A stretch of 64,000 bases of DNA from Paracoccus shanxieyensis (GTDB lineage: Bacteria > Pseudomonadota > Alphaproteobacteria > Rhodobacterales > Rhodobacteraceae). Position numbers and translations under genes: made by a program. The notes beneath the pieces are model-generated. The model was given only the letters and a program-made list of their open reading frames with translations. It made no database searches and was not told where the DNA came from. The stretch covers positions 62,001 through 126,000 of the forward strand of contig NZ_WMII01000010.1 of assembly GCF_009711265.1 (NCBI RefSeq), in the 5' to 3' direction. Of this stretch, positions 1 through 64,000 are shown piece by piece. Position 1 is the stretch's first letter. Every line of letters begins with the position of its first letter.

Positions 1-580
1 TCTGGATCTGGTGCGGCCCTTTGTGCGCGATGTCGTGGCGGCGGATGGCGGCGCCGCTGCGGCCTTGGCGCATGGGCTGATGCCGCAGGCGGTGATCGGA
101 GATTTCGATTCCCTGTCGGCCTCGGCCCAGGCGGCCATTCCTGCGGCGCATCTGCACCGCGTGGCCGAACAGGACAGCACGGATTTTCACAAATGCCTGT
201 CGCGGATCGCCGCGCCGCTGGTTCTGGCCGTGGGCTTTTCCGGCGCGCGGCAGGATCATTTTCTGGCGGCGCTGAATGTGCTGGCCCGCCGCATCGGCCC
301 GCCCTGCATCCTGATCGCCGGGGATGACGTGATCGCGCTGTGCCCGCCGCGCATCGCGCTGGATCTGCCGCCGGGCACGCGCCTGTCGCTGTTTCCGATG
401 GGGGCGGCGCAGGGCCGCTCGACCGGGCTGGAATATCCGATAGATGGCATCGGCTTTGCGCCGGATGGGGCGGTCGGGACCTCGAACCGGGCGCTGGGGC
501 CGGTGGTGCTGCAGATGGCGGGGCCGATGCTTCTGATGCTGCCGCGTGCGTGTCTGGCGCGGCTTATTGCGGCGCTTTGA
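1..580 (+). CDS. thiN: Thiamine pyrophosphokinase, 5' end cut by the window
   Basis: Transfers pyrophosphate from ATP to thiamine to make the cofactor thiamine diphosphate in the cytoplasm. The visible 192 residues contain the family's ADGGA segment followed by GDFDSLS, the Asp-rich motif that binds magnesium and ATP, then a Q-D-S-T-D-F-HKCL stretch typical of the second conserved block. The reading frame is open to the left edge, entering at base 2, so the GTG at 11 is not the true start. Perhaps 20-30 N-terminal residues are missing compared with the usual length of about 210-230. The gene converges on the ABC permease gene on the other strand, and their 3' ends overlap by 17 bp. Confidence 0.9.
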   Translation, partial: LDLVRPFVRDVVAADGGAAAALAHGLMPQAVIGDFDSLSASAQAAIPAAHLHRVAEQDSTDFHKCLSRIAAPLVLAVGFSGARQDHFLAALNVLARRIGPPCILIAGDDVIALCPPRIALDLPPGTRLSLFPMGAAQGRSTGLEYPIDGIGFAPDGAVGTSNRALGPVVLQMAGPMLLMLPRACLARLIAAL

Positions 581-1394
581 CGCCGCAGACCGCGTTGACG
601 GAGAGCACGGTCACGGCAATCAACGCGCCGGGCAGCAGGACGCGGGCGGGATGGGTCTGTATCTGGGCCACGCCCTCGGCCAGCATCCTGCCCCATGTCG
701 GCAGGTCGGGCGGAAAGCCGAAGCCCAGAAAGGACAGCCCGCTTTCCGTCATGATGGCCGAGGCAAAGCCAAGCGACGCCGCGACCCCGATCTGCGGCGC
801 GACATTCGGCAGCAGGTGCCGCACGATCAGCCGCCCCGAGCCATTGCCGACCATCCGCGCCGCGAGGATGAAGTCGCGCCCTGCCAGCGCCATGACCTGC
901 GCGCGCACCATGCGGGCTAGATGCATCCATGAGGTCAGCCCGATGGCCGCGACGATCAGCACGAAGGCCCCCGCCTGCGCCCCCAGCCTTTGTGCCAGAG
1001 GATCGCGAAACAGCATCACCGCCAGCAACAGCAGGGGCAGCAGCGGCAGCGACAGGAACATGTCGGTCAGCCGCATCAGCGCCGCATCCGCGCGGCGGAA
1101 CGTGCCCGCCAGCGCCCCGATGGCTGTGCCGATCGTTACGGCCAGCGCGCTGGCGGCAAGACCCACGGCCAGCGTCACGCGGCCTCCGGCCAGCAGGCGT
1201 GCCAGCATGTCGCGGCCAAGCTGATCGGTGCCCAAAGGATGCGCCCAGCCGGGGCCAAGATTGCGCGCGCGCAGATCCAGAAGGCCGGGATCGACGCGCC
1301 AAAGGACCGGCCCCAGCAGCACCAGCGCGGCAATCAGCACCAGCGCCCGCCTAGCCAAGACGCGGATCCAGCCAGCGGCAGGCGATGTCCGCAA
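564..1394 (-). CDS. Dipeptide/oligopeptide-type ABC transporter permease (DppC family)
   Basis: Inner-membrane permease subunit of a peptide/nickel-class importer. One hydrophobic segment near the N-terminus is followed by the family signature HPLGTDQLGRDM (residues about 52-63), several further membrane segments and an EAA-type loop (GNGSGRLIVRHLLPN) that would dock an ATPase. At 276 residues the length is normal. The N-terminus is uncertain: the longest frame begins at a TTG at 1394, while another TTG at 1358 overlaps the stop codon of the upstream permease. No good ribosome site marks either. It is last in a three-gene minus-strand operon, and no ATPase gene follows. Confidence 0.9.
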   Translation of the reverse strand: MRTSPAAGWIRVLARRALVLIAALVLLGPVLWRVDPGLLDLRARNLGPGWAHPLGTDQLGRDMLARLLAGGRVTLAVGLAASALAVTIGTAIGALAGTFRRADAALMRLTDMFLSLPLLPLLLLAVMLFRDPLAQRLGAQAGAFVLIVAAIGLTSWMHLARMVRAQVMALAGRDFILAARMVGNGSGRLIVRHLLPNVAPQIGVAASLGFASAIMTESGLSFLGFGFPPDLPTWGRMLAEGVAQIQTHPARVLLPGALIAVTVLSVNAVCGVKAPQ

Positions 1395-2361
1395 CCAGAT
1401 TGCACAGCACGATCAGCACGGCGGACAGAAAGCACAGCGTCATGACCATCGGCAGGTCATTGGCCTGCACCGCGCCGATCAGCAACTGGCCCAGCCCGTT
1501 GATGCGGAACAGCTGTTCGGTGATGATCGCGCCGGCAAACACGCCGGGCAGGCCAAGCGCAATCGTGGTGACAAGCGGGGCCAGCGCATTGCGCAGCATG
1601 TGCCACAGCACGCGGCGCGGCGACATCCCCTTGGCGCGCGCGGTGCGAACATAGTCCTGCGGACGCTGCTCCAGCAGGGCGGCGCGCAGCACAAGCCCAA
1701 GCTGGGCGGCGTTATACAGCGCCAGCACCGCCACCGGCATCGCCATCTGGCGCATCTGCTGCGCAAGGCTGGACCCGTCGCGCACCCGCAGCGTCGTGTC
1801 ATAGACCGAGGGCAGCCAGCCCAGCCGGATGGCAAAGGCCCAGATCAGCACCAGACCCGTCAGAAAGGTCGGCAGCGACCAGCCCAGCATTGCCGCCGCG
1901 CTGCACAGCCGGTCCAGCCAGCCGCCCGGACGCCAGCCTGCGGCCATGCCGATGCCCACAGCCAGTGCGATGCCCAGAAGATAGGCCAGCCCCAGCACCC
2001 ACAGCGTCTGCGGCAGCCGCTGGGCGATCACGTCGAAGACCGGGGCGCGGCTTTGATAGCTGACGATGCGCGGCGCGTCGGGCGCAAGGCCCGCCCAATG
2101 CAGCGGCTCGGTCCAGAAGAATTGCTTCAGCCACAGGGCATAGCGCAGAGGCCACGGCTCACCCACACCAAGGGCGCCGCGCATGGCGTCTGCCACCTCG
2201 GGCGGCAGGGTCAGGGGGATCTGGCCCAAGGGATCGCCCGGCGCGGCCTCAAGCAGCAGAAAGATCATCAGCGAAATCGGCAGCAGCACCCAAAGCCGCC
2301 GCAGGACGCCTAGTCTGCGGCGCGGGACCAGTCTGCGATGTTCCAAAGCTCGCTGTCCCAT
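1351..2361 (-). CDS. Dipeptide/oligopeptide-type ABC transporter permease (DppB family)
   Basis: First permease of the importer, 336 residues from the chosen ATG, matching the usual DppB length of about 335. It opens with a membrane helix (LWVLLPISLMIFLLLEAAPGDP), has a periplasmic stretch of roughly 80 residues, then five more helices and the EAA loop (RTARAKGMSPRRVLWHMLRNAL). The ATG at 2361 lies inside the end of the binding-protein gene (52-bp overlap), so translation is probably coupled. The open frame continues upstream, but that part is a shadow of the binding protein. A GTG at 2289 is the alternative start. Confidence 0.88.
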   Translation of the reverse strand: MGQRALEHRRLVPRRRLGVLRRLWVLLPISLMIFLLLEAAPGDPLGQIPLTLPPEVADAMRGALGVGEPWPLRYALWLKQFFWTEPLHWAGLAPDAPRIVSYQSRAPVFDVIAQRLPQTLWVLGLAYLLGIALAVGIGMAAGWRPGGWLDRLCSAAAMLGWSLPTFLTGLVLIWAFAIRLGWLPSVYDTTLRVRDGSSLAQQMRQMAMPVAVLALYNAAQLGLVLRAALLEQRPQDYVRTARAKGMSPRRVLWHMLRNALAPLVTTIALGLPGVFAGAIITEQLFRINGLGQLLIGAVQANDLPMVMTLCFLSAVLIVLCNLVADIACRWLDPRLG

Positions 2362-4022
2362 GCGTTCATCACCACACCATGAAGCGTGTTGGAATGGGCC
2401 GAGACACGCCCGCGATCGACCAGCGGCAGCAGCACCATGCCATCCTTGGTCAGCATGTCGTTCAGGCGTTTGGCGATCTGGCCGCGCGCCGCGATGCCCG
2501 AGGTGCGGCCAAGCTGGGCCAGCAGCCGGTCGAAGTCGGCATTGCAATAGCGGTTGATGTTTTCGCCCTGCCATTGGCTGTCGGGACCGGGGGCCTTGTC
2601 GCAGGTATATCGCGCCAGATAGGGTTCGGGGTCGGTGCCGTCGAAGTTGTTGGCAAACATTTCGACATCGGCGTTGAAGCGGATGAAATTGTCGGGGGCA
2701 TTGGCATCCGCGCCGAAAAAGATCGCGGGATCGACCACCTTCAATTCGGTCGAGACGCCGATATCCTGCCACCATTGTTTGATCAGCGCCTGATAATCCT
2801 GCCGGATCGGATTGGCCGAGGTCTGAAACAGCAGATGCAGCGGCTTGCCGTCCTTTTCGCGGATCCCATCCGGGCCTGTCTGCCAGCCCGCCTGATCCAG
2901 CAGCGCCCTGGCCCCGGCGATGTCCTGCGCAAGGCATGCGCTGTTTTCCGAGGCATAGGCCACAGGCGCAGGCACCAGATTGCAGGTCGCCCGGCCCGAG
3001 GGGCCATAGCCGATTTCCGCCAGCAATTCCCGGTCCAGCGCCATGGACAGCGCCTGACGCACCCGCAGATCCGACAGGATCGGATGCGGATGCTTCATCG
3101 TGGCGCGTTCCGCCTGCGGCAAAGCGGGCGAGGGATCCGAGAGGTTGATCTCGACCCGTTCGACCAGCGTGCCGAAGGCGGTGACGATCTGCCCCTTGCC
3201 CGCCGCCTGCATGGCCTGCAACTGATCGGGGGGCACCTGCGTGTTCCATGCGTAATCGTATTCGCCGGTTTCCAGCACCGCGCGCGCGGCCCCCGCCGCA
3301 TCGCCGCCGCCCTTGATGGTGACGCTGGCAAAGGCCGGTTTGGCGGGGTCGCGGTAATGCGGGTTTATCTCAAGCGTCACGGCGTCATTGGTGCGGAATT
3401 CGGTGACGCGGAAGGGGCCGGTGCCGATGGGGGCAAAGTTCTGCTGGGTGCATCCCGAGGCCGAAGCGCCCATGCAATGCGCGAATTGCGCCTTTTGCAG
3501 GATCGGGCTTTGCGCGCCGGTGAAGGCGGTGAAGGGGTTCGGGCGCGGATCGGTGAAATGGATCACCACGGTCAGCGGGTCCGGGGTCTCGATCCGCGCG
3601 ATCCCCTGATAGCGGCCAAGCTGGGCGCAGCCGCCATCGGGGTTCATGCAGTAATCTGCGGTGAACTTGACATCCGCCGAGGTGACGGCGCTGCCATCGG
3701 ACCATTGCAGATCCGGTTTCAGCCGCCATGTGACGGTTTTCAGATCGGCCGAGATCCCGTTGTTTTCGACGCTGGGAATATCGGCGGCAAGGCGCGGAAA
3801 GACCGCGCCCTGTTCATCGAACCCGGCCAGAGGCTCGATCACCAGCGACGAGGGCTCAAGATCCTTGGTCCCCGAGGACAGATAGGGGTTCAGCGTCGAG
3901 GGGGCCTGCCAGTAGAGGATCTTCAGCTGGCCATCCGCGCCACGCTGGGCATGGGCCGGAAGGGCGCCAAGCGCGCAAACGCCGAAAAGCATCGTGCCGA
4001 AAAGCATAGTCAGGTGACGCAT
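2310..4022 (-). CDS. Periplasmic peptide-class ABC substrate-binding protein (SBP_bac_5)
   Basis: Extracytoplasmic binding protein that delivers a peptide or similar ligand to the two permeases downstream. The ATG at 4022 is chosen because an AGGAG lies just upstream and a clear signal peptide follows (MRHLTMLFGTMLFGVCALGALPAHA, cut before Gln). The mature part has family features: YWQAPSTLNPYLSSGTKD near the start, a central WSDG-x-x-VTSADV motif, and LSMALDRELLAE. Total 570 residues, normal for the family. The ligand cannot be read from sequence. The divergent neighbour is an M20 amidohydrolase, which suggests an N-acyl amino acid or peptide. Confidence 0.92.
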   Translation of the reverse strand: MRHLTMLFGTMLFGVCALGALPAHAQRGADGQLKILYWQAPSTLNPYLSSGTKDLEPSSLVIEPLAGFDEQGAVFPRLAADIPSVENNGISADLKTVTWRLKPDLQWSDGSAVTSADVKFTADYCMNPDGGCAQLGRYQGIARIETPDPLTVVIHFTDPRPNPFTAFTGAQSPILQKAQFAHCMGASASGCTQQNFAPIGTGPFRVTEFRTNDAVTLEINPHYRDPAKPAFASVTIKGGGDAAGAARAVLETGEYDYAWNTQVPPDQLQAMQAAGKGQIVTAFGTLVERVEINLSDPSPALPQAERATMKHPHPILSDLRVRQALSMALDRELLAEIGYGPSGRATCNLVPAPVAYASENSACLAQDIAGARALLDQAGWQTGPDGIREKDGKPLHLLFQTSANPIRQDYQALIKQWWQDIGVSTELKVVDPAIFFGADANAPDNFIRFNADVEMFANNFDGTDPEPYLARYTCDKAPGPDSQWQGENINRYCNADFDRLLAQLGRTSGIAARGQIAKRLNDMLTKDGMVLLPLVDRGRVSAHSNTLHGVVMNAWDSELWNIADWSRAAD

Positions 4023-4046
4023 CGGATGCTCCTGCCTGAAATCAGC

Positions 4047-4062
4047 CTCACAGAATCGTGAG
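4047..4062. promoter_or_regulatory. Possible operator in the divergent promoter region
   Basis: The 154-bp gap between the divergently transcribed binding protein and amidohydrolase contains the inverted repeat CTCAC-N6-GTGAG (4047-4051 and 4058-4062). It lies 25 bp upstream of the binding-protein start. It could bind a dimeric regulator controlling both directions. No regulator gene is adjacent, so this is a weak call based only on symmetry and position. Confidence 0.3.
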
Positions 4063-4176
4063 AATTTTGCCAGCATCGCGCCTGAAAGCAAGCGCGATAT
4101 GCAGCGCGCCCGATGATTGCCGACCGTTGCGCAGGCCCGGCAAAACCGTCACTCTTGCCGCGAAGGAGATACCCTG

Positions 4177-5346
4177 ATGCCCGTCAAGAACCGCTTCGCC
4201 GAAATGCTGCCGGAAATCACCGGCTGGCGACATGATTTTCACCGTCATCCCGAACTGCTGTACGAGGTGCATCGCACCGCGGCGAAAGTGGCCGAATTGC
4301 TGCGCAGCTTTGGCGTCGATGAGGTGACCGAGGGCATCGGTCGCACGGGCGTCGTCGGCGTGATCCGCGGGCGCAGCGATCTGTCCGGGCGCGTGGTGGG
4401 CCTGCGCGCCGATATGGATGCGCTGCCGATCCATGAGACGACGGGGCTGGATTACGCCTCGGGGCAGCCCGGCGTGATGCATGCCTGCGGCCATGACGGC
4501 CATACCGCGATGCTGCTGGGCGCGGCGAAATATCTGGCCGAGACGCGGAATTTCGACGGGACCGCCGTGGTGATCTTCCAGCCTGCCGAAGAAGGCGGCG
4601 GCGGCGGGTTGGCGATGATCGAGGACGGGCTGACCGACCGCTGGCGGATCGACGAATATTACGGGATGCACAATATGCCGGGCCTGCCGGTCGGGGCTTT
4701 CGCGATCAAGCCGGGGGCGATCATGGCCTCGACCGATCAGTTCGACATCACCGTGACGGGGCGGGGCGGCCATGCGGCCAAGCCGAATGAGGGGATCGAT
4801 ACGACGCTTGTGGCGGCGCAGATCATCGTGGCGCTGCAATCGGTCGTGTCGCGCAATGTCGATCCGCTGAAAAGCGGCGTGGTGTCGGTCTGCGTGGTCG
4901 AAACCGACAGCCGCGCGCATAACGTGATCCCGGATGTGGTGCGGATGAAGGGCACCTCGCGCAGTCTGGATGCCGGGGTGCGCGATCAGCTTGAAGATGG
5001 CGTGCGGCGCGTGGCCGAAGGGGTTGCCGCAGCCTATGGCGCGCAGGTCGAGATTGATTACGACCGGGGCTATCCGGTGACGCTGAACCATCCGGATGCG
5101 ACGATCCATGCCGCCGAGGCCGCGCGCGAGATCGCCGGGGCGGTCGATCTGGATGTGGCCCCGCTGATGGCGGGCGAGGATTTCAGCTATATGCTGGAAA
5201 GCCGTCCCGGCGCCTATATCTTCATCGGCAATGGCGACAGCGGCATGCTGCATACTGCCGGGTATAATTTCGACGATGGGGCGATCCCGGCAGGGTCGAG
5301 CTGGTATGCGCGGATGGTCGAGACGCGCCTGCCTGTGGCTGGCTGA
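4177..5346 (+). CDS. M20-family amidohydrolase (hippurate hydrolase / N-acyl-amino-acid deacylase type)
   Basis: Cytoplasmic metallo-amidohydrolase that would cleave an N-acyl bond. The 389 residues carry the M20D signatures: HRHPEL near residue 20, HACGHDGHTAMLLGAAKYLAE (metal-binding Cys/His), QPAEEGGGG, YYGMHNMPGLPVG and the C-terminal MAGEDFSYML. The lid-domain histidine motif GRGGHAA is also present. The start at 4177 is supported by AAGGAGAT seven bases upstream; the frame is open further upstream but without support. It is divergent from the peptide-type importer operon, suggesting that imported N-acylated substrates are hydrolysed here. The exact substrate is unknown. Confidence 0.9.
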   Translation: MPVKNRFAEMLPEITGWRHDFHRHPELLYEVHRTAAKVAELLRSFGVDEVTEGIGRTGVVGVIRGRSDLSGRVVGLRADMDALPIHETTGLDYASGQPGVMHACGHDGHTAMLLGAAKYLAETRNFDGTAVVIFQPAEEGGGGGLAMIEDGLTDRWRIDEYYGMHNMPGLPVGAFAIKPGAIMASTDQFDITVTGRGGHAAKPNEGIDTTLVAAQIIVALQSVVSRNVDPLKSGVVSVCVVETDSRAHNVIPDVVRMKGTSRSLDAGVRDQLEDGVRRVAEGVAAAYGAQVEIDYDRGYPVTLNHPDATIHAAEAAREIAGAVDLDVAPLMAGEDFSYMLESRPGAYIFIGNGDSGMLHTAGYNFDDGAIPAGSSWYARMVETRLPVAG

Positions 5347-5400
5347 CCGCGCCCGGTTCGGTCTGCCGCGCCGGGGGGTTCACACCCCCGGACCCCCGTG

Positions 5401-5421
5401 GAGTATTTCGGGAACAGAGAA
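5401..5421. repeat. Copy 1 of a 21-bp dispersed intergenic sequence
   Basis: GAGTATTT-C-GGGAACAGAGAA lies in the gap between the convergent amidohydrolase and lpdA genes, preceded by a C/G-rich stretch (5378-5400). The same sequence with one mismatch occurs in reverse orientation at 54001-54021. Both copies are beside operon-end terminators and outside genes. Confidence 0.6.
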
Positions 5422-5434
5422 GCTTTCAAAGGCG

Positions 5435-5456
5435 AAGGGGGCCCTGTGGCCCCCTT
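5435..5456 (-). terminator. Intrinsic terminator after lpdA
   Basis: Perfect 9-bp inverted repeat AAGGGGGCC/GGCCCCCTT with a four-base loop, starting 7 bp beyond the lpdA stop codon. The A/T ends of the stem provide short U tracts on either strand, so it may also serve the convergent amidohydrolase gene. Confidence 0.7.
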
Positions 5457-5463
5457 GTGGATC

Positions 5464-6855
5464 TTAGAAGTGGATGGCGCGGCCATAGGCCGAGAGCACG
5501 GATTCATGCATCATTTCGCTGAGCGTCGGATGCGGGAAGACGGCTTCCATCAACTCGGCCTCGGTGGTTTCCAGCGTGCGGCCGACGACATAGCCCTGGA
5601 TCAGTTCCGTCACCTCGGCGCCGACCATATGCGCGCCCAGCAGTTCGCCGGTCTTGGCGTCGAAGATGGTCTTGACCAGCCCTTCGGGCTCGCCAAGCGC
5701 GATGGCCTTGCCATTGCCGATGAAGGGAAAGCGGCCGACCTTGATGTCATAGCCTGCGGCCTTGGCCTTTTCCTCGGTCAGGCCGACAGAGGCGACCTGC
5801 GGGTTGCAATAGGTGCAGCCGGGGATCGAGTTCGGCTTGATCGGGTGCGGATGGCCGCCCGCGATCAGTTCGGCCACCATGATGCCTTCATGGCTGGCCT
5901 TATGCGCCAGCCACGGTGCGCCTGCCACGTCGCCAATGGCGAAAAGCCCCTCGACGCCGGTGCGGCAATATTCGTCAGTGACGACATGGGTGCGGTCGAT
6001 TTTCACGCCCAGCTTTTCGAGGCCGAGGTTTTCCACATTGCCGACGATGCCCACGGCCGAGATCACCGTGTCGAAGTCCTGCGTTTCGGTCTTGCCGTCT
6101 TTCTCGATATGGGCGGTGACCTTGCCCTGACCGCGATCCAGCTTCTTGACCGTGGCTTTTTCGAGGATCTTCATTCCCTGCTTGACGAATTGCTTTTTCG
6201 CCAGACCCGAGATTTCCGCATCTTCGACCGGTAGCACGCGGTCCATCACCTCGACCACAGTGGTGTCGGCGCCCAGCGTGTTGAAGAAGCTGGCGAATTC
6301 GATGCCGATGGCACCCGAGCCGATCACCAGCAGCTTTTTCGGCATCCGCGGCGGTTGCAGCGCGTGCTTGTAGTTCCAGACCAGATCGCCATCGGCCTCG
6401 AGCCCCGGCAGGTTGCGGGCGCGGGCACCTGTCGCCAGCACGATCGACTTGCCGGTCACATCTTCGCTGCCCTTATCTGTCTTGACCGACAGCTTGCCGG
6501 GGGCGGTCAGCGCAGCCTCGCCCATGATGACGGTGACCTTGTTTTTTTTCAGCAGGTGGCCGATGCCGCCGGACAGTTGCTTGGCCACGCCGCGCGACCG
6601 CTGGACCACGGCATTCAGGTCATAGCCGATTCCATCCGCTTTCAGGCCGAATTCCTTGGCGCGGTGCATCAGGTGGAACACCTCGGCCGAGCGCAGCAGC
6701 GCCTTGGTCGGGATGCAGCCCCAGTTCAGGCAGATGCCGCCCAGATGCTCACGCTCGATCACGGCGACCTTCAGGCCAAGCTGGGCGCCGCGAATGGCGC
6801 AGACATAACCCCCCGGACCCGAGCCGATCACCACCATGTCGAAGGACTGCGCCAT
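5464..6855 (-). CDS. lpdA: Dihydrolipoyl dehydrogenase (E3)
   Basis: FAD flavoprotein that reoxidises dihydrolipoamide in 2-oxoacid dehydrogenase complexes and the glycine cleavage system, passing electrons to NAD. The 463 residues show the FAD Rossmann motif GSGPGG (11-16), the redox-active disulfide ICLNWGC (C42 and C47), a second dinucleotide motif IGSGAIGIEFA, the ATG-containing FAD segment and the C-terminal HPTLSE with the catalytic His-Glu pair. No E1 or E2 genes are adjacent, so this is a free-standing E3. Which complex it serves cannot be told from context. Confidence 0.96.
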   Translation of the reverse strand: MAQSFDMVVIGSGPGGYVCAIRGAQLGLKVAVIEREHLGGICLNWGCIPTKALLRSAEVFHLMHRAKEFGLKADGIGYDLNAVVQRSRGVAKQLSGGIGHLLKKNKVTVIMGEAALTAPGKLSVKTDKGSEDVTGKSIVLATGARARNLPGLEADGDLVWNYKHALQPPRMPKKLLVIGSGAIGIEFASFFNTLGADTTVVEVMDRVLPVEDAEISGLAKKQFVKQGMKILEKATVKKLDRGQGKVTAHIEKDGKTETQDFDTVISAVGIVGNVENLGLEKLGVKIDRTHVVTDEYCRTGVEGLFAIGDVAGAPWLAHKASHEGIMVAELIAGGHPHPIKPNSIPGCTYCNPQVASVGLTEEKAKAAGYDIKVGRFPFIGNGKAIALGEPEGLVKTIFDAKTGELLGAHMVGAEVTELIQGYVVGRTLETTEAELMEAVFPHPTLSEMMHESVLSAYGRAIHF

Positions 6856-6897
6856 GGTATTCCCCCTGTTGCAAAATATAGTTGAGCGTTAAACCAA

Positions 6898-7482
6898 TTA
6901 TTCCAGATCGGCAAGCGACAGCTTGCCCGAGACCAGCGCGCTATAGCCGCCCGCCTGCATGACCTGGGTTTCCTGATCGGTCGGCGTCCGGCCAAGCGCG
7001 GCATTGCGCCATGGGAAGCGGCCGAATTTCGCGATGGTATCGCGGTGCAGTTCGGCATGGCGCTGGTTTTCGCCCGGCATGAATTCGGTGAACAACTCGA
7101 CCGCGCGGTCCTGATCGGTCATGTCCTCGCTGTGTTCAAAGGGCAAATAGAAGAACTGCCGCGCGGGCGGGTCGATGCGCAGGTCGTGCCCGGCGGCGAT
7201 GGCGTCGTTCGCGATCCTACGGGCCAGATCGTCGGTGGCGAAGGCGCGGGGATCGTCGCGGAACATGTTGCGCGGGAACTGGTCGGTCAGGATCAGGCTG
7301 GCCAGCGCGCCTTCGGGCGTGGTGGCCCAATCGGCGGTCAGGCGTTCGGCCTGTTGCCAGCTTGCCATGTAGCGGTCGCGGATCTGCGCGTCCAACGCGT
7401 CCGAACGCTCATACCAGCCTTTCTCTCCGACCTCTTCCAGCCAGAACCGGTAGATGTCTTCCGGGGTCTTGTTCAGCGGCAT
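6898..7482 (-). CDS. DUF924 family protein
   Basis: Conserved cytoplasmic protein of about 194 residues belonging to the DUF924 family, whose biochemical role is unknown. Recognisable parts are the opening DIYRFWLEEVGEKGWY, LILTDQFPRNMFRDDPRAFATDDLA (the family's most conserved block), FFYLPFEHSED and the closing KFGRFPWRNAALGR. The family has a TPR-like helical fold. The ATG at 7482 is preferred because the AGGAGGG ribosome site lies six bases before it; an in-frame ATG at 7488 directly abuts that site. It sits 42 bp upstream of lpdA on the same strand, so cotranscription is possible. Confidence 0.88.
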   Translation of the reverse strand: MPLNKTPEDIYRFWLEEVGEKGWYERSDALDAQIRDRYMASWQQAERLTADWATTPEGALASLILTDQFPRNMFRDDPRAFATDDLARRIANDAIAAGHDLRIDPPARQFFYLPFEHSEDMTDQDRAVELFTEFMPGENQRHAELHRDTIAKFGRFPWRNAALGRTPTDQETQVMQAGGYSALVSGKLSLADLE

Positions 7483-7542
7483 GTGCATCCCTCCTGATGT
7501 CATCAGGGGGATGCTGGCAGAGCCGGGCCGGGGCCGCAAGGT

Positions 7543-8793
7543 TCAGGCCGAGGGTTTCGCCCCCGCGTCGTCCGAGCCGGCATTTTCCAGCGCCGCCTCG
7601 ACCGCCAGCGGCGTGGCGGAGGGTGCGATGATGGCAAAGCTTTGATCGTGGGCCGGCGCGGGGCGGCGCGTGCGGCGCCAACCGGCATAGGCCGCCAGCA
7701 AAAGCAGCAGCGCGGCCAGATAGGCCCAGAAGCCGTCGGGCCCCATCATCGACATCAACCAGCCCACGATCAGCGGGCCGCTGATGGCGCCGACGCCGTT
7801 GATGAACAGCAGGCCGGCCGACGCCGCCGCCATGTCCGACTGGTCCAGAAAGTCATTGGTATAGGCCAGCAGCAGCGAATAGACCGGGTTGGCCACACCG
7901 CCCACGATGGCTGCGGTGGCGATCAGCCCCCAGATGCCCGGCTGCACGAAGAAGGTGATCAGCGCGACCACAAAGCCGACCAGCGACAGGCCCATGACGA
8001 TCAGGCGGCGGTCGCTGTGGTCCGACATCCAGCCGATCGGGTATTGCAGCACCAGCCCGCCCGCATAGATCGCCGCGACAAAGGCCGAGATCTCGGTCAC
8101 GGACAGGCCCTTGATCGAGCCCCAGACCGAGGCCATGCCGAAGATCGCCGAAAACACCCCGCCCATCAGGAAGATCCCCACGCAGCCCAGCGGCGAGACG
8201 CGGAACAGCGCCGCAAAGCTCATCGGCTTGATGGTCGAGAATTGCGGCGCGGGCTGGCGCGACAGCAGGATCGGCAGGAACGACACGCTGACCAGCAGCG
8301 ACGGGATCAGAAACAGCAGATAGCCCGCCGGATCGGCGGTGTTCATCAGCAGCTGCGCCGCGATGATGCCCAGCATCTGCACGATCATATAGGCCGACAT
8401 CGCCTGTCCGCGCGTCTCATTGCGGGCGCTGGCGTTCAGCCAGCTTTCGGCGGTGATATAGACGCCCGAGAAGCAGAACCCGATCAGCAGCCGCATCACC
8501 GCCCATGCGATCCAGTGCGGTGCGAAGGCGTAAAGGATCAGCACCGACGAGATGATCGAGCCAAGCGCCGCAAAGACGCGCACATGCCCGACCTTCTGGA
8601 TCATGTTCGGCACCACCCGCGATCCCAGCAGGAAGCCGCCGAAATAGGACGCCATGACCACCGACATATGCGTGGTCGAGATGCCCTCGATCTTGCCGCG
8701 GATGCCCAGCAATGTGCCTTGCATCCCGTTGCCGACCATCAGCAGCAGGATGCCCAGAAGCAATGGCCAGGTGGTGCGCAGCACGCTGAGCAT
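7543..8793 (-). CDS. Major facilitator superfamily transporter (YcaD-like)
   Basis: Inner-membrane carrier of 416 residues with about twelve hydrophobic segments. The first segment contains NGMQGTLLGIRG, and SHMSVVMASYFGGFLLGS-like motif A sequence follows the second helix; the central loop is short, and the second half contains a GWMSDHSDRR motif. The pattern resembles the E. coli YcaD group of uncharacterised MFS proteins. Substrate and direction cannot be inferred. AAGGAGGGG just upstream of the ATG at 8793 gives a strong ribosome site. It starts 10 bp after the queA stop, so the two are probably one transcript. Confidence 0.88.
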   Translation of the reverse strand: MLSVLRTTWPLLLGILLLMVGNGMQGTLLGIRGKIEGISTTHMSVVMASYFGGFLLGSRVVPNMIQKVGHVRVFAALGSIISSVLILYAFAPHWIAWAVMRLLIGFCFSGVYITAESWLNASARNETRGQAMSAYMIVQMLGIIAAQLLMNTADPAGYLLFLIPSLLVSVSFLPILLSRQPAPQFSTIKPMSFAALFRVSPLGCVGIFLMGGVFSAIFGMASVWGSIKGLSVTEISAFVAAIYAGGLVLQYPIGWMSDHSDRRLIVMGLSLVGFVVALITFFVQPGIWGLIATAAIVGGVANPVYSLLLAYTNDFLDQSDMAAASAGLLFINGVGAISGPLIVGWLMSMMGPDGFWAYLAALLLLLAAYAGWRRTRRPAPAHDQSFAIIAPSATPLAVEAALENAGSDDAGAKPSA

Positions 8794-8803
8794 GGTCCCC
8801 TCC

Positions 8804-9853
8804 TTAGGGTATCAGAAGCGACGCATCGCCATAGCTGAAGAAGCGATAGCCGGATTTGACCGCGTGATCGTACAGATCGCGGATGCGGTCCTGTCCCATC
8901 AGGGCGCTGACCAGCATCAGCAGCGTCGATTTCGGCAGGTGGAAATTCGTCATCAGGGCGTCGGTCACGCGGAAGCGATACCCCGGATATATGAAGATTT
9001 CTGTAACGTCCCGGAACGGCTGAACCGTGCCGTCGTCGTGCGCGGCGCTTTCGATCAACCGCAGCGCCGTGGTGCCGACCGGGATCACCCGGCCGCCTGC
9101 CGCGCGGGTTGCGTTGATCGCATCGGCGGCGGCAGGCGTCACCTCGCCCCATTCGCCATGCATCTTGTGCGTGGTCACGTCATCGACCTTGACGGGCAGA
9201 AACGTGCCCGCGCCGACATGCAGGGTGACATGGGCAAAGCGCACGCCGCGTGCGCGCAGCGTCTCCAGCAGATCCTGATCGAAATGCAGGCTGGCGGTGG
9301 GGGCGGCCACGGCGCCGGTCTTTTCGGCCCAGACGGTCTGGTAATCCTCCCGATCCGCCGCATCCGGTGCGCGCAGCGCCGCGATATAAGGCGGCAGCGG
9401 CATCGCGCCGACCTGCGCCAATGCGGCATCGAAGGCCTCGCCCTCGGCATCGAAGCGCAACGACAGGTCGCTGTCGGTCATCGCCACGACCTCGGCCGAC
9501 AGCAGATCGCCAAAGCGCACCGTCTCGCCGGGTTTCAGCTTGCGCAGCGGCTTGGCCAGGGCGCGCCATGTGCCATCGGCCTGCGGCTCCAACAGGGTGA
9601 TTTCCACCTTGGCGCTGACCGTACCCTGAGGGGTCTGACGGCTGCGCTGACCCGACAGGCGGGCGGGGATGACCTTGGTGTCGTTCAGCACCAGCAGATC
9701 GCCCGGACCCAGCAGCGACGGCAGGTCGCGCACATGCAGATCGCGCAGCCCATCACCCTCGGCGACCAGCAACCGGGCCGAGCTGCGGGGCCGTGCGGGG
9801 CGTGTGGCGATCAGCCCTTCCGGCAGGTGGAAATCGAAATCATCAAGCTTCAT
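8804..9853 (-). CDS. queA: S-adenosylmethionine:tRNA ribosyltransferase-isomerase
   Basis: Makes epoxyqueuosine in tRNA by transferring and isomerising the ribosyl group of S-adenosylmethionine onto preQ1 at the wobble position. The 349-residue protein starts [20 protein letters not shown], the standard QueA opening, and has [22 protein letters not shown] and the C-terminal [15 protein letters not shown] and YRFFSYGDA motifs. The ATG at 9853 matches the family start, and the upstream extension of the frame is not conserved in appearance. Other queuosine genes are not in the window. Confidence 0.96.
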
Positions 9854-9973
9854 GCGCGGCGTTTTCGCGCCGCCGATTGGCAGCGTCAAGCGGCGCTGTA
9901 ATCACAAAGTGAAATGGTCGGACTTTACTTGGTTGATAGAAATGGTAAGACATGCGCAGCCAAGGGTGATTCA

Positions 9974-10264
9974 ATGATCGTCTGCCACTGCATGCAAATT
10001 TCCGACCACGACATCCGCGTGGCTTTCGACTGGATGCGTGCCGCCGATCCGGAAACCATCATCACCCCCGGCAAGGTCTATCACGCCCTTGGCAAGCGCG
10101 CCGATTGTGGCGGCTGTATGCCCTTGTTTCTGGACACGATGCGCCGATGCGATAATCTGGCCGTGCCCCCCATCCTTCGGGGCATGAAAGCCAACCGCAT
10201 CGAGGTGAGCCATGAAGGGCGACGCAAAGGTCATCGAATATCTGAACGCAGCGTTACGGTCTGA
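9974..10264 (+). CDS. bfd: Bacterioferritin-associated ferredoxin
   Basis: Small [2Fe-2S] ferredoxin that reduces bacterioferritin so that stored iron can be released. The four ligand cysteines are visible: C4-x-C6 (VCHCMQ) and C45-GG-C48 (ADCGGCMP). The spacing between pairs is a few residues longer than in E. coli Bfd. At 96 residues it carries a basic C-terminal tail that overlaps the bacterioferritin gene by 53 bp, which couples the two genes. The upstream region 9902-9973 probably holds the promoter; I could not identify a convincing iron-regulator site in it. Confidence 0.93.
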
Positions 10265-10697
10265 ACTGACCGCCGTCAGCCAGTATTGGCTGCATTACCG
10301 GCTGCAAGAGGATTGGGGTTACGGCCATATCGCCGACAAATCCCGCGCCGAATCGATCGAGGAAATGCATCACGCCGACCGCCTGATCCAGCGCATCATC
10401 TTTCTGGAAGGCCATCCGAACCTGCAAAAGCTGGACCCGCTGCGCATCGGCCAGAACCTAAAGGAAACGATGGAGGCCGATCTTGCGGGCGAACATGACG
10501 CCCGCAACCTGTATATCGAGGCGCGGGATCATTGCGAAAGCGTCGGCGATTACGTCAGCAAGATCCTGTTCGAGGACCTGATCTCGGATGAGGAAGGCCA
10601 TATCGATTTCCTTGAAACCCAGCTTGAGCTGCATGACCAGATCGGCGCGCAGAATTATGGCCATCTGAACGCCAAACCGGCCAGTCAGGCAGAGTGA
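10212..10697 (+). CDS. bfr: Bacterioferritin
   Basis: Haem-containing 24-subunit iron-storage protein. The 161 residues show the ferroxidase pattern: [13 protein letters not shown] (Glu and Tyr ligands on the first helix), [21 protein letters not shown] (Glu, His and the Met that ligates haem between subunits), [11 protein letters not shown] and [16 protein letters not shown]. All expected ligands are present, so it should be an active ferroxidase and able to bind haem. GAGGTGAGCC precedes the ATG. It overlaps the bfd gene, forming a standard store-and-release pair. Confidence 0.96.
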
Positions 10698-10710
10698 ACC
10701 GGGCTGGCTG

Positions 10711-11385
10711 TCACGCCAGCCACTGCGCCGCAAGCTTTGGCAGGTCGTCGAAATGCGCCAGCATCGCCTCGGGGGCCAGACGGTCCAGCGCCTGACCCTC
10801 GGGGCCAAAGGCCACCAGTGCCACGGGAACGCCTGCGGCGGCGGCGGTCTTGCGGTCGGTTTCGGTGTCTCCGACAAGGAATGACCGGGCGACCGTGCCG
10901 CCCGCGCGTTCGACCGCCGCCTGATAGGGGCGGGGATCGGGCTTGCGGACGGGCAGGGTATCGGCCCCGACCAGCGCCCCGAAACGGTCACGGATGCCCA
11001 GTTCACGCAGCAGGGTTTCGGCCAGGGCCTCGGGCTTGTTGGTGCAGACGGACAGGATGTGGCCCGCATCCGCCAGTGCGTCCAGCGCCGCCTCGGTCCC
11101 CGGATACAGCCGCGTATGCACCGCGATGGCGTCGCCGTAATGGCCCAGCAGGCGGGCGTAATCCTCATCCTCGGCGGTGGGGGGCAGCAGCGTGCCGGCG
11201 GCAATCCGCGCATAGCCCGCGCGCAGCATCGCCCGCCCGCCATGGAACGCGATCAGCGCATCTTCGACCGGGTCCAGCAAAGACGGCAATCCGCGCCCGG
11301 TAAAGCAGGCATTTGCCGCCGCAATCAGGTCGCCCGACGTATCCGCCAGCGTTCCGTCCAGATCAAAGACAACCGTGCCCGCCAT
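10711..11385 (-). CDS. gph: Phosphoglycolate phosphatase-like HAD hydrolase
   Basis: HAD-superfamily phosphatase of 224 residues; it probably removes 2-phosphoglycolate made by DNA repair or by the oxygenase reaction. Motif I VFDLDGTLADT (catalytic Asp pair) is at residues 6-16, motif II SVCTNKP is in the middle, and motifs III and IV (KPDPRPY, VGDTETD) follow. The cap domain lies between motifs I and II. The ATG at 11385 is supported by GGAAGG upstream. It is divergent from glmU with a 105-bp shared promoter region. A closely related HAD specificity cannot be excluded. Confidence 0.85.
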   Translation of the reverse strand: MAGTVVFDLDGTLADTSGDLIAAANACFTGRGLPSLLDPVEDALIAFHGGRAMLRAGYARIAAGTLLPPTAEDEDYARLLGHYGDAIAVHTRLYPGTEAALDALADAGHILSVCTNKPEALAETLLRELGIRDRFGALVGADTLPVRKPDPRPYQAAVERAGGTVARSFLVGDTETDRKTAAAAGVPVALVAFGPEGQALDRLAPEAMLAHFDDLPKLAAQWLA

Positions 11386-11490
11386 GCTGTAACCTTCCGT
11401 CAAGATGTTTGATCCCCGGGGGTCTTTCCCCGATCCCGGCCCCTAGGTAGAACGCAGACGAAACATAAGAAAAGAGGCGACGAGGCAGTC

Positions 11491-12831
11491 ATGACGGATA
11501 ATCCCGCAGCGCTTATCGTTCTGGCCGCCGGGCAGGGCAGCCGGATGCAATCGGATCTGCCGAAGGTGCTGCATCGTCTGGGCGGCGTTCCCCTTGTCGG
11601 GCACGCCCTTGCCGCGGGCCGGGCGCTGGACCCCGAACGCATCGTCGTCGTGGCCGGGCATGGGGCGGATGCCGTGCGCAAGGCCGTTGCAAGGCTGGAA
11701 CCCGATGCGGTGATCGCGCTGCAGACCGAACAGCTTGGCACCGGCCATGCCGTGTTGCAGGCCATTCCGCATCTGGACGGCTTCGAGGGCCGGGTGATCG
11801 TGCTTTATGGCGACACGCCGTTTATCGGCGAGGATACGCTTCTGGCGCTGTCCAGCCACACGGCCGATGTGGTGGTGCTGGGCTTTGAGACGCAGGATCC
11901 CGGCCGCTATGGCCGTCTGGTGACCGGCCCCGACGGGCTGGAAAAGATCGTCGAGTTCAAGGATGCCGACGAGGCCACGCGCGCGATCAGGCTGGTGAAT
12001 TCGGGCGTTCTTGCCGCAGATGCCGCGCTGTTGCGGGACTTGCTGCCGCAGATCGGCAATGACAACGCCTCGGGTGAATATTACCTGACCGACATTCCCG
12101 CGCTGGCCCGCGCCAGCGGCCGCCGGGTCGAGGTCGTCACCTGCGATGAGGCCGAGACGCTGGGCATCAACACCCGCGCCGAACTGGCCGCCGCCGAAGC
12201 CGCCTTCCAGACCCGCGCCCGCGCGCTTGCGCTTGAGGACGGCGTGACGCTCAGCGATCCGGCGACCGTCTGGTTCGCGTTGGATACGGTGATCGGGCGT
12301 GATGCGATCATCGGGCAGAACGTGGTCTTCGGTCCCGGTGTGACGATTGAAAGCGGCGCGGAAATCCTGCCCTTCTGCCATCTGGAGGGCTGCCATATCA
12401 GCGCGGGCGCCACTGTCGGCCCCTTTGCCCGCCTGCGTCCCGGCGCGGAACTGGGCGGCGACGTGCATGTCGGCAATTTCGTGGAAATCAAGAACTCGGT
12501 TCTGGACGAAGGCGTCAAGGTCGGCCATCTGACCTATCTGGGCGATGCCCATATCGGCGAGCGCACGAATATCGGCGCAGGCACGGTGACCTGCAATTAT
12601 GACGGTGTGTTCAAGCACAAGACGGAAATCGGCGCGGACGCCTTTATCGGGTCGGACACCATGCTGGTCGCGCCGGTTCGCGTGGGCGCGCGGGCGATGA
12701 CGGGATCGGGTTCGGTCATCACCGAGGATATCCCCGATGACGCCATGGCGATCGCGCGGTCGCGGCAGGTGACGAAACCCGGCCTTGCCGCGCGGCTGAT
12801 GCAGGCGCTGCGCCAGAAGAAGGGCAAATAA
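11491..12831 (+). CDS. glmU: Bifunctional UDP-N-acetylglucosamine pyrophosphorylase / glucosamine-1-phosphate acetyltransferase
   Basis: Catalyses the last two steps of UDP-GlcNAc synthesis, feeding peptidoglycan and lipid A. The N-terminal nucleotidyltransferase has LAAGQGSRMQSDLPKVLH and QLGTGHAV; the C-terminal half is a left-handed beta-helix with hexapeptide repeats (IGRDAIIGQNVVFGPGV and following) and the acetyltransferase segment GDAHIGERTNIGAGTVTCNYDG. 446 residues, normal length. The stop codon is followed after a single base by the start of glmS, so the pathway's first and last enzymes are made from one transcript. Confidence 0.96.
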   Translation: MTDNPAALIVLAAGQGSRMQSDLPKVLHRLGGVPLVGHALAAGRALDPERIVVVAGHGADAVRKAVARLEPDAVIALQTEQLGTGHAVLQAIPHLDGFEGRVIVLYGDTPFIGEDTLLALSSHTADVVVLGFETQDPGRYGRLVTGPDGLEKIVEFKDADEATRAIRLVNSGVLAADAALLRDLLPQIGNDNASGEYYLTDIPALARASGRRVEVVTCDEAETLGINTRAELAAAEAAFQTRARALALEDGVTLSDPATVWFALDTVIGRDAIIGQNVVFGPGVTIESGAEILPFCHLEGCHISAGATVGPFARLRPGAELGGDVHVGNFVEIKNSVLDEGVKVGHLTYLGDAHIGERTNIGAGTVTCNYDGVFKHKTEIGADAFIGSDTMLVAPVRVGARAMTGSGSVITEDIPDDAMAIARSRQVTKPGLAARLMQALRQKKGK

Positions 12832-12832
12832 C

Positions 12833-14650
12833 ATGTGCGGAATCATCGGAATTCTGGGCAGCCACGAAGTGTCGCCGCAACTGGTCGAGGCGCTGAAGCG
12901 GCTGGAATATCGCGGCTATGACAGCGCGGGCGTGGCAACCGTCGATGCCAATGGCACGCTGGCGCGGCGTCGGGCGGTGGGCAAGCTGGTCAACCTGTCC
13001 GACAAGCTGGTGCATGAGCCGCTGCCCGGCCATGCCGGCATCGGCCATACTCGCTGGGCCACACATGGTGCCGCGACCGAAGCCAACGCCCATCCCCATA
13101 AGCGCGGCCCCGTCGCCGTGGTCCATAACGGCATCATCGAGAACTTCCGCGAATTGCGCGAAGAGGTCGTGGCGCTGGGCATGACCCCGGAGTCCCAGAC
13201 CGACACCGAAACCGTGGCCCTGCTGACCGCATGGCACATGGCGCAGGGGCTTGGCCCGGTCGAGGCGGCGCGTCAGACGCTGACCCGCCTGCATGGCGCC
13301 TTCGCGCTGGCCTTTCTGTTTGAAGGCGAGGGCGATCTGATGATCGCCGCCCGCAAGGGCAGCCCGCTTGCCGTGGGCAGCGGCGATGGCGAGATGTTCA
13401 TCGGTTCGGACGCGGTGGCGCTGGCCCCCTTTACCGACCGCATCACCTATCTTGAGGACGGAGATCACGCCGTCATCACCCGCGCGGGCGCGCAGATCTT
13501 TGACGCCGATAATCGGCCCGTCCACCGCGAGATCCAGCGCATCGACGTGGGCGCGACCCAGATCGACAAGGGCGGCTACCGGCATTTCATGGCCAAGGAA
13601 ATCGCCCAGCAGCCGGTCGTGTTGGGCGATGTGCTCAGCCACTATATCAAGGGCGACCGCATCGTTCTGCCCGATTCCATCGATTTTTCAGAGGTGGACC
13701 GGCTGACGCTGGTGGGCTGCGGCACGGCCTATTACGCGGCCTGTGTGGCGCGTTACTGGTTTGAACAACTGGCGGGCCTGCCCTGCGATCTGGATGTCGC
13801 GTCCGAGTTCCGCTATCGCGAGCCGCCGATGTCGGCCAAAAGCTGGGCGCTGTTCGTCAGCCAGTCCGGCGAAACCGCCGATACGCTGGCCGCGCTGCAT
13901 TACGCGCGCGACAAGGTGGCCAAGACCGTGGGCATCGTCAATGTCGGCACCTCGGCCATTGCGCGCGATGCCGATATCGCGCTGCCGACGCTGGCCGGGA
14001 TCGAGGTCAGCGTGGCCTCGTCCAAGGCATTCACCTGTCAGCTGGCGGTGCTTGCGGTGCTGGCGCTGAAGGCCGCGCATGATCGCGGGCGGCTGGACGA
14101 TGCGGGGCTGGCCGCGCATCTGGATGATCTGCGCGCCATTCCGGGGCTGGTGAACCAGACGCTGGCGGTGGGCGACGGCTGCCGCAATCTGGCCGGTTGG
14201 CTGGCCGAGGCGCAGGACGTGCTGTATCTGGGCCGGGGCGCGCTGTATCCGGTGGCGCTGGAAGGCGCGCTGAAGTTGAAAGAGCTGAGCTATATCCACG
14301 CCGAAGGCTACGCCTCGGGCGAATTGAAGCATGGCCCCATTGCGCTGATCGACCGCAATGTGCCGGTGGTGGTGCTGGCGCCGCGCGACGATCTTTTTGA
14401 AAAGACCGTCTCGAACATGCAAGAGGTCATGGCGCGGCACGGGCAGGTTCTGCTGATCTCGGATGCCGAAGGGATCGAGGCGGGCGGCGACGGGGTTTAT
14501 GCCAGCCTTGCCATTCCGCAGGGCGGCGGGATGTTCCAGCCGATCCTTTATGCGGTGCCGATGCAGTATCTGGCCTATCACACGGCGGTCGCCAAGGGCA
14601 CCGATGTGGACCAGCCGCGCAATCTGGCGAAATCGGTCACCGTCGAATAA
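12833..14650 (+). CDS. glmS: Glutamine--fructose-6-phosphate aminotransferase (isomerizing)
   Basis: Forms glucosamine-6-phosphate from fructose-6-phosphate and glutamine. The mature enzyme begins with the nucleophile Cys2 (MCGIIGILG); the glutaminase domain shows RLEYRGYDSAG, GHTRWATHG and HNGIIEN. Two SIS sugar-isomerase domains follow (CGTAYYAA, SQSGETADT, SSKAFTCQ), and the protein ends with the conserved KSVTVE. 605 residues. It lies directly behind glmU and is followed by a strong terminator. No ribozyme-like leader is possible, given the one-base spacing from glmU. Confidence 0.97.
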   Translation: MCGIIGILGSHEVSPQLVEALKRLEYRGYDSAGVATVDANGTLARRRAVGKLVNLSDKLVHEPLPGHAGIGHTRWATHGAATEANAHPHKRGPVAVVHNGIIENFRELREEVVALGMTPESQTDTETVALLTAWHMAQGLGPVEAARQTLTRLHGAFALAFLFEGEGDLMIAARKGSPLAVGSGDGEMFIGSDAVALAPFTDRITYLEDGDHAVITRAGAQIFDADNRPVHREIQRIDVGATQIDKGGYRHFMAKEIAQQPVVLGDVLSHYIKGDRIVLPDSIDFSEVDRLTLVGCGTAYYAACVARYWFEQLAGLPCDLDVASEFRYREPPMSAKSWALFVSQSGETADTLAALHYARDKVAKTVGIVNVGTSAIARDADIALPTLAGIEVSVASSKAFTCQLAVLAVLALKAAHDRGRLDDAGLAAHLDDLRAIPGLVNQTLAVGDGCRNLAGWLAEAQDVLYLGRGALYPVALEGALKLKELSYIHAEGYASGELKHGPIALIDRNVPVVVLAPRDDLFEKTVSNMQEVMARHGQVLLISDAEGIEAGGDGVYASLAIPQGGGMFQPILYAVPMQYLAYHTAVAKGTDVDQPRNLAKSVTVE

Positions 14651-14653
14651 GAA

Positions 14654-14682
14654 AAAGGCCCGGCCGGCATGGCCGGGCCTTT
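14654..14682. terminator. Bidirectional intrinsic terminator between glmS and aqpZ
   Basis: Perfect 12-bp inverted repeat AAAGGCCCGGCC/GGCCGGGCCTTT around a five-base loop. It begins 3 bp after the glmS stop and ends 4 bp before the stop of the convergent aqpZ gene, so one hairpin serves both transcripts. Confidence 0.9.
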
Positions 14683-14686
14683 CGCC

Positions 14687-15427
14687 TTAGTGCTGCGGGG
14701 TCAGCGGCGGCTGGGGCGCGGGCAGGTCGCCGACGACCTCGTCGTCCTTTTCGCCCATCGCTTTCCAGATCACCGCGCCGATGACGGCCCCGACGATCGG
14801 TGCCACCCAGAACAGCCAAAGCTGCTGGATCGCCGCGCCGCCTGCAAACAGCGCCTGACTGGTCGAACGTGCCGGGTTGACCGAGGTATTCGTCACCGGG
14901 ATCGAAATCAGGTGGATCAGCACCAGCGCCAGACCGATGGCGATGGGGGCAAAGCCCTTGGGCGCGCGGCCATGGGTCGAACCAAGGATCACGATCAGGA
15001 AGAAGGCGGTCAGCACGATCTCGATCAGCAGGGCCGAGAACATCGAATAGCCGCCGGGCGAATTCGCGCCATACCCGTTCGAGGCAAAGCCGCCCAGTTG
15101 CGCGTCAGCCTTGCCCGAGGCGATGGAATACAGCACCAGCGCCGCAAGGATCGCGCCGACCAGCTGCGCGATGATATAGGGAACCACGCGCGCGCTGGGG
15201 AAACGCCCCGCAACCATCAGGCCGATGGTGACCGCCGGGTTGAAATGTCCGCCCGAGATGGTGCCGACCGCATAGGCCATGGTCAGGACGGTCAGGCCAA
15301 AGGCCAGCGATACGCCGACAAAGCCGATCCCAAGTTCAGGAAAGCCCGCAGCCAGCACAGCGCTGCCGCAACCTCCGAATACCAGCCAGAAGGTGCCAAT
15401 CGCCTCGGCTGCCAGTTGCTTTTGCAT
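14687..15427 (-). CDS. aqpZ: Aquaporin Z
   Basis: Water channel of the inner membrane with six helices. Both half-helix motifs are intact: NPAVT (N63) and NPARS (N184). The selectivity-filter positions are F43, H172, T181 and R187, the combination found in water-specific AqpZ rather than in glycerol facilitators. 246 residues, slightly longer than E. coli AqpZ because of a Pro-rich acidic C-terminal tail. The start at 15427 follows a weak AGGTTAT site. The 215-bp region upstream holds its promoter and the terminator of the next gene. Confidence 0.95.
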
Positions 15428-15587
15428 GATATAACCTCACATACGCATAAGCACGCAGCTTTGCTGTGCTGAACCGGGGGTGGTGTCAGCGCAGGAAAAT
15501 CGCGTGTAGGGCGCATTTTACCCTAAACTCACGGATGTGTGAATACATCGTTTTGTAAGCTGCCGCATGGAGCGGCACAAATGCAAA

Positions 15588-15614
15588 AAAGGCGAGGGTG
15601 GACACTTCGCCTTT
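15588..15614 (-). terminator. Intrinsic terminator after the 50-residue protein gene
   Basis: Inverted repeat AAAGGCGA/TCGCCTTT with an 11-base loop. Read on the minus strand, the stem is followed by a run of T residues (complement of the A run at 15585-15590). It begins 28 bp after the stop of the small gene. Confidence 0.75.
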
Positions 15615-15642
15615 GTCGTCATGCGGATGCGGTAGATGCAGC

Positions 15643-15795
15643 TTACAGCTGGATCGTACGGAAATCGGCTTCGCGGATGCCCAGCTTCTGCAGCGCGCCT
15701 GCCGTGGGCATACGGTGCTGGCGCACGTCCGAGGTGACGGCGATGGCAGCGTTCAGAATGCTGAAAGCGTTGCGGATAAAGCGGAGAGCGGTCAT
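15643..15795 (-). CDS. Small protein of unknown function (50 residues)
   Basis: Short frame MTALRFIRNAF...DFRTIQL starting at an ATG preceded by GGCAAGGAC, a good ribosome site. It is followed by its own terminator and separated from tctA by another terminator, so it looks like an independent one-gene transcript. The N-terminal half is amphipathic/hydrophobic (FIRNAFSILNAAIAV) and the C-terminal half contains a QKLGIREADF segment, which loosely recalls the small DUF1127-type proteins of alphaproteobacteria. I cannot assign a function. The frame is open further upstream, but only the internal start has a ribosome site. Confidence 0.55.
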   Translation of the reverse strand: MTALRFIRNAFSILNAAIAVTSDVRQHRMPTAGALQKLGIREADFRTIQL

Positions 15796-15902
15796 GTCCT
15801 TGCCTATTCGGATGAATGTTTCGTCAAGCAAGACATGGGGTGCGAGCGGTTTTTCTGCAATGCAGCATAGGGCATTGCCGCCATGCGTCCGCGACATGGC
15901 AA

Positions 15903-15924
15903 CCCCGGCCCCAGAAGGCCGGGG
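15903..15924 (-). terminator. Intrinsic terminator after tctA
   Basis: CCCCGGCC/GGCCGGGG perfect 8-bp stem with a six-base loop, 15 bp beyond the tctA stop codon. The trailing sequence on the minus strand is only weakly T-rich. Confidence 0.6.
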
Positions 15925-15939
15925 GTCTTGTTCAGGGTG

Positions 15940-17457
15940 TCAGTCCTCGTCTCCGCCCATCTGGGACAGCACCTTGCCCTTGCCGCGGGCGCGCATGATC
16001 AGCGGCACGATCAGGGCCAGCGCCGCCAGACCCAGCAGGGTCGCGGCGATGGGCGATCCGACCAGAACCGTCCAGTCGCCCTGACTGATGGCCAGCGCGC
16101 GGCGCAGTTGCTGTTCGGCCATCGGCCCCAGGATCAGGCCCACGACAATGGGCGCGATGGGATAGCCGAAAAGCCGCATGGCATAGCCCAGAACGCCGAA
16201 GGCCAGCAGCATTCCAAGCTCGAAGCTGGACGGGTTCGCGCCGATGGTGCCCAGCGTCGCAAACAGCAGGATGCCCGCGTAAAGCCACGGTTTCGGGATG
16301 GTCAGCAGCCGCACCCACAACCCGATCAGCGGCAGGTTCAGCACCAGCAGCATGAAGTTCGCGATCAGCAGCGATGCGATCAGCCCCCAGACCAGCGTCG
16401 GGTTGGTGGCAAACAGCAGCGGCCCCGGTTGCAGCCCGAATTGCTGGAAACCCGCCAGCATGATCGCCGCCGTGGCCGAGGTCGGCAGCCCCAGCGTCAG
16501 CAGCGGCACCAGCGTGCCTGCCGCGCTGGCATTGTTGGCGGCCTCGGGTCCGGCCACGCCTTCGATGGCGCCATGGCCGAATTCCTCGGGGTGTTTGGAC
16601 AGCTTCTTTTCGGTGGCATAGGACAGGAAGGTGCCGATCTCGGCCCCGCCTGCGGGCATGGCACCGATGGGAAAGCCGATGACGGTGCCGCGCAGCCAGG
16701 GCTTCCACGACCGCGCCCAATCCTTGCGGTTCATCCAGACCGAGCCCTTGACGGCGGTGACGGTCTCATCGCCCTTGACCTTGGTTCCTGCAATGGCCAG
16801 CGCCTCGCCGATGGCGAACATCGCGACGGCCATGGTGGTGACCTCGATCCCGTCCAGCAGTTCCGGCACGCCGAAGGATAGCCGCGCCTGTCCGGTCAGC
16901 TGGTCGATGCCGACGCAGGCCAGCGCCAGCCCCAGAAACAACGAGGTCAGCCCGCGCAGCGCCGAATCGCCAAGTGCGGCCGAGACGGTCACGAAGGCCA
17001 GCACCATCAGCGCAAAGTTTTCCCGCGGTCCCATGGTCAGCGCGATCTTGACGATGCTGGGCGCAAGAAAGGCCAGCAGCAGCGTGGCGATCAGACCCGC
17101 GATGAACGAGCCGATGGCCGCCGTCGCCAGTGCCGGGCCGCCGCGCCCCTTGCGGGCCATCTTGTTGCCCTCAAGCGCGGTGATGATCGAGGCGCTTTCG
17201 CCGGGCGTGTTCAGCAGGATCGAGGTGGTCGAGCCGCCATACATCCCGCCGTAATAGATCCCCGCGAACATGATCAGCGACCCCGCCGGGTCCAGCCGAT
17301 AGGTCACGGGCAGCAGCAGCGCCACGGTCAGCGCAGGGCCGATGCCGGGCAGAACGCCGACCATCGTGCCCAGCGTCACGCCGATCAGCGCGTAAAGCAG
17401 CATCATCGGCTCGGCAGCGGTCGCAAGGCCCTGCATCAGGAAGTCAAAGGCGCTCAT
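15940..17457 (-). CDS. tctA: Tripartite tricarboxylate transporter large membrane subunit
   Basis: Large integral-membrane subunit of a TctABC secondary importer, likely for citrate-like carboxylates. 505 residues with about ten to twelve helices. The family signature [24 protein letters not shown] lies near residue 35, the [20 protein letters not shown] block near 70, and a second signature ([42 protein letters not shown]) in the middle of the protein. It starts 3 bp after tctB ends and is the last gene of the tctCBA operon. Confidence 0.95.
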
Positions 17458-17460
17458 GGA

Positions 17461-17955
17461 TCAGCCCCCCGGAAAGAACAGATGCTCAAGCGGGCCGGGC
17501 GGCAGGTGCAGCATCAGGAGTTTTGCGAAAATCGCCCAGACCACGAAGGCGACGACGATGCCGATGGGCAGGGTCATCGCCAGATTGCGCTTGCCGAAGG
17601 CGCGGGCGGTAAAGGCGAACAGAATGCCCGTCGCGATGGAAAACCCCGCGATGTGCAGAAGCATCAGCTGCGCGGCAAGGCCCGCGATGATCCACAGGAC
17701 CGGCTTCGGGTCCTGCGGCTCGCGCTCGGGAAAGTCGCCGCGCAGGGCGGCAAAGCCCGTCCAGACCGCCAGACCCAGCAGGCACCATGCCACGACGCGC
17801 GGCACGCTGGCGGGGCCGACGCCGGAATAGCCGCCCAGATCGGCAAGGCGCGCGCTGTCCCACAGCATCACGCCCGCGACGGCGGCAAGAAACACCGCGA
17901 TGACAAGCGCCGCCCGGTCGGGGCGGCGCTGCGGTTCCTGACCGGAATGGCTCAT
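17461..17955 (-). CDS. tctB: Tripartite tricarboxylate transporter small membrane subunit
   Basis: Small four-helix membrane subunit of the Tct importer, 164 residues. The N-terminus is short and hydrophilic, followed by a helix (ALVIAVFLAAVAGVMLW), the GVGPASVPR motif typical of TctB, and three further hydrophobic segments. It overlaps the tctC stop by 4 bp and is followed 3 bp later by tctA, so the three subunits are translationally linked. Confidence 0.93.
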   Translation of the reverse strand: MSHSGQEPQRRPDRAALVIAVFLAAVAGVMLWDSARLADLGGYSGVGPASVPRVVAWCLLGLAVWTGFAALRGDFPEREPQDPKPVLWIIAGLAAQLMLLHIAGFSIATGILFAFTARAFGKRNLAMTLPIGIVVAFVVWAIFAKLLMLHLPPGPLEHLFFPGG

Positions 17956-18893
17956 TTCACCAGACCGATGTCTTTCAGGATGGCCTGCGTCGCGGCCTCA
18001 TCCTTGGCAAGCTGTTCGTCAAAGGCCGCGCCCGACAGATAGGTGTCCATCCAGCCCTTGTCCGACAGTTGCTTCTGCCAGTTTTCGGATTTCACCATCT
18101 TTTCGATATCCGCCGTCACCTTGGCCTTCTGATCGTCCGACAGGCCCGGTGCGGCGGCGACCATGCGCCAGTTCTGCAATTCGATGTCCAGCCCGGCTTC
18201 CTTCAGCGTCGGAGCGTCCACGCCCTCGACCCGCTCGGGGGCCGAGATCGCCAGCAGGCGCAGCGTGCCTGCCTTGACCTGCGCTTCGAATTCGCCCAGG
18301 GACGACACGCCCGCCGTCACCTGATTGCCAAGGATGGCGGCCAGCGCCTCGCCACCGCCGGAATAGGCGATGTAGTTGATTTTCGTCGGATCGACGCCCG
18401 CCGCCTTGGCGATCATGCCGACCGCGATATGGTCCGTGCCCCCGGCCGAGCCGCCGGCCCAGCTGACCGCGCCGGGATTTTCCTTCAGCTTCGCGACCAG
18501 CCCGGCCATGTCCTGAATGTCGGACGCGGCGGGCACCACGATCGCCTCATATTCGCCGGTCAGGCGGGCGATGGGGGTGACATCCTTCAGCGACACCGGG
18601 GAATTGTTGGTCAGGATCGCGCCGACCATCACATAGCCGCCGACGATCAGCGCATCGGGATTGCCCTTCATCTGGCTGGCGAATTGCGCAAGCCCGATGG
18701 TGCCGCCCGCGCCCGGCACGTTCTGCACCTGGGTCGAGGGCGAGATGCCGTCTTCCTGCATGACCTGCTGCATGGTGCGCGCGGTCTGGTCCCAGCCGCC
18801 ACCCGGATTGGCGGGCGCGATGATGGTATAATCGGCCAGTGCGGGCAGGGCAAAGGCACCGGCAAAGACGCTGGCGAGAACAAGATGCTTCAT
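17952..18893 (-). CDS. tctC: Tripartite tricarboxylate transporter substrate-binding protein
   Basis: Periplasmic Bug/TctC-type receptor, 313 residues. Signal peptide [20 protein letters not shown] cut before Asp. Then [28 protein letters not shown] and GYSGGG-like segments form the carboxylate-binding loops of the family. Substrate probably citrate or another di/tricarboxylate, though Bug proteins bind many small ligands. The 175 bp upstream separate it from a co-directional binding protein of a different class and may contain a promoter. Confidence 0.93.
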
Positions 18894-19068
18894 GACATTC
18901 CTCCGCTGGCGATGGGCGCTCCGCAGCGCCGCTCGCTTTCATGTCTGGTTTTGTGAAACCCCCACCTCTCCCAAAGTGCGGGGTCGCCTCCTGAACCCGC
19001 GACGTGGCGGGCATCAGCTATATCCAGCACACAAACCTGTCATGCACCTGACGCGGGGCTGAGAAATT

Positions 19069-20136
19069 TCACCTGCCCGACAGCGCGGCGTTCCAGCGCG
19101 CCAGAAGACGGCTGCGCGTCGCCTGATCCAGATAGGCCAGCAGGCCGGGGCTGACCGGCACCGGCTTCAGCCGCAGCCCGGCCAGATCCTGCATCCCGCC
19201 CGCAGGCGTGTCCTGACCGGCGACCTCAAGGCTGACCGCCGACAGGCGCAGCGTGCGCGACAGCAGCTCCTGACCCGGCGGGGACATCAGGAAGGCCAGA
19301 AACGCCCCGCCCAGTTGCGCATCGCGCGCCGCCGTCGGCACGACCGCAACGCGCGATACCACCACCGTGAAATCCTGCGGCAGGATCATGCCCACATCCG
19401 GATCGCGCCGCGCCCATTCCGCGACATACGATCCCAGCAGATTATACCCCAGCGCCAGCCGCCCATCCGCGATCCGTGCCAGCAGGTCGCTGGTGGTCGA
19501 GAATTGCTGCACATCGGCGCGGCCCATCGCGGCGGCGACCGACCAGATGCCGGGATAAAGTTCCTGATCGCGCGCCAGAAACAGATAGCCCACGCCCGAG
19601 CGCGCCACGTCATAGGTGCCGATGCGCCCCCGCGCCTGATCGGGATGTTCGGCCATCCAGCGGATCAGGTCGGCGCGGGTGGCGGGCGGGGTCTGCCCGG
19701 CAAAGCTGGGCTTGTGATAGGCAAAGACCGCGGGCTCGAAGGTCAGCGCATAGGCGGTGTCGCGCCAGTTCGCCCAATCGGGCCAGCCGGGCGTGTCGGG
19801 CGTGACGACCGGGCGGGCATAGCCGTCATTCGCCAGCTTGACCTGCAGATCCATGGCCGAGGAAAAGGCAAAATCCGCCGTCCCGGTCCCGGCTGCGGTT
19901 TCGGCGACGATGCGGTCGTGCAGCTCGCCCGTCAGCAGGTTTTCATAGGCCACGCGCACATCGGGATGGCTGGCCTGAAACGCCGCGATCAGCGGCTGCG
20001 CCAGATGATCGTCCAGCGAGGAATAGATCACCAGCTCCCGCCCATCGCCCCGCGGTGCGGGAAAGATCGTGGGCTGGGCCGCCGCCTGACTGAAAAACAG
20101 CGCGGCAAGTGCTGGCAAAAGGGCAGGCAGACGCAT
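19069..20136 (-). CDS. Orphan periplasmic binding protein (iron/PgtC-type, extracellular solute-binding family 1)
   Basis: 355-residue exported protein. Signal peptide MRLPALLPALAALFFSQAAA, then a type II binding-protein core beginning ELVIYSSLDDHLAQPLIAAFQASHPDVRVAYENLLTGEL, the opening seen in Fe3+/FbpA-like and PgtC-like proteins. No permease or ATPase gene accompanies it. It is divergent (67 bp) from a response regulator and sensor kinase and lies upstream of tctC in the same direction. By analogy with Salmonella PgtC, a periplasmic protein that modulates the PgtB kinase, it may be a signal receptor rather than a transport component. This role is inference. Its start at 20136 is set by the signal peptide; the frame upstream is open. 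Confidence 0.85.
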   Translation of the reverse strand: MRLPALLPALAALFFSQAAAQPTIFPAPRGDGRELVIYSSLDDHLAQPLIAAFQASHPDVRVAYENLLTGELHDRIVAETAAGTGTADFAFSSAMDLQVKLANDGYARPVVTPDTPGWPDWANWRDTAYALTFEPAVFAYHKPSFAGQTPPATRADLIRWMAEHPDQARGRIGTYDVARSGVGYLFLARDQELYPGIWSVAAAMGRADVQQFSTTSDLLARIADGRLALGYNLLGSYVAEWARRDPDVGMILPQDFTVVVSRVAVVPTAARDAQLGGAFLAFLMSPPGQELLSRTLRLSAVSLEVAGQDTPAGGMQDLAGLRLKPVPVSPGLLAYLDQATRSRLLARWNAALSGR

Positions 20137-20203
20137 CGCTGAAGCTTGCCCCAGCCGTTGCCCGCCCGCAAGCGGGACGCTAGGGTCGCGGGCAGGGGGG
20201 CTC

Positions 20204-20875
20204 ATGCGCATCTTGCTGGTCGAGGACAATCTTTCGCTGGCCGAGGGGCTGGTCACACTGCTGCGCCAGACCGGCTATGCGGTGGATGTGGTCCATGACG
20301 GCGCCTCGGCCGAGGCGCTGGCGCTGGCGGAAAGCTTCGATCTGGTGATCCTTGATCTGAACCTGCCGCAGATGGACGGGCTTGAGGTGCTGCGCTCGAT
20401 CCGGGCGCGCAAAAGCACGGCGGCGGTGATGATCCTGACCGCGCGCGGCACGCCCGAAGAACGGGTGCGGGGGCTTGATCTGGGGGCCGACGACTATCTG
20501 ATAAAGCCCTTCGACATCGGCGAATTCGAGGCGCGCATCCGGTCGCTGCTGCGCCGGCAGGCCGGTCTGCGCACGGCGACGGTCAGCTTTGGTGGCCTGA
20601 CCTTCGACCAGAACAGCCGCAGCTTTTCCGTGGCCGATCAGGCACTGGATCTGCCCGCCCGAGAACGCGGCCTGCTGGAACTGCTGATCACCCGCGCGGG
20701 CAAGGTCGTGCCGCGCGAAGCCATCGTGCAATCCTTGACCAGTCTTGAGGACGATCTGTCCGCCAATGCGATCGAGCAATATGTCAGCCGCCTGCGCAAA
20801 CGCCTTGGCCCCGCCGGTCTGACGGTCAGGACGGCGCGCGGCATCGGCTATTTCCTTGACCGGGCCGGACCGTGA
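20204..20875 (+). CDS. tctD: OmpR-family response regulator (TctD-like)
   Basis: Two-component response regulator, 223 residues. The receiver domain has the acidic pocket VEDN, phosphoacceptor D51 in LVILDLNLPQMDG, T79 and K101 (LIKPFD). The C-terminal winged-helix DNA-binding domain ends RLRKRLGPAGLTVRTARGIGYFL, the classic OmpR/PhoB recognition and wing region. It overlaps the kinase gene by 4 bp and is divergent from the orphan binding protein. The nearby tctCBA operon is the likely target, as for TctD of Salmonella. Confidence 0.9.
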   Translation: MRILLVEDNLSLAEGLVTLLRQTGYAVDVVHDGASAEALALAESFDLVILDLNLPQMDGLEVLRSIRARKSTAAVMILTARGTPEERVRGLDLGADDYLIKPFDIGEFEARIRSLLRRQAGLRTATVSFGGLTFDQNSRSFSVADQALDLPARERGLLELLITRAGKVVPREAIVQSLTSLEDDLSANAIEQYVSRLRKRLGPAGLTVRTARGIGYFLDRAGP

Positions 20876-22260
20876 GCCGCCCTTTCTCGATCCGGCGGCG
20901 CCTGCTGGTCTGGCTGCTTGCGGGCACGCTGGTCTTTGGCACGCTGGCGCTGATCGACACATGGCGCGAGGCGGTGCGCATGGCCAATGCGCTGGCCGAC
21001 CGCGTGCTGGCCGGTTCCGCGCTGGTCATCGCCGAGCGCGCCTCGCTGGATGAGAACGGGCTGATCGCCATCGAAATCCCCTATGGCGCGCTGGAGATGC
21101 TGAGCTCTGCCGCCGAAGACCGGGTGTTTTACCGCGTCGACGGCCCGCCTGGGCGGCTGGTCACCGGCTATGCGGATCTGCCCATGGCGCAGGCGCAGCC
21201 CGGCGGCGATCCGGTCTTTGCCGATGATGCGTTCCGGGGCGAGCCCGTGCGGGTGGCCAGTCTTGCACGCGCCGCCTCGACCGGCATCGATGAGGTGCCA
21301 TTCGTGGTGACGGTGGCGGAAACCACGAATGCGCGGCGGGAACTGACCCGGACGATCCTGATGCGGTCGGCGCTGCGGTTGTCGCTGATGATGCTGGGCG
21401 CGGCGCTGGTCGTTGGCGTGGCGGTGACCGTCAGCCTGCGGCCGCTGCGCAAGCTGGGCGAGGTCATCGCCACCCGCAGCCCGGACGATCTTGCCGCCGT
21501 GGAAACGCCCGTGCCCTCCGAGGTGCGCGGGTTGGTCGGCACGATCAACCTGTTCATGTCCCGGCTGAAATCGGCGCTGGACGGGCTGCGCAACTTTACC
21601 GGCAATGCCGGGCATCAGCTGCGCACGCCGCTGGCGGTGGTGCGCACGCAACTGGCGCTGGCCGCCCGCGCGGGTACGCTGGCCGAGGCGCAAGAGGCCG
21701 CGCAGAAAGGCGATGCCGCCGTCGCCCATGCCGAACGCATCCTTGCCCAGCTGCTGCTGCTGGCCAAGGTCGATGCCGCAGCGGGGCGCGCCCCCGATCC
21801 GCTGGACCTGACGGCGTTCGCGCGCGCGCTGACGGCGGACAACATCCCCTCGGCCGCCGATGCGGGCGTCGATCTGGGCTTCGAGGATCAAGGCCCGCTG
21901 CAGGTCCGGGCCGAACCGCTGCTGCTGGCCGAGGCGCTGCAGAACCTGATCAACAACGCCATCCTGCATACCGGGCGCGGCACCGTGGTGACGGTGCGGG
22001 TCCGTGCGGCAGGCGATGCCGCGATCCTTGAGGTCGAGGATGACGGACCCGGCATCCCCGAACCCGCCCGCGACGCCGCCTTGGGGCGGTTCGCGCGCGG
22101 CCGGACGCATGGCCCCGGCATGGGGCTTGGCCTGCCGGTCGTCGATGAAATCGCCCGCCTGTTTGCAGGCCGCCTGCGGCTTGAGGCCGGGCCGGGCGAC
22201 CGGGGGCTGATCGCCCGGCTGTCGTTCCCGATGATGGCGAAACCCGCCGATCCGGGCTGA
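20872..22260 (+). CDS. tctE: Sensor histidine kinase (TctE-like)
   Basis: Membrane kinase of 462 residues starting at a GTG inside the regulator's stop region. Helix 1 spans about residues 10-28; a periplasmic domain of about 135 residues follows with the pattern of the 2CSK_N sensor (ALADRVLAGSALVIAE... FYRVDGPPGRLVTGYADLP); helix 2 spans about 168-188. The phosphoacceptor is H248 in GNAGHQLRTPL. The ATPase domain shows the N box LQNLINNAILHT, DDGPGIPE and GMGLGLPVV. All catalytic motifs are intact. It pairs with the adjacent regulator and probably senses carboxylate in the periplasm. Confidence 0.9.
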   Translation: MSRPFSIRRRLLVWLLAGTLVFGTLALIDTWREAVRMANALADRVLAGSALVIAERASLDENGLIAIEIPYGALEMLSSAAEDRVFYRVDGPPGRLVTGYADLPMAQAQPGGDPVFADDAFRGEPVRVASLARAASTGIDEVPFVVTVAETTNARRELTRTILMRSALRLSLMMLGAALVVGVAVTVSLRPLRKLGEVIATRSPDDLAAVETPVPSEVRGLVGTINLFMSRLKSALDGLRNFTGNAGHQLRTPLAVVRTQLALAARAGTLAEAQEAAQKGDAAVAHAERILAQLLLLAKVDAAAGRAPDPLDLTAFARALTADNIPSAADAGVDLGFEDQGPLQVRAEPLLLAEALQNLINNAILHTGRGTVVTVRVRAAGDAAILEVEDDGPGIPEPARDAALGRFARGRTHGPGMGLGLPVVDEIARLFAGRLRLEAGPGDRGLIARLSFPMMAKPADPG

Positions 22261-22290
22261 AACCCGCGATCACATCAGATCACACTTGCG

Positions 22291-22306
22291 TTTTTGACGT
22301 GAAAAA
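22291..22306. promoter_or_regulatory. Near-palindrome upstream of the DUF475 gene
   Basis: TTTTTGACGTGAAAAA is symmetrical about ACGT except at one mirrored position. It is the only A/T-rich element in the gap between the kinase and DUF475 genes and contains a TTGACG that could act as a -35 box. Position suggests a promoter or operator; no regulator is known. Confidence 0.3.
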
Positions 22307-22431
22307 GTCATCTTCTGCGCATTCGCGAAGCCGTGAATCGGAACTTGATGCCGGGCCCCTCTGGCGAACGTGGCGGCACGTTCGCGATGTCGGCATCCTT
22401 TGTTTGGCCAGCCGCCTGGAACCTTTCTGAC

Positions 22432-23502
22432 ATGCAACAAGGCAACACCCCTCGCGCGGGGGCCTCTACGCTCAGCTACTTTCGCTGGTCCTTCATCGTC
22501 ACGATCATCGGTCTTGCGCTGGGGGTCGTGCTTGGCTGGCAGATGACCGGGACCGTCGGCGGCACGCTGTCGATCTTTTTCATCTGCATGGTGCTTGCCG
22601 TGCTGGAGATCTCGTTGTCCTTCGACAACGCCATCGTGAATGCCAACAAGCTCAAGGACATGACGCCGGTCTGGCAGCGGCGCTTCCTGACCTGGGGCAT
22701 CCTGATCGCCGTGTTCGGGATGCGGATCGTCTTCCCGTTGCTGATCGTGGTGATCGCGGCCAATATCGGCCCGTGGCAGGCCATCGTGCTGGCCGCCAGC
22801 CAGCCGGGCGAATATTCGCGCATCATGCATGACGCCCACCTGCCCATCGCGGCCTTTGGCGGGACGTTCCTGATGATGGTCGGCCTGTCGTTCTTCTTCG
22901 ACCACGAAAAGGACGTGCATTGGGTCAAATGGCTGGAAGCCAAGATGACGCGCTATGCCACGATCCGCGGCATCGAGGTCGCCATCGTGCTGGTCACCGT
23001 GCTGATCTTCTCGCGCTTCCTCGAGCCCGCCGAATCGCAGGTCTTCTTCAGCTCGGCCATCTGGGGTCTCTTGACCTTCCTGCTGGTCGAGGTGCTGGGC
23101 GGTCTGCTGGACAGCACGCAGGAAACCCTGCAGGCAGGCGCCAAGGGCGGTCTGGGCGCGTTCCTGTATCTGGAGGTGCTGGATGCCTCGTTCAGCTTTG
23201 ACGGGGTGATCGGGGCGTTTGCGCTGACGCATAACCTGTTCATCATCGCCATCGGCCTTGGCATCGGCGCGATGTATGTGCGTTCGATGACCATCATGCT
23301 GGTCGAACGCGGCACGCTGGCGGAATACCGCTATCTGGAGCATGGCGCGTTTTACGCCATCATCACGCTGTCGGTCATCATGTTCATCCAGCCGCTGATG
23401 CATATCCCCGAGGTCATCACCGGACTTGGCGGTGCGACGCTGATCGGGATCTCGCTTTGGGCCTCGATCCGCTGGAACCGGGCCAACCGCGCACAGGGCT
23501 GA
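22432..23502 (+). CDS. DUF475 family integral membrane protein
   Basis: 356-residue inner-membrane protein with about nine hydrophobic segments. Typical DUF475/TerC-superfamily features are present: LEISLSFDNAIVNANKLKDM (acidic SFDNA motif within a helix) and later LEVLDASFSFDGVIGAFAL, a second copy of the acidic motif. TerC-like proteins are implicated in metal ion export, but DUF475 itself is uncharacterised. The ATG at 22432 is chosen because conserved sequence begins just after it; the frame runs back to a GTG at 22333 without clear conservation, and neither start has a good ribosome site. Followed by a strong terminator. Confidence 0.85.
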   Translation: MQQGNTPRAGASTLSYFRWSFIVTIIGLALGVVLGWQMTGTVGGTLSIFFICMVLAVLEISLSFDNAIVNANKLKDMTPVWQRRFLTWGILIAVFGMRIVFPLLIVVIAANIGPWQAIVLAASQPGEYSRIMHDAHLPIAAFGGTFLMMVGLSFFFDHEKDVHWVKWLEAKMTRYATIRGIEVAIVLVTVLIFSRFLEPAESQVFFSSAIWGLLTFLLVEVLGGLLDSTQETLQAGAKGGLGAFLYLEVLDASFSFDGVIGAFALTHNLFIIAIGLGIGAMYVRSMTIMLVERGTLAEYRYLEHGAFYAIITLSVIMFIQPLMHIPEVITGLGGATLIGISLWASIRWNRANRAQG

Positions 23503-23524
23503 TCGCCACGATCAGATCCGGATT

Positions 23525-23555
23525 GGCCGCTGTCCGAAAGGATAGCGGCCTTTTT
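23525..23555 (+). terminator. Intrinsic terminator after the DUF475 gene
   Basis: Stem GGCCGCTGTCC/GGATAGCGGCC (11 bp with one G-U pair), closed by a GAAA tetraloop and followed by TTTTT at 23551-23555. It is 22 bp after the stop codon. Confidence 0.92.
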
Positions 23556-23612
23556 ACTGCGCGCCCGGATCGGGTTTGTTATACCGGGCGCAGTTCTTGA
23601 AAAGGTTTGGTG

Positions 23613-24635
23613 ATGCGGTATCTGGTTCTTTTGGTTGTGCTTTTGGCGGCGGTCGCCGCGTTTTGGCTGGCGTGGCGCTGGCGGGGCGGCATGGTGCCGC
23701 GTCTGGGACTGGTGCTGGCCGGGCTGGCCGTCATCGTGGCAGGGGTGTGGACGCTGAAACCGCAGGGTCTGCCCCGTCACGACGCTGGCGCCGATGTGCA
23801 GGCGCTTTACGACACGAAACGCCAGTTGCCGCAGGGACCGCTGAAGGTCTTTCACCTTGGCCACAGCCTTGTCGGTCGCGACATGCCCGCGATGCTGGCC
23901 CAGATGGCGGGGCATGATTACAACCTGCAACTGGGCTGGGGCACGGCCTTGGGCGAACATTGGCAGGGCCGGCAGTCGATCAACGGCTTCGATCAGGAAA
24001 ACGCCACGCCCCGCTATCGCGATGCGCATGAGGCGCTGAAAAGCGGCGAATACGACGCCTTTGTCATGACCGAGATGGTCAAGCTGAAAGACGCGCTGCT
24101 GTATAAAGACAGCACCGCCAGCGCCGCGAACTGGGCGGCCGAGGCGATCAGCGCCAACCCCGCGACGCAGGTGTTTCTGTATGAAAGCTGGCACGCCTTG
24201 GACGATCAGCCGGAATGGCTGGGGCGTTTCCCCGGCGATCTGGACCAGATGTGGAGCCAGATCCTGTGGTCAGCCAGCCGCGCCACCGAAAAGGTCAACG
24301 GCAAGCCGGTCTGGCTGATCCCGGCGGGGCAGGTCATGGCCGCCGTCGTGGCCGAGGCCGAGGCGCAGGGCATCGCCGAACTGACCCATCGCGAACAACT
24401 GTTCGGCCGCAATCCCGACGGCTCGCTGGATCCGATCCATCCCAACGATCTGGGGGTCTATCTGGTGGCGCTGACGCATTACGCCACGCTTTACGGCAAA
24501 AGCCCGGTGGGATTGCCGAACCAGTTGCAGCGGGCGGACGGAACCGAGGCAGATGCGCCATCGCCCGAACTGGCGGCACGGATGCAGCAAATCACCTGGG
24601 ATGTGGTGCGCGCGCAGCGCCTGACCGGGCTGTAA
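23613..24635 (+). CDS. Membrane-anchored SGNH-like protein with a GHSL motif
   Basis: 340 residues with two N-terminal hydrophobic segments (about 2-20 and 31-46), then a soluble, probably periplasmic domain. It shows a plausible SGNH hydrolase layout: VFHLGHSLVG with candidate nucleophile S85, a GWGTALGEHW glycine block, and a late LDPIHPND with D273 and H276 in the D-x-x-H spacing of block V. The family is usually GDSL; here Asp is replaced by His. Such enzymes are esterases or deacetylases, but no substrate can be named. Starts at ATG 23613 after AAAAGG. The neighbour downstream is a tiny lipoprotein. Confidence 0.6.
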   Translation: MRYLVLLVVLLAAVAAFWLAWRWRGGMVPRLGLVLAGLAVIVAGVWTLKPQGLPRHDAGADVQALYDTKRQLPQGPLKVFHLGHSLVGRDMPAMLAQMAGHDYNLQLGWGTALGEHWQGRQSINGFDQENATPRYRDAHEALKSGEYDAFVMTEMVKLKDALLYKDSTASAANWAAEAISANPATQVFLYESWHALDDQPEWLGRFPGDLDQMWSQILWSASRATEKVNGKPVWLIPAGQVMAAVVAEAEAQGIAELTHREQLFGRNPDGSLDPIHPNDLGVYLVALTHYATLYGKSPVGLPNQLQRADGTEADAPSPELAARMQQITWDVVRAQRLTGL

Positions 24636-24710
24636 CGCGGGCGGCGGAACCAAAAGCCGCCTTGCCGCGTCATCTTCCCATACGCGGCACGGCGCCGCAT
24701 TGGGGAGAAG

Positions 24711-24881
24711 ATGATGAAATATCTTAGCGCTGCACTGCTGGGTGGAATGATGCTGACCCTGGCTGCCTGCGGAAACAATGCGACCGAGCGCGCCGCGACC
24801 GGCGGTCTGGGCGGCGCGGTCGTGGCAGGCCCGGTGGGCGCTGTGGCCGGGGCGACTGTCGGGGCTGCCACCACGCGCTAG
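24711..24881 (+). CDS. Small lipoprotein (56 residues)
   Basis: Short exported lipoprotein: MMKYLSAALLGGMMLTLAAC, with lipobox LAAC and lipidated C20, followed by about 36 residues rich in Gly, Ala and Val (GGLGGAVVAG, AVAGATVGAA). GGGGAGAAG abuts the start. The mature part resembles the glycine-zipper segments of small outer-membrane or entericidin-like lipoproteins, though no family is certain. Its TAG stop shares the palindrome CTAG with the stop of the convergent hydrolase. Confidence 0.8.
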   Translation: MMKYLSAALLGGMMLTLAACGNNATERAATGGLGGAVVAGPVGAVAGATVGAATTR

Positions 24882-25711
24882 GCGCGCGGGATCAGCGCCA
24901 GCCATTGTTCGATTGCGGCCAAAGCCTCGGGTTCGTCCAGAAACGGGATATGGCCGCGATCGGGCACTTCGGCATAGATCATATCGGGGCGGCGGCTGCG
25001 CATCTGGGCGGCCACGTCTGGCGACAGCAGGTCGGAATTGCCGCCCCGGATCAGCGCCAGCGGCAGATCATGCGCCGCATCGAACAGCGGCCAAAGGTTG
25101 ATCTCGGGCCCCTCGAACGCGGCGACGAAGCCTTCGCGCAGTTGCGGATCATAGGTGATCTTCAACCCCGCCTCGGTCTGGGCGTAATGCAATTGCGCCT
25201 CGGCCAGCCAGCGGTCGCGCGGCACGTTGCGGAATTCCGGCATCACCAGCGGCAGCTTGCGCGCCAGATCGGCATGGCTTGAGGCCACCGGGTTGCGCCC
25301 GACATAATCGATGATCCGCGCCAGACCCGGCTTGTGCAGCACCGGACCCACATCGTTCAGGCACAGCCCGTGCAGCCGATGGCGCGAGGTCGCGGCCAGA
25401 TACATGCCGATGATCCCGCCACGCGATGTGCCCAGAACGGCGGCCTGTTCGATCTCTAGCAGGTCCAGCAGGTCGATGGCATCCTGCGCCTCTTGCTGGA
25501 CAGTATAGCTGGCAGGCCCGGTCCATTGGGAATCGCCGCGTCCGCGGTAATCGGGGCAGATCAGCCGCACGCCATCCAGATGCGGGGCCAGATATTCAAA
25601 ATCCCGCCCCGTCCGTGTCAGGCCGGACAGTGCCAGAACCGGCAGGCCCTGACCCTGTTCGCGATAGGCAAGGCGGGCGCCGTCCCCCGCGGTGAAATGT
25701 CTGACATCCAT
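24878..25711 (-). CDS. Alpha/beta hydrolase
   Basis: Cytoplasmic alpha/beta-fold hydrolase of 277 residues. Seen in order: LSGLTRTGRDF after strand 3 (oxyanion region), CPDYRGRGDS, the nucleophile elbow GTSRGG (Ser in G-x-S-x-G), RGGNSDLL with the likely acid Asp, and the catalytic His in VPDRGHIPFLDEPEAL. The substrate is unknown; the pattern fits the broad epoxide hydrolase/haloperoxidase-like esterase group. The ATG at 25711 follows GGGAAGGAA. It lies 17 bp after the fabI stop on the same strand, so it may be cotranscribed with fabABI. Confidence 0.88.
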   Translation of the reverse strand: MDVRHFTAGDGARLAYREQGQGLPVLALSGLTRTGRDFEYLAPHLDGVRLICPDYRGRGDSQWTGPASYTVQQEAQDAIDLLDLLEIEQAAVLGTSRGGIIGMYLAATSRHRLHGLCLNDVGPVLHKPGLARIIDYVGRNPVASSHADLARKLPLVMPEFRNVPRDRWLAEAQLHYAQTEAGLKITYDPQLREGFVAAFEGPEINLWPLFDAAHDLPLALIRGGNSDLLSPDVAAQMRSRRPDMIYAEVPDRGHIPFLDEPEALAAIEQWLALIPRA

Positions 25712-25728
25712 CGCGAGGGTTCCTTCCC

Positions 25729-26517
25729 TTACAGGTTTTCGGATTGTGGCATGCCCAGAACGTGATAGCCGCCATCCACCAGCACGGTTTCGCCCGTGGT
25801 GCAGGCGCCCCAGTCCGAACACAGCCAGACGGCAGTGCCGCCGATGGCGTCCAGCGTGGCATTGGCGCGCAGGGGCGCGTTGGCTTCGGTGTGGCGGTAG
25901 GTCTTGCGCGCGCCGCCGATGGCCGCGCCTGCCAGCGTCTTCATCGGGCCGGGGCTGATCGCATTGACGCGGATGCCCTGCGGGCCAAGATCATTCGCCA
26001 GATAGCGCACCGCCGATTCCAGTGCCGCCTTCGCCACGCCCATCACGTTATAGAACGGCGTCACCCGGTTCGACCCGGCATAGGTCAGCGTGATGATCGT
26101 GCCGCCTTCGGTCATCAGCGGGGCGGCGCGACGCGCCACGTCGATCAGCGAATAGCAGGAAATCGTCAGCGAATTCTTGAAATTCTCGCGCGAGGTATCG
26201 ACGAAGCGGCCGGTCAGTTCGTTCTTGTCGGAAAACGCGATGGCATGGACCACGAAATCCAGCTTGCCCCAGCGTTCCGCGATCTGCCCGAAGGCCGCAT
26301 CCAGCGAGGCGTCGTTGTTCACGTCCACGTCCAGCAGGAAATCCGATCCGACCGTGGCGGCCAGCGGCTCGACCCGTTTGCCGAACGCATCGCCCTGATA
26401 GGAAAAGGCCAGTTCTGCGCCCTGATCGGCCAGCGCCTTGGCAATGCCCCATGCGATCGAGCGGTCATTCGCGACCCCCATCACAAGGCCGCGCTTCCCC
26501 TTCATCAAATCCGACAT
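25729..26517 (-). CDS. fabI: Enoyl-ACP reductase (NADH)
   Basis: Reduces trans-2-enoyl-ACP in the last step of each fatty-acid elongation cycle. 262 residues. The cofactor loop GVANDRSIAWGIAKAL, the SYQGDA segment and the catalytic Y-x6-K in YNVMGVAKAALE, which distinguishes FabI from classical SDRs, are all present. The protein ends with the conserved VDGGYHVLGM. The ATG at 26517 lies 4 bp after the fabB stop codon, inside a fabA-fabB-fabI operon. Confidence 0.96.
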   Translation of the reverse strand: MSDLMKGKRGLVMGVANDRSIAWGIAKALADQGAELAFSYQGDAFGKRVEPLAATVGSDFLLDVDVNNDASLDAAFGQIAERWGKLDFVVHAIAFSDKNELTGRFVDTSRENFKNSLTISCYSLIDVARRAAPLMTEGGTIITLTYAGSNRVTPFYNVMGVAKAALESAVRYLANDLGPQGIRVNAISPGPMKTLAGAAIGGARKTYRHTEANAPLRANATLDAIGGTAVWLCSDWGACTTGETVLVDGGYHVLGMPQSENL

Positions 26518-26521
26518 CTTG

Positions 26522-27751
26522 TTATCCGTTATACTTGGAAAGCAGCATCGAGCCGTTGGTGCCGCCGAAACCAAAGGAATTGGTCATCACCGTATCCAAT
26601 CCGGCGTTTTCGACAAGGCTTGTCGCAATCTCGCCCGCGTGGATGGCCGGGTCCAGCGTTTCGACATTGATCGACGGCGCGATGAAGTCGTTTTGCAGCA
26701 TCAGCAGGCAATAGATCGCCTCTTGCGCGCCGGTTGCGCCCTGACTGTGCCCGGTCATCGACTTGGTGGAGGAAATCAGCGGCGTCTGGCCTTCGCCAAA
26801 GACGCGGCGCACGGCTTCGACCTCGCCCACGTCGCCGACCGGGGTCGAGGTGCCATGCGCGTTGATATAGCTGATCTTGCGGCCATCCTTCAGCGTCTCC
26901 AGCGCCAGACGCATGGCGCGTTCGCCGCCTTCCCCCGAGGGGGCCACCATGTCATGCCCGTCCGAGGTCGCGGCATAGCCCGTCACCTCGGCATAGATTT
27001 TCGCACCGCGCGCCTTGGCGTGTTCCAGTTCCTCCAGCACGATGATGCCGCCACCGCCCGAGATGACGAAGCCGTCGCGGTTCGCATCGAACGCGCGCGA
27101 GGCCTTTTCCGGCTGGTCGTTGTATTTCGACGACATGGCGCCCATCGCGTCGAACAGGCAACTCAGCGTCCAGTCCAGCTCTTCGGCGCCGCCCGCGAAC
27201 ATCACGTCCTGACGGCCCATCGCAATCTGTTCGGCGGCATTGCCGATGCAATGCAACGAGGTCGAGCAGGCCGAGGTGATCGAATAGTTCACGCCCTTGA
27301 TCCTGAACGCCGTCGAGAGGTTCGCCGAAATCGTCGAGGACATGCATTTCGGCACCGCAAACGGCCCGATCCGCTTGGGCGAGCCGGAATTCAGCACGAT
27401 CTGATGCGCGGCGAACATGCTGGATGTGGAAGGACCGCCGGACCCGGCGATCAGGCCGGTGCGCGGGTTGACCACCTCAGCCTCAGACAGGCCGGCATCG
27501 GCGATGGCCTGCTGCATGGCGATATAGCCATAGGCCGCGCCCGGACCCATGAAGCGCAGGACGCGCTTGTCCACGGCTTCCTTGATATCCAGATTGACGG
27601 CCCCCGCGACCTGACTGCGGAAGCCGTATTCCTTCATGTCTTCATTGGCGGTGATGCCGGATTTGCCCGCTTTCAGCGAGGCAAGAACTTCTTCAGCATT
27701 GTTTCCGATGCTGGAAACGATGCCGAGACCGGTGACGACGACGCGGCGCAT
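26522..27751 (-). CDS. fabB: 3-oxoacyl-ACP synthase I
   Basis: Condensing enzyme that elongates acyl-ACP and, together with FabA, allows unsaturated fatty acid synthesis. 409 residues with the Cys-His-His triad: C162 in ITSACSTS, His in [11 protein letters not shown] and His in [11 protein letters not shown], plus the closing [25 protein letters not shown] is the standard start. It begins 40 bp after fabA ends and is closely followed by fabI. Confidence 0.97.
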
Positions 27752-27791
27752 GGGCGTTCTCCTGAATTCGATGCACGGAACCGAAGCGAGA

Positions 27792-28301
27792 TCAGCTTTC
27801 CGACAACGCGACCTTCATGTCCTTGACTTGATAGATGACTTCGCCATCCGCCTCGACGCGGCCATCGGCCACACCCATGGTCAGGCGGCGGGTCTGCACG
27901 GCCTTGGTGAAATCGACATAATAGCGCAGCATCTTGCGGTCGGGGCGGACCATGCCCGTCAGCTTGACCTCACCCACGCCCAAGGCATAGCCGCGACCCA
28001 GCCAGCCGCGCCAGCCAAGGTTGAAGCCGGTCAGCTGCCACAGCCCATCAAGGCCAAGGCAGCCCGGCATGATCGGATTGCCGGGAAAATGGCAGGAAAA
28101 GAACCACAGGTCCGGCGTGATGTCGAATTCGGCCACGACATGGCCCTTGCCATGCAGCCCGCCATCTGCCGAGATCTCGGTGATGCGGTCCATCATCAGC
28201 ATGGGCGGTTCGGGCAGTTGCGCATTGCCGGGGCCGAACAGCTCTCCGCGGGCGCAGGCCAGCAGATCGTTCTTGTCAAAGCTGGTCCGGGTCATCGTCA
28301 T
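27792..28301 (-). CDS. fabA: 3-hydroxydecanoyl-ACP dehydratase/isomerase
   Basis: Dehydrates 3-hydroxydecanoyl-ACP and isomerises the product to the cis-3 isomer, the branch point for unsaturated fatty acids. 169 residues. The active-site pair is H71 in [14 protein letters not shown] and D85 in [11 protein letters not shown]. The ATG at 28301 gives the usual family length; another follows two codons later. It is first in the fabA-fabB-fabI operon. In many alphaproteobacteria irr lies upstream, but not here. The 171-bp upstream gap contains the promoter; I see no clear FadR-like site. Confidence 0.96.
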
Positions 28302-28472
28302 CTGCGTCTGGTCTCCGTTGGTCCGACGTGGCGTCATTTCGTGGCACCCGCATCGGCGTCAACCGGCGCGAAACCTTGGCCCGGTCTATCATCGGGCCCG
28401 GCAAAGGTGCAAGACCCGCAGCTTATTGCGCGATTCCCGGCTTTGTTGCACCCGGAAAGGACAGGTTTTGCG

Positions 28473-29348
28473 TCAGAACCACTGTCCCGGTTCCATCAGG
28501 CCAAAGTCCATCAACTGCTGGGAATGCCAGCGGAACGGGTGCGAGTTGCGCCAGGCAAAATTCTGGATCTGGTGGCGCGAACCGGGATTGCGCGCCAGGG
28601 CCTTCGCCACCCGGAACGAGGCGACCGCCGCCGTCAGGTTGTGATGCCATGGGCAGGAATAGGTGTTGTATTCCTCGACATTGAAGCGGTGGTCGGCCAG
28701 CAGCTTCAGGCCCGGCTGGGTGCGGAACAGCGAGATGCGGTCGATGCGGCGGCGGTCGGCGGGCACATGCTCCTCGAAGCGCCAGCGCAGGCCGCCGTGA
28801 AAGTCCAGCTGGCGTTCCAGGAAATTGCCGTCCCGGTCCGTCCGGCCAAGCGCGAAATAGCCGGTGCGGTCGAACATCGCCTCATTCATGCTGACCGCAT
28901 CGGGGAAGCGGTTCAGGTCCGGCGCATAAAGGTCGATGACATAGGTCAGCATCGAGCGGCGGCGTTCCTCGGTGTGGAAGGCCAGCATCTCGCCGACGGT
29001 GCGGCTTTCGGAAAAGGGATAGAACAGGAATTCGGCGTTATAGCCGTAATACATCCATGTGTTGGGCGGCGCGGCCTCGATCACGGCATTGACCGCGGCG
29101 ACATGGGCGCGGGTGTTGCGGGCGTCATGGCGCAGATTTACGATCTTTTCGCCGCCGTCCTCGGGCAGAAGATGCGGGGGCAGGGGATCGGGCGACAAGG
29201 CAAGGATCAGCTTGAAGCCCGCCTTCAGGTGATGGTTCAGCGTCGGGCCGACGGCGACGCCGTCTTCGATCAGCAGAATGGCGATGGGGCCCTTGATCAG
29301 ACGGTCCGGCGAATCCTTCAGAAACTCGGCAAGGGTCGGGTGGCTCAT
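28473..29348 (-). CDS. Glycosyltransferase family 2-like protein (uncharacterised)
   Basis: Soluble 291-residue protein. The opening (IAILLIEDGVAVGPTLNHHLKAGFKLILALSPD) reads like the first strand-helix-strand of a GT-A glycosyltransferase, and it is followed by an aromatic-rich middle (MYYGYNAEFLFYPFSE, DLYAPDLNRFPDA) and a His-rich end (SCPWHHNLTAAVASF). A clean DXD motif is not obvious, so catalytic activity is doubtful. The start overlaps the stop of the upstream Ala-rich protein by 4 bp (ATGA), so the two are coupled. Role unknown; a cell-surface polysaccharide function is only a guess. Confidence 0.6.
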   Translation of the reverse strand: MSHPTLAEFLKDSPDRLIKGPIAILLIEDGVAVGPTLNHHLKAGFKLILALSPDPLPPHLLPEDGGEKIVNLRHDARNTRAHVAAVNAVIEAAPPNTWMYYGYNAEFLFYPFSESRTVGEMLAFHTEERRRSMLTYVIDLYAPDLNRFPDAVSMNEAMFDRTGYFALGRTDRDGNFLERQLDFHGGLRWRFEEHVPADRRRIDRISLFRTQPGLKLLADHRFNVEEYNTYSCPWHHNLTAAVASFRVAKALARNPGSRHQIQNFAWRNSHPFRWHSQQLMDFGLMEPGQWF

Positions 29349-30004
29349 GGCAGCGCGGCCCGGATCTGATCCAGCGTGGCGGGGATGCGGGCCGGGTCGG
29401 CTGCGGCGCTATCCAGCGCTGAGGTCAGTTCGGATTTCCGCGCCTCGGGCAGGTCGGCTGCGGCGATGATCTGGCGCACCCGGTCGGCCTCGAAGCCGTC
29501 GACGGTCAGCGCAGGGTCGGATGCCAGAACCTGACCCGCCGCAGCGCCTGCGGTGCGGGCGGCGGTGGCGGTGGCCAGCGCGGCGGCCCCGGCGGCATTG
29601 GCCGCAGCCTTGGCCTGTTCGGCGCTGACGGCTTGCGCGCCTTCTGCGGCGGCATCCGCCGCGCGGTCGGCTGCGGCGATGGCGGCTTCGGCTGCGGCCT
29701 CGGCCTGCGCGGTTGCGGCGGAATCTGCGCCCTGAGTCGCGGCATGGGCTTCGGCTGCGACATCTGCGGCGATGGCTGCGGCATCGGCTGCCGCGTCAGC
29801 CGCATTGCCCGCCGCATCGACGGCAGCGGCGGCTTCGGGCGGCGGCTCGGCAGGGGCAGCTGGGGCCGTGGGGGCGGGGGCTTCTGCCTGCGCAAGCTGC
29901 TGGTCGCCGCCGTCAAGCAGGCGCATGGGATCGCCGCCACTGACATACCACACCACGCCCAATCCGGCAGCAAGTATCAGCACAAGGGCAGGCAGCATCC
30001 GCAT
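29345..30004 (-). CDS. Ala-rich single-span membrane protein
   Basis: 219 residues. One N-terminal membrane segment (residues about 4-21, PALVLILAAGLGVVWYV) anchors the protein; then comes a Pro/Ala linker and about 100 residues of very Ala-rich helical sequence with AAADAAA-type repeats. It ends in a more complex 50-residue helical tail (VDGFEADRVRQIIAAADLPEARKSELTSALD). The layout suggests a periplasmic rod carrying a small tail domain. The ATG at 30004 is preferred because GGAG lies five bases upstream of it, within an alternative start at 30016. Translationally coupled to the glycosyltransferase-like gene. Function unknown. Confidence 0.65.
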   Translation of the reverse strand: MRMLPALVLILAAGLGVVWYVSGGDPMRLLDGGDQQLAQAEAPAPTAPAAPAEPPPEAAAAVDAAGNAADAAADAAAIAADVAAEAHAATQGADSAATAQAEAAAEAAIAAADRAADAAAEGAQAVSAEQAKAAANAAGAAALATATAARTAGAAAGQVLASDPALTVDGFEADRVRQIIAAADLPEARKSELTSALDSAAADPARIPATLDQIRAALP

Positions 30005-30217
30005 CGGGTTCTCCATCGCGTCGGTGGTGGCGAAGTCTGTATGCCATGCTCGCGCGGGAAGGGTAAAGCGGGCGCGGCGCCATTCGTTCAACCAAGGGTC
30101 GAGTCCGGACGAAAAGCAGGCAAAACCATGCCCGCAACGCTGCGAATCCGGTTGAAATATGGCATTTGCGCGACTATCTAACCGCGCAAACCTTTTGGCG
30201 ATACAAGGAACTCAGCC

Positions 30218-30757
30218 ATAGCTCGCAGACCCCATAACGCTCCGCCCACCCGTGACACCGGCCCCCGCGTCAATGAACGCATCCGAGTCGCCGAAATCCG
30301 CCTGATCGGTGCGGAAGGCGAAAACATCGGTGTCGTGTCGCCCGCCCGCGGGCTGGAGCTTGCCGAGCAGGCCGGCCTTGATCTGGTCGAAATCTCGCCG
30401 AACGCTGTGCCGCCGGTCTGCAAGATCATGGACCTTGGCAAGTTCAAATACGAACAGCAAAAGCGCGAAGCCGAAGCCCGCAAAAAGCAAAAAGTCATCG
30501 AGATCAAAGAGATCAAGTTCCGTCCCGGCACGGATACGCATGACTATGACGTGAAGATGCGCTCGGTGATGAAATTTCTGGGCGAAGGCGACAAGGTGAA
30601 GGTCACCCTGCGCTTTCGTGGCCGCGAAATGGCGCACCAGCAATTGGGTGTCGAGCTTCTGAACCGCGTGGCTGGCGATGTCGGCGAGGCGGGCAAGATC
30701 GAATCCATGCCCAAGCTGGAAGGCCGCCAGATGGTCATGATGATTGCGCCGAAATAA
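30218..30757 (+). CDS. infC: Translation initiation factor IF-3, ATA start codon
   Basis: Binds the 30S subunit and checks start codons. The conserved protein begins [20 protein letters not shown], and the frame is open only from 30182. Between there and 30218 there is no ATG, GTG or TTG, while ATA at 30218 has an AAGGA eight bases upstream. The first canonical codon, a GTG at 30335, would remove the N-terminal domain ([21 protein letters not shown]). From ATA the length is 179 residues, against 180 in E. coli. Rare infC start codons are known to permit autoregulation by IF-3. The stop overlaps the dut start by one base. Confidence 0.93.
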
Positions 30758-31221
30758 TGACAGCCGCGCCGGTGACGATTCTGGTTTTGCGTGAACCCGG
30801 TGCCGATCCGGCGCTGCCCTTGCCCGAATATCAGACCGCAGGCTCGGCCGGGGCCGATCTGCGGGCCGATCTGGGCGGGGCCGATCTGGTGCTTGAGCCC
30901 GGTCAGATCAAGCTGGTCCCGACCGGCCTGCGCGTTCAGATCCCCGAAGGTTATGAGATGCAGATCCGCCCCCGCTCCAGCCTTGCGCTGAAGCATGGGG
31001 TGACGCTGCCGAACACGCCCGGCACGATCGACAGCGATTATCGCGGGCCGCTGGGCGTCATCATGATCAATCTGGGTGCGGCGCCCTATACCATTCAGCA
31101 TGGCGAACGCATCGCGCAGGCGGTGATCGCGCCGGTCATCCGCGCGGCCTATGTCATAGCCGATACGTTGCAGGATACGGCGCGCGGCTCGGGCGGCTTC
31201 GGCTCGACCGGGCGGGGCTGA
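30757..31221 (+). CDS. dut: Deoxyuridine 5'-triphosphate nucleotidohydrolase (dUTPase)
   Basis: Hydrolyses dUTP to dUMP, keeping uracil out of DNA and supplying the precursor of dTMP. Trimeric dUTPase with five motifs in 154 residues: [53 protein letters not shown] and the C-terminal [10 protein letters not shown], which closes over the active site. The start overlaps infC by one base (TAATG), and the following ThiF-like gene begins 3 bp after its stop. Confidence 0.96.
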
Positions 31222-31224
31222 CCC

Positions 31225-32226
31225 TTGATCTGGCTGCTGCTGATGGCCGCTTCGCTGATGGCGGGGCGGCTTTTTCATTGGCCGCGCCGCGTCGTCTGGA
31301 CCTTGATCGGCGTGCTGTGGCTGATGGGGCTGGGCATGGCCGTGGCCGCAGGCGATCCGCGCGGCTGGCTGCTGATCGGCGGCGTGCTGGCGCTGGTTCT
31401 TGGCTATCGCGCCGTGCTGGTGCGGCTGCATCGCAAAGCCGCCCCGACGATCCCCGCCCCCACCATCCCCGAGGCCGAGATCGACCGCTATGCCCGCCAT
31501 ATCATCCTGCGCGAGTTGGGCGGGCCGGGGCAGGCGGCGCTGAAACGCGCGCGCGCGCTGGTCGTTGGCGCAGGAGGTCTTGGCGCACCGGTGCTGCTGT
31601 ATCTGGCGGCGGCGGGCGTGGGGCGGATCACGGTGGCCGATGACGACCGGGTCAGCCTCTCGAACCTGCAACGGCAGGTGATCTTTGCCACCCGCGACGA
31701 AGGCCGGCCCAAGGCGCAGGCGGCGCGCGACGCGATGCTGGCGCTGAACCCGCATGTCGCGGTGACCGCACTGGAGCGCCGCATCGGCGCGGATGACGTG
31801 GACCTGATCGCCGCGCATGATCTGGTGATCGACGGCACGGATACATTCGCCGCCCGGCAGGCGGTGAACGCGGCCTGCACGGCTGCGGGCGTGCCGCTGA
31901 TCGCCGGGGCGATTGCGCAATGGGAGGGGCAGTTGACCATCTGGGATCCCGCCCGCGATGCGCCCTGCATGGCCTGCCTCTTTCCCGACGCGCCGGCCGC
32001 CGGACTTGCTCCAAGCTGCGCCGAGGCGGGCGTCGTCGGTCCCTTGCCCGGCGTTCTGGGCAGCATGATGGCGCTGGAGGCCATCAAGCTGATCGCCGGG
32101 ACCGGCACGCCGTTGCGCGGACAGATGCTGATCTTTGACGGGCTTTACGGCGAAAGCCGTTCTGTGAAAATCCGCCGCCGCGTCGATTGTCCGGTCTGCG
32201 GCTCTGGACATTCCCGGCTGGGGTGA
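31225..32226 (+). CDS. Membrane-anchored ThiF/MoeB/HesA-type adenylyltransferase
   Basis: E1-like enzyme that would adenylate the C-terminus of a ubiquitin-like sulfur carrier (MoaD or ThiS class). 333 residues. The first 65 form two or three membrane segments, then come RYARHIILRELGGPGQ, the ATP loop GAGGLGAP (115-122), DDDRVSLSNLQRQVIF, DGTDTFAARQAVN, the candidate catalytic Cys in APSCAEAGVVGPLPG and two zinc-binding CxxC pairs (CMAC, CPVCG). Starts at TTG 31225; an ATG six codons on is possible. An N-terminal membrane anchor is unusual for soluble MoeB. It lies between dut and an M3 peptidase gene. Confidence 0.88.
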   Translation: MIWLLLMAASLMAGRLFHWPRRVVWTLIGVLWLMGLGMAVAAGDPRGWLLIGGVLALVLGYRAVLVRLHRKAAPTIPAPTIPEAEIDRYARHIILRELGGPGQAALKRARALVVGAGGLGAPVLLYLAAAGVGRITVADDDRVSLSNLQRQVIFATRDEGRPKAQAARDAMLALNPHVAVTALERRIGADDVDLIAAHDLVIDGTDTFAARQAVNAACTAAGVPLIAGAIAQWEGQLTIWDPARDAPCMACLFPDAPAAGLAPSCAEAGVVGPLPGVLGSMMALEAIKLIAGTGTPLRGQMLIFDGLYGESRSVKIRRRVDCPVCGSGHSRLG

Positions 32227-32257
32227 AAAGATCGGGGCAAAGCTGCAGGAGGCACGC

Positions 32258-34294
32258 ATGAACCCCGAAATCACCCAATGGACCGGCCCGCTGGGCCTGC
32301 CGCGCTTCGACCTGATCGCGGATGCCGATTTCGCCCCGGCCTTCGATGCCTGCCTTGCCGAAGCCGCCGCCGCGGTCGAGGCCATCGCCGCCAACCCCGC
32401 CCCTCCGGATTTCCAGAACACCGTCGCGGCGCTGGAAACCGCCGAAGACCCGCTGAACCGGCTGTGCGCGATTTTCTACACCTTGGCGGGCGTCGATTCG
32501 AACCCCGCGCGCGAGGATCTGCAGCGTCAGATCGCCCCGCGTCTGGCCGCGCATGGCAGCAAGGTCAGCATGGATCCGCGCCTGTTCGACCGGGTCGAGG
32601 CCGTGTTGCAGGAACGCGACGAACTGGCGCCCGAAGATCGCCGCCTGACCGAACTGACGCTGCGCGGGCTGCGCCGGTCCGGTGCGGGGCTGACGGGTGC
32701 TGCGCGCGAACGGATGGCCGCCATTCGCGAACGTCTGGCGGTGCTCTCGACGCAGTTTGCCCAGAACATGCTGACGGATGAACGCGATTTCACCATGCCC
32801 GTTGCCGATGATGCGCTTGGCGGGTTGCCCGACTGGCTGATCCGCAGCATGCGCGCCGCCGCCCGCGAACGGGGGCAGACCGGGCAGATCGTGACGCTGA
32901 ATCGCAGCCTGATCGTGCCGTTTCTGGAATATTCGACCGATCGCAGCCTGCGCGAAACCGCGTGGCGGGCATGGGCCGCGCGCGGCGATGGTTCGGGCGC
33001 GGGGGGCGCTGCCACCGACAACCGGCCGGTCGCAGCCGAGATCCTGGTGCTCCGCCATGAACGCGCCACGCTGCTGGGCTATGACGACTTTGCCAGCTAC
33101 AAGCTGGAGCCGGAAATGGCGCGGAATGCGGCGAATGTCGAAGCCCTGCTGATGCAGGTCTGGACCCCCGCCAAGGCCCGCGCCGAAGCCGATGCCGCGC
33201 GGTTCACCGACATGCTGCATGCCGATGGCGGCAACGGCGCGCTGGAGCCGTGGGACTGGCGCTTCTATGCCGAACGCCGCCGCAAAGCCGAACATGATCT
33301 GGATGAGGCCGAGGTCAAGCCCTACCTGACGCTGGATGCGATGATCGGCGCGGTCTTCGACACCGCACACCGGCTGTTCGGCATCGAGATGCGCCCCTTC
33401 GAGGCGAAGCTGTGGTCGCCCGACACCCGCGCGTGGGAGGTGACGCGCGACGGGCAGCATCTGGCGGTGTTTCTGGGCGATTTCTATGCGCGGCCCAGCA
33501 AACGCTCGGGTGCGTGGTGTTCGACGCTGCAATCGCAGCACAAGATCGGCGCGGGCCAGCGGCCCATCGTCGTCAATGTCTGCAACTTCACCCCGCCCGA
33601 GGAAAAAGGCGCACCCGCCTTCCTGTCATGGGATGACGCGCATACGCTGTTTCACGAATTCGGCCATGCGCTGCACAATATCCTGTCGGATGTCAGCTGG
33701 CCCTCGATTTCGGGGACGGCGGTGGCGCGCGATTTCGTCGAATTGCCCAGCCAGCTTTTCGAGCATTGGCTGGAGCAGCCCGAAGTGCTGGACCGCCACG
33801 CCCGCCATGCGGAAACCGGCGCGCCGCTGCCTGCGGATCTGCGCGACCGCATCATCGCGGCGGGCAATGCCGATCAGGGCTTTGCCACCGTCGAATATCT
33901 GGAAAGCGCGCTGGTCGATCTGGCGTTCCATCGCGGCACGCCGCCCGCCGATCCCATGGCGCGGCAGGCCGAGGTGCTGGCCGAACTGGGCGCGCCTGCC
34001 GCCATTCCCATGCGCCACGCCACGCCGCATTTCGCGCATGTCTTTTCGGGCGACGGCTACAGCGCGGGGTATTACAGCTATATGTGGTCCGAGGTGATGG
34101 ATGCCGATGCCTTTGACGCCTTCTTGGAAAAAGGCAGCGCCTTTGACCCCGAAACCGCCGAAAAACTGCAGGAATGGATCCTGTCCAAAGGGGATTCTTT
34201 GCCCGCCGACGAACTTTGGTTGAAATTCAGGGAACGAAAACCGGGGGTTCACGCTTTGTTGAAAGGACGTGGGCTTTTGCCCGACGGTTCCTGA
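32258..34294 (+). CDS. M3-family oligopeptidase (PrlC/Dcp type)
   Basis: Zinc metallopeptidase that degrades short peptides in the cytoplasm. 678 residues without a signal peptide. The zinc motif HEFGH is at 466-470, and the downstream substrate and metal residues lie in SGTAVARDFVELPSQLFEHW (Glu ligand). The late FSGDGYSAGYYSYMWSEVMDADAF block is typical of M3A enzymes and contains the transition-state-stabilising His/Tyr region. Length matches E. coli oligopeptidase A and Dcp (about 680). The two cannot be told apart reliably by sight. Confidence 0.93.
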   Translation: MNPEITQWTGPLGLPRFDLIADADFAPAFDACLAEAAAAVEAIAANPAPPDFQNTVAALETAEDPLNRLCAIFYTLAGVDSNPAREDLQRQIAPRLAAHGSKVSMDPRLFDRVEAVLQERDELAPEDRRLTELTLRGLRRSGAGLTGAARERMAAIRERLAVLSTQFAQNMLTDERDFTMPVADDALGGLPDWLIRSMRAAARERGQTGQIVTLNRSLIVPFLEYSTDRSLRETAWRAWAARGDGSGAGGAATDNRPVAAEILVLRHERATLLGYDDFASYKLEPEMARNAANVEALLMQVWTPAKARAEADAARFTDMLHADGGNGALEPWDWRFYAERRRKAEHDLDEAEVKPYLTLDAMIGAVFDTAHRLFGIEMRPFEAKLWSPDTRAWEVTRDGQHLAVFLGDFYARPSKRSGAWCSTLQSQHKIGAGQRPIVVNVCNFTPPEEKGAPAFLSWDDAHTLFHEFGHALHNILSDVSWPSISGTAVARDFVELPSQLFEHWLEQPEVLDRHARHAETGAPLPADLRDRIIAAGNADQGFATVEYLESALVDLAFHRGTPPADPMARQAEVLAELGAPAAIPMRHATPHFAHVFSGDGYSAGYYSYMWSEVMDADAFDAFLEKGSAFDPETAEKLQEWILSKGDSLPADELWLKFRERKPGVHALLKGRGLLPDGS

Positions 34295-34313
34295 AACCAA
34301 AGGGAGATCTGGA

Positions 34314-34751
34314 ATGAAACTGAACAAGCCCCTGCTCGCGCTTGCCACCGTCGCAGCCCTGGGTCTGGTTGCCGCCTGCGATCAGGTCGCGCCCGTCGCC
34401 CCCGAGCCCACCCCCGGTCCCATCGCGCAATCCAGCGCGCTGAACGGCACCTATAACCTGCTGCGCTCGGATTGCGGTGACATGACCAGCGACAAGAGCC
34501 TGGTGATCGACGGCAACAAGTTCATGTTCCCCGGGGCAAGCTGCACCATCGCCGGATCCGAGCGTCAGGTGAACCGCACGCGCGTGACGCTGGCCTGCGA
34601 AGGCTCGCCTGCGGCGGGCAACCGGATCGTCGATCTGCAGACCCGTCCGGATGGCACGCTGCGCCTGACCGAGGACACGATCACGCTGACCTATTTCCAA
34701 TGCATGAGCGCGCAGGCCAGCACGGATTCGCTGGTCGGCCAGTCCATGTGA
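34314..34751 (+). CDS. Lipoprotein of unknown function
   Basis: 145-residue lipoprotein. Signal peptide with lipobox VAAC and lipidated C22, then a Pro-rich linker (PVAPEPTPGP) and a small beta-rich domain with four further cysteines (SDCGDMT, GASCTIA, LACEGS, YFQCMS) that could form two disulfides in the periplasm. AGGGAGATCT precedes the ATG. It follows the peptidase gene by 19 bp and is probably cotranscribed. I do not recognise the domain; it loosely resembles small beta-barrel inhibitors such as the Inh/Omp19 class. Confidence 0.78.
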   Translation: MKLNKPLLALATVAALGLVAACDQVAPVAPEPTPGPIAQSSALNGTYNLLRSDCGDMTSDKSLVIDGNKFMFPGASCTIAGSERQVNRTRVTLACEGSPAAGNRIVDLQTRPDGTLRLTEDTITLTYFQCMSAQASTDSLVGQSM

Positions 34752-34803
34752 TCCCGGTCGCATGATCTTTGTCCTGTGATCCCGCGCGGATCGCAGAACG
34801 AAA

Positions 34804-34826
34804 CGGGCCGCCGGGTTGGCGGCCCG
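34804..34826. terminator. Bidirectional terminator
   Basis: CGGGCCGCC/GGCGGCCCG perfect 9-bp stem with a five-base loop, flanked by GAAA and TTTC. It lies between the convergent lipoprotein and SH3-protein genes and may serve both. Confidence 0.75.
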
Positions 34827-34834
34827 ATATCGTT

Positions 34835-35425
34835 TCAGTCGCGCGTCTCGTCGGGATCGACGCCCCAGATGGTGGTCTTGGGCACCCAGCCCTTTTCGCC
34901 GCCGCCAGACACCCGGCACCAGTCCTTGGTGCATTCATGCAGCCGGACGATGGCCCCGGCTTCGGCGCGGGCCACGACATTGGCGTTTTCCTCGGGCTTT
35001 GACAGCAGTTCCAGCATGTCCTGCTGCACGATGGCAGTGCGCACGCCCGACAGCAGCGCGTAATGCACCCAGCCGCCCGCGCCGTCCTGATCCTCGACCC
35101 GGCGCCAATGGCCGAATTCCGCGACGACGCGCAGCGGCATCCCGGCATGGCGGAATACCCAGTCGACGCGATGCGACAGGCTAGGGCCGCGCCGGGCATT
35201 GCCCTCGCCGCCCTTCAGGCTGACATAGCGGGGCAGGGGCAGATTGGTGACGGGCCCACGACTGGGATCGCGCGTGTCGCGCTGGATCTCGGCATCGGCC
35301 GACACCTCGGGCATCTCGTTTTCGATATTCTCGCCCGGGTCGGTGGCCTGCGCCAGCGAAGCGCCCGCGACGCATGACCAAATGGCCAGCGCCGCCGCGC
35401 CCAGCAATGCCTGTCGATATGTCAT
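34835..35425 (-). CDS. Secreted SH3-like domain protein
   Basis: 196 residues with a signal peptide (MTYRQALLGAAALAIWSCVAGASLA). The mature part carries the bacterial SH3 pattern found in cell-wall-associated proteins of alphaproteobacteria: PRYVSLKGGEGNARRGPSLSHRVDWVF, LRVVAEFGHWRRVEDQDGAGGWVHYALLSG and a second, C-terminal SH3-like unit (VVARAEAGAIVRLHECTKDWCRVS, GWVPKTTIWGV). Probably binds peptidoglycan or modulates a hydrolase in the periplasm. The start at 35425 is supported by AGGAA six bases before it; an ATG at 35440 lacks such a site. Confidence 0.85.
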   Translation of the reverse strand: MTYRQALLGAAALAIWSCVAGASLAQATDPGENIENEMPEVSADAEIQRDTRDPSRGPVTNLPLPRYVSLKGGEGNARRGPSLSHRVDWVFRHAGMPLRVVAEFGHWRRVEDQDGAGGWVHYALLSGVRTAIVQQDMLELLSKPEENANVVARAEAGAIVRLHECTKDWCRVSGGGEKGWVPKTTIWGVDPDETRD

Positions 35426-35534
35426 CTGCCGTTCCTGCATTCCGGGGGTCTTGTGCCGGCCCCTCAACGCAGGCACTTTGCCAAAAGCCGCCCGGTTTGG
35501 AAAGACGGGACGGCCCCAAGATAGGGAGAGCCTC

Positions 35535-36536
35535 ATGTCCGCAGCCGATCCGGCCCGCACGCGCCTGAAGGTCACTGTCACACGCCGCCTGCCCGAGGCG
35601 GTCGAGACGCGCATGGCCGAGTTGTTCGACCTGTCGCTGAAACACGAAGATCGCAAGATGACGCGCGAACAACTGGTTGCGGCGATGCAGGAAAGCGACG
35701 TGATCGTGCCCACCGTCACCGACCGGATCGACGCGAACATGCTGGCGCAGGCCGGTGAGCGGCTGAAGCTGATCGCGAATTACGGCGCCGGGGTCGATCA
35801 CATCGACGTGCAATCGGCGCGCCAGCGCGGCCTGCTGGTGTCGAACACCCCCGGCGTCGTGACCGAGGACACCGCCGACATGACCATGGCGCTGATCCTT
35901 GCCGTCACGCGCCGCATTCCCGAAGGTCTGGCCGAGATGCAGGCCGGGCGCTGGGAAGGCTGGTCGCCCACCGCGCATCTGGGCGGGCGCGTCGGCGGGC
36001 GGCGTCTGGGCATTCTGGGCATGGGTCGGATCGGGCAGGCCGTGGCGCGGCGCGCGCATGTCTTCGGGATGCAGGTGCATTACCACAACCGCCGCCGCCT
36101 GCGCCCGGAAATCGAAGCCGACCTGCACGCGACCTATTGGGAAAGTCTGGACCAGATGCTGGCGCGGATGGACATCATCAGCGTGAACGCGCCGCACACG
36201 CCTTCGACCTTTCATCTGCTGAACGCGCGGCGGTTGAAGTTGCTGAAGCCCTCGGCGGTGGTGGTGAACACCTCGCGCGGCGAGGTGATCGACGAAAACG
36301 CCCTGACCCGGATGCTGCGCGCGGGCGAGATCGCGGGCGCCGGTCTTGACGTTTTTGAACACGGCCATGAAATCAACCCCCGCCTGCGCGAGCTGCCGAA
36401 TGTCGTGCTGCTGCCGCATATGGGCAGCGCCACGGTCGAAGGCCGGATCGAGATGGGCGAGAAAGTCCTGATCAACATCAAGACCTTCGCCGATGGTCAT
36501 CGCCCGCCCGATCTGGTCGTGCCCTCGATGCTTTAG
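35535..36536 (+). CDS. D-isomer-specific 2-hydroxyacid dehydrogenase
   Basis: NAD(P)H-dependent oxidoreductase of the glyoxylate/hydroxypyruvate reductase group, 333 residues. The cofactor motif ILGMGRIGQAVARR is followed by the catalytic triad: Arg in VVNTSRGEVIDE, Glu in GLDVFEHGHEINPRL and His in LLPHMGSAT. The substrate-binding domain at the N-terminus shows IANYGAGVDHID and VSNTPGVVTEDTADM. GGGAGAG precedes the ATG at 35535; the open frame before it is not coding. The next gene is a dimethylglycine dehydrogenase-like flavoprotein, so a role in one- or two-carbon metabolism is plausible. Confidence 0.9.
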   Translation: MSAADPARTRLKVTVTRRLPEAVETRMAELFDLSLKHEDRKMTREQLVAAMQESDVIVPTVTDRIDANMLAQAGERLKLIANYGAGVDHIDVQSARQRGLLVSNTPGVVTEDTADMTMALILAVTRRIPEGLAEMQAGRWEGWSPTAHLGGRVGGRRLGILGMGRIGQAVARRAHVFGMQVHYHNRRRLRPEIEADLHATYWESLDQMLARMDIISVNAPHTPSTFHLLNARRLKLLKPSAVVVNTSRGEVIDENALTRMLRAGEIAGAGLDVFEHGHEINPRLRELPNVVLLPHMGSATVEGRIEMGEKVLINIKTFADGHRPPDLVVPSML

Positions 36537-36590
36537 GCGCGGCCGGGGCGCGCGGGCGCGGCATCTCTGCGTCCGATAGATCAGCGAAAT

Positions 36591-36637
36591 GCGACATGTC
36601 GCTTTTCGCCGTGAAAATGTCGCAGAAATCATGTCGC
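36591..36637 (+). promoter_or_regulatory. ATGTCGC repeat array upstream of the dimethylglycine dehydrogenase-like gene
   Basis: Perfect 12-bp palindrome GCGACATGTCGC at 36591-36602, followed by two more direct ATGTCGC copies at 36617-36623 and 36631-36637. Successive copies start 21 and 14 bp apart, placing the first pair on one face of the helix. The array ends 64 bp before the start codon. Position and phasing fit a binding site for a transcription factor, perhaps of the AraC or LysR type; the factor is unknown. Confidence 0.55.
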
Positions 36638-36701
36638 CGGTTTTGACCTCTGGCAGTAATCGCACAAGGATAGCCCACGCGCGAAAAAGGAGTCGCTTGC
36701 G

Positions 36702-39197
36702 ATGAAAACCCATGTGAAGGCCCTTGTGGTCGGAGGCGGTGCCGTCGGTTGCGGTATTGCGTTGCATCTGGCGCGCGCGGGCTGGGACACGATGCTGGTC
36801 GAACGCGATGAGCTGACCGCCGGGTCCACCTGGCACGCCGCCGGGCTTTTGCCGCTGTTCAACATGGGCTATGCGACCAGCCACATCCACGACTATTCGG
36901 TCAAGCTCTATGCCGGGCTTGAGGCCGAGACCGGGCTGAATGCCGGGTTCACCCGCTGCGGCAACCTGCGCATGGCACAGACGCAGGACCGGATGGACGA
37001 ATATCAGCTTTACTCCTCGATCGCGGAAACCGTGGGCGTCGAGCATGAGTTCATGACCCCCTCGCAGATCAAGGAACGCTGGCCCTTGGTCAATATCGAC
37101 GGGCTGAAAGGCGCGCTGTTCCACCCGACCGATGGCTATATCAACCCCGCCGACGTGACGCAGGCCATGGCCCGCGCCGCCCGCATGGCAGGCGCCACCA
37201 TCGAGCGCAGGATTCAGGTCAACGGCTATAAATGGACCGGCGACGAATGGATCGTCACCTGTGACCGCATGGTCGAAAAGGGCGGCAACCTTGTCCCTGC
37301 GAACGAACCCTTCGAGATCCGGGCCGAACATGTCGTGACCGCGACCGGCAACCACGCGCAGCGCACCGCGCGTCTGTTGGGCATCAAGATCCCCGCCATT
37401 CCGGTCGAACACCAGTATATCGTGACCGAGCCGGACCCGGCGCTGGTCGCATGGCGCGCGGCGGGCAATCCCGAACATCCGGTGCTGCGCGATGCCGATG
37501 CCAAATGGTATGTGCGCGAGGAACGCGGCGGCTGGATCCTTGGACCCTATGAACGCAATGCGCCCGCACGCTTCCCCTATGAGGTGCCCGAAGGCTTCCG
37601 CGCCGACCTGTTCCCCCTGGATCTGGAACGGATCGAGGAAGAATACATGTCGATGATCCACCGGCTTCCGACCTCCGAAACCGTGGGTCTGAAAGACGAT
37701 TTCAACGGCCCGATCTGCTATACCCCCGATGGCAACCCGCTGGTCGGCCCCGCGCCGGGCCTGCGCAACATGTGGCTGGCCGAGGGCTTTTCCTTCGGCA
37801 TCACCGCAGCGGGTGGCGTGGGTCACTATCTGGCCCAGATGATGACCCAAGGCGAGGCCGAGATCGACATGGCGTCGCTGGATCCGCGCCGATATGGCAG
37901 CTGGATGACGACCGAATACGCCGTCAAGAAGAACGAAGAATGCTATGAGCATGTCTTCATCCTGCACCACCCCGACGAGGAACGCGAAGCCGCGCGGCCC
38001 CTGCGCACCGCGCCCGCCTATGACCGCCAGATCGCCGCTGGCGCGCAGATGGGGCAGGTGAACGGCTGGGAGCGTCCGAACTATTACGCGCCCATCGGCT
38101 TTGACGATCACGCCGCCCGCAGTTTCCGCCGCGGTGGCTGGTGGCAATATGCCAAGGCCGAAGCCGAGGCCGTGCGCAATACCGCGGGCCTGATCGACGC
38201 ATCGGCCTTTACCAAGCATCGCGTCTATGGCGCGGGCGCGACGGCGTTTCTGGACTGGTTCACCACCAACAAGCTGCCCAAGGTCGGCCGGATCAATCTG
38301 ACCTATGCGCTGACCGATGCCGGCACCACGCGCACCGAATACACCATCGTGCGTCTGGCAGAGGATGATTACTACCTGATCTCGGCCGGGGCATGGACCG
38401 ATTACGATGCCGATTTCCTGCGCAAATCCGCCGAGGAGATGGAGGGCGAATTCGGTCAGGTCATCATTCAGGACATCACCACGCAATGGGGCGTCTTTGC
38501 CATTGCCGGGCCGAAATCGCGCGACATCCTGAAGGAAATCGTCCGCGATGCCGACCCTGCGACGGTTCTGGGCAACAAGCGTTTCCCGTGGCTGTCGATG
38601 CGCAATATCGAGCTGGGCATGTGCCCGGTCCGCGCCATCCGCGTCGCCTATACCGGCGAGCTGGGCTGGGAGTTGCACCACCCGATCGAATTTGGCCGCT
38701 ATCTGTGGGATCAACTGGTCGCCGCAGGTGAAAAGCATGGGCTTAAGCTGGTCGGCGCGCGGGCGCAGAACTGGCTGCGGCAAGAGAAGTCCTATCGCGC
38801 CTTCGGGACCGAGCTTGGCCGCGACGCGACGCCGCTCGAGGCCGCGCTGGACCGCTTTGTCGATCTGGGCAAAGAGTTCAACGGCAAGCAGGCCATGCTG
38901 GACAAGGGCCTGCGCTCGCAATGCGTGACGCTGCTGATCGACGGGCCGCCTGACGCCGATCCGTGGGGCCGCGAGGCGCTTTACACCGAAGACGGCGCCA
39001 CCAAGGTCGGCCGCCTGACCTCGGGCGGCTGGGGGGCTGCGTTCAACAAGTCGGTCGGCATGGGCTATGTCCGCCCCGATCTGGCCCAGCCCGGCACCCG
39101 CCTGAAAGTGCGCATGCAGCGCCAGCTTTGGGATGCGGTGGTGACCGAGGACAGCCCCTATGACCCGGAAAACAAGGTCATCCGCGTGGATGGCTGA
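36702..39197 (+). CDS. FAD-dependent dimethylglycine/sarcosine dehydrogenase-like protein with GcvT domain
   Basis: Large flavoprotein of 831 residues that probably demethylates an N-methyl glycine derivative and passes the C1 unit to folate. The N-terminal DAO domain has VVGGGAVGCG (10-18) and GSTWHAAGLL, where H45 is the residue that carries covalently bound FAD in dimethylglycine and sarcosine dehydrogenases. A central FAO_M region follows, then a C-terminal aminomethyltransferase (GcvT) fold with YTGELGWELHHP and QNWLRQEKSYRAFGTELG. The exact substrate cannot be read. A repeat array upstream suggests specific regulation, and a terminator follows. Confidence 0.9.
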   Translation: MKTHVKALVVGGGAVGCGIALHLARAGWDTMLVERDELTAGSTWHAAGLLPLFNMGYATSHIHDYSVKLYAGLEAETGLNAGFTRCGNLRMAQTQDRMDEYQLYSSIAETVGVEHEFMTPSQIKERWPLVNIDGLKGALFHPTDGYINPADVTQAMARAARMAGATIERRIQVNGYKWTGDEWIVTCDRMVEKGGNLVPANEPFEIRAEHVVTATGNHAQRTARLLGIKIPAIPVEHQYIVTEPDPALVAWRAAGNPEHPVLRDADAKWYVREERGGWILGPYERNAPARFPYEVPEGFRADLFPLDLERIEEEYMSMIHRLPTSETVGLKDDFNGPICYTPDGNPLVGPAPGLRNMWLAEGFSFGITAAGGVGHYLAQMMTQGEAEIDMASLDPRRYGSWMTTEYAVKKNEECYEHVFILHHPDEEREAARPLRTAPAYDRQIAAGAQMGQVNGWERPNYYAPIGFDDHAARSFRRGGWWQYAKAEAEAVRNTAGLIDASAFTKHRVYGAGATAFLDWFTTNKLPKVGRINLTYALTDAGTTRTEYTIVRLAEDDYYLISAGAWTDYDADFLRKSAEEMEGEFGQVIIQDITTQWGVFAIAGPKSRDILKEIVRDADPATVLGNKRFPWLSMRNIELGMCPVRAIRVAYTGELGWELHHPIEFGRYLWDQLVAAGEKHGLKLVGARAQNWLRQEKSYRAFGTELGRDATPLEAALDRFVDLGKEFNGKQAMLDKGLRSQCVTLLIDGPPDADPWGREALYTEDGATKVGRLTSGGWGAAFNKSVGMGYVRPDLAQPGTRLKVRMQRQLWDAVVTEDSPYDPENKVIRVDG

Positions 39198-39228
39198 TCC
39201 GGCCACGGTGACGACATGACTAACGCAG

Positions 39229-39254
39229 GGCCCGGCGCAAATGCCGGGCCTTTT
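39229..39254 (+). terminator. Intrinsic terminator after the dimethylglycine dehydrogenase-like gene
   Basis: GGCCCGGC/GCCGGGCC perfect 8-bp stem, six-base loop, followed by TTTT at 39251-39254. It begins 31 bp after the stop codon. Confidence 0.88.
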
Positions 39255-39353
39255 GCGCGCCGCTGCCTGCCGATTTGAGCGCAATCCGCAGGAGGTCAGG
39301 CCGCGCGGATCTGGCTATCCCTGCCGCATGGCAATGTGGAAGGGACGAAAGAC

Positions 39354-40103
39354 ATGACCATGCTGAAAGACCGGGTGGCGCTGATCGCCGGAGCATCCGC
39401 AGGGATCGGCCGCGCGATCGCCGAACTGTTCGCCGCCGAAGGCGCGGCGGTGGTGCTGATGGCCCGGCGTGCCGGACCCTTGGACGAGGTGGCACATGGC
39501 ATCCGCGCGCGAGGTGGCAGGGCGGCGGTCGTGGTGGGTGATGCAACGCAGGCCGATCCGCACCTGCGCGCCGTGGCCTTGGCTTGCGATCAGTTTGGCG
39601 GGCTGGACATCGCCGTCAACAATGCCGGGCTGGTGGGGCCGGTGAAGCCTTTGGCGGATCTGGCACCCGAAGATTGGGATCAGGTGCTGGCAACCAATCT
39701 GACGGCGGGCTTTCTGGGCGTGCGCGCACAGATCCCGGCCATGCTGCGGCGCGGCTCGGGGGCGATCATCATGATCTCAAGCTTTGTGGGCAGCAGTGTC
39801 GGTCTGCCCGGAATGGCGGCCTATGGCGCGGCCAAGGCCGGGCTGAGCGGGCTGGTCAAGGGCATTGCCGCGGATTACGGGCATCTGGGGATCCGCGCCA
39901 ATGCCCTGCTGCCGGGCGGGACTGACACGGCAATGGCGGGCGATCAGGCGCAGAAGGACTGGGCGGCGGGCCTGCATGCGATGAAGCGCATCGCCGCGCC
40001 TTCGGAAATCGCGACGGCGGCGCTGTTTCTGGCCAGCCCGATGGCCAGTTTCGTGACCGGGACGGCGCTTTATGCAGACGGAGGAAATGCGGCGGTGAAA
40101 TAG
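39354..40103 (+). CDS. Short-chain dehydrogenase/reductase (SDR)
   Basis: Classical SDR of 249 residues. Cofactor motif AGASAGIGRAIAELFAAEG, NNAGLVG after strand 4, the catalytic Ser in MISSFVGSS, and Tyr/Lys in MAAYGAAKAGLSG. The C-terminus FVTGTALYADGGNA is the usual SDR ending. An acidic residue at the end of strand 2 is not evident (ARRAGP instead), suggesting NADP preference. The substrate is unknown. Starts at 39354 with GGAAGGGACG upstream. It converges on the DUF2244 gene, with 9 bp between the stops. Confidence 0.88.
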   Translation: MTMLKDRVALIAGASAGIGRAIAELFAAEGAAVVLMARRAGPLDEVAHGIRARGGRAAVVVGDATQADPHLRAVALACDQFGGLDIAVNNAGLVGPVKPLADLAPEDWDQVLATNLTAGFLGVRAQIPAMLRRGSGAIIMISSFVGSSVGLPGMAAYGAAKAGLSGLVKGIAADYGHLGIRANALLPGGTDTAMAGDQAQKDWAAGLHAMKRIAAPSEIATAALFLASPMASFVTGTALYADGGNAAVK

Positions 40104-40112
40104 CCCGCAGCC

Positions 40113-40597
40113 TCAGCGCAAAGCCAGCAGACGGCGCTGCAGATCATCATGCAGCGCGACCCGCTCCTCGGGCGATAAAAACGCGGCCAGCTCGATCTCG
40201 CGCTGGCCGTTTGTCAGGGTCAGATAGCTTTCGATGGGATGGTTGTGGTGCAGCGCGAGGCGCACCCAATACGGATCCGTGCGCCACACGCGATCCGCGC
40301 GGCCCGGATCGCTGCGGGTCAGGATCAGCGCCTGCCGGGACAGCTGCAACATCTCGGACGGGCCGCGATAGCTGCGGCGGATTGCAGCCCACAGCGCCCA
40401 GACCGCCAGCGCGGCAAAGGGCAGCACACCCCACAACGCCGCCGTGCCCAGGACCGCCAGCAAGGGCAGCGCCAGAAAACCCGCTGTCAGCCCGATGACC
40501 CAGACGAAGCCTTGCGTGGGCAGGGAGCGGTTTGGCCACAGATGCAAAACGGCCCCGGAGTCCTGCTCCGGGGCCGTGTCATGCCATGCGTAAGGCA

Positions 40598-40598
<1 letters not shown>
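40113..40598 (-). CDS. DUF2244 membrane protein
   Basis: 161 residues. A short N-terminal tail leads to LHLWPNRSLPTQGFVWVIG, the conserved DUF2244 opening, then two adjacent membrane helices (about residues 35-75) and a cytoplasmic C-terminal domain (RVWRTDPYWVRLALHH... IELAAFLSPEERVALHDDL). In alphaproteobacteria the family often sits beside cytochrome oxidase genes; no biochemical role is established. Its ATG shares one base with the ctaD stop (TGATG), indicating coupling. A terminator-like hairpin lies within codons 8-17. Confidence 0.85.
40545..40577 (-). terminator. Intrinsic terminator inside the start of the DUF2244 gene
   Basis: Read on the minus strand, a perfect 12-bp stem ACGGCCCCGGAG/CTCCGGGGCCGT with a five-base loop is followed by TTTTG. 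It begins 21 bp after the ctaD stop codon, where a ctaD terminator would be expected, yet it encodes residues 8-17 of DUF2244. Translation of DUF2244 would disrupt the hairpin, so it could act as an attenuator. Confidence 0.75.
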
Positions 40599-42421
<1,823 letters not shown>

Positions 42422-42898
42422 CTAGTTGGTCGCGGGTGCCGCCGGTTCCGCAGGGGTGGCGGCGTCTGCCGCAGGCGCGGCCCCTGCATCGGGCGAGTGC
42501 TGGGCCAGAAAGGCGATCACATCCGCCTGATTCTTGGCCAGCTTGAAGGTCATCTTGGTTTTAAGGGACTTGTCGCCGACCTTTTCCTCGACATAGCTGT
42601 TGGGGTCGGTGACGTAGCCCGCCAGATCCTCGGGGGTCCAGATCTCACCGGCCTCGCCCAGCTTGATCAGCGCGTCCGAGAACTTGAAGCCCTCGGCGGT
42701 TCCGGCCTTGCGACCGACGACGCCGTAAAGGTTCGGGCCGACCTTTCCCCCCTTGACCACATCGGTCCCGTCGGGCGACTGGATCATGTGGCAGGCCTTG
42801 CACTTGCGGAATTCCTTTTCGCCATTGGCGGCATCCTGCGCCACGGCGGGCAGCGCAAACATCGCCACGGCAACCGAGGCATAGATCGCGGTCTTCAT
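42422..42898 (-). CDS. cycA: Cytochrome c550
   Basis: Periplasmic soluble electron carrier between the bc1 complex and oxidases or denitrification enzymes. 158-residue precursor with signal peptide MKTAIYASVAVAMFALPAVA. The single haem site is C33-KA-C36-H37 and the axial Met lies in LKTKMTFKL. The mature sequence, including KVGPNLYGVVGRKAGTAEGFKFSDAL, matches the class I c2/c550 of Paracoccus, with an Ala/Pro-rich C-terminal tail. The ATG at 42898 follows AGAGGAA. It lies 147 bp upstream of ctaD. Two inverted repeats occur in its promoter/leader region. Confidence 0.95.
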   Translation of the reverse strand: MKTAIYASVAVAMFALPAVAQDAANGEKEFRKCKACHMIQSPDGTDVVKGGKVGPNLYGVVGRKAGTAEGFKFSDALIKLGEAGEIWTPEDLAGYVTDPNSYVEEKVGDKSLKTKMTFKLAKNQADVIAFLAQHSPDAGAAPAADAATPAEPAAPATN

Positions 42899-42954
42899 CT
42901 TGGTTCCTCTTAGGTCGTTTTCCATGAAAAACGGATGGGACCTCTCCCTTCCCT

Positions 42955-43004
42955 GGGTTGACGGCTAGCATGGGTCAACCCGGCTGGATACGACCAAAAG
43001 GTCG
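42955..43004 (-). promoter_or_regulatory. Paired inverted repeats upstream of cycA
   Basis: GGGTTGAC-N11-GTCAACCC (42955-42962 and 42974-42981) is a perfect 8-bp inverted repeat 57 bp before the cycA start. Ten bases further upstream, CGACC-AAAA-GGTCG (42991-43004) forms a second small palindrome. The first has the form of a dimer operator; the second could be an operator or a hairpin. Confidence 0.45.
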
Positions 43005-43042
43005 CATGAGGCATAAGACAGACAGCACGATTTGTTGAAAAT

Positions 43043-43078
43043 GCCCGAAATTCAGCCCGAAACTCAGCCCGAATTTCA
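43043..43078 (-). repeat. 12-bp tandem repeat, three units, at the lipB stop codon
   Basis: Three consecutive 12-bp units of the form GCCCGAAnnTCA (plus strand) at 43043-43054, 43055-43066 and 43067-43078. On the minus strand each begins with TGA, the first of which is the lipB stop. Because 12 is a multiple of three, the downstream TGAs are in the same frame, giving three in-frame stops. Confidence 0.85.
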
Positions 43079-43732
43079 GCCGGGAAGCGGCGGGAAATTT
43101 CTGGCGAAGGCCCGCATCAGCGCCACGTCCAGATCGGCCAGTTCGACCGGATGGCCCAGATCGACAAGGCTGGTGACGCCATGTTCGGCGATGCCGCAGG
43201 GCACGATCCCGTCGTAATGCCCCAGATCCGGTTCGACATTGACCGAGATGCCGTGAAAGCTGACCCAGCGGCGCAGCTTGACGCCGATGGCCGCGATCTT
43301 GTCTTCGCGCATGGACCCGTCCGGCAGCGCAGCCTTGTCGGGGCGCTGCACCCAGACGCCGACGCGGCCATCGCGGATCTGGCCGGTGACGTTGAATTCG
43401 GCCAGGGCGTCGATGACCCAGTTTTCCAGCGATTTGACAAAGGCGCGGATGTCGCGGCCCCGGCGGTTCAGGTCCAGCATGACATAGACCACCCGCTGCC
43501 CCGGCCCGTGATAGGTATATTGCCCGCCGCGCCCGCTTTCATGCACCGGAAAGCGCGGGCGCAGCAGATCGGCGGCCTGCGCGCTGGTGCCGGCGGTGTA
43601 AAGCGGCGGATGTTCGACCAGCCAGATCAGCTCATTCGCCTCGCCTGCGGCAATGGCTGCGGCGCGGGCCTCCATGAAGGCCACGGCCTTTTGATAGTCG
43701 GTCAGTCCGGGGGCGGTGATCCAGTCGGTCAT
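43076..43732 (-). CDS. lipB: Octanoyltransferase
   Basis: Transfers octanoate from octanoyl-ACP to lipoyl domains, the first step of lipoic acid synthesis. 218 residues. Conserved blocks: [36 protein letters not shown], the catalytic Lys in [16 protein letters not shown] and the catalytic Cys in [15 protein letters not shown]. The ATG at 43732 ([10 protein letters not shown]) is chosen; an ATG three codons earlier is equally possible, and neither has a clear ribosome site. lipA is not in the window. The lpdA gene, whose partner complexes need lipoate, is at 5464. Confidence 0.94.
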
Positions 43733-43878
43733 GCCTGCCATTTGGCGGCAATTCGTCCGTGCCGCAAGGGGGGGCAGGCAGATCATGAATCTGGTGCATG
43801 ATCATTGTGCGGATGTTGAATTTCACTAAAAGCGCTTCAACGCCTATATGAACGGCTCAACCCTGCCCGGAGTCCGCC

Positions 43879-46800
43879 ATGACGCTGCCCAAATCGCCCG
43901 TCTTTGAAGCCATCGCGCAAGCCGCGCGCGACCGCATCCTGATCCTTGACGGCGCGATGGGCACGCAGATCCAGCAGCTTGGCCTGAACGAGGACGATTT
44001 TCGTGGCCATGGCGGCGGGTGCGGCTGCGGCTGCCATCCTCCGATACCGGGCGAGCATCCGCAGCAGGGCAACAACGATCTGCTGATCCTGACCCAGCCC
44101 GCCGCGATCGAAGAGATCCATTACCGCTATGCCAAGGCGGGCGCCGATATCGTCGAGACGAACACGTTTTCCTCGACCACCATCGCGCAGGCCGATTACG
44201 GGCTTGAGGCGGCGGTCTATGACCTGAACTTTCACGGCGCGCGGCTGGTGCGGCAGGCGCTGGACCGCGCCACCGCAGAAGACGGGCGCCCGCGCTGGGT
44301 GGCGGGCGCGTTGGGGCCGACCAACCGCACGGCCTCGATCAGCCCGGACGTGAACAATCCCGGCTATCGCGCGGTGACATTCGATGACCTGCGCGTGGCC
44401 TATGCCGAACAGATCCGCGGGCTGATTGATGGCGGGGCCGATCTGATCCTGATCGAGACGATTTTCGACACGCTGAACGCCAAGGCCGCGATCTTTGCCT
44501 GCGAAGAGGTGTTCGCGCGCAACAACCTGCGGCTGCCGGTGATGATCTCGGGCACGATCACCGACCTGTCGGGCCGCACGCTGTCGGGGCAAACGCCCAC
44601 CGCGTTCTGGTATTCGGTCGCACATGCCCAGCCCGTGACCGTGGGCCTGAACTGCGCCCTGGGGGCCGAGGCGATGCGCCCGCATCTGGCCGAACTGTCG
44701 GTCGTCGCGGATACGCTGATCTGCGCCTATCCCAATGCGGGCCTGCCCAATGAGATGGGCCAATATGACGAATCGCCCGAGGACATGGCCGCGCAGGTGC
44801 TGGAATTTGCGCGCGAAGGTCTGGTGAACGTGGTCGGCGGCTGCTGCGGATCGACGCCCGACCATATCGCGGCCATCGCCCGCGCGGTCGAGGGGCTGCC
44901 GCCCCGCGCCATCCCCGAAATCGAACCGCGCCTGCGGCTTTCCGGGCTGGAGCCGTTCACCAAGACCGACGACATCCCCTTCATGAATGTGGGCGAGCGC
45001 ACGAACGTCACCGGCTCGGCCAAGTTCCGCAAGCTGATCACCAATGCCGATTACACCGCGGCGCTGGATGTGGCCCGCGATCAGGTCGAAAACGGCGCGC
45101 AGATCATCGACGTGAACATGGATGAGGGTCTGATCGATTCCCGGCAGGCGATGATCGACTATCTGAACCTGATCGCGGCGGAACCCGACATCGCCCGCGT
45201 GCCGATCATGATCGACAGCTCGAAATGGGAGGTGATCGAGGCCGGGCTGAAATGCGTCCAGGGCAAGGCCATCGTGAACTCGATCAGCCTGAAAGAGGGC
45301 GAAGCGGCCTTCATCCACCATGCCGACCTGTGCCGCCGCTATGGCGCGGCGGTCGTCGTCATGGCCTTTGACGAGGTGGGGCAGGCCGACACCGAAAACC
45401 GCAAGGTCGAGATCTGCAGCCGCGCCTATGACATTCTGGTCAACCGCGTGGGCTTTCCGCCGCAGGACATCATCTTCGATCCCAACATCTTCGCCGTGGC
45501 GACCGGGATCGAGGAGCATGACAATTACGGCGTCGATTTCATCAACGCCACGCGCCGCATCATGCAGACCCTGCCGCATGTGCATATCTCGGGCGGGGTG
45601 TCGAACCTGTCCTTCAGCTTCCGCGGCAATGAACCCGTGCGCGAGGCGATGCATGCCGTGTTCCTGTATCACGCCATTCAGGCGGGCATGGACATGGGCA
45701 TCGTCAATGCCGGGCAATTGGCGGTCTATGACCAGATCGACGCCGATCTGCGCGAAGCCTGCGAGGATGTGGTCCTGAACCGCACGCCTGCCAAAGGGGG
45801 CTCGGCCACCGAAAACATGCTGGACATTGCCGGGCGTTTCCACGGTCAGGGCGGGGCCAAGGCGCGCGAAAAGGATATGACATGGCGCACGTGGCCCGTC
45901 GACAAGCGGCTGGAACATGCGCTGGTCAACGGCATCACCGAATTCATCGACGAGGACACCGAAGAAGCCCGCCTGTCGGTCGAACGTCCGCTGCATGTCA
46001 TCGAAGGCCCGCTGATGGCCGGGATGAACGTGGTGGGCGATCTGTTCGGCAGCGGCAAGATGTTCCTGCCTCAGGTGGTGAAATCGGCACGGGTGATGAA
46101 GCAGGCCGTGGCGCATCTGCTTCCTTACATGGAGGCCGAGAAGGCCGGGGGCGGCGCGTCCTCCAGCGCGGGCAAGGTGCTGATGGCGACGGTCAAGGGT
46201 GACGTGCATGACATCGGCAAGAACATCGTCGGCGTCGTTCTGGCCTGCAACAATTATGAGATCATCGATCTGGGCGTGATGGTCCCGACCAGTAAGATCC
46301 TTGAGGTCGCGAAGGCGGAAAACGTCGATATCATCGGCCTGTCGGGGCTGATCACCCCGTCCTTGGACGAGATGGTGCATGTCGCCAGCGAAATGGAGCG
46401 CGAAGGCTTCGATATTCCGCTGCTGATCGGCGGCGCGACGACAAGCCGGGTGCATACGGCGGTCAAGATCCATCCGAAATATGCCAAGGGTCAGACGGTC
46501 TATGTCACCGATGCCAGCCGCGCCGTGGGTGTGGTGGGCAACCTTCTGTCGGGACGAAAATCTGCCTATGTCGATGATATCCGTTCGGAATATCTGGACG
46601 TGGCCAATAAGCACGCCCGCGCCGAGGCGGAAAAGAAACGCCTGCCTCTGGCATCGGCGCGCGACAATGCGGTGCAGATCGACTGGACCGGATTTGACGC
46701 GAAGGCGCCGCAGTTTCTGGGTCCGCGCGTGATCGATGATTTCGATCTGGCGCAGATCGCGCGCTATATCGACTGGACGCCCTTCTTCCAGACATGGGAG

Positions 46801-47631
46801 CTGAAGGGGGTCTATCCGCGCATCCTTGAGGATGAGAAACAGGGCGAGGTGGCGCGCCAGCTTTTCGCCGACGCTCAGGCCATGCTGGCGCGGATCATCG
46901 ACGAGAAATGGTTCAAGCCGCGCGCCGTCATCGGCTTCTGGCCCGCGAACCGCGACGGCGACGATATCCGCCTGTTTACCGACGAAACCCGCGACACGCC
47001 GCTGGCCACGCTGCACACGCTGCGTCAGCAGGTGGCCAAACGCGATGGCCGCCCGAATGTCGCCATGTCGGATTTCGTGGCCCCCAAGGGCCATCGCGAT
47101 TACGTCGGCGGCTTCGTGGTGACGACAGGCGCCGAGGAACAGGGCATCGCCGACCGCTTCAAGGCCGCGCATGACGATTTCTCGGCCATTCTGGTGCAGG
47201 CGCTGGCCGACCGCTTTGCCGAAGCGCTGGCCGAAATGATGCATGAACGGGTCCGCAAGACCTATTGGGGCTATTCCGACGAGGATTTCGCCCCCGACGA
47301 GCTGATTGGCGAGCCTTATCCCGGCATCCGCCCCGCGCCCGGCTATCCGGCCCAGCCCGACCACACGGAAAAGGTGACGCTGTTCGATCTGCTGGATGCG
47401 ACAGCGGCGACCGGGGTCGAACTGACCGAGTCCATGGCGATGTGGCCCGGTGCCTCGGTCTCGGGGCTGTATATCGGCCATCCGGATGCGTATTACTTTG
47501 GCGTGGCCAAGGTCGAACACGATCAGGTTCTGGACTATGCCGCGCGCAAGGGCATGACCGTCGCTCAGGCGGAACGCTGGCTGGCCCCGATCCTGAACTA
47601 TATCCCGCAGGCCGCCGTCGCAGCCGAGTGA
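43879..47631 (+). CDS. metH: Cobalamin-dependent methionine synthase, full length
   Basis: Methylates homocysteine using 5-methyltetrahydrofolate. All four modules are fused in 1250 residues: homocysteine domain (Cys in GLNCALGAE, then GGCCGSTP), pterin domain ([21 protein letters not shown]), cobalamin domain with [13 protein letters not shown] (His ligand to cobalt), [13 protein letters not shown] and GGATTSR, and the AdoMet activation domain ([46 protein letters not shown]). Near residue 45 there is a short Gly/Cys/His insertion ([11 protein letters not shown]) where E. coli MetH has no such sequence. I saw no riboswitch in the 146-bp leader. Confidence 0.97.
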
Positions 47632-47706
47632 AAATCGCGTTTGGCGGGTGAAAATTCCCTTTTCATCCGCCACGCAAGCGTCTATGAGACCCGAGCCTAC
47701 CAGGAT

Positions 47707-47793
47707 GCGGCCGTGGCGGAATTGGTAGACGCGCAGCGTTGAGGTCGCTGTTCCTTAACCGGAGTGAAAGTTCGAGTCTTTTCGGCCGCACCA
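47707..47793 (+). tRNA. tRNA-Leu (anticodon GAG)
   Basis: Folds as a class II tRNA with encoded CCA. Acceptor stem GCGGCCG/CGGCCGC is perfect. The anticodon arm CAGCG-TTGAGGT-CGCTG gives anticodon GAG for CUC/CUU leucine codons. The long variable arm follows (TTCC...GGAG), then the T arm GAAAG-TTCGAGT-CTTTT with one G-U pair. Length 87 bases including CCA. It lies alone between metH and the polyamine-type transporter operon, with its own terminator. Confidence 0.95.
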
Positions 47794-48217
47794 AACAGAA
47801 CCCTGTAAGAACCGCAGGAAAAGCCGCAGGGCCTGGTCATCGACCGGGCCTTTTTGCTTTTCCGGCGTGCTGTGCCGGGACGGTTTTGCGACGCCTGAGG
47901 TGGATGAATGCGACGTTTGCGCAAGCGGTCTGGCCGGGCACTCAACCCCGTGGCCAAATGTCCAAGCATCTGCCAGTTTGCGGGGCGGGGCGGCTGACCC
48001 TGAACTTCAAGGCGTTGCATCAGGATTTTTTAGGTTTTTTGCCTGTTCCGCGCTGGGCGGCGGATCGCGGGTGAAACAAGCTCAGCGCGATTGCCCGAAA
48101 TTCGTGCAGAAACGGCGTGGCTGATGAAAACTGCACATGTCAGTTGCAAAGCGCTGGAACCGCCGCATAGTTGGGTTTGCGGAAAACAACAAACCAGACA
48201 ATCAGGGAGCCCCGCAC
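47794..48217. other. Intergenic region between tRNA-Leu and the polyamine-type operon
   Basis: About 420 bases. The first 60 hold the tRNA terminator. From 47861 to 48217 I find no supported gene: open frames there are short, lack ribosome sites and have atypical composition. The stretch around 48025-48045 contains two T-rich runs and could be part of a promoter. If transcription starts there, the operon has a leader of roughly 150-200 bases. Confidence 0.5.
47830..47855 (+). terminator. Intrinsic terminator after tRNA-Leu
   Basis: GGCCTGGTC/GACCGGGCC 9-bp stem with one wobble pair and a three-base loop, followed by TTTTT at 47851-47855. Confidence 0.88.
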
Positions 48218-49321
48218 TTGGCCAATGCAGCCGCAAACGACGCCTTCGTCGTCTTCGATCATGTGCAAAAAAGCTATGACGGTCAGAGCCTTGTCGTAAA
48301 GGATCTGAACCTTACCATTGGCAAGGGCGAGTTCTTGACCATGCTTGGGCCGTCTGGCTCGGGCAAGACGACTTGCCTGATGATGCTGGCCGGTTTTGAA
48401 ACCGCCACGCATGGAGAGATTCGCCTGAACGGCAAGAACATCAACGATGTGCCGCCGCACAAGCGCGGCATCGGCATGGTGTTTCAGAACTACGCGCTGT
48501 TTCCCCATATGACCGTGGGCGAAAACCTGTCCTTCCCGCTGGAAGTCCGTGGCATGTCCAAGGATGAACGCGAAAGCCGCGTGACCCGCGCGCTGGACAT
48601 GGTGCAGATGGGCCAGTTCAAGAACCGCCGCCCGGCGCAGCTTTCGGGCGGTCAGCAGCAGCGGATCGCGCTGGCCCGCGCCTTGGTCTTTGACCCGGAA
48701 CTGGTACTGATGGATGAACCGCTGGGCGCGCTGGACAAGCAGCTTCGCGAACATATGCAGTTTGAAATCAAGGCGCTGCACGACCGTCTGGGCATCACCG
48801 TTGTCTATGTGACCCACGATCAGGGCGAGGCGCTGACTATGTCGGACCGCATCGCGGTGTTCAATGACGGGCGCATCCAGCAGCTTGCCCCGCCGCCGGT
48901 GCTGTATGAACAGCCCGAAAACAGCTTCGTCGCGGGCTTTATCGGCGAAAACAACGCGCTACGCGGCCAGATCGAGAAGCTGGAGGGCGAAAAGGCGCTG
49001 GTGCGTCTGGGCAATGGCGACCTGATCGACGCAACCGCGGTGAATATCCGCGAAGCGGGCAAGACCACGACCGTCTCGGTCCGCCCCGAGCGCGTCGAAT
49101 TCAAGCCCGAGCTGATGCCCAAGGGCGCGCATACGATCGAGGCCGAGGTGCGCGATGTCGTCTATATGGGCGACATTCTGCGGGCGCGGCTGAAGGTTGC
49201 CGGGCAGGACGATTTTGTCATGAAATACCGCAACACGCTGGGCCAGACCAAGCTGAACCCGGGCCAGACCATCCGCATCGGCTGGCACCCGGAAGACGCG
49301 CGCGCGCTGGATCCGGTCTGA
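48218..49321 (+). CDS. Polyamine-type ABC transporter ATPase (PotA family)
   Basis: Cytoplasmic ATPase energising the importer encoded downstream. 367 residues from a TTG at 48218, supported by AGGGAG eight bases before it. Walker A GPSGSGKTT, Q-loop VFQNYALFP, signature LSGGQQQR, Walker B ELVLMDEPLGALD and H-loop YVTHDQGEAL are intact. The C-terminal TOBE domain (VSVRPERVEF... GWHPEDARAL) is typical of spermidine/putrescine-class ATPases. First gene of a five-gene operon. The substrate could be a polyamine, an opine or a related cation. Confidence 0.92.
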   Translation: MANAAANDAFVVFDHVQKSYDGQSLVVKDLNLTIGKGEFLTMLGPSGSGKTTCLMMLAGFETATHGEIRLNGKNINDVPPHKRGIGMVFQNYALFPHMTVGENLSFPLEVRGMSKDERESRVTRALDMVQMGQFKNRRPAQLSGGQQQRIALARALVFDPELVLMDEPLGALDKQLREHMQFEIKALHDRLGITVVYVTHDQGEALTMSDRIAVFNDGRIQQLAPPPVLYEQPENSFVAGFIGENNALRGQIEKLEGEKALVRLGNGDLIDATAVNIREAGKTTTVSVRPERVEFKPELMPKGAHTIEAEVRDVVYMGDILRARLKVAGQDDFVMKYRNTLGQTKLNPGQTIRIGWHPEDARALDPV

Positions 49322-49351
49322 TTTTCTATTTGGCAATAACAGGGAAATGAT

Positions 49352-50434
49352 ATGAAACGCACGCTTATCCTGACTTCGGCCCTGACGCTGGTTGCCGCGA
49401 CCGCGCAGGCGCAGGACAAGGAAATGAACCTGCTCAGCTGGGGCGGCGCCTATGGCAACAGCCATGTTCAGGCCTATACCAAACCTTTCGAGGCCAAGAC
49501 CGGCATCAAGGTTTCGGTCGCCGATGCCGACAACCCGGCCACGCCGCTGAAAGCGCAGGTCGAGGCGGGCAATGTCTCGGCTGATGTGGCGTCCGTGGAA
49601 TATGCCGATGCCGTGCGTCTGTGCGATGAAGGCCTGCTTGAGGAAATCGACCCCTCGATCCTGCTGCCCGCCGCCGATGGCACCGCCGCGACCGACGATT
49701 TCATCGAAGGCGCGATCACCGATTGCTTCGTCGGCACCGATGTCTATTCGATGATCATCGCCTATGACGACGGCAAGTTCGCCGACGCCAAGCCCGCGAC
49801 GCCCGCCGATTTCTTCGACACCGCGAAATTCCCCGGCAAGCGCACCATGCGCAAGGGCGCGAAGTTCAATCTGGAACTGGCGCTGATGGCCGATGGCGTG
49901 CCCGCGGCCGAGGTCTATCAGGTGCTGGGAACGCCCGAGGGTGTGGACCGTGCCTTTGCCAAGCTTGCGACCATCAAGAAGGACGTGATCTGGTGGGAAG
50001 CCGGCGCGCAGCCGCCGCAGCTTCTGGCCGATGGCGAGGTCAGCATGGCCTTTGCCTTCAATGGCCGGATCTTCGACGCCGCCCAGAAAGAGGGCAAGCC
50101 TTTCAAGATCCTGTGGGACGGCCAGATCTATGAGATGGAGGGCTGGGTGATGCCGAAAGGCGCGCCGCATCCCGAGGCCGCGAAGGAATTCATCGCCTTC
50201 TCGACCGCGCCGGAAAATCAGGCGCGTGCGGCTGAATTCATCAGCTATGGCCCGCCGCGCAAATCGGCAGCCGCGCTGGTCGGCAATATCGACGGCACCG
50301 ATGTGCCGATGGGGCCGAACCTGCCGACCTATGCTGACAACATGACGGCCGCTCTGGCCTCGAACCTTGATTTCTGGGTCGATCACGACGCTGAGCTGAA
50401 TGAGCGTTTCAACGCCTGGCTGGCTGCAAGCTGA
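49352..50434 (+). CDS. Periplasmic binding protein, polyamine class (copy 1 of a tandem pair)
   Basis: 360-residue binding protein of the PotD/PotF-like class. Signal peptide MKRTLILTSALTLVAATAQA. The mature start EMNLLSWGGAYGNSHVQAYTKPF and the ADNPATPLKAQVEAG, LCDEGLLEEIDPS and WWEAGAQPPQLLADGEV blocks are shared with the next gene, while ligand-pocket stretches differ (CFVGTDVYSMIIAYD, MAFAFNGRIFDA, MEGWVMPKGAPHP). Followed by an intergenic hairpin. Most likely binds a ligand similar but not identical to that of its neighbour. Confidence 0.92.
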   Translation: MKRTLILTSALTLVAATAQAQDKEMNLLSWGGAYGNSHVQAYTKPFEAKTGIKVSVADADNPATPLKAQVEAGNVSADVASVEYADAVRLCDEGLLEEIDPSILLPAADGTAATDDFIEGAITDCFVGTDVYSMIIAYDDGKFADAKPATPADFFDTAKFPGKRTMRKGAKFNLELALMADGVPAAEVYQVLGTPEGVDRAFAKLATIKKDVIWWEAGAQPPQLLADGEVSMAFAFNGRIFDAAQKEGKPFKILWDGQIYEMEGWVMPKGAPHPEAAKEFIAFSTAPENQARAAEFISYGPPRKSAAALVGNIDGTDVPMGPNLPTYADNMTAALASNLDFWVDHDAELNERFNAWLAAS

Positions 50435-50444
50435 CCCAAGACGG

Positions 50445-50467
50445 CTGCGGCGGCAAAACCGCCGCAG
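50445..50467 (+). other. Intergenic stem-loop between the two binding-protein genes
   Basis: CTGCGGCGG/CCGCCGCAG perfect 9-bp stem with a CAAAA loop, 10 bp after the first binding-protein stop. No T run follows, so it is better read as a 3' mRNA-stabilising hairpin than as a full terminator. Such structures raise binding-protein levels relative to permeases. Confidence 0.65.
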
Positions 50468-50537
50468 TCCGCGCCGAACCTGGCGCCAAGAACCGTCGGC
50501 CAAAGCGCCGCAACCACCAACGGGAGTTTAGAAAGCC

Positions 50538-51620
50538 ATGAAAAGAACAGTTCTTCTGACTTCGGCTCTTTGCGTGCTGGCCGTTTCGGCGCAGGCGCAG
50601 GACAAAGAGGTCAACGTCGTCTCATGGGGTGGAGCCTATGAGAAATCGCAGGTTGAGGCTTACAACAAGCCCTTCAACGAGGCGACCGGCATCAAGGTCA
50701 ACATGATCGCCGCCGACAACCCGGCCACGCCGCTGAAAGCGCAGGTCGAGGCCAAGAATATCACCGGCGACGTGTTCGACATCGAAACATCGGACGCCAT
50801 CCGCCTGTGCGACGAAGGCGCGCTGGTCGAAATCGACCCGGCAAGCCTGCCCGCCGCGCCCGATGGCACGGCTGCCGCCGACGACTTCATCCCCGGCGCG
50901 CTGCAGGATTGCGCGGTTGCGAACATCTTCTGGGGCACGGTCATCGCCTTCGATTCGACCAAGTTCCCGGATGGCAAGCCCAGCACGGCGGCGGATTTCT
51001 TCGACACCGCCAAATATCCCGGCAAGCGTGGCCTGCCCAAGAACCCCAAGCGCACGCTGTATCTGGCGCTGATCGCCGATGGCGTTCCGGCGGCTGATGT
51101 CTATGACGTGCTGGGCACGCCCGAAGGTGTCGACCGCGCCTTTGCCAAGCTGGACACCATCAAGAAGGACACGGTCTGGTGGGAAGCGGGCGCGCAGCCC
51201 GTGCAGCTGCTGGCCGATGGCGAAGTGGTGATGGCGACCGGCTATAACGGCCGCTTCTTCGACGCCATGGTGGCCGAGGGCAAACCCTTCGAGATCATCT
51301 GGGACGGGCAATACATGGACATGGACATGTTCGTCGTCGCCAAGGATTCGCCCAACCCCGAAGCCGCGATGGAATACCTGAAATTCGCCACCGCAACGCA
51401 GCAGTTGGCGGATCAGGCGAAATGGATCGCCTATGGCCCGGCCCGCAAAAGCTCGGCGGCGCTGGTGGGGATGTATCAGGACGGCAAGACCGAAATGGGT
51501 CCGCATATGCCGACCAATCCCGAACACATGACCACCGCCGTCATGGATGATCCGGAATTCTGGGCCGACCACCAGGCCGAGATGAGCGAGCGTTTCAACG
51601 CCTGGCTTGCCGCAAGCTAA
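50538..51620 (+). CDS. Periplasmic binding protein, polyamine class (copy 2 of a tandem pair)
   Basis: 360 residues, the same length as copy 1 and identical to it over many blocks, including the last eleven residues (ERFNAWLAAS region). Signal peptide MKRTVLLTSALCVLAVSAQA. Mature start EVNVVSWGGAYEKSQVEAYNKPF. Pocket-region differences from copy 1 include CAVANIFWGTVIAFD, MATGYNGRFFDA and MDMDMFVVAKDSPNP. CGGGAGTTT precedes the ATG. Clearly a tandem duplication retained with divergence, so the transporter probably serves two ligands. Confidence 0.92.
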   Translation: MKRTVLLTSALCVLAVSAQAQDKEVNVVSWGGAYEKSQVEAYNKPFNEATGIKVNMIAADNPATPLKAQVEAKNITGDVFDIETSDAIRLCDEGALVEIDPASLPAAPDGTAAADDFIPGALQDCAVANIFWGTVIAFDSTKFPDGKPSTAADFFDTAKYPGKRGLPKNPKRTLYLALIADGVPAADVYDVLGTPEGVDRAFAKLDTIKKDTVWWEAGAQPVQLLADGEVVMATGYNGRFFDAMVAEGKPFEIIWDGQYMDMDMFVVAKDSPNPEAAMEYLKFATATQQLADQAKWIAYGPARKSSAALVGMYQDGKTEMGPHMPTNPEHMTTAVMDDPEFWADHQAEMSERFNAWLAAS

Positions 51621-51685
51621 GCCGTTTCGCCGTCCGGGGTCAGGCTCCGGGCGGCGTCCTGAACCGGATATCGTGAAAGACCAAG

Positions 51686-52987
51686 ATGGCCAATGCGCTT
51701 GATCCCCACGCCGCCATCGCGACCGAGGCCGGTGGCCTTGATACGCGCGGCGGGCTGAAAACTGCGGATGGGCAGCCGCTGGCGCGCGCGCTGGCGAAAA
51801 GCTCGCGCCGGGCACGCCGCCGTGCCTTTTTGCTGGTGCTGCCGCTTTTGCTGTTCATCCTTCTGACCTTCGTGGTCCCGATCGGGCAGATGCTGCAACG
51901 CTCGGTCAAGAATGACGGCTTTTCGGCGAATATGCCGCAGCTTTCGGCGTGGTTTGCCGAACACCCGCGCGGCACCGATCCCGACGAAGCCGCATGGGCC
52001 GCGCTGGCCGCAGACCTGACCGCCAGCGCCGAGGCGCGCAGCATCGGCGTCGTCGGCACGCGCATCAACTATGACATGCCCGGCACGCGGTCGATGTTCA
52101 CCTCGGCCGGCCGTCAAGCCCGGCGCGGGCTCGAGCCGCCCTATCGCGACGCCATCGTCGAGATGGACCAGAAATGGGCCGACCCCAAGCTTTGGTCGGT
52201 GATGCGCGAGGCATCGACGCCCTATACCGCCAATTTCTATCTGGCCGCGGTCGACCGCACCCGCGATGACAACGGCAATATCGTGCAGGCCCCGGAACAG
52301 CAGCGCGTCTATCTGATGCTGTTCATGCGCACGCTGTGGCTGTCGCTGGTCATCACCTTCACCACATTCCTGCTGGGCTTTCCCATCGCGCATCTGCTGG
52401 CCACGCTGCCCACGCGGCAGTCGAACCTGCTGATGATCCTTGTGCTGCTGCCCTTCTGGACCTCGCTTCTGGTCAGGACGACCGCGTGGATGGTGCTGCT
52501 GCAACAGCAGGGCGTGGTGAACGACATCCTTGTCTGGCTGGGCGTGATCGGAAACACGGGCCGGTTGCAGATGATCTTCAACCAGACCGGCACGATCATC
52601 GCGATGACACATATCCTGCTGCCCTTCATGATCCTGCCGCTGTATTCCGTCATGCGCACGATCAACCCGTCCTATGTCCGCGCGGCCCGCAGCCTTGGCG
52701 CGACAAGCTGGACCGCGTTCCGCCGCATCTATTTCCCGCAGACCCTGCCGGGGCTGGGGGCAGGGGCGCTGTTGGTCTTCATTCTGGCGGTGGGCTATTA
52801 CATCACGCCCGCGTTGGTCGGCGGATCCTCGGGGCAGCTCATCTCGAACATGATTGCCATGCACATGACGCAGACGCTGAACTGGTCGATGGCGGCAGCG
52901 CTGGCGGCTATCCTTCTGGGCGGCGTGCTGATCCTCTACTGGGTCTATGATCGTCTGGTCGGCATCGACAACCTCAAGCTGGGATAA
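51686..52987 (+). CDS. Polyamine-type ABC transporter permease 1 (PotB family) with large periplasmic insertion
   Basis: Inner-membrane permease. 433 residues, against about 275-310 for typical PotB. The extra length is an N-terminal cytoplasmic tail of about 45 residues and a hydrophilic region of about 130 residues (near 78-210, including INYDMPGTRSMFTSAGRQARRG and DRTRDDNGNIVQAPEQQ) between the first helix and the remaining five. The EAA loop AARSLGATSWTAFRRIYFPQTLPG is standard. The inserted region would be periplasmic and might contact binding proteins. It lies 65 bp after the second binding-protein gene. Confidence 0.9.
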   Translation: MANALDPHAAIATEAGGLDTRGGLKTADGQPLARALAKSSRRARRRAFLLVLPLLLFILLTFVVPIGQMLQRSVKNDGFSANMPQLSAWFAEHPRGTDPDEAAWAALAADLTASAEARSIGVVGTRINYDMPGTRSMFTSAGRQARRGLEPPYRDAIVEMDQKWADPKLWSVMREASTPYTANFYLAAVDRTRDDNGNIVQAPEQQRVYLMLFMRTLWLSLVITFTTFLLGFPIAHLLATLPTRQSNLLMILVLLPFWTSLLVRTTAWMVLLQQQGVVNDILVWLGVIGNTGRLQMIFNQTGTIIAMTHILLPFMILPLYSVMRTINPSYVRAARSLGATSWTAFRRIYFPQTLPGLGAGALLVFILAVGYYITPALVGGSSGQLISNMIAMHMTQTLNWSMAAALAAILLGGVLILYWVYDRLVGIDNLKLG

Positions 52988-52992
52988 GCATC

Positions 52993-53946
52993 ATGGCCCT
53001 TCCGACTTACGCATCCCCGCTGGAAAAGACCTGGTATTACACCCGGCTGGCGATCTGCGCGGCGATCTTCTTCTTCCTGATCGCGCCGATCGTGGTGGTC
53101 ATCCCGCTGTCGTTCAACGCCGAGCCCTACTTCACCTTCACCGACAAGATGCTGTCCTTCGACCCGTCCGGCTATTCGATGCGGTGGTATGACAGCCTGC
53201 TGACCTTCGGCATGGTGAACCCGGACGCGCCGCGCGGGCTTAGCTGGTGGGCCGATGTCTGGCAGAACGCGAAATGGGTGCAGGCGGCGAAAAGCTCGGC
53301 CATCATCGGCTTCTTCTCGACCATTCTGGCAACGGTGCTGGGCACGCTGGCGGCACTGGGCCTGTCGCGCCCGGAAATGCCGTTCCGCCGCATCATCATG
53401 GCGGTGCTGATCTCGCCGATGATCGTGCCGATCATCATCACGGCGACGGGGATGTTCTTCTTCTACTCGAACCCGTGCGAGCCCTTGACCTGGATCGGCC
53501 TGAACCCGCAATGCGGCAGACTGGCCGGCACCTATCTGGGCGTGATCCTGGCCCATGCCACGCTGGGCATCCCCTTCGTGATCATCACGGTGACGGCCAC
53601 GCTGATCGGCTTTGACCAGTCGCTGGCACGGGCGGCGGCCAGCCTTGGCGCCAACCCCCGCACCACCTTCTTCCGCATCATCATGCCGCTGATCCTGCCC
53701 GGCGTGATCTCGGGCGCACTGTTTGCCTTCGTCACCTCGTTCGACGAAGTGGTCGCGGTTCTGTTCATCGCGGGTCCCGATCAGCAAACCATTCCGCGCC
53801 AGATGTGGAACGGCATCCGCGAACAGATCTCTCCGGCCATTCTTGCGGTGGCAACGCTGCTGGTGATCTTCTCGATCGCCTTGCTGGCCACGGTCGAGAT
53901 GCTGCGCCGCCGCTCGGAAAAGATGCGCGGCATCGCCCCGCACTGA
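52993..53946 (+). CDS. Polyamine-type ABC transporter permease 2 (PotC family)
   Basis: Second inner-membrane permease, 317 residues and six helices. EAA loop AAASLGANPRTTFFRIIMPLILPG. Between helices 1 and 2 there is a moderately long periplasmic loop (SFDPSGYSMRWYDSLLTF and following), and another Cys-containing loop (NPCEPLTWIGLNPQCGRL) that could form a disulfide. It starts 5 bp after permease 1 and is the last gene of the operon, followed by a strong terminator. Confidence 0.92.
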   Translation: MALPTYASPLEKTWYYTRLAICAAIFFFLIAPIVVVIPLSFNAEPYFTFTDKMLSFDPSGYSMRWYDSLLTFGMVNPDAPRGLSWWADVWQNAKWVQAAKSSAIIGFFSTILATVLGTLAALGLSRPEMPFRRIIMAVLISPMIVPIIITATGMFFFYSNPCEPLTWIGLNPQCGRLAGTYLGVILAHATLGIPFVIITVTATLIGFDQSLARAAASLGANPRTTFFRIIMPLILPGVISGALFAFVTSFDEVVAVLFIAGPDQQTIPRQMWNGIREQISPAILAVATLLVIFSIALLATVEMLRRRSEKMRGIAPH

Positions 53947-53973
53947 TCCACCGTCTGGGCGGGCAAATGAACA

Positions 53974-54002
53974 ACGGCCGGGGGACGACCCCGGCCGTTT
54001 TT
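53974..54002 (+). terminator. Intrinsic terminator after the polyamine-type operon
   Basis: ACGGCCGGGG/CCCCGGCCGT perfect 10-bp stem, five-base loop, then a T run (53998-54002). It begins 27 bp after the permease 2 stop. Confidence 0.93.
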
Positions 54003-54021
54003 CTCTGTTCCCCAAATACTC
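54001..54021. repeat. Copy 2 of the 21-bp dispersed intergenic sequence
   Basis: Reverse complement reads GAGTATTT-G-GGGAACAGAGAA, matching 5401-5421 at 20 of 21 positions. It directly follows the operon terminator, between convergent transcription units, as does copy 1. Confidence 0.6.
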
Positions 54022-54055
54022 CCGCCGGAGGCGGTCTTCCTGTCAGGGCAGCACC

Positions 54056-55000
54056 TCAGGGCAGCACGGCGATCCAGAACCAGATCGTCAGGATCGACAA
54101 CCCGGTCGAGATCAGAACCGTCGTCGCCGCCACCCGCTTGGCGGAATTATAGATCGCCGCAAACAGATAGGCATTCACCCCCGGCGCCATGGCGGCGGTA
54201 ATCACCGCTGAACGCATCGCGCCCGCAGGCAGCTGGAACAGCATCCCCAGCCCATAGGTGGTGACCGGATGCACCACCAGCGAACAGATGCAGCACAGGG
54301 CAATCGCCGTGCTGTCGCCCTCGGGACGATAACGGTAAAGCACGCCGCCCATGCCGAACAGCGCAGCCGGAAGCGCCGCCCGCGCCATCATGTCGGCCGC
54401 CGCCCAAAAACCCTGCGGCACCACCAGCCCGGCCTGCACCAGCAGGTTCACCACGGCCCCGGACAGAATGCCGATGATCAGCGGCGTATGCAGCACGCCC
54501 GACAGCGCCCGCATCGAGACCTGCCCGATGCTCAGGCTTTGCCCGCGCGACCGGGCGATCTCCATCATGGTGATCCCGAACGTATACAGCACCGGCGAAT
54601 GGATGGCGATGATGGCGACGTTTCCGGCAATCGCCTCGGCACCATAGGCCCGTTCCATGATCGGAATACCCAGCAGCAGCGAGTTTGAAAACAGACAGCA
54701 GAACCCGATGGCCACCGCATCCTCGGCCGAGCGTTTCAGATAGAACCGCGCCACTGCCCAGCCGATGAAATAGCTCAGGAACGCGCCGGTATAAAACGCG
54801 ATCCACATGCACAGATTGAAGTTCTCGGCCATGTCCAGTTTGGCCACATTGGTGAACAGCAGCACCGGCACCGCGAAATTCTGCGCAAAGCGCATCAGCC
54901 CGTCGACGCCCACCTCGGAAAACATCTTCCGCCATGCAACCAGATAGCCGAACCCGATGATCAGAAAGACCGGAAGGATGACATCGAAAAGCGTGGTCAT
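54056..55000 (-). CDS. AEC-family (auxin efflux carrier-like) transporter
   Basis: Inner-membrane carrier of 314 residues with about ten helices in two five-helix halves. Family features: an N-terminal VILPVFLIIGFGYLVAWRK, the first-half segment FAVPVLLFTNVAK (conserved Pro in the discontinuous helix) and the second-half APGVNAYLFAAIY. Bacterial AEC proteins include malonate, malate and other organic-acid carriers; the substrate here is unknown. The start overlaps the MBL gene stop by 4 bp, so it is the last gene of a long minus-strand operon. Confidence 0.9.
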   Translation of the reverse strand: MTTLFDVILPVFLIIGFGYLVAWRKMFSEVGVDGLMRFAQNFAVPVLLFTNVAKLDMAENFNLCMWIAFYTGAFLSYFIGWAVARFYLKRSAEDAVAIGFCCLFSNSLLLGIPIMERAYGAEAIAGNVAIIAIHSPVLYTFGITMMEIARSRGQSLSIGQVSMRALSGVLHTPLIIGILSGAVVNLLVQAGLVVPQGFWAAADMMARAALPAALFGMGGVLYRYRPEGDSTAIALCCICSLVVHPVTTYGLGMLFQLPAGAMRSAVITAAMAPGVNAYLFAAIYNSAKRVAATTVLISTGLSILTIWFWIAVLP

Positions 55001-55797
55001 GTCAGTTCAAGCACCAATCCGTCATATGCGGGAATTACGTTTTCGGGCGTCTCGGCCATGACGGCATCATGGTCCAGATCGATATGCATGTTCGTCACCA
55101 CGCCGCGCGGGCAGCCTGACCGTGCAATCCATTCCAGCGCCAGCGGCAGATGCGCGTGGCTGGAATGCGGGCGGCGGCGCAGGGCGTCGCAGACAAAGAC
55201 CTCGCAGCCCATGATGACGGGCCATGCCGCCTCGGGGATGGCTTTGACATCGGGCAGATAGACCAGACCGCCGCCCGCTGCGGCAATGCGGAAGCCAAGC
55301 GCGGGAATATCGCCATGACTGACCTGAAACGGCGTCAGATCCACCGGCCCGCCAGCGCCGTCGATGCGGATCTGGCCGGTGATCGGCACCATCCGGCAGA
55401 TCGGCGGATAGGACGATCCCACCGGCGTTTCAAAGACATAACCAAAGCGGCGCAGCAAGGCCTCGGCGGTCGGCGCATCGGCATGGGTGTCGATCATGCC
55501 GCCCGAATTGAAGACGATCTGGCGCAGATCGTCGATGCCGTGGATATGGTCGGCATGCGCATGGGTATAGACGACGCCATCCAGCGCGCCGACGCCCGCA
55601 TCCAGAAGCTGCGGCACCATGTCGGGGCCGGTGTCGATCAGCACGCGCGTCGTGCCGTTTGGCCCCGCGCGCTCGATCAGCAGCGAACAGCGGCGGCGAC
55701 GGTTGCGCGGATTTTCCGGGTCGCATTCGCCCCACAGATTTCCAAGACGCGGCACGCCCCCCGACGACCCGCAGCCAAGGATCACCGCGCGGATCAT
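54997..55797 (-). CDS. MBL-fold metallohydrolase (PhnP-like phosphodiesterase)
   Basis: 266-residue metallo-beta-lactamase-fold hydrolase. Opens VILGCGSSGGVPRLGN, a PhnP/YcbJ-type start, with a Cys-containing segment, the metal motif THAHADHIHGIDDLR (H-x-H-x-D-H), then FQVSHGDIPALGF and NMHIDLDHD. It probably hydrolyses a cyclic or phosphodiester bond in the cytoplasm. In many bacteria this gene follows tatD, as here, where the two overlap by 4 bp. No phosphonate (phn) genes are nearby, so its link to phosphonates is doubtful. Confidence 0.9.
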   Translation of the reverse strand: MIRAVILGCGSSGGVPRLGNLWGECDPENPRNRRRRCSLLIERAGPNGTTRVLIDTGPDMVPQLLDAGVGALDGVVYTHAHADHIHGIDDLRQIVFNSGGMIDTHADAPTAEALLRRFGYVFETPVGSSYPPICRMVPITGQIRIDGAGGPVDLTPFQVSHGDIPALGFRIAAAGGGLVYLPDVKAIPEAAWPVIMGCEVFVCDALRRRPHSSHAHLPLALEWIARSGCPRGVVTNMHIDLDHDAVMAETPENVIPAYDGLVLELT

Positions 55798-56591
55798 CTG
55801 GCGGCCTTGTGAAACAGCCGGTCGAAATTCGCGGTGGTCTGGGCGCGGAATTCGGCCTCGGACAGGCCAAGCGCCTCGGCGCCGATCCGGGCGGTATGGG
55901 CCACGAAGGACGGCTCATTGCGCTTGCCGCGATGGGGCGGGGGGGCCAGATAGGGCGCGTCGGTTTCGACCAGAATGCGGTCGCGCGGCGCGGCGGCAAA
56001 GATCTCGCGGATCTCGGTCGAGCGCGGGAAGGCGGCAATGCCTGACATCGACAGATAAAAGCCCAGATCCAGCGCCACCCGCGCCAGTTCCGGGCCGCTG
56101 GTATAGCAATGCATGACGCATGAAAACGCGCCGATGCGGTGTTCCTCGGTCAGGATGCGGGCCATATCCTCATCCGCGTCGCGCGAATGGATGATCAGCG
56201 GCAGGCCGGTGCGGCGCGCGGCCTCGATATGGGTGCGCAGGCTTTCGGCCTGAACCGCAGCGCTGTCGGCGGTATAGTGATAATCCAGCCCGGTCTCGCC
56301 GATGCCCACGAATTTCGGATGCCGGGCCAGCAGCACCAGTTCCTCGACCGAAATCAGCGGCTCTTCGGCGGCATACATCGGGTGAATGCCTGCGGCGTAA
56401 AACAGCCCCTCATGCGCCTCGGCCAAGGCGCGCACGGCGGGTTCCTTGTGCATCCGCGTGCAGATCGTGACCATGCGCCCGACGCCCACGGCATTGGCAC
56501 GCGCGATCAGTTCGGGCTGCTCTCCGTCGAAATCGGGAAAATCCAGATGACAATGGCTGTCGACAAGTTCGGGCAGGGCAGGGTCTGACAT
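55794..56591 (-). CDS. tatD: TatD-family metal-dependent hydrolase (DNase)
   Basis: 265-residue TIM-barrel hydrolase, implicated as a 3'-5' exonuclease. Metal ligands: HCHLDF near the N-terminus (DSHCHLD), GIGETGLDYHY, IIHSRDADED, VMHCYTSG and ETDAPYLAPPPHRGKRNEP. The ATG at 56591 follows AAGGAA. It lies 19 bp after holB and overlaps the MBL gene. The order tmk-holB-tatD is common in bacteria. Confidence 0.94.
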   Translation of the reverse strand: MSDPALPELVDSHCHLDFPDFDGEQPELIARANAVGVGRMVTICTRMHKEPAVRALAEAHEGLFYAAGIHPMYAAEEPLISVEELVLLARHPKFVGIGETGLDYHYTADSAAVQAESLRTHIEAARRTGLPLIIHSRDADEDMARILTEEHRIGAFSCVMHCYTSGPELARVALDLGFYLSMSGIAAFPRSTEIREIFAAAPRDRILVETDAPYLAPPPHRGKRNEPSFVAHTARIGAEALGLSEAEFRAQTTANFDRLFHKAAR

Positions 56592-56610
56592 CGGGATTCC
56601 TTGGCCCGCC

Positions 56611-57693
56611 TTAGCGGGCGGGCTGGTTCGCAAGCCCGATCAGCATATCCATCACCAGCGCGGAAGGGTCAAGGTTGACCGCCCGGCCCGCGCGCGCCCG
56701 TGCCGAAAGTTCCGCCTGTGCCGTGGCCCAAAGCCGCGCTGCCTGCGGATCGGGCGAAATGCGGGTCAGCACCTCGGCCTCGGACGCGGCGGCTTCCGGG
56801 AAGGGCGCGCCCAGCAGCCCGGTCCGCGCGGCGCGGGTCAGGAAACGGTCCAGCAGCGTCACCATCAGATCGAACGGGTCGCCATCGGCGGTGGCGCGCC
56901 CCGCTGCGGTTTCGGCAAGGCCCGCAGCAGCCCGCCGGTCAAGGCGGGGATAGTCCGCGAACAGCTGAACGATGCGCCGATACAGCGGCAGACCATCCTG
57001 CGCCGCCAGCCGCACCGCCTCGCCGACCGAGCCGCCCGCCAAGGCCGACAATTGCTGCGCATCGCCATCGATGCCCAGATCCGACAGGATCTGCGCCATG
57101 TCGTCGGCAGGCAGCGGTTGCAGCCGCAATTCGCGGCAGCGCGAGCGGATGGTCGGCAAAAGCCGTCCCGGCTGATGCGCGATCAGGATCAGCGTCGCGT
57201 CGCGCGGCGGCTCTTCAAGCTGTTTCAGCAGGGCATTGGCGGCGGCGGTGTTCATCTCATCCGCCGCATCGATAATGGCGACGCGGCGACCGCCCTCGGC
57301 CGCGCTCATGTGAAAGAAGGATTGCAGGCGGCGGATTTCATCGACGGTGATTTCCGTCCTGATCCGCCCGGTCTTTTCGTCCACGGGTTTGCGGATCAGT
57401 TGCAATCTGGGTTCGGACAGCGCCCGGATGCGGCGCACCACCGGCGCATCGGGATCGGTCTGCAGGCTGTCGGTGTCGCCCTCGGACAGCAGCCATTTCG
57501 CCATCGCCCATGCCAGCGTGGCCTTGCCCGTGCCGCGCGGGCCGGTCAGCAGCCAGCCGTGATGCAGCCGCCCGACTTGTGCGGCGGACAGGAAATCCTG
57601 AACCGCGTGATTCTGGCCCAGAACGCGGTCCGCATCGCGCGGATGCGGCGCGCCGGGCAGGCGATCGGGTTCGGGCAGGGTGTCATCACTCAT
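56611..57693 (-). CDS. holB: DNA polymerase III subunit delta'
   Basis: Clamp-loader subunit. 360 residues. The AAA+ core has LLTGPRGTGKATLAWAMA (modified P-loop), IIDAADEMNTAAANALLKQLEEPP (the Walker B/SRC region of delta') and TIRSRCRELRL (SRC motif). The zinc-binding Cys cluster of some DnaX/HolB proteins is absent, as usual in alphaproteobacteria. It overlaps tmk by 4 bp. Confidence 0.94.
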   Translation of the reverse strand: MSDDTLPEPDRLPGAPHPRDADRVLGQNHAVQDFLSAAQVGRLHHGWLLTGPRGTGKATLAWAMAKWLLSEGDTDSLQTDPDAPVVRRIRALSEPRLQLIRKPVDEKTGRIRTEITVDEIRRLQSFFHMSAAEGGRRVAIIDAADEMNTAAANALLKQLEEPPRDATLILIAHQPGRLLPTIRSRCRELRLQPLPADDMAQILSDLGIDGDAQQLSALAGGSVGEAVRLAAQDGLPLYRRIVQLFADYPRLDRRAAAGLAETAAGRATADGDPFDLMVTLLDRFLTRAARTGLLGAPFPEAAASEAEVLTRISPDPQAARLWATAQAELSARARAGRAVNLDPSALVMDMLIGLANQPAR

Positions 57694-58286
57694 AGCGCGG
57701 CAAGGACGCGCGCGGCGACCTGATCCTGCGAGCCGCGCCCGTCGATGACGCGGATACGGTCCGGCTGTTCGGCGGCCAGTGCCAGAAACCCCGCCCTGAG
57801 CTGTTGTTGAAAAGTCAGGCCCAGGCTTTCAAAGCGGTCTTCGGCCCCGCCGCGCGCCTGTCCGCGCGCCAGTGAGACATCCGGTTCGATGTCGATCAGG
57901 AAGGTGCGGTCCGGCTCGATCCCGATCATCAGATCGTGCAGGGCCTCGACCAGACGGCGGTTTTCGGCCCGCACGAGGCCCTGATAGACGCGGCTGGAGT
58001 CGGCGAAACGGTCGGTGATGACATGTTCCCCCCGTGCCAAGGCGGGCGAGATCAGCCGTTCGACATGGTCGCGGCGGGCGGCGGTGAACAGCAAAAGCTC
58101 GGTCTCGGGCGACCAGCGTTCGCCCTGACCTTCGACCAGCAGGCGGCGGATTTCTTCGGCGCCAGGACTGCCACCGGGTTCGCGGGTCAGCGCGACGGAT
58201 TTGCCTTGGGCACGCAACGTATCGGCCAGCCTGCGGGCTTGGGTCGATTTGCCCGAGCCGTCTATGCCCTCAAAGCTGATGAACAT
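57690..58286 (-). CDS. tmk: Thymidylate kinase
   Basis: Phosphorylates dTMP to dTDP. 198 residues. P-loop FEGIDGSGKST (5-15), the DR-x motif TREPGG, DRFADSSRVYQG and the LID region ARGQARGGAEDRFE. All expected catalytic residues are present. It lies 8 bp after dacC and overlaps holB by 4 bp, linking nucleotide supply with replication genes. Confidence 0.96.
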   Translation of the reverse strand: MFISFEGIDGSGKSTQARRLADTLRAQGKSVALTREPGGSPGAEEIRRLLVEGQGERWSPETELLLFTAARRDHVERLISPALARGEHVITDRFADSSRVYQGLVRAENRRLVEALHDLMIGIEPDRTFLIDIEPDVSLARGQARGGAEDRFESLGLTFQQQLRAGFLALAAEQPDRIRVIDGRGSQDQVAARVLAAL

Positions 58287-58294
58287 CGGCGCGG

Positions 58295-59443
58295 TCAGTT
58301 GGTGGCGGCCTGAACCGCGCGTTCGCCCAGGCGCATTGCGGCGTTTTGCAGCCGTCCCACGACGCCCGCACGCGCCACGTCATCGGCGGCCAGCAGGGGC
58401 AAGCGCGACTGGCCGGCCCCCGGAATATTGACCACCAATTCACCGATATGATCGCCCTTGCTGATCGGTGCTTCGACAGGGCCGTTGAAGACCGCCTCGG
58501 CGGTGACGCCCGCTTGCGCGCCTGCGGGCAGCAGCACCTTGACGCCGTCTTCGGTGGTCAGGCCGACGCGGCTGCGATCGCCCAGCCAGACCGGCGCTTG
58601 CGCCACGATGTCGCCCTTGGGCACGATGGTGCGCATGGTGAACTGGCGATAGGCCCAGTTGACGATCCGCTCGGCCTCTTCGGCGCGGGCCTTTTCGCTG
58701 GGCAGGCCGGTGATGACGAACACCACACGACGATCCCCCTGCATGGCTGACCCGACCAGCCCGTAGCCCGCTTCCTGCGTGTGCCCGGTCTTCAGCCCGT
58801 CCGCGCCGATCCCCAGACCAAGTAGCGGGTTGCGGTTGTTCGCATTCGAGGGCACGCGGTTCTTGTAGTTGTAATCCGTCAGCGCGAAATTCTTGTAAAG
58901 CTCGGGGAACTGCGTGATCAGGCGCGTCGCCAGAATGCCCAGATCATGCATCGACATCCGGTGATCGGGATGCGGCCAGCCCGAGGAATTCGCGAAATGC
59001 GACGCGTCCATGCCGATTTGCGGCGCGCGTTCGGTCATCAGCCGGGCGAAGGCCTCTTCGGTGCCTGCCAGGCCTTCGGCAACCACCACGCAGGCGTCAT
59101 TGCCGGAATTGATGATGATGCCGTGGATCAGTTCCTCGACCGAGGGCCGGTCCGCGGGTTCCACGAACATCTTGGAGCCGCCCATCTTCCACGCCTTGGT
59201 CGAGACGGGGAAGGTCGTGTCCATGGTCACGCGTCCGTCATGCAGCGCCTCGAACAGCATGTTCAGCGTCATCAGCTTTGACATGGAGGCTGGGGGCAGC
59301 GGCTGGTCGGAATTCTTCTCCATCAGCACGGTGCCGGTCGAGACATCATAGACCCAGGCGGCACTGGCATTTGTCTCGAACGCGCGCGCGGGCAGCGCGG
59401 CAAGCATGAGCAGGGCGAGGATGCGAAGCGTCAGGGCGCGCAT
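58295..59443 (-). CDS. dacC: D-alanyl-D-alanine carboxypeptidase (penicillin-binding protein 5/6 family)
   Basis: Trims the terminal D-Ala from peptidoglycan side chains in the periplasm. 382 residues. Signal peptide MRALTLRILALLMLAALPARA, then the catalytic motifs S53-x-x-K56 (PASMSKLM), S113-G-N115 (INSGND) and K218-T-G220 (GLKTGHT). The C-terminal PBP5-type beta domain ends in an amphipathic segment (VARAGVVGRLQNAAMRLGERAVQ) that likely anchors the protein on the membrane. The ATG at 59443 follows CAAGGAAT. First gene of the dacC-tmk-holB-tatD group. Confidence 0.93.
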   Translation of the reverse strand: MRALTLRILALLMLAALPARAFETNASAAWVYDVSTGTVLMEKNSDQPLPPASMSKLMTLNMLFEALHDGRVTMDTTFPVSTKAWKMGGSKMFVEPADRPSVEELIHGIIINSGNDACVVVAEGLAGTEEAFARLMTERAPQIGMDASHFANSSGWPHPDHRMSMHDLGILATRLITQFPELYKNFALTDYNYKNRVPSNANNRNPLLGLGIGADGLKTGHTQEAGYGLVGSAMQGDRRVVFVITGLPSEKARAEEAERIVNWAYRQFTMRTIVPKGDIVAQAPVWLGDRSRVGLTTEDGVKVLLPAGAQAGVTAEAVFNGPVEAPISKGDHIGELVVNIPGAGQSRLPLLAADDVARAGVVGRLQNAAMRLGERAVQAATN

Positions 59444-59533
59444 GGGTATTCCTTGACAGGCTGATTTGCGCCTATGGATATCGCAGACGGCAAAAAGCCG
59501 CAACGCCGCTTGGGTGATCGACCGCGAATGTGA

Positions 59534-59554
59534 ACGCCCGAAAGTTGCGGGCGT
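59534..59554 (-). terminator. Probable terminator after lexA
   Basis: ACGCCCG/CGGGCGT perfect 7-bp stem with a seven-base loop, 6 bp beyond the lexA stop. The tail is only weakly T-rich. Confidence 0.6.
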
Positions 59555-59560
59555 GACATT

Positions 59561-60259
59561 TCAGTAGCTGCGGATCAGCCCGACAAGACGGCCTTGAACG
59601 CGCACCTTGTCCTCGGGCAGGACGCGGGTTTCGTAGGCGGGGTTCGCCGCCTCCAGCGCGATCATGCCGCCCTTGCGGCGAAAGCGTTTCAGCGTGGCTT
59701 CCGAGCCTTCGACCAAGGCCACCACGATATCGCCGTTTTCGGCGGTGTCCTGTTCGCGGATCACCACGACATCGCCATCGTTGATCCCCGCTTCGATCAT
59801 GGAATCGCCCCGCACCTCCAGCGCGTAATGGCGTTCCTGACCCGACAGCATCGAGCCCGGCACGGCGATGTGATGCGAAACCTCCGAGATCGCTTCGATC
59901 GGGACGCCTGCGGCGATGCGCCCCATCACCGGCAGATCGACGGCCGAGACCGAAATTTCCATCGCGCCGCGCGGCATGGGGGCAGGGCGGTCGGGCAGGC
60001 TGCCGTCGATCACCCGTGGCTGAAAGCCGGTTCCCTTGCTGAGGCTGTCGGGCAGGCGCACGATTTCCAGCGCACGCGCGCGGTGCGGCAGGCGGCGGAT
60101 AAAGCCGCGTTCTTCCAAAGCTGTCACGAGACGGTGAATTCCCGATTTCGAGCGCAGGTCCAGCGCCAGTTTCATTTCATCGAACGAGGGCGGAACCCCG
60201 TCCCGAGCCATACGCGCCTGAATGAATTCCAGCAGTTGGATTTGCTTTTTCGTCAGCAT
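59561..60259 (-). CDS. lexA: SOS-response repressor LexA
   Basis: Represses DNA-damage genes until RecA stimulates its self-cleavage. 232 residues. The winged-helix N-domain opens [17 protein letters not shown]; the cleavage bond is A117-G118 (GRIAAGVP), and the catalytic pair is S153 (RGDSMIEAG) and K191 (EATLKRF). The start at 60259 is chosen because the protein then begins as other alphaproteobacterial LexA do and the LexA box lies 34 bp upstream. It lies 110 bp downstream of moeA with its own regulated promoter. Confidence 0.97.
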
Positions 60260-60292
60260 CGTTGGTCCCTGCTTCGCCGCGTCAGCCATCAT

Positions 60293-60307
60293 GTTCCTTG
60301 AATGTTC
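60293..60307 (-). promoter_or_regulatory. LexA box (autoregulatory)
   Basis: GTTC-CTTGAAT-GTTC on the plus strand, i.e. the direct-repeat GTTC-N7-GTTC operator described for LexA of Rhodobacter and Paracoccus. It lies 33 bp upstream of the lexA ATG and supports autoregulation. Confidence 0.9.
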
Positions 60308-60369
60308 CGGATTGGTCAACCCTTTCCGTCGATCTTTATGCCGATTCGGGTAAAGAACGGGTTAACCGA

Positions 60370-61539
60370 CTAAAGCGGCAGGAACAAAACCCGGTCGCCC
60401 GCGGGGCGGGCAGCATCATGCGCGGGGCGGACCAGCAGGGCGTCGGCCTCGGCCAGCAGCCAGAGGCGGGCGCTGTCCTGATCGCCAAACGGGTCGATCC
60501 GAGGCTGTTCGCCGGGCAGAAGCCGGGCGCGCTGATAGTGCTGACGGTCGCCCTCGGGGGGCAGGTCGCGGGCCAGAATGCCCTGTTGCAGATCAGGACC
60601 GGGCGGCAGACCCTGCATCGCGCGCAGCAGCGGCTGCATGAACAGTTTCGCGCAAACGATGGCCGAGACCGGGTTGCCCGGCAGACCCAGCATCGCGGCC
60701 TTGCCCATCCGCCCGGCCATCAGCGGCTTGCCCGGACGCATGGCCAGCTTATAGAAACTGCGCTGCATCCCCAGATCCGCCGAGACCTTGCCGATCAGGT
60801 CGTGATCGCCGACCGAGGCGCCGCCGATCGTCACGATCAGGTCGCAGCCTTCGGCTTGGGCAAAGCGGTCGCGCAGGCTGTCTTCGGTATCGCGCGCCAA
60901 GGGCAGGACCGTGACATCGGCCCCTGCCTCGCGCGCCAGCGCGGCGATGGCGATGTCGTTCGAACTGATGATCTGGCCCGCAGCGGGCGTTTCGCCGGGC
61001 AGCACAAGTTCGTCCCCGCCCGCCAGAACCGCCACACGCGGACGCCGCGCCACGCGCAAACGCGCCACGTTCATCGCCGCGATCAGACCCAGATCCGAGG
61101 CGCGCAGCGGACGCGGCGGCAAAAACGGCGTGCCTTCGGAAAAATCATTTCCCATCAGGCGGATGTTCAGATTGTGGCCGGCATCGGCGACAGTGATATG
61201 GTCGCCCTCGCGCGTGACGATTTCCTGCATCACCACCCGGTCATAGCCCGCAGGGACCGGCGCGCCGGTAAAGATGCGGATGGCCGATCCGGGGGGCGTG
61301 TCGCCCGGGTAGGGCACACCCGCCGCCGCCGTGCCGATCACGGTCAGCGGGCCGGGCAGATCGGCGCTGCGCAGCGCATAGCCGTCCATGGCCGAGGCAT
61401 CGAAAGGCGGTTGCGTCAGTCCGGCAATCGCGGGCGCGATCAGCGCACGGCCAAGCGCGTCCTGCACCGCCACATCCTCGGGCGATGGCGGGTGGGCCAG
61501 TGCCAGAACCAGATCGCGGGCTTCATCGACGCTGATCAC
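60370..61539 (-). CDS. moeA: Molybdopterin molybdenumtransferase
   Basis: Inserts molybdate into adenylated molybdopterin. 389 residues. Conserved parts: [15 protein letters not shown]-like opening ([14 protein letters not shown]), [20 protein letters not shown], the MoCF domain with [23 protein letters not shown] and [10 protein letters not shown], and [12 protein letters not shown]. It overlaps moaC by 4 bp. Confidence 0.96.
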
Positions 61540-62003
61540 GCGCGAAACTCGCCGGATTTGCCGCCGGTCTTGGACAGCAGGCGGATGCCTTCGATCCGCA
61601 TGTCCTTTTGCGCGGCCTTCAGCATGTCATAGACCGTCAGGCAGGCGGTCGATACGGCCGTCAGCGCTTCCATTTCCACGCCGGTCTTGCCGGTGGTCCT
61701 GACCGTCGCCGTGACGCGGATGCCGGGCAGGGCCGGATCGGCCACCAGATCGACCGAGACCTTGGCAATCGGCAGCGGATGACACAGCGGGATCAGATCG
61801 GCGGTGCGCTTGGCGCCCATGATCCCGGCCAGACGTGCGACGCCCATGACATCGCCCTTGGCTGCCCCGCCCTGTGCCAGCGCCAAGGTCGCGGGGGCCA
61901 TGATGACGCAGCCCTCGGCCACGGCTTCGCGCGCCGTGTCGGGCTTGTCCGAGACATCGACCATATGTGCCTGACCGGCGGCGTCGAAATGCGTCAGGCT
62001 CAT
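61536..62003 (-). CDS. moaC: Cyclic pyranopterin monophosphate synthase
   Basis: Second enzyme of the first molybdopterin step (with MoaA). 155 residues. Signature segments [47 protein letters not shown] and [23 protein letters not shown], with the substrate-binding Lys/His/Asp residues intact. It overlaps trpC and moeA by 4 bp on each side. moaA is not in the window. Confidence 0.97.
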
Positions 62004-62788
62004 GCGGCGCCCAGCATCTGGCGGGTGGCGGCGGTCACGTCGGACTGCCGCATCAGGCTTTCGCCGATCAGGAAGCGCCGCGCGCCGGCCTTGGCCATAC
62101 GGTCCAGATCGGCGGGGGTGAACAGCCCGCTTTCGCAGACCAGATCGCGGTCGGCGGGAACGTGCGGCGCAAGATCGACGGTGTTTTGCAGCGTGATATC
62201 AAAGGTCTTGAGGTTGCGGTTGTTCACGCCGATCAGCGGCGATGTCAGCCGCAGGGCGCGGTCCAGCTCGTCGCGGTCATGCACCTCGATCAGCGCGTCC
62301 ATGCCCCAATGCCGGGCTGCGTCCTCCAGTTCGGCCGCCAGCGCGTCATCGACCGAGGCCATGATGATCAGGATGCAATCGGCGCCCCATGCGCGCGCTT
62401 CGGCCACCTGATAGGTGTCATACATGAAATCCTTGCGCAGCGCCGGCAGGTCGCAGGCGGCGCGGGCGGCGGTCAGAAATTCGGGCGCGCCCTGAAAGCT
62501 GGGGGCGTCGGTCAGGACCGACAGGCAGGCCGCACCCCCGGCCTGATAGGCGCGGGCCAAGGCGGGCGGATCGAAATCGGGCCGGATCAGACCTTTCGAG
62601 GGGCTGGCCTTCTTGATCTCGGCGATCAGCGCATGGCCGGTCGCGGCTTTTTCGGTCAGGGCGCGGGCAAAGCCGCGCGGCGCTTCGGCGGCGCGGGCCT
62701 CTGCCTCGATCTGCGACAGGGGGCGCGCGGCCTTCGCGGCGGCGATTTCTTCCAGCTTGTAGGCTTTGATGCGGTCCAGAATATCCAT
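62000..62788 (-). CDS. trpC: Indole-3-glycerol phosphate synthase
   Basis: Closes the indole ring in tryptophan synthesis. 262 residues, monofunctional. TIM-barrel catalytic motifs: [41 protein letters not shown] and VCESGL, then LIGESLMR. The usual Ser of the SESG motif is Cys here. It is separated from trpD by the inserted ung gene and overlaps moaC by 4 bp. Confidence 0.96.
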
Positions 62789-62797
62789 GCCTTGTCC

Positions 62798-63445
62798 TTA
62801 CCCTTTGCCCGCCGTCCAATCAATCTCGGCCTCGCCCCGCGCGGTCAGCCAGTCATTCACTCGGCTGAACGGGCGCGAGCCAAAAAAGCCCCGCCGCGCC
62901 GACAGGGGCGAGGGATGGGCGCTTTCGATCACCAGATCGCAGTCGCGCGGCAGTCCGGCCAGTGCCTTCTGCGCATGGCCGCCCCATAGGATGAAGGCCA
63001 GCGGGCGTTGCGCCTGCGCCCGCGCCACGGCCTGCCGCGCCAGACGGTCCCAGCCCCATTTCGCATGCACCCCCGCCTGACCCGGCAGCACCGAAAGCGA
63101 GGTGTTCAGCAGCAAGACCCCCTGCCGCGCCCAATGCGCCAGATCGCCATTCGGCGGCGCGGCCCCCAGATCGTCCCGCATCTCGGCATAGATGTTTTTC
63201 AACGAGCGCGGCAGCGCGGTGTCCGGCGTCACCGAAAACGCCAGCCCGTTCGCATGGCCCGGCGTCGGATAGGGATCCTGTCCCAGCAGCACGACGCGCG
63301 CGGCATCCGGCGGCGTCAGCGCCAAGGCTGCAAAGACGCGATCCGCGCCGGGCAGCCAGTCCTGATCCGCCAGACGCGCCGCGATCTTTGGCCAGTCGTC
63401 ATGGAAAAACGCCAGATCGGCCCATGCCTGCGGGACCGTTGCCAT
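62798..63445 (-). CDS. ung: Uracil-DNA glycosylase (family 1)
   Basis: Removes uracil from DNA. 215 residues from the ATG at 63445. Catalytic water-activating Asp in LLGQDPYPTPGHANGLAFSV, uracil-binding Asn in LLLNTSLSV, and the leucine loop ESAHPSPLSARRGFFGSRPFSRVN with the catalytic His. The start overlaps the trpD stop by one base (TGATG), so translation is coupled to trpD. The frame continues upstream as a trpD shadow. Placement between trpD and trpC is unusual. Confidence 0.96.
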   Translation of the reverse strand: MATVPQAWADLAFFHDDWPKIAARLADQDWLPGADRVFAALALTPPDAARVVLLGQDPYPTPGHANGLAFSVTPDTALPRSLKNIYAEMRDDLGAAPPNGDLAHWARQGVLLLNTSLSVLPGQAGVHAKWGWDRLARQAVARAQAQRPLAFILWGGHAQKALAGLPRDCDLVIESAHPSPLSARRGFFGSRPFSRVNDWLTARGEAEIDWTAGKG

Positions 63446-64000
63446 CACGGCTGCGGTTCGGGCGCGCCGACCTGTGCGGCCAGCGCCGCCAGCCGCGCCT
63501 TGGCGGCACCGCTGTCGATGGCCTCGGCGGCGATTTCCGCACCAGAGCGCAGGTCCGGGGCCTTGCCCGCGATCAGCAGGGCCGCGGCGGCGTTCAGCAG
63601 CACCGCATCGCGGTAAGCCCCGGTCTCGCCGTCCAGCAAGCGGCGCAGCGCGGCGGCATTCTGCGCGGGATCGCCGCCCAGCACCGCCTCGAACGGATGC
63701 ACGGCCAGACCCGCATCTTCGGGCGAGATCTCGAATTCGGTGATCTGGCCGTCTTTCAGCTGCGCGACCCAGCTTGGCGCGGCGATGGAAATTTCGTCCG
63801 TGCCGTCGCCGCCATGCACCAGCCACGCCATGTCGCTGCCCAGTTCGCGCAGGGTTTCGGCCATGGGGCGGTTCCACACGCGGTCGAACGTCCCGGTCAA
63901 CTGACGCCGGACCGAAGCGGGGTTCGTCATCGGCCCCAGCAGGTTGAAGATCGTGCGCGTGCCAAGCTCGGTCCGGGCCGGGCCGACATGGCGCATCGCG
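63445..64000 (-). CDS. trpD: Anthranilate phosphoribosyltransferase, 5' part beyond the window
   Basis: Adds phosphoribose to anthranilate in tryptophan synthesis. Only the C-terminal 185 residues or so are visible, from the family block [27 protein letters not shown] to the end; [16 protein letters not shown] and [15 protein letters not shown] are also typical. A full protein has about 340 residues, so the N-terminal half lies to the right of the window. The M at 63996 is internal, not the start. Confidence 0.95.

Follow-up and report, generated by a model that had tools for sequence, protein, structure and literature searches.

The cytochrome c oxidase subunit I gene ctaD of Paracoccus shanxieyensis is followed by a hairpin that is probably its intrinsic terminator, and the next gene, which encodes a DUF2244 protein, starts ahead of this hairpin, so that the putative terminator would be translated as codons 8-17 of DUF2244. 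Comparison with other genomes supports the view that the hairpin is made of DUF2244 codons and is maintained by selection at the RNA level. The preliminary description of this DNA had also placed a terminator behind ctaD. That proposal agrees with our results: the element has the form of a terminator, it is tied to ctaD in both of the gene layouts described below, and its nucleotides are frozen.

In the window, by which we mean the whole 64-kb stretch that was analysed, ctaD occupies positions 40601..42292 on the minus strand (open reading frame and Pfam COX1, E = 3.3e-153) and ends with the stop codon TGA at 40600-40598. It appears to be the gene whose transcript the hairpin would end. The DUF2244 gene (40113..40598 including its stop codon, minus strand; PF10003, E = 3e-37) encodes 161 amino acids and carries the hairpin in its first codons; its product scores 127.9 bits against PF10003, above the curated cut-off of 27. 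The two genes overlap by one base in the motif TGATG (40596..40600, minus strand), which joins the ctaD stop codon to the DUF2244 ATG at 40598-40596. On its upstream side ctaD adjoins a c-type cytochrome gene (42422-42925, minus strand), in which a CKACH motif was recognized by eye and which we take to resemble the c550 gene cycA. When positions 40300-42600 were searched against Rfam, no family reached its gathering score, and the two weak matches lay far below threshold.

The hairpin, read from the sequence and the fold, is ACGGCCCCGGAG-CAGGA-CTCCGGGGCCGT, a perfect 12-bp stem that runs from 40577 to 40549 on the minus strand and is followed by TTTG. Its 5' arm (40566..40577) lies in DUF2244 codons 8-11, the loop CAGGA occupies 40561..40565, and the 3' arm (40549..40560) lies in codons 13-17. 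The T-tract, as read from the sequence and compared across loci, is the TTTT at 40546..40549 (minus strand). The preliminary description had reported a perfect 12-bp hairpin followed by TTTTG in codons 8-17; the hairpin and its codons are as described, but the free tail is TTTG because the first T pairs as the closing base of the stem. The stem begins 20 nt past the ctaD stop and 21 nt past the A of the DUF2244 ATG. With a folding energy of -26.9 kcal/mol (z = -5.5) that none of 200 shuffled sequences equalled, this is a stable G/C-rich hairpin. The window contains three Watson-Crick stems of at least 11 bp (at least 8 GC pairs, loop of 3-10 nt) in total, and first-order random sequences of equal length (n = 10) gave one 11-bp stem overall and no 12-bp stem. 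The other two stems in the window, at 14654-14682 and 53973-53999, are both flanked by runs of A and T and look like ordinary terminators. A repeated or mobile hairpin was considered and rejected: pattern counts in the organism's own genome were 23 versus 16 for the reversed control and 29 versus 41, with no sign of a repeat family.

The junction was compared across two sets of genomes. DUF2244 was found in 124 of 125 Paracoccus genomes, and 123 loci were analysed; the one left out (G104) has its DUF2244 match divided between two contigs. The family set held 295 genomes, 264 of them with DUF2244, and the best-scoring 88 of the 262 loci outside Paracoccus were analysed, a sample biased to near relatives. 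An order-level search returned genomes of the same family only (61 of 61), and the new loci from it stand outside the counts. As the hairpin scan admitted loops of up to 10 nt, two loci with loops of 10 (L243 and L164) were counted.

The hairpin follows ctaD in two layouts. In the layout that we call inside, the gap between the ctaD stop and the DUF2244 ATG is -1 to 20 nt (80 Paracoccus and 25 other-genus loci), and all 105 loci (80/80 and 25/25) have a strong hairpin in the opening 75 nt of DUF2244. In the spacer layout the gap is at least 64 nt, and a strong hairpin lies no more than 75 nt past the ctaD stop in 37/37 Paracoccus and 46/46 other loci (83/83); only 2 of these 37 and 2 of these 46 have a strong hairpin within DUF2244. 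Loci without ctaD in the stretch upstream, a class that takes in L097 since its stretch starts past a ctaD about 1 kb off, have the hairpin in DUF2244 in 0/6 Paracoccus and 1/17 other cases. ctaD was located in all but one of the six Paracoccus genomes, each time with a hairpin behind it (5/5); in the remaining one, G093, a search for ctaD found none. The median distance of the stem behind the ctaD stop is 19-20 nt in the spacers, and 26 nt (Paracoccus) and 36 nt (others) in the inside layout. Thus, as is characteristic of a terminator, the hairpin sits at the end of a gene and stays with that gene, both in the two layouts and in the five Paracoccus genomes where ctaD is not adjacent. Judged by its position in these genomes, the hairpin belongs to ctaD and not to DUF2244. 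The preliminary description had proposed a comparison across Paracoccus; this scope proved too narrow, as 25 of the 88 loci outside that genus also have the inside layout.

Several single loci show variations on this theme. In four genomes (L276-L279, from G115, G107, G124 and G080) ctaD and DUF2244 are on opposite strands and about 6.5-9 kb apart, and the hairpin behind ctaD has changed, with GCA/TGC pairs in its stem that compensate each other. Two wide-gap Paracoccus loci, L118 and L043, have an open reading frame of 144 and 123 amino acids, respectively, between the ctaD terminator and DUF2244, which by eye resembles a glyoxalase/VOC protein. In L220, within the 75 nt past the ctaD stop, a different hairpin, GCCGCGCCCCGAAAAGGGCGCGG followed by TTTT, occupies the same place inside DUF2244, and the usual peptide is missing. 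It is as if the terminator had been swapped out and its position retained.

A translated terminator presupposes that the DUF2244 start codon is correctly placed. If the gene began past the hairpin, where an in-frame TTG directly behind the stem (40547-40545) offers one possible start in the window, the hairpin would be an ordinary intergenic terminator. We consider this very improbable. An MPYxW-type N-terminus recurs across all layouts, including loci with the hairpin outside the gene, and this recurrent start speaks against a misplaced start codon; no common start codon was seen behind the hairpin among the translations examined. At L188 there is an in-frame start at TGATG, and the hairpin falls inside DUF2244 with either candidate start.

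The stem codons are far more constrained than the rest of the gene. In the 80 Paracoccus inside loci, the alanine codons of the stem are GCC in 160 of 160 cases (39% elsewhere in the gene) and the glycine codon is GGG in 80 of 80 (26% elsewhere). All 68 serines at the serine position are encoded by TCC (12% elsewhere), and all 79 prolines at the proline position by CCG (48% elsewhere). Among 70 conserved four- and six-fold columns, a codon identity of 1.00 was reached only in five stem columns, and the other 65 ranged from 0.30 to 0.88. In the T-tract, 52 of 60 valines are encoded by GTT, a codon used for 4.5% of valines elsewhere in the gene, and the codon identity of this column is 0.76.

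Base pairing between the two arms is also maintained. Of the 1133 stem-pair cells in 103 loci, 1099 were intact, whereas shuffles (n = 1000) reached at most 1004; this count uses the best-paired register of each locus, a choice for which the shuffles do not correct, leaves out L220 (other hairpin, other frame) and L243, and includes some false two-sided changes at inner pairs because the register slips in about five loci. A frame-locked parse, which is cleaner than the best-register count, succeeded for 97 of 104 loci, and six of the seven unparsed loci were read by eye. At the pair formed by the second base of the third codon in the 5' arm and the first base of the initial codon in the 3' arm, A-T, G-C, C-G and T-A all occur, and the encoded residues vary jointly as E/D-S, G-P, A-A and V-T. 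Exceptions to this pairing are 10 of the 80 Paracoccus loci, which have A-A, and 3 of the 17 loci parsed from other genera. Compensatory changes between the arms and free drift of the stem with the amino acids kept were the two outcomes between which the preliminary description had proposed to decide. The former are found at this pair across genera, and the latter is clearly not what we see, as five columns are synonymously frozen and the pairs are kept.

The peptide encoded by the hairpin can be traced in the same way. The pattern A[PSL]x2-5GA is present in 104 of the 105 proteins of the inside layout and in 1 of the 106 from the remaining loci. As the codons are frozen and the paired residues co-vary, it is the RNA that, on this reading of the alignments, dictates the AP..GA-type peptide in the DUF2244 protein. 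The reverse reading is that the protein requires an AP..GA peptide and that GC-rich codons then make a hairpin by chance. The peptide is indeed conserved, and the observed stem turns up in 2.6% of 1000 synonymous redraws for the window and in a median of 4.8% (range 0 to 12.3%) for the 80 loci. Because redraws reach the stem fairly often, a single genome proves little, and the case rests on many genomes, which are themselves related. Taken across genomes, chance is hardly credible: it does not account for GGG in 80/80 and GCC in 160/160 cases, for five frozen columns or for paired changes across genera, and the same protein lacks the peptide in 105 of the 106 loci without the inside layout. 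We therefore regard a chance hairpin as ruled out across genomes, though not from one genome alone.

Selection on the RNA could serve a purpose other than termination. The main rival to a terminator is a processing or stabilizing stem-loop, in which the ctaD-DUF2244 mRNA would be made whole and then cut, with the hairpin protecting the 3' end of ctaD. Such an element would be equally conserved and equally bound to ctaD, and the puf intercistronic hairpin of Rhodobacter capsulatus, on which PMC6238624 cites work, is reportedly a precedent. The weak T-tracts of some loci also point in this direction. The site in the window, with its short free tail TTTG, is not listed by a simple terminator scan that asks for at least 5 T in 8 nt, and the 80 Paracoccus inside loci average 4.09 T in the 8 nt behind the stem. 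The longest T run is shorter inside the gene than in spacers, 3.23 versus 4.05 in Paracoccus and 2.87 versus 3.84 in other genera, where the scores cover the 23 of 25 inside and 32 of 46 spacer loci with GGGGC in the 3' arm. These weaker inside T-tracts fit either a leaky terminator or relaxed selection. Three inside loci with an extended stem have almost lost the T-tract (L033, GTGTCA; L021, GCATGC; L103, GTATCT) and are natural candidates for loss of termination; in the spacer locus L246 the T-tract behind the hairpin is missing altogether. As the T-tracts are short, weaker inside the gene and nearly gone in some loci, termination may be inefficient at some loci, or the hairpin may have a different role. 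Nevertheless, at least 3 T occur in the 8 nt after GGGGCC in all 80 inside and all 37 spacer Paracoccus loci, and within the gene the tract is written with a rare valine codon, GTT, for which a stabilizer has no need. We thus consider a processing or stabilizing stem-loop unlikely and favour a terminator.

Our model for the ctaD terminator is as follows. Most ctaD transcripts would be released at the T-tract or within a few bases downstream of it, and those that continue would give full-length DUF2244. If the hairpin terminates, full-length DUF2244 mRNA needs read-through wherever its promoter lies, because the hairpin stands behind the DUF2244 start codon and no promoter position avoids it. 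DUF2244 protein would then probably be made only from transcripts that pass the stop signal, as a small by-product of ctaD transcription, and a low ratio of DUF2244 to oxidase is likely, as it follows by logic from termination at the hairpin. Ribosomes that end ctaD would restart at TGATG. Ribosomes at the junction may also raise read-through somewhat, which is the least certain step of the model.

The preliminary description had given this last step more weight and proposed a translation-controlled attenuator, in which ribosomes moving from ctaD into DUF2244 hold the hairpin open. This would be an addition to our model, and we regard it as possible but rather doubtful. As in known attenuators, the putative terminator overlaps predicted translated sequence, namely DUF2244 codons 8-17, which the codon and peptide tests bear out. 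Stop and start overlap by one base in 29 of the 80 Paracoccus inside loci. Upstream of the TGATG of the window nothing resembles a Shine-Dalgarno sequence (duplex score +1.1 kcal/mol), and the mean Shine-Dalgarno score in Paracoccus is -0.77 kcal/mol for the 80 inside loci, compared with -4.48 for the 37 spacer loci and -2.71 for control stretches of ctaD. Such weak matches fit restart by ctaD ribosomes, as if DUF2244 translation relied on them. However, the missing Shine-Dalgarno sequence may merely reflect the fact that the C-terminus of CtaD is coded there, and in other genera the inside layout has a mean score of -2.94 kcal/mol, near the control, with a strong match (-5 or below) in 32% of loci versus 9% of control stretches. 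An avoidance of Shine-Dalgarno sequences through selection against non-stop initiation was also considered, and we did not adopt this reading. The repeated loss or gain of the layout indicates that coupling is not essential.

The distance from the stop codon bears on the same question. Li et al. (2015; PMC4824070) report that in E. coli a terminator 5 bp past a stop codon is less than 10% efficient and one 28 bp past it about 90% efficient. The stem of the window, 20 nt past the stop, lies near this range of ribosome interference, and because of this distance some effect of ctaD ribosomes is possible. However, the same study reports that translation of the open reading frame costs a terminator 30 bp past an AUG no more than about 10% of its efficiency, so that an early coding-region terminator remains mostly as efficient. 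By analogy, ribosome control at the junction is possible, but its effect would probably be modest, and we do not expect translation to act as a strong switch.

The layout is scattered over a FastTree phylogeny of the 181 of 188 loci that contain at least 100 amino acids of CtaD, with 21 changes over these 181 loci. Well-supported branches alone force few switches, two in Paracoccus and four in other genera. A single clade for the 25 inside rows among the 66 outside Paracoccus is rejected (p = 6.8e-6, from a quick tree). All inside loci but one of the 105 share the peptide and hence the reading frame of the hairpin, the exception being L220. This shared peptide and frame suggests an old arrangement that was often lost, rather than many independent gains. 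A simple deletion was rejected as the origin of the layout, as it cannot bring MPYxW from one side of the hairpin to the other. A tandem duplication at the 5' end could do so; a search of the spacer sequences by eye found no clear remnant of one.

Taken together, these observations lead us to a broader and more tentative proposal, that a 'read-through only' gene recurs in the family. In this arrangement the ctaD terminator would be translated and force a peptide on DUF2244, DUF2244 would be made as a small share of subunit I, and ribosomes crossing the stop-start junction would tune that share; the layout would have been gained or lost often while the terminator stayed with ctaD. One sequence would thus be under selection in many genomes for its terminator-like hairpin as well as for the protein it encodes, and other genomes, with the same element outside the gene, provide natural controls. 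This makes it possible to test directly, in a laboratory genus, what translating a terminator costs and what it is good for, in terms of the read-through ratio, non-stop mRNA and effects on ribosomes. In E. coli, a terminator yielding mRNAs with a start but no stop codon accompanied half the expression of the upstream gene (PMC4824070). The proposal also ties an uncharacterized protein, DUF2244, to cytochrome oxidase production. In the open-access literature we found no account of the ctaD-DUF2244 junction, and DUF2244 itself is scarcely named there; one of the few papers that mention the family connects it with bacterial PH domains.

Attenuators, genes expressed by read-through and terminators within coding sequence all have precedents, and coding-region terminators have so far often been predictions, engineered tests or leader-peptide attenuators. 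We compare the ctaD-DUF2244 junction with five of these systems. The tR2 constructs of Li et al. (2015; PMC4824070) are similar in that a working terminator lies 30 bp past an AUG behind an upstream gene and the terminated mRNA has a start but no stop codon. They are engineered on an E. coli plasmid, whereas ctaD-DUF2244 is a natural junction in many genomes, for which expression by read-through alone is predicted. Attenuators of the pyrBI type (PMC4824070) likewise have a terminator in translated sequence and feed a downstream product by read-through, but the translated reading frame at our junction is the downstream gene itself, with no separate leader peptide. The 3' ends within E. coli open reading frames (Adams et al., 2021; PMC7815308), some of which are intrinsic, were mapped by RNA; the ctaD hairpin is recognized from its conservation and would belong to the upstream gene. 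In convergent overlapping genes of E. coli (PMC2174442), a Rho-independent terminator also lies in the codons of a neighbour. That neighbour is on the opposite strand, whereas DUF2244 is co-directional and downstream, so that its own transcription must cross the terminator. Finally, in an alphaproteobacterium, Rhodobacter sphaeroides, genes downstream of the UpsM terminator are transcribed by read-through (PMC6238624), as we propose for DUF2244; the UpsM terminator sits in an untranslated leader, which the title of PMC5089854 names, whereas the ctaD hairpin lies in the codons of the downstream gene.
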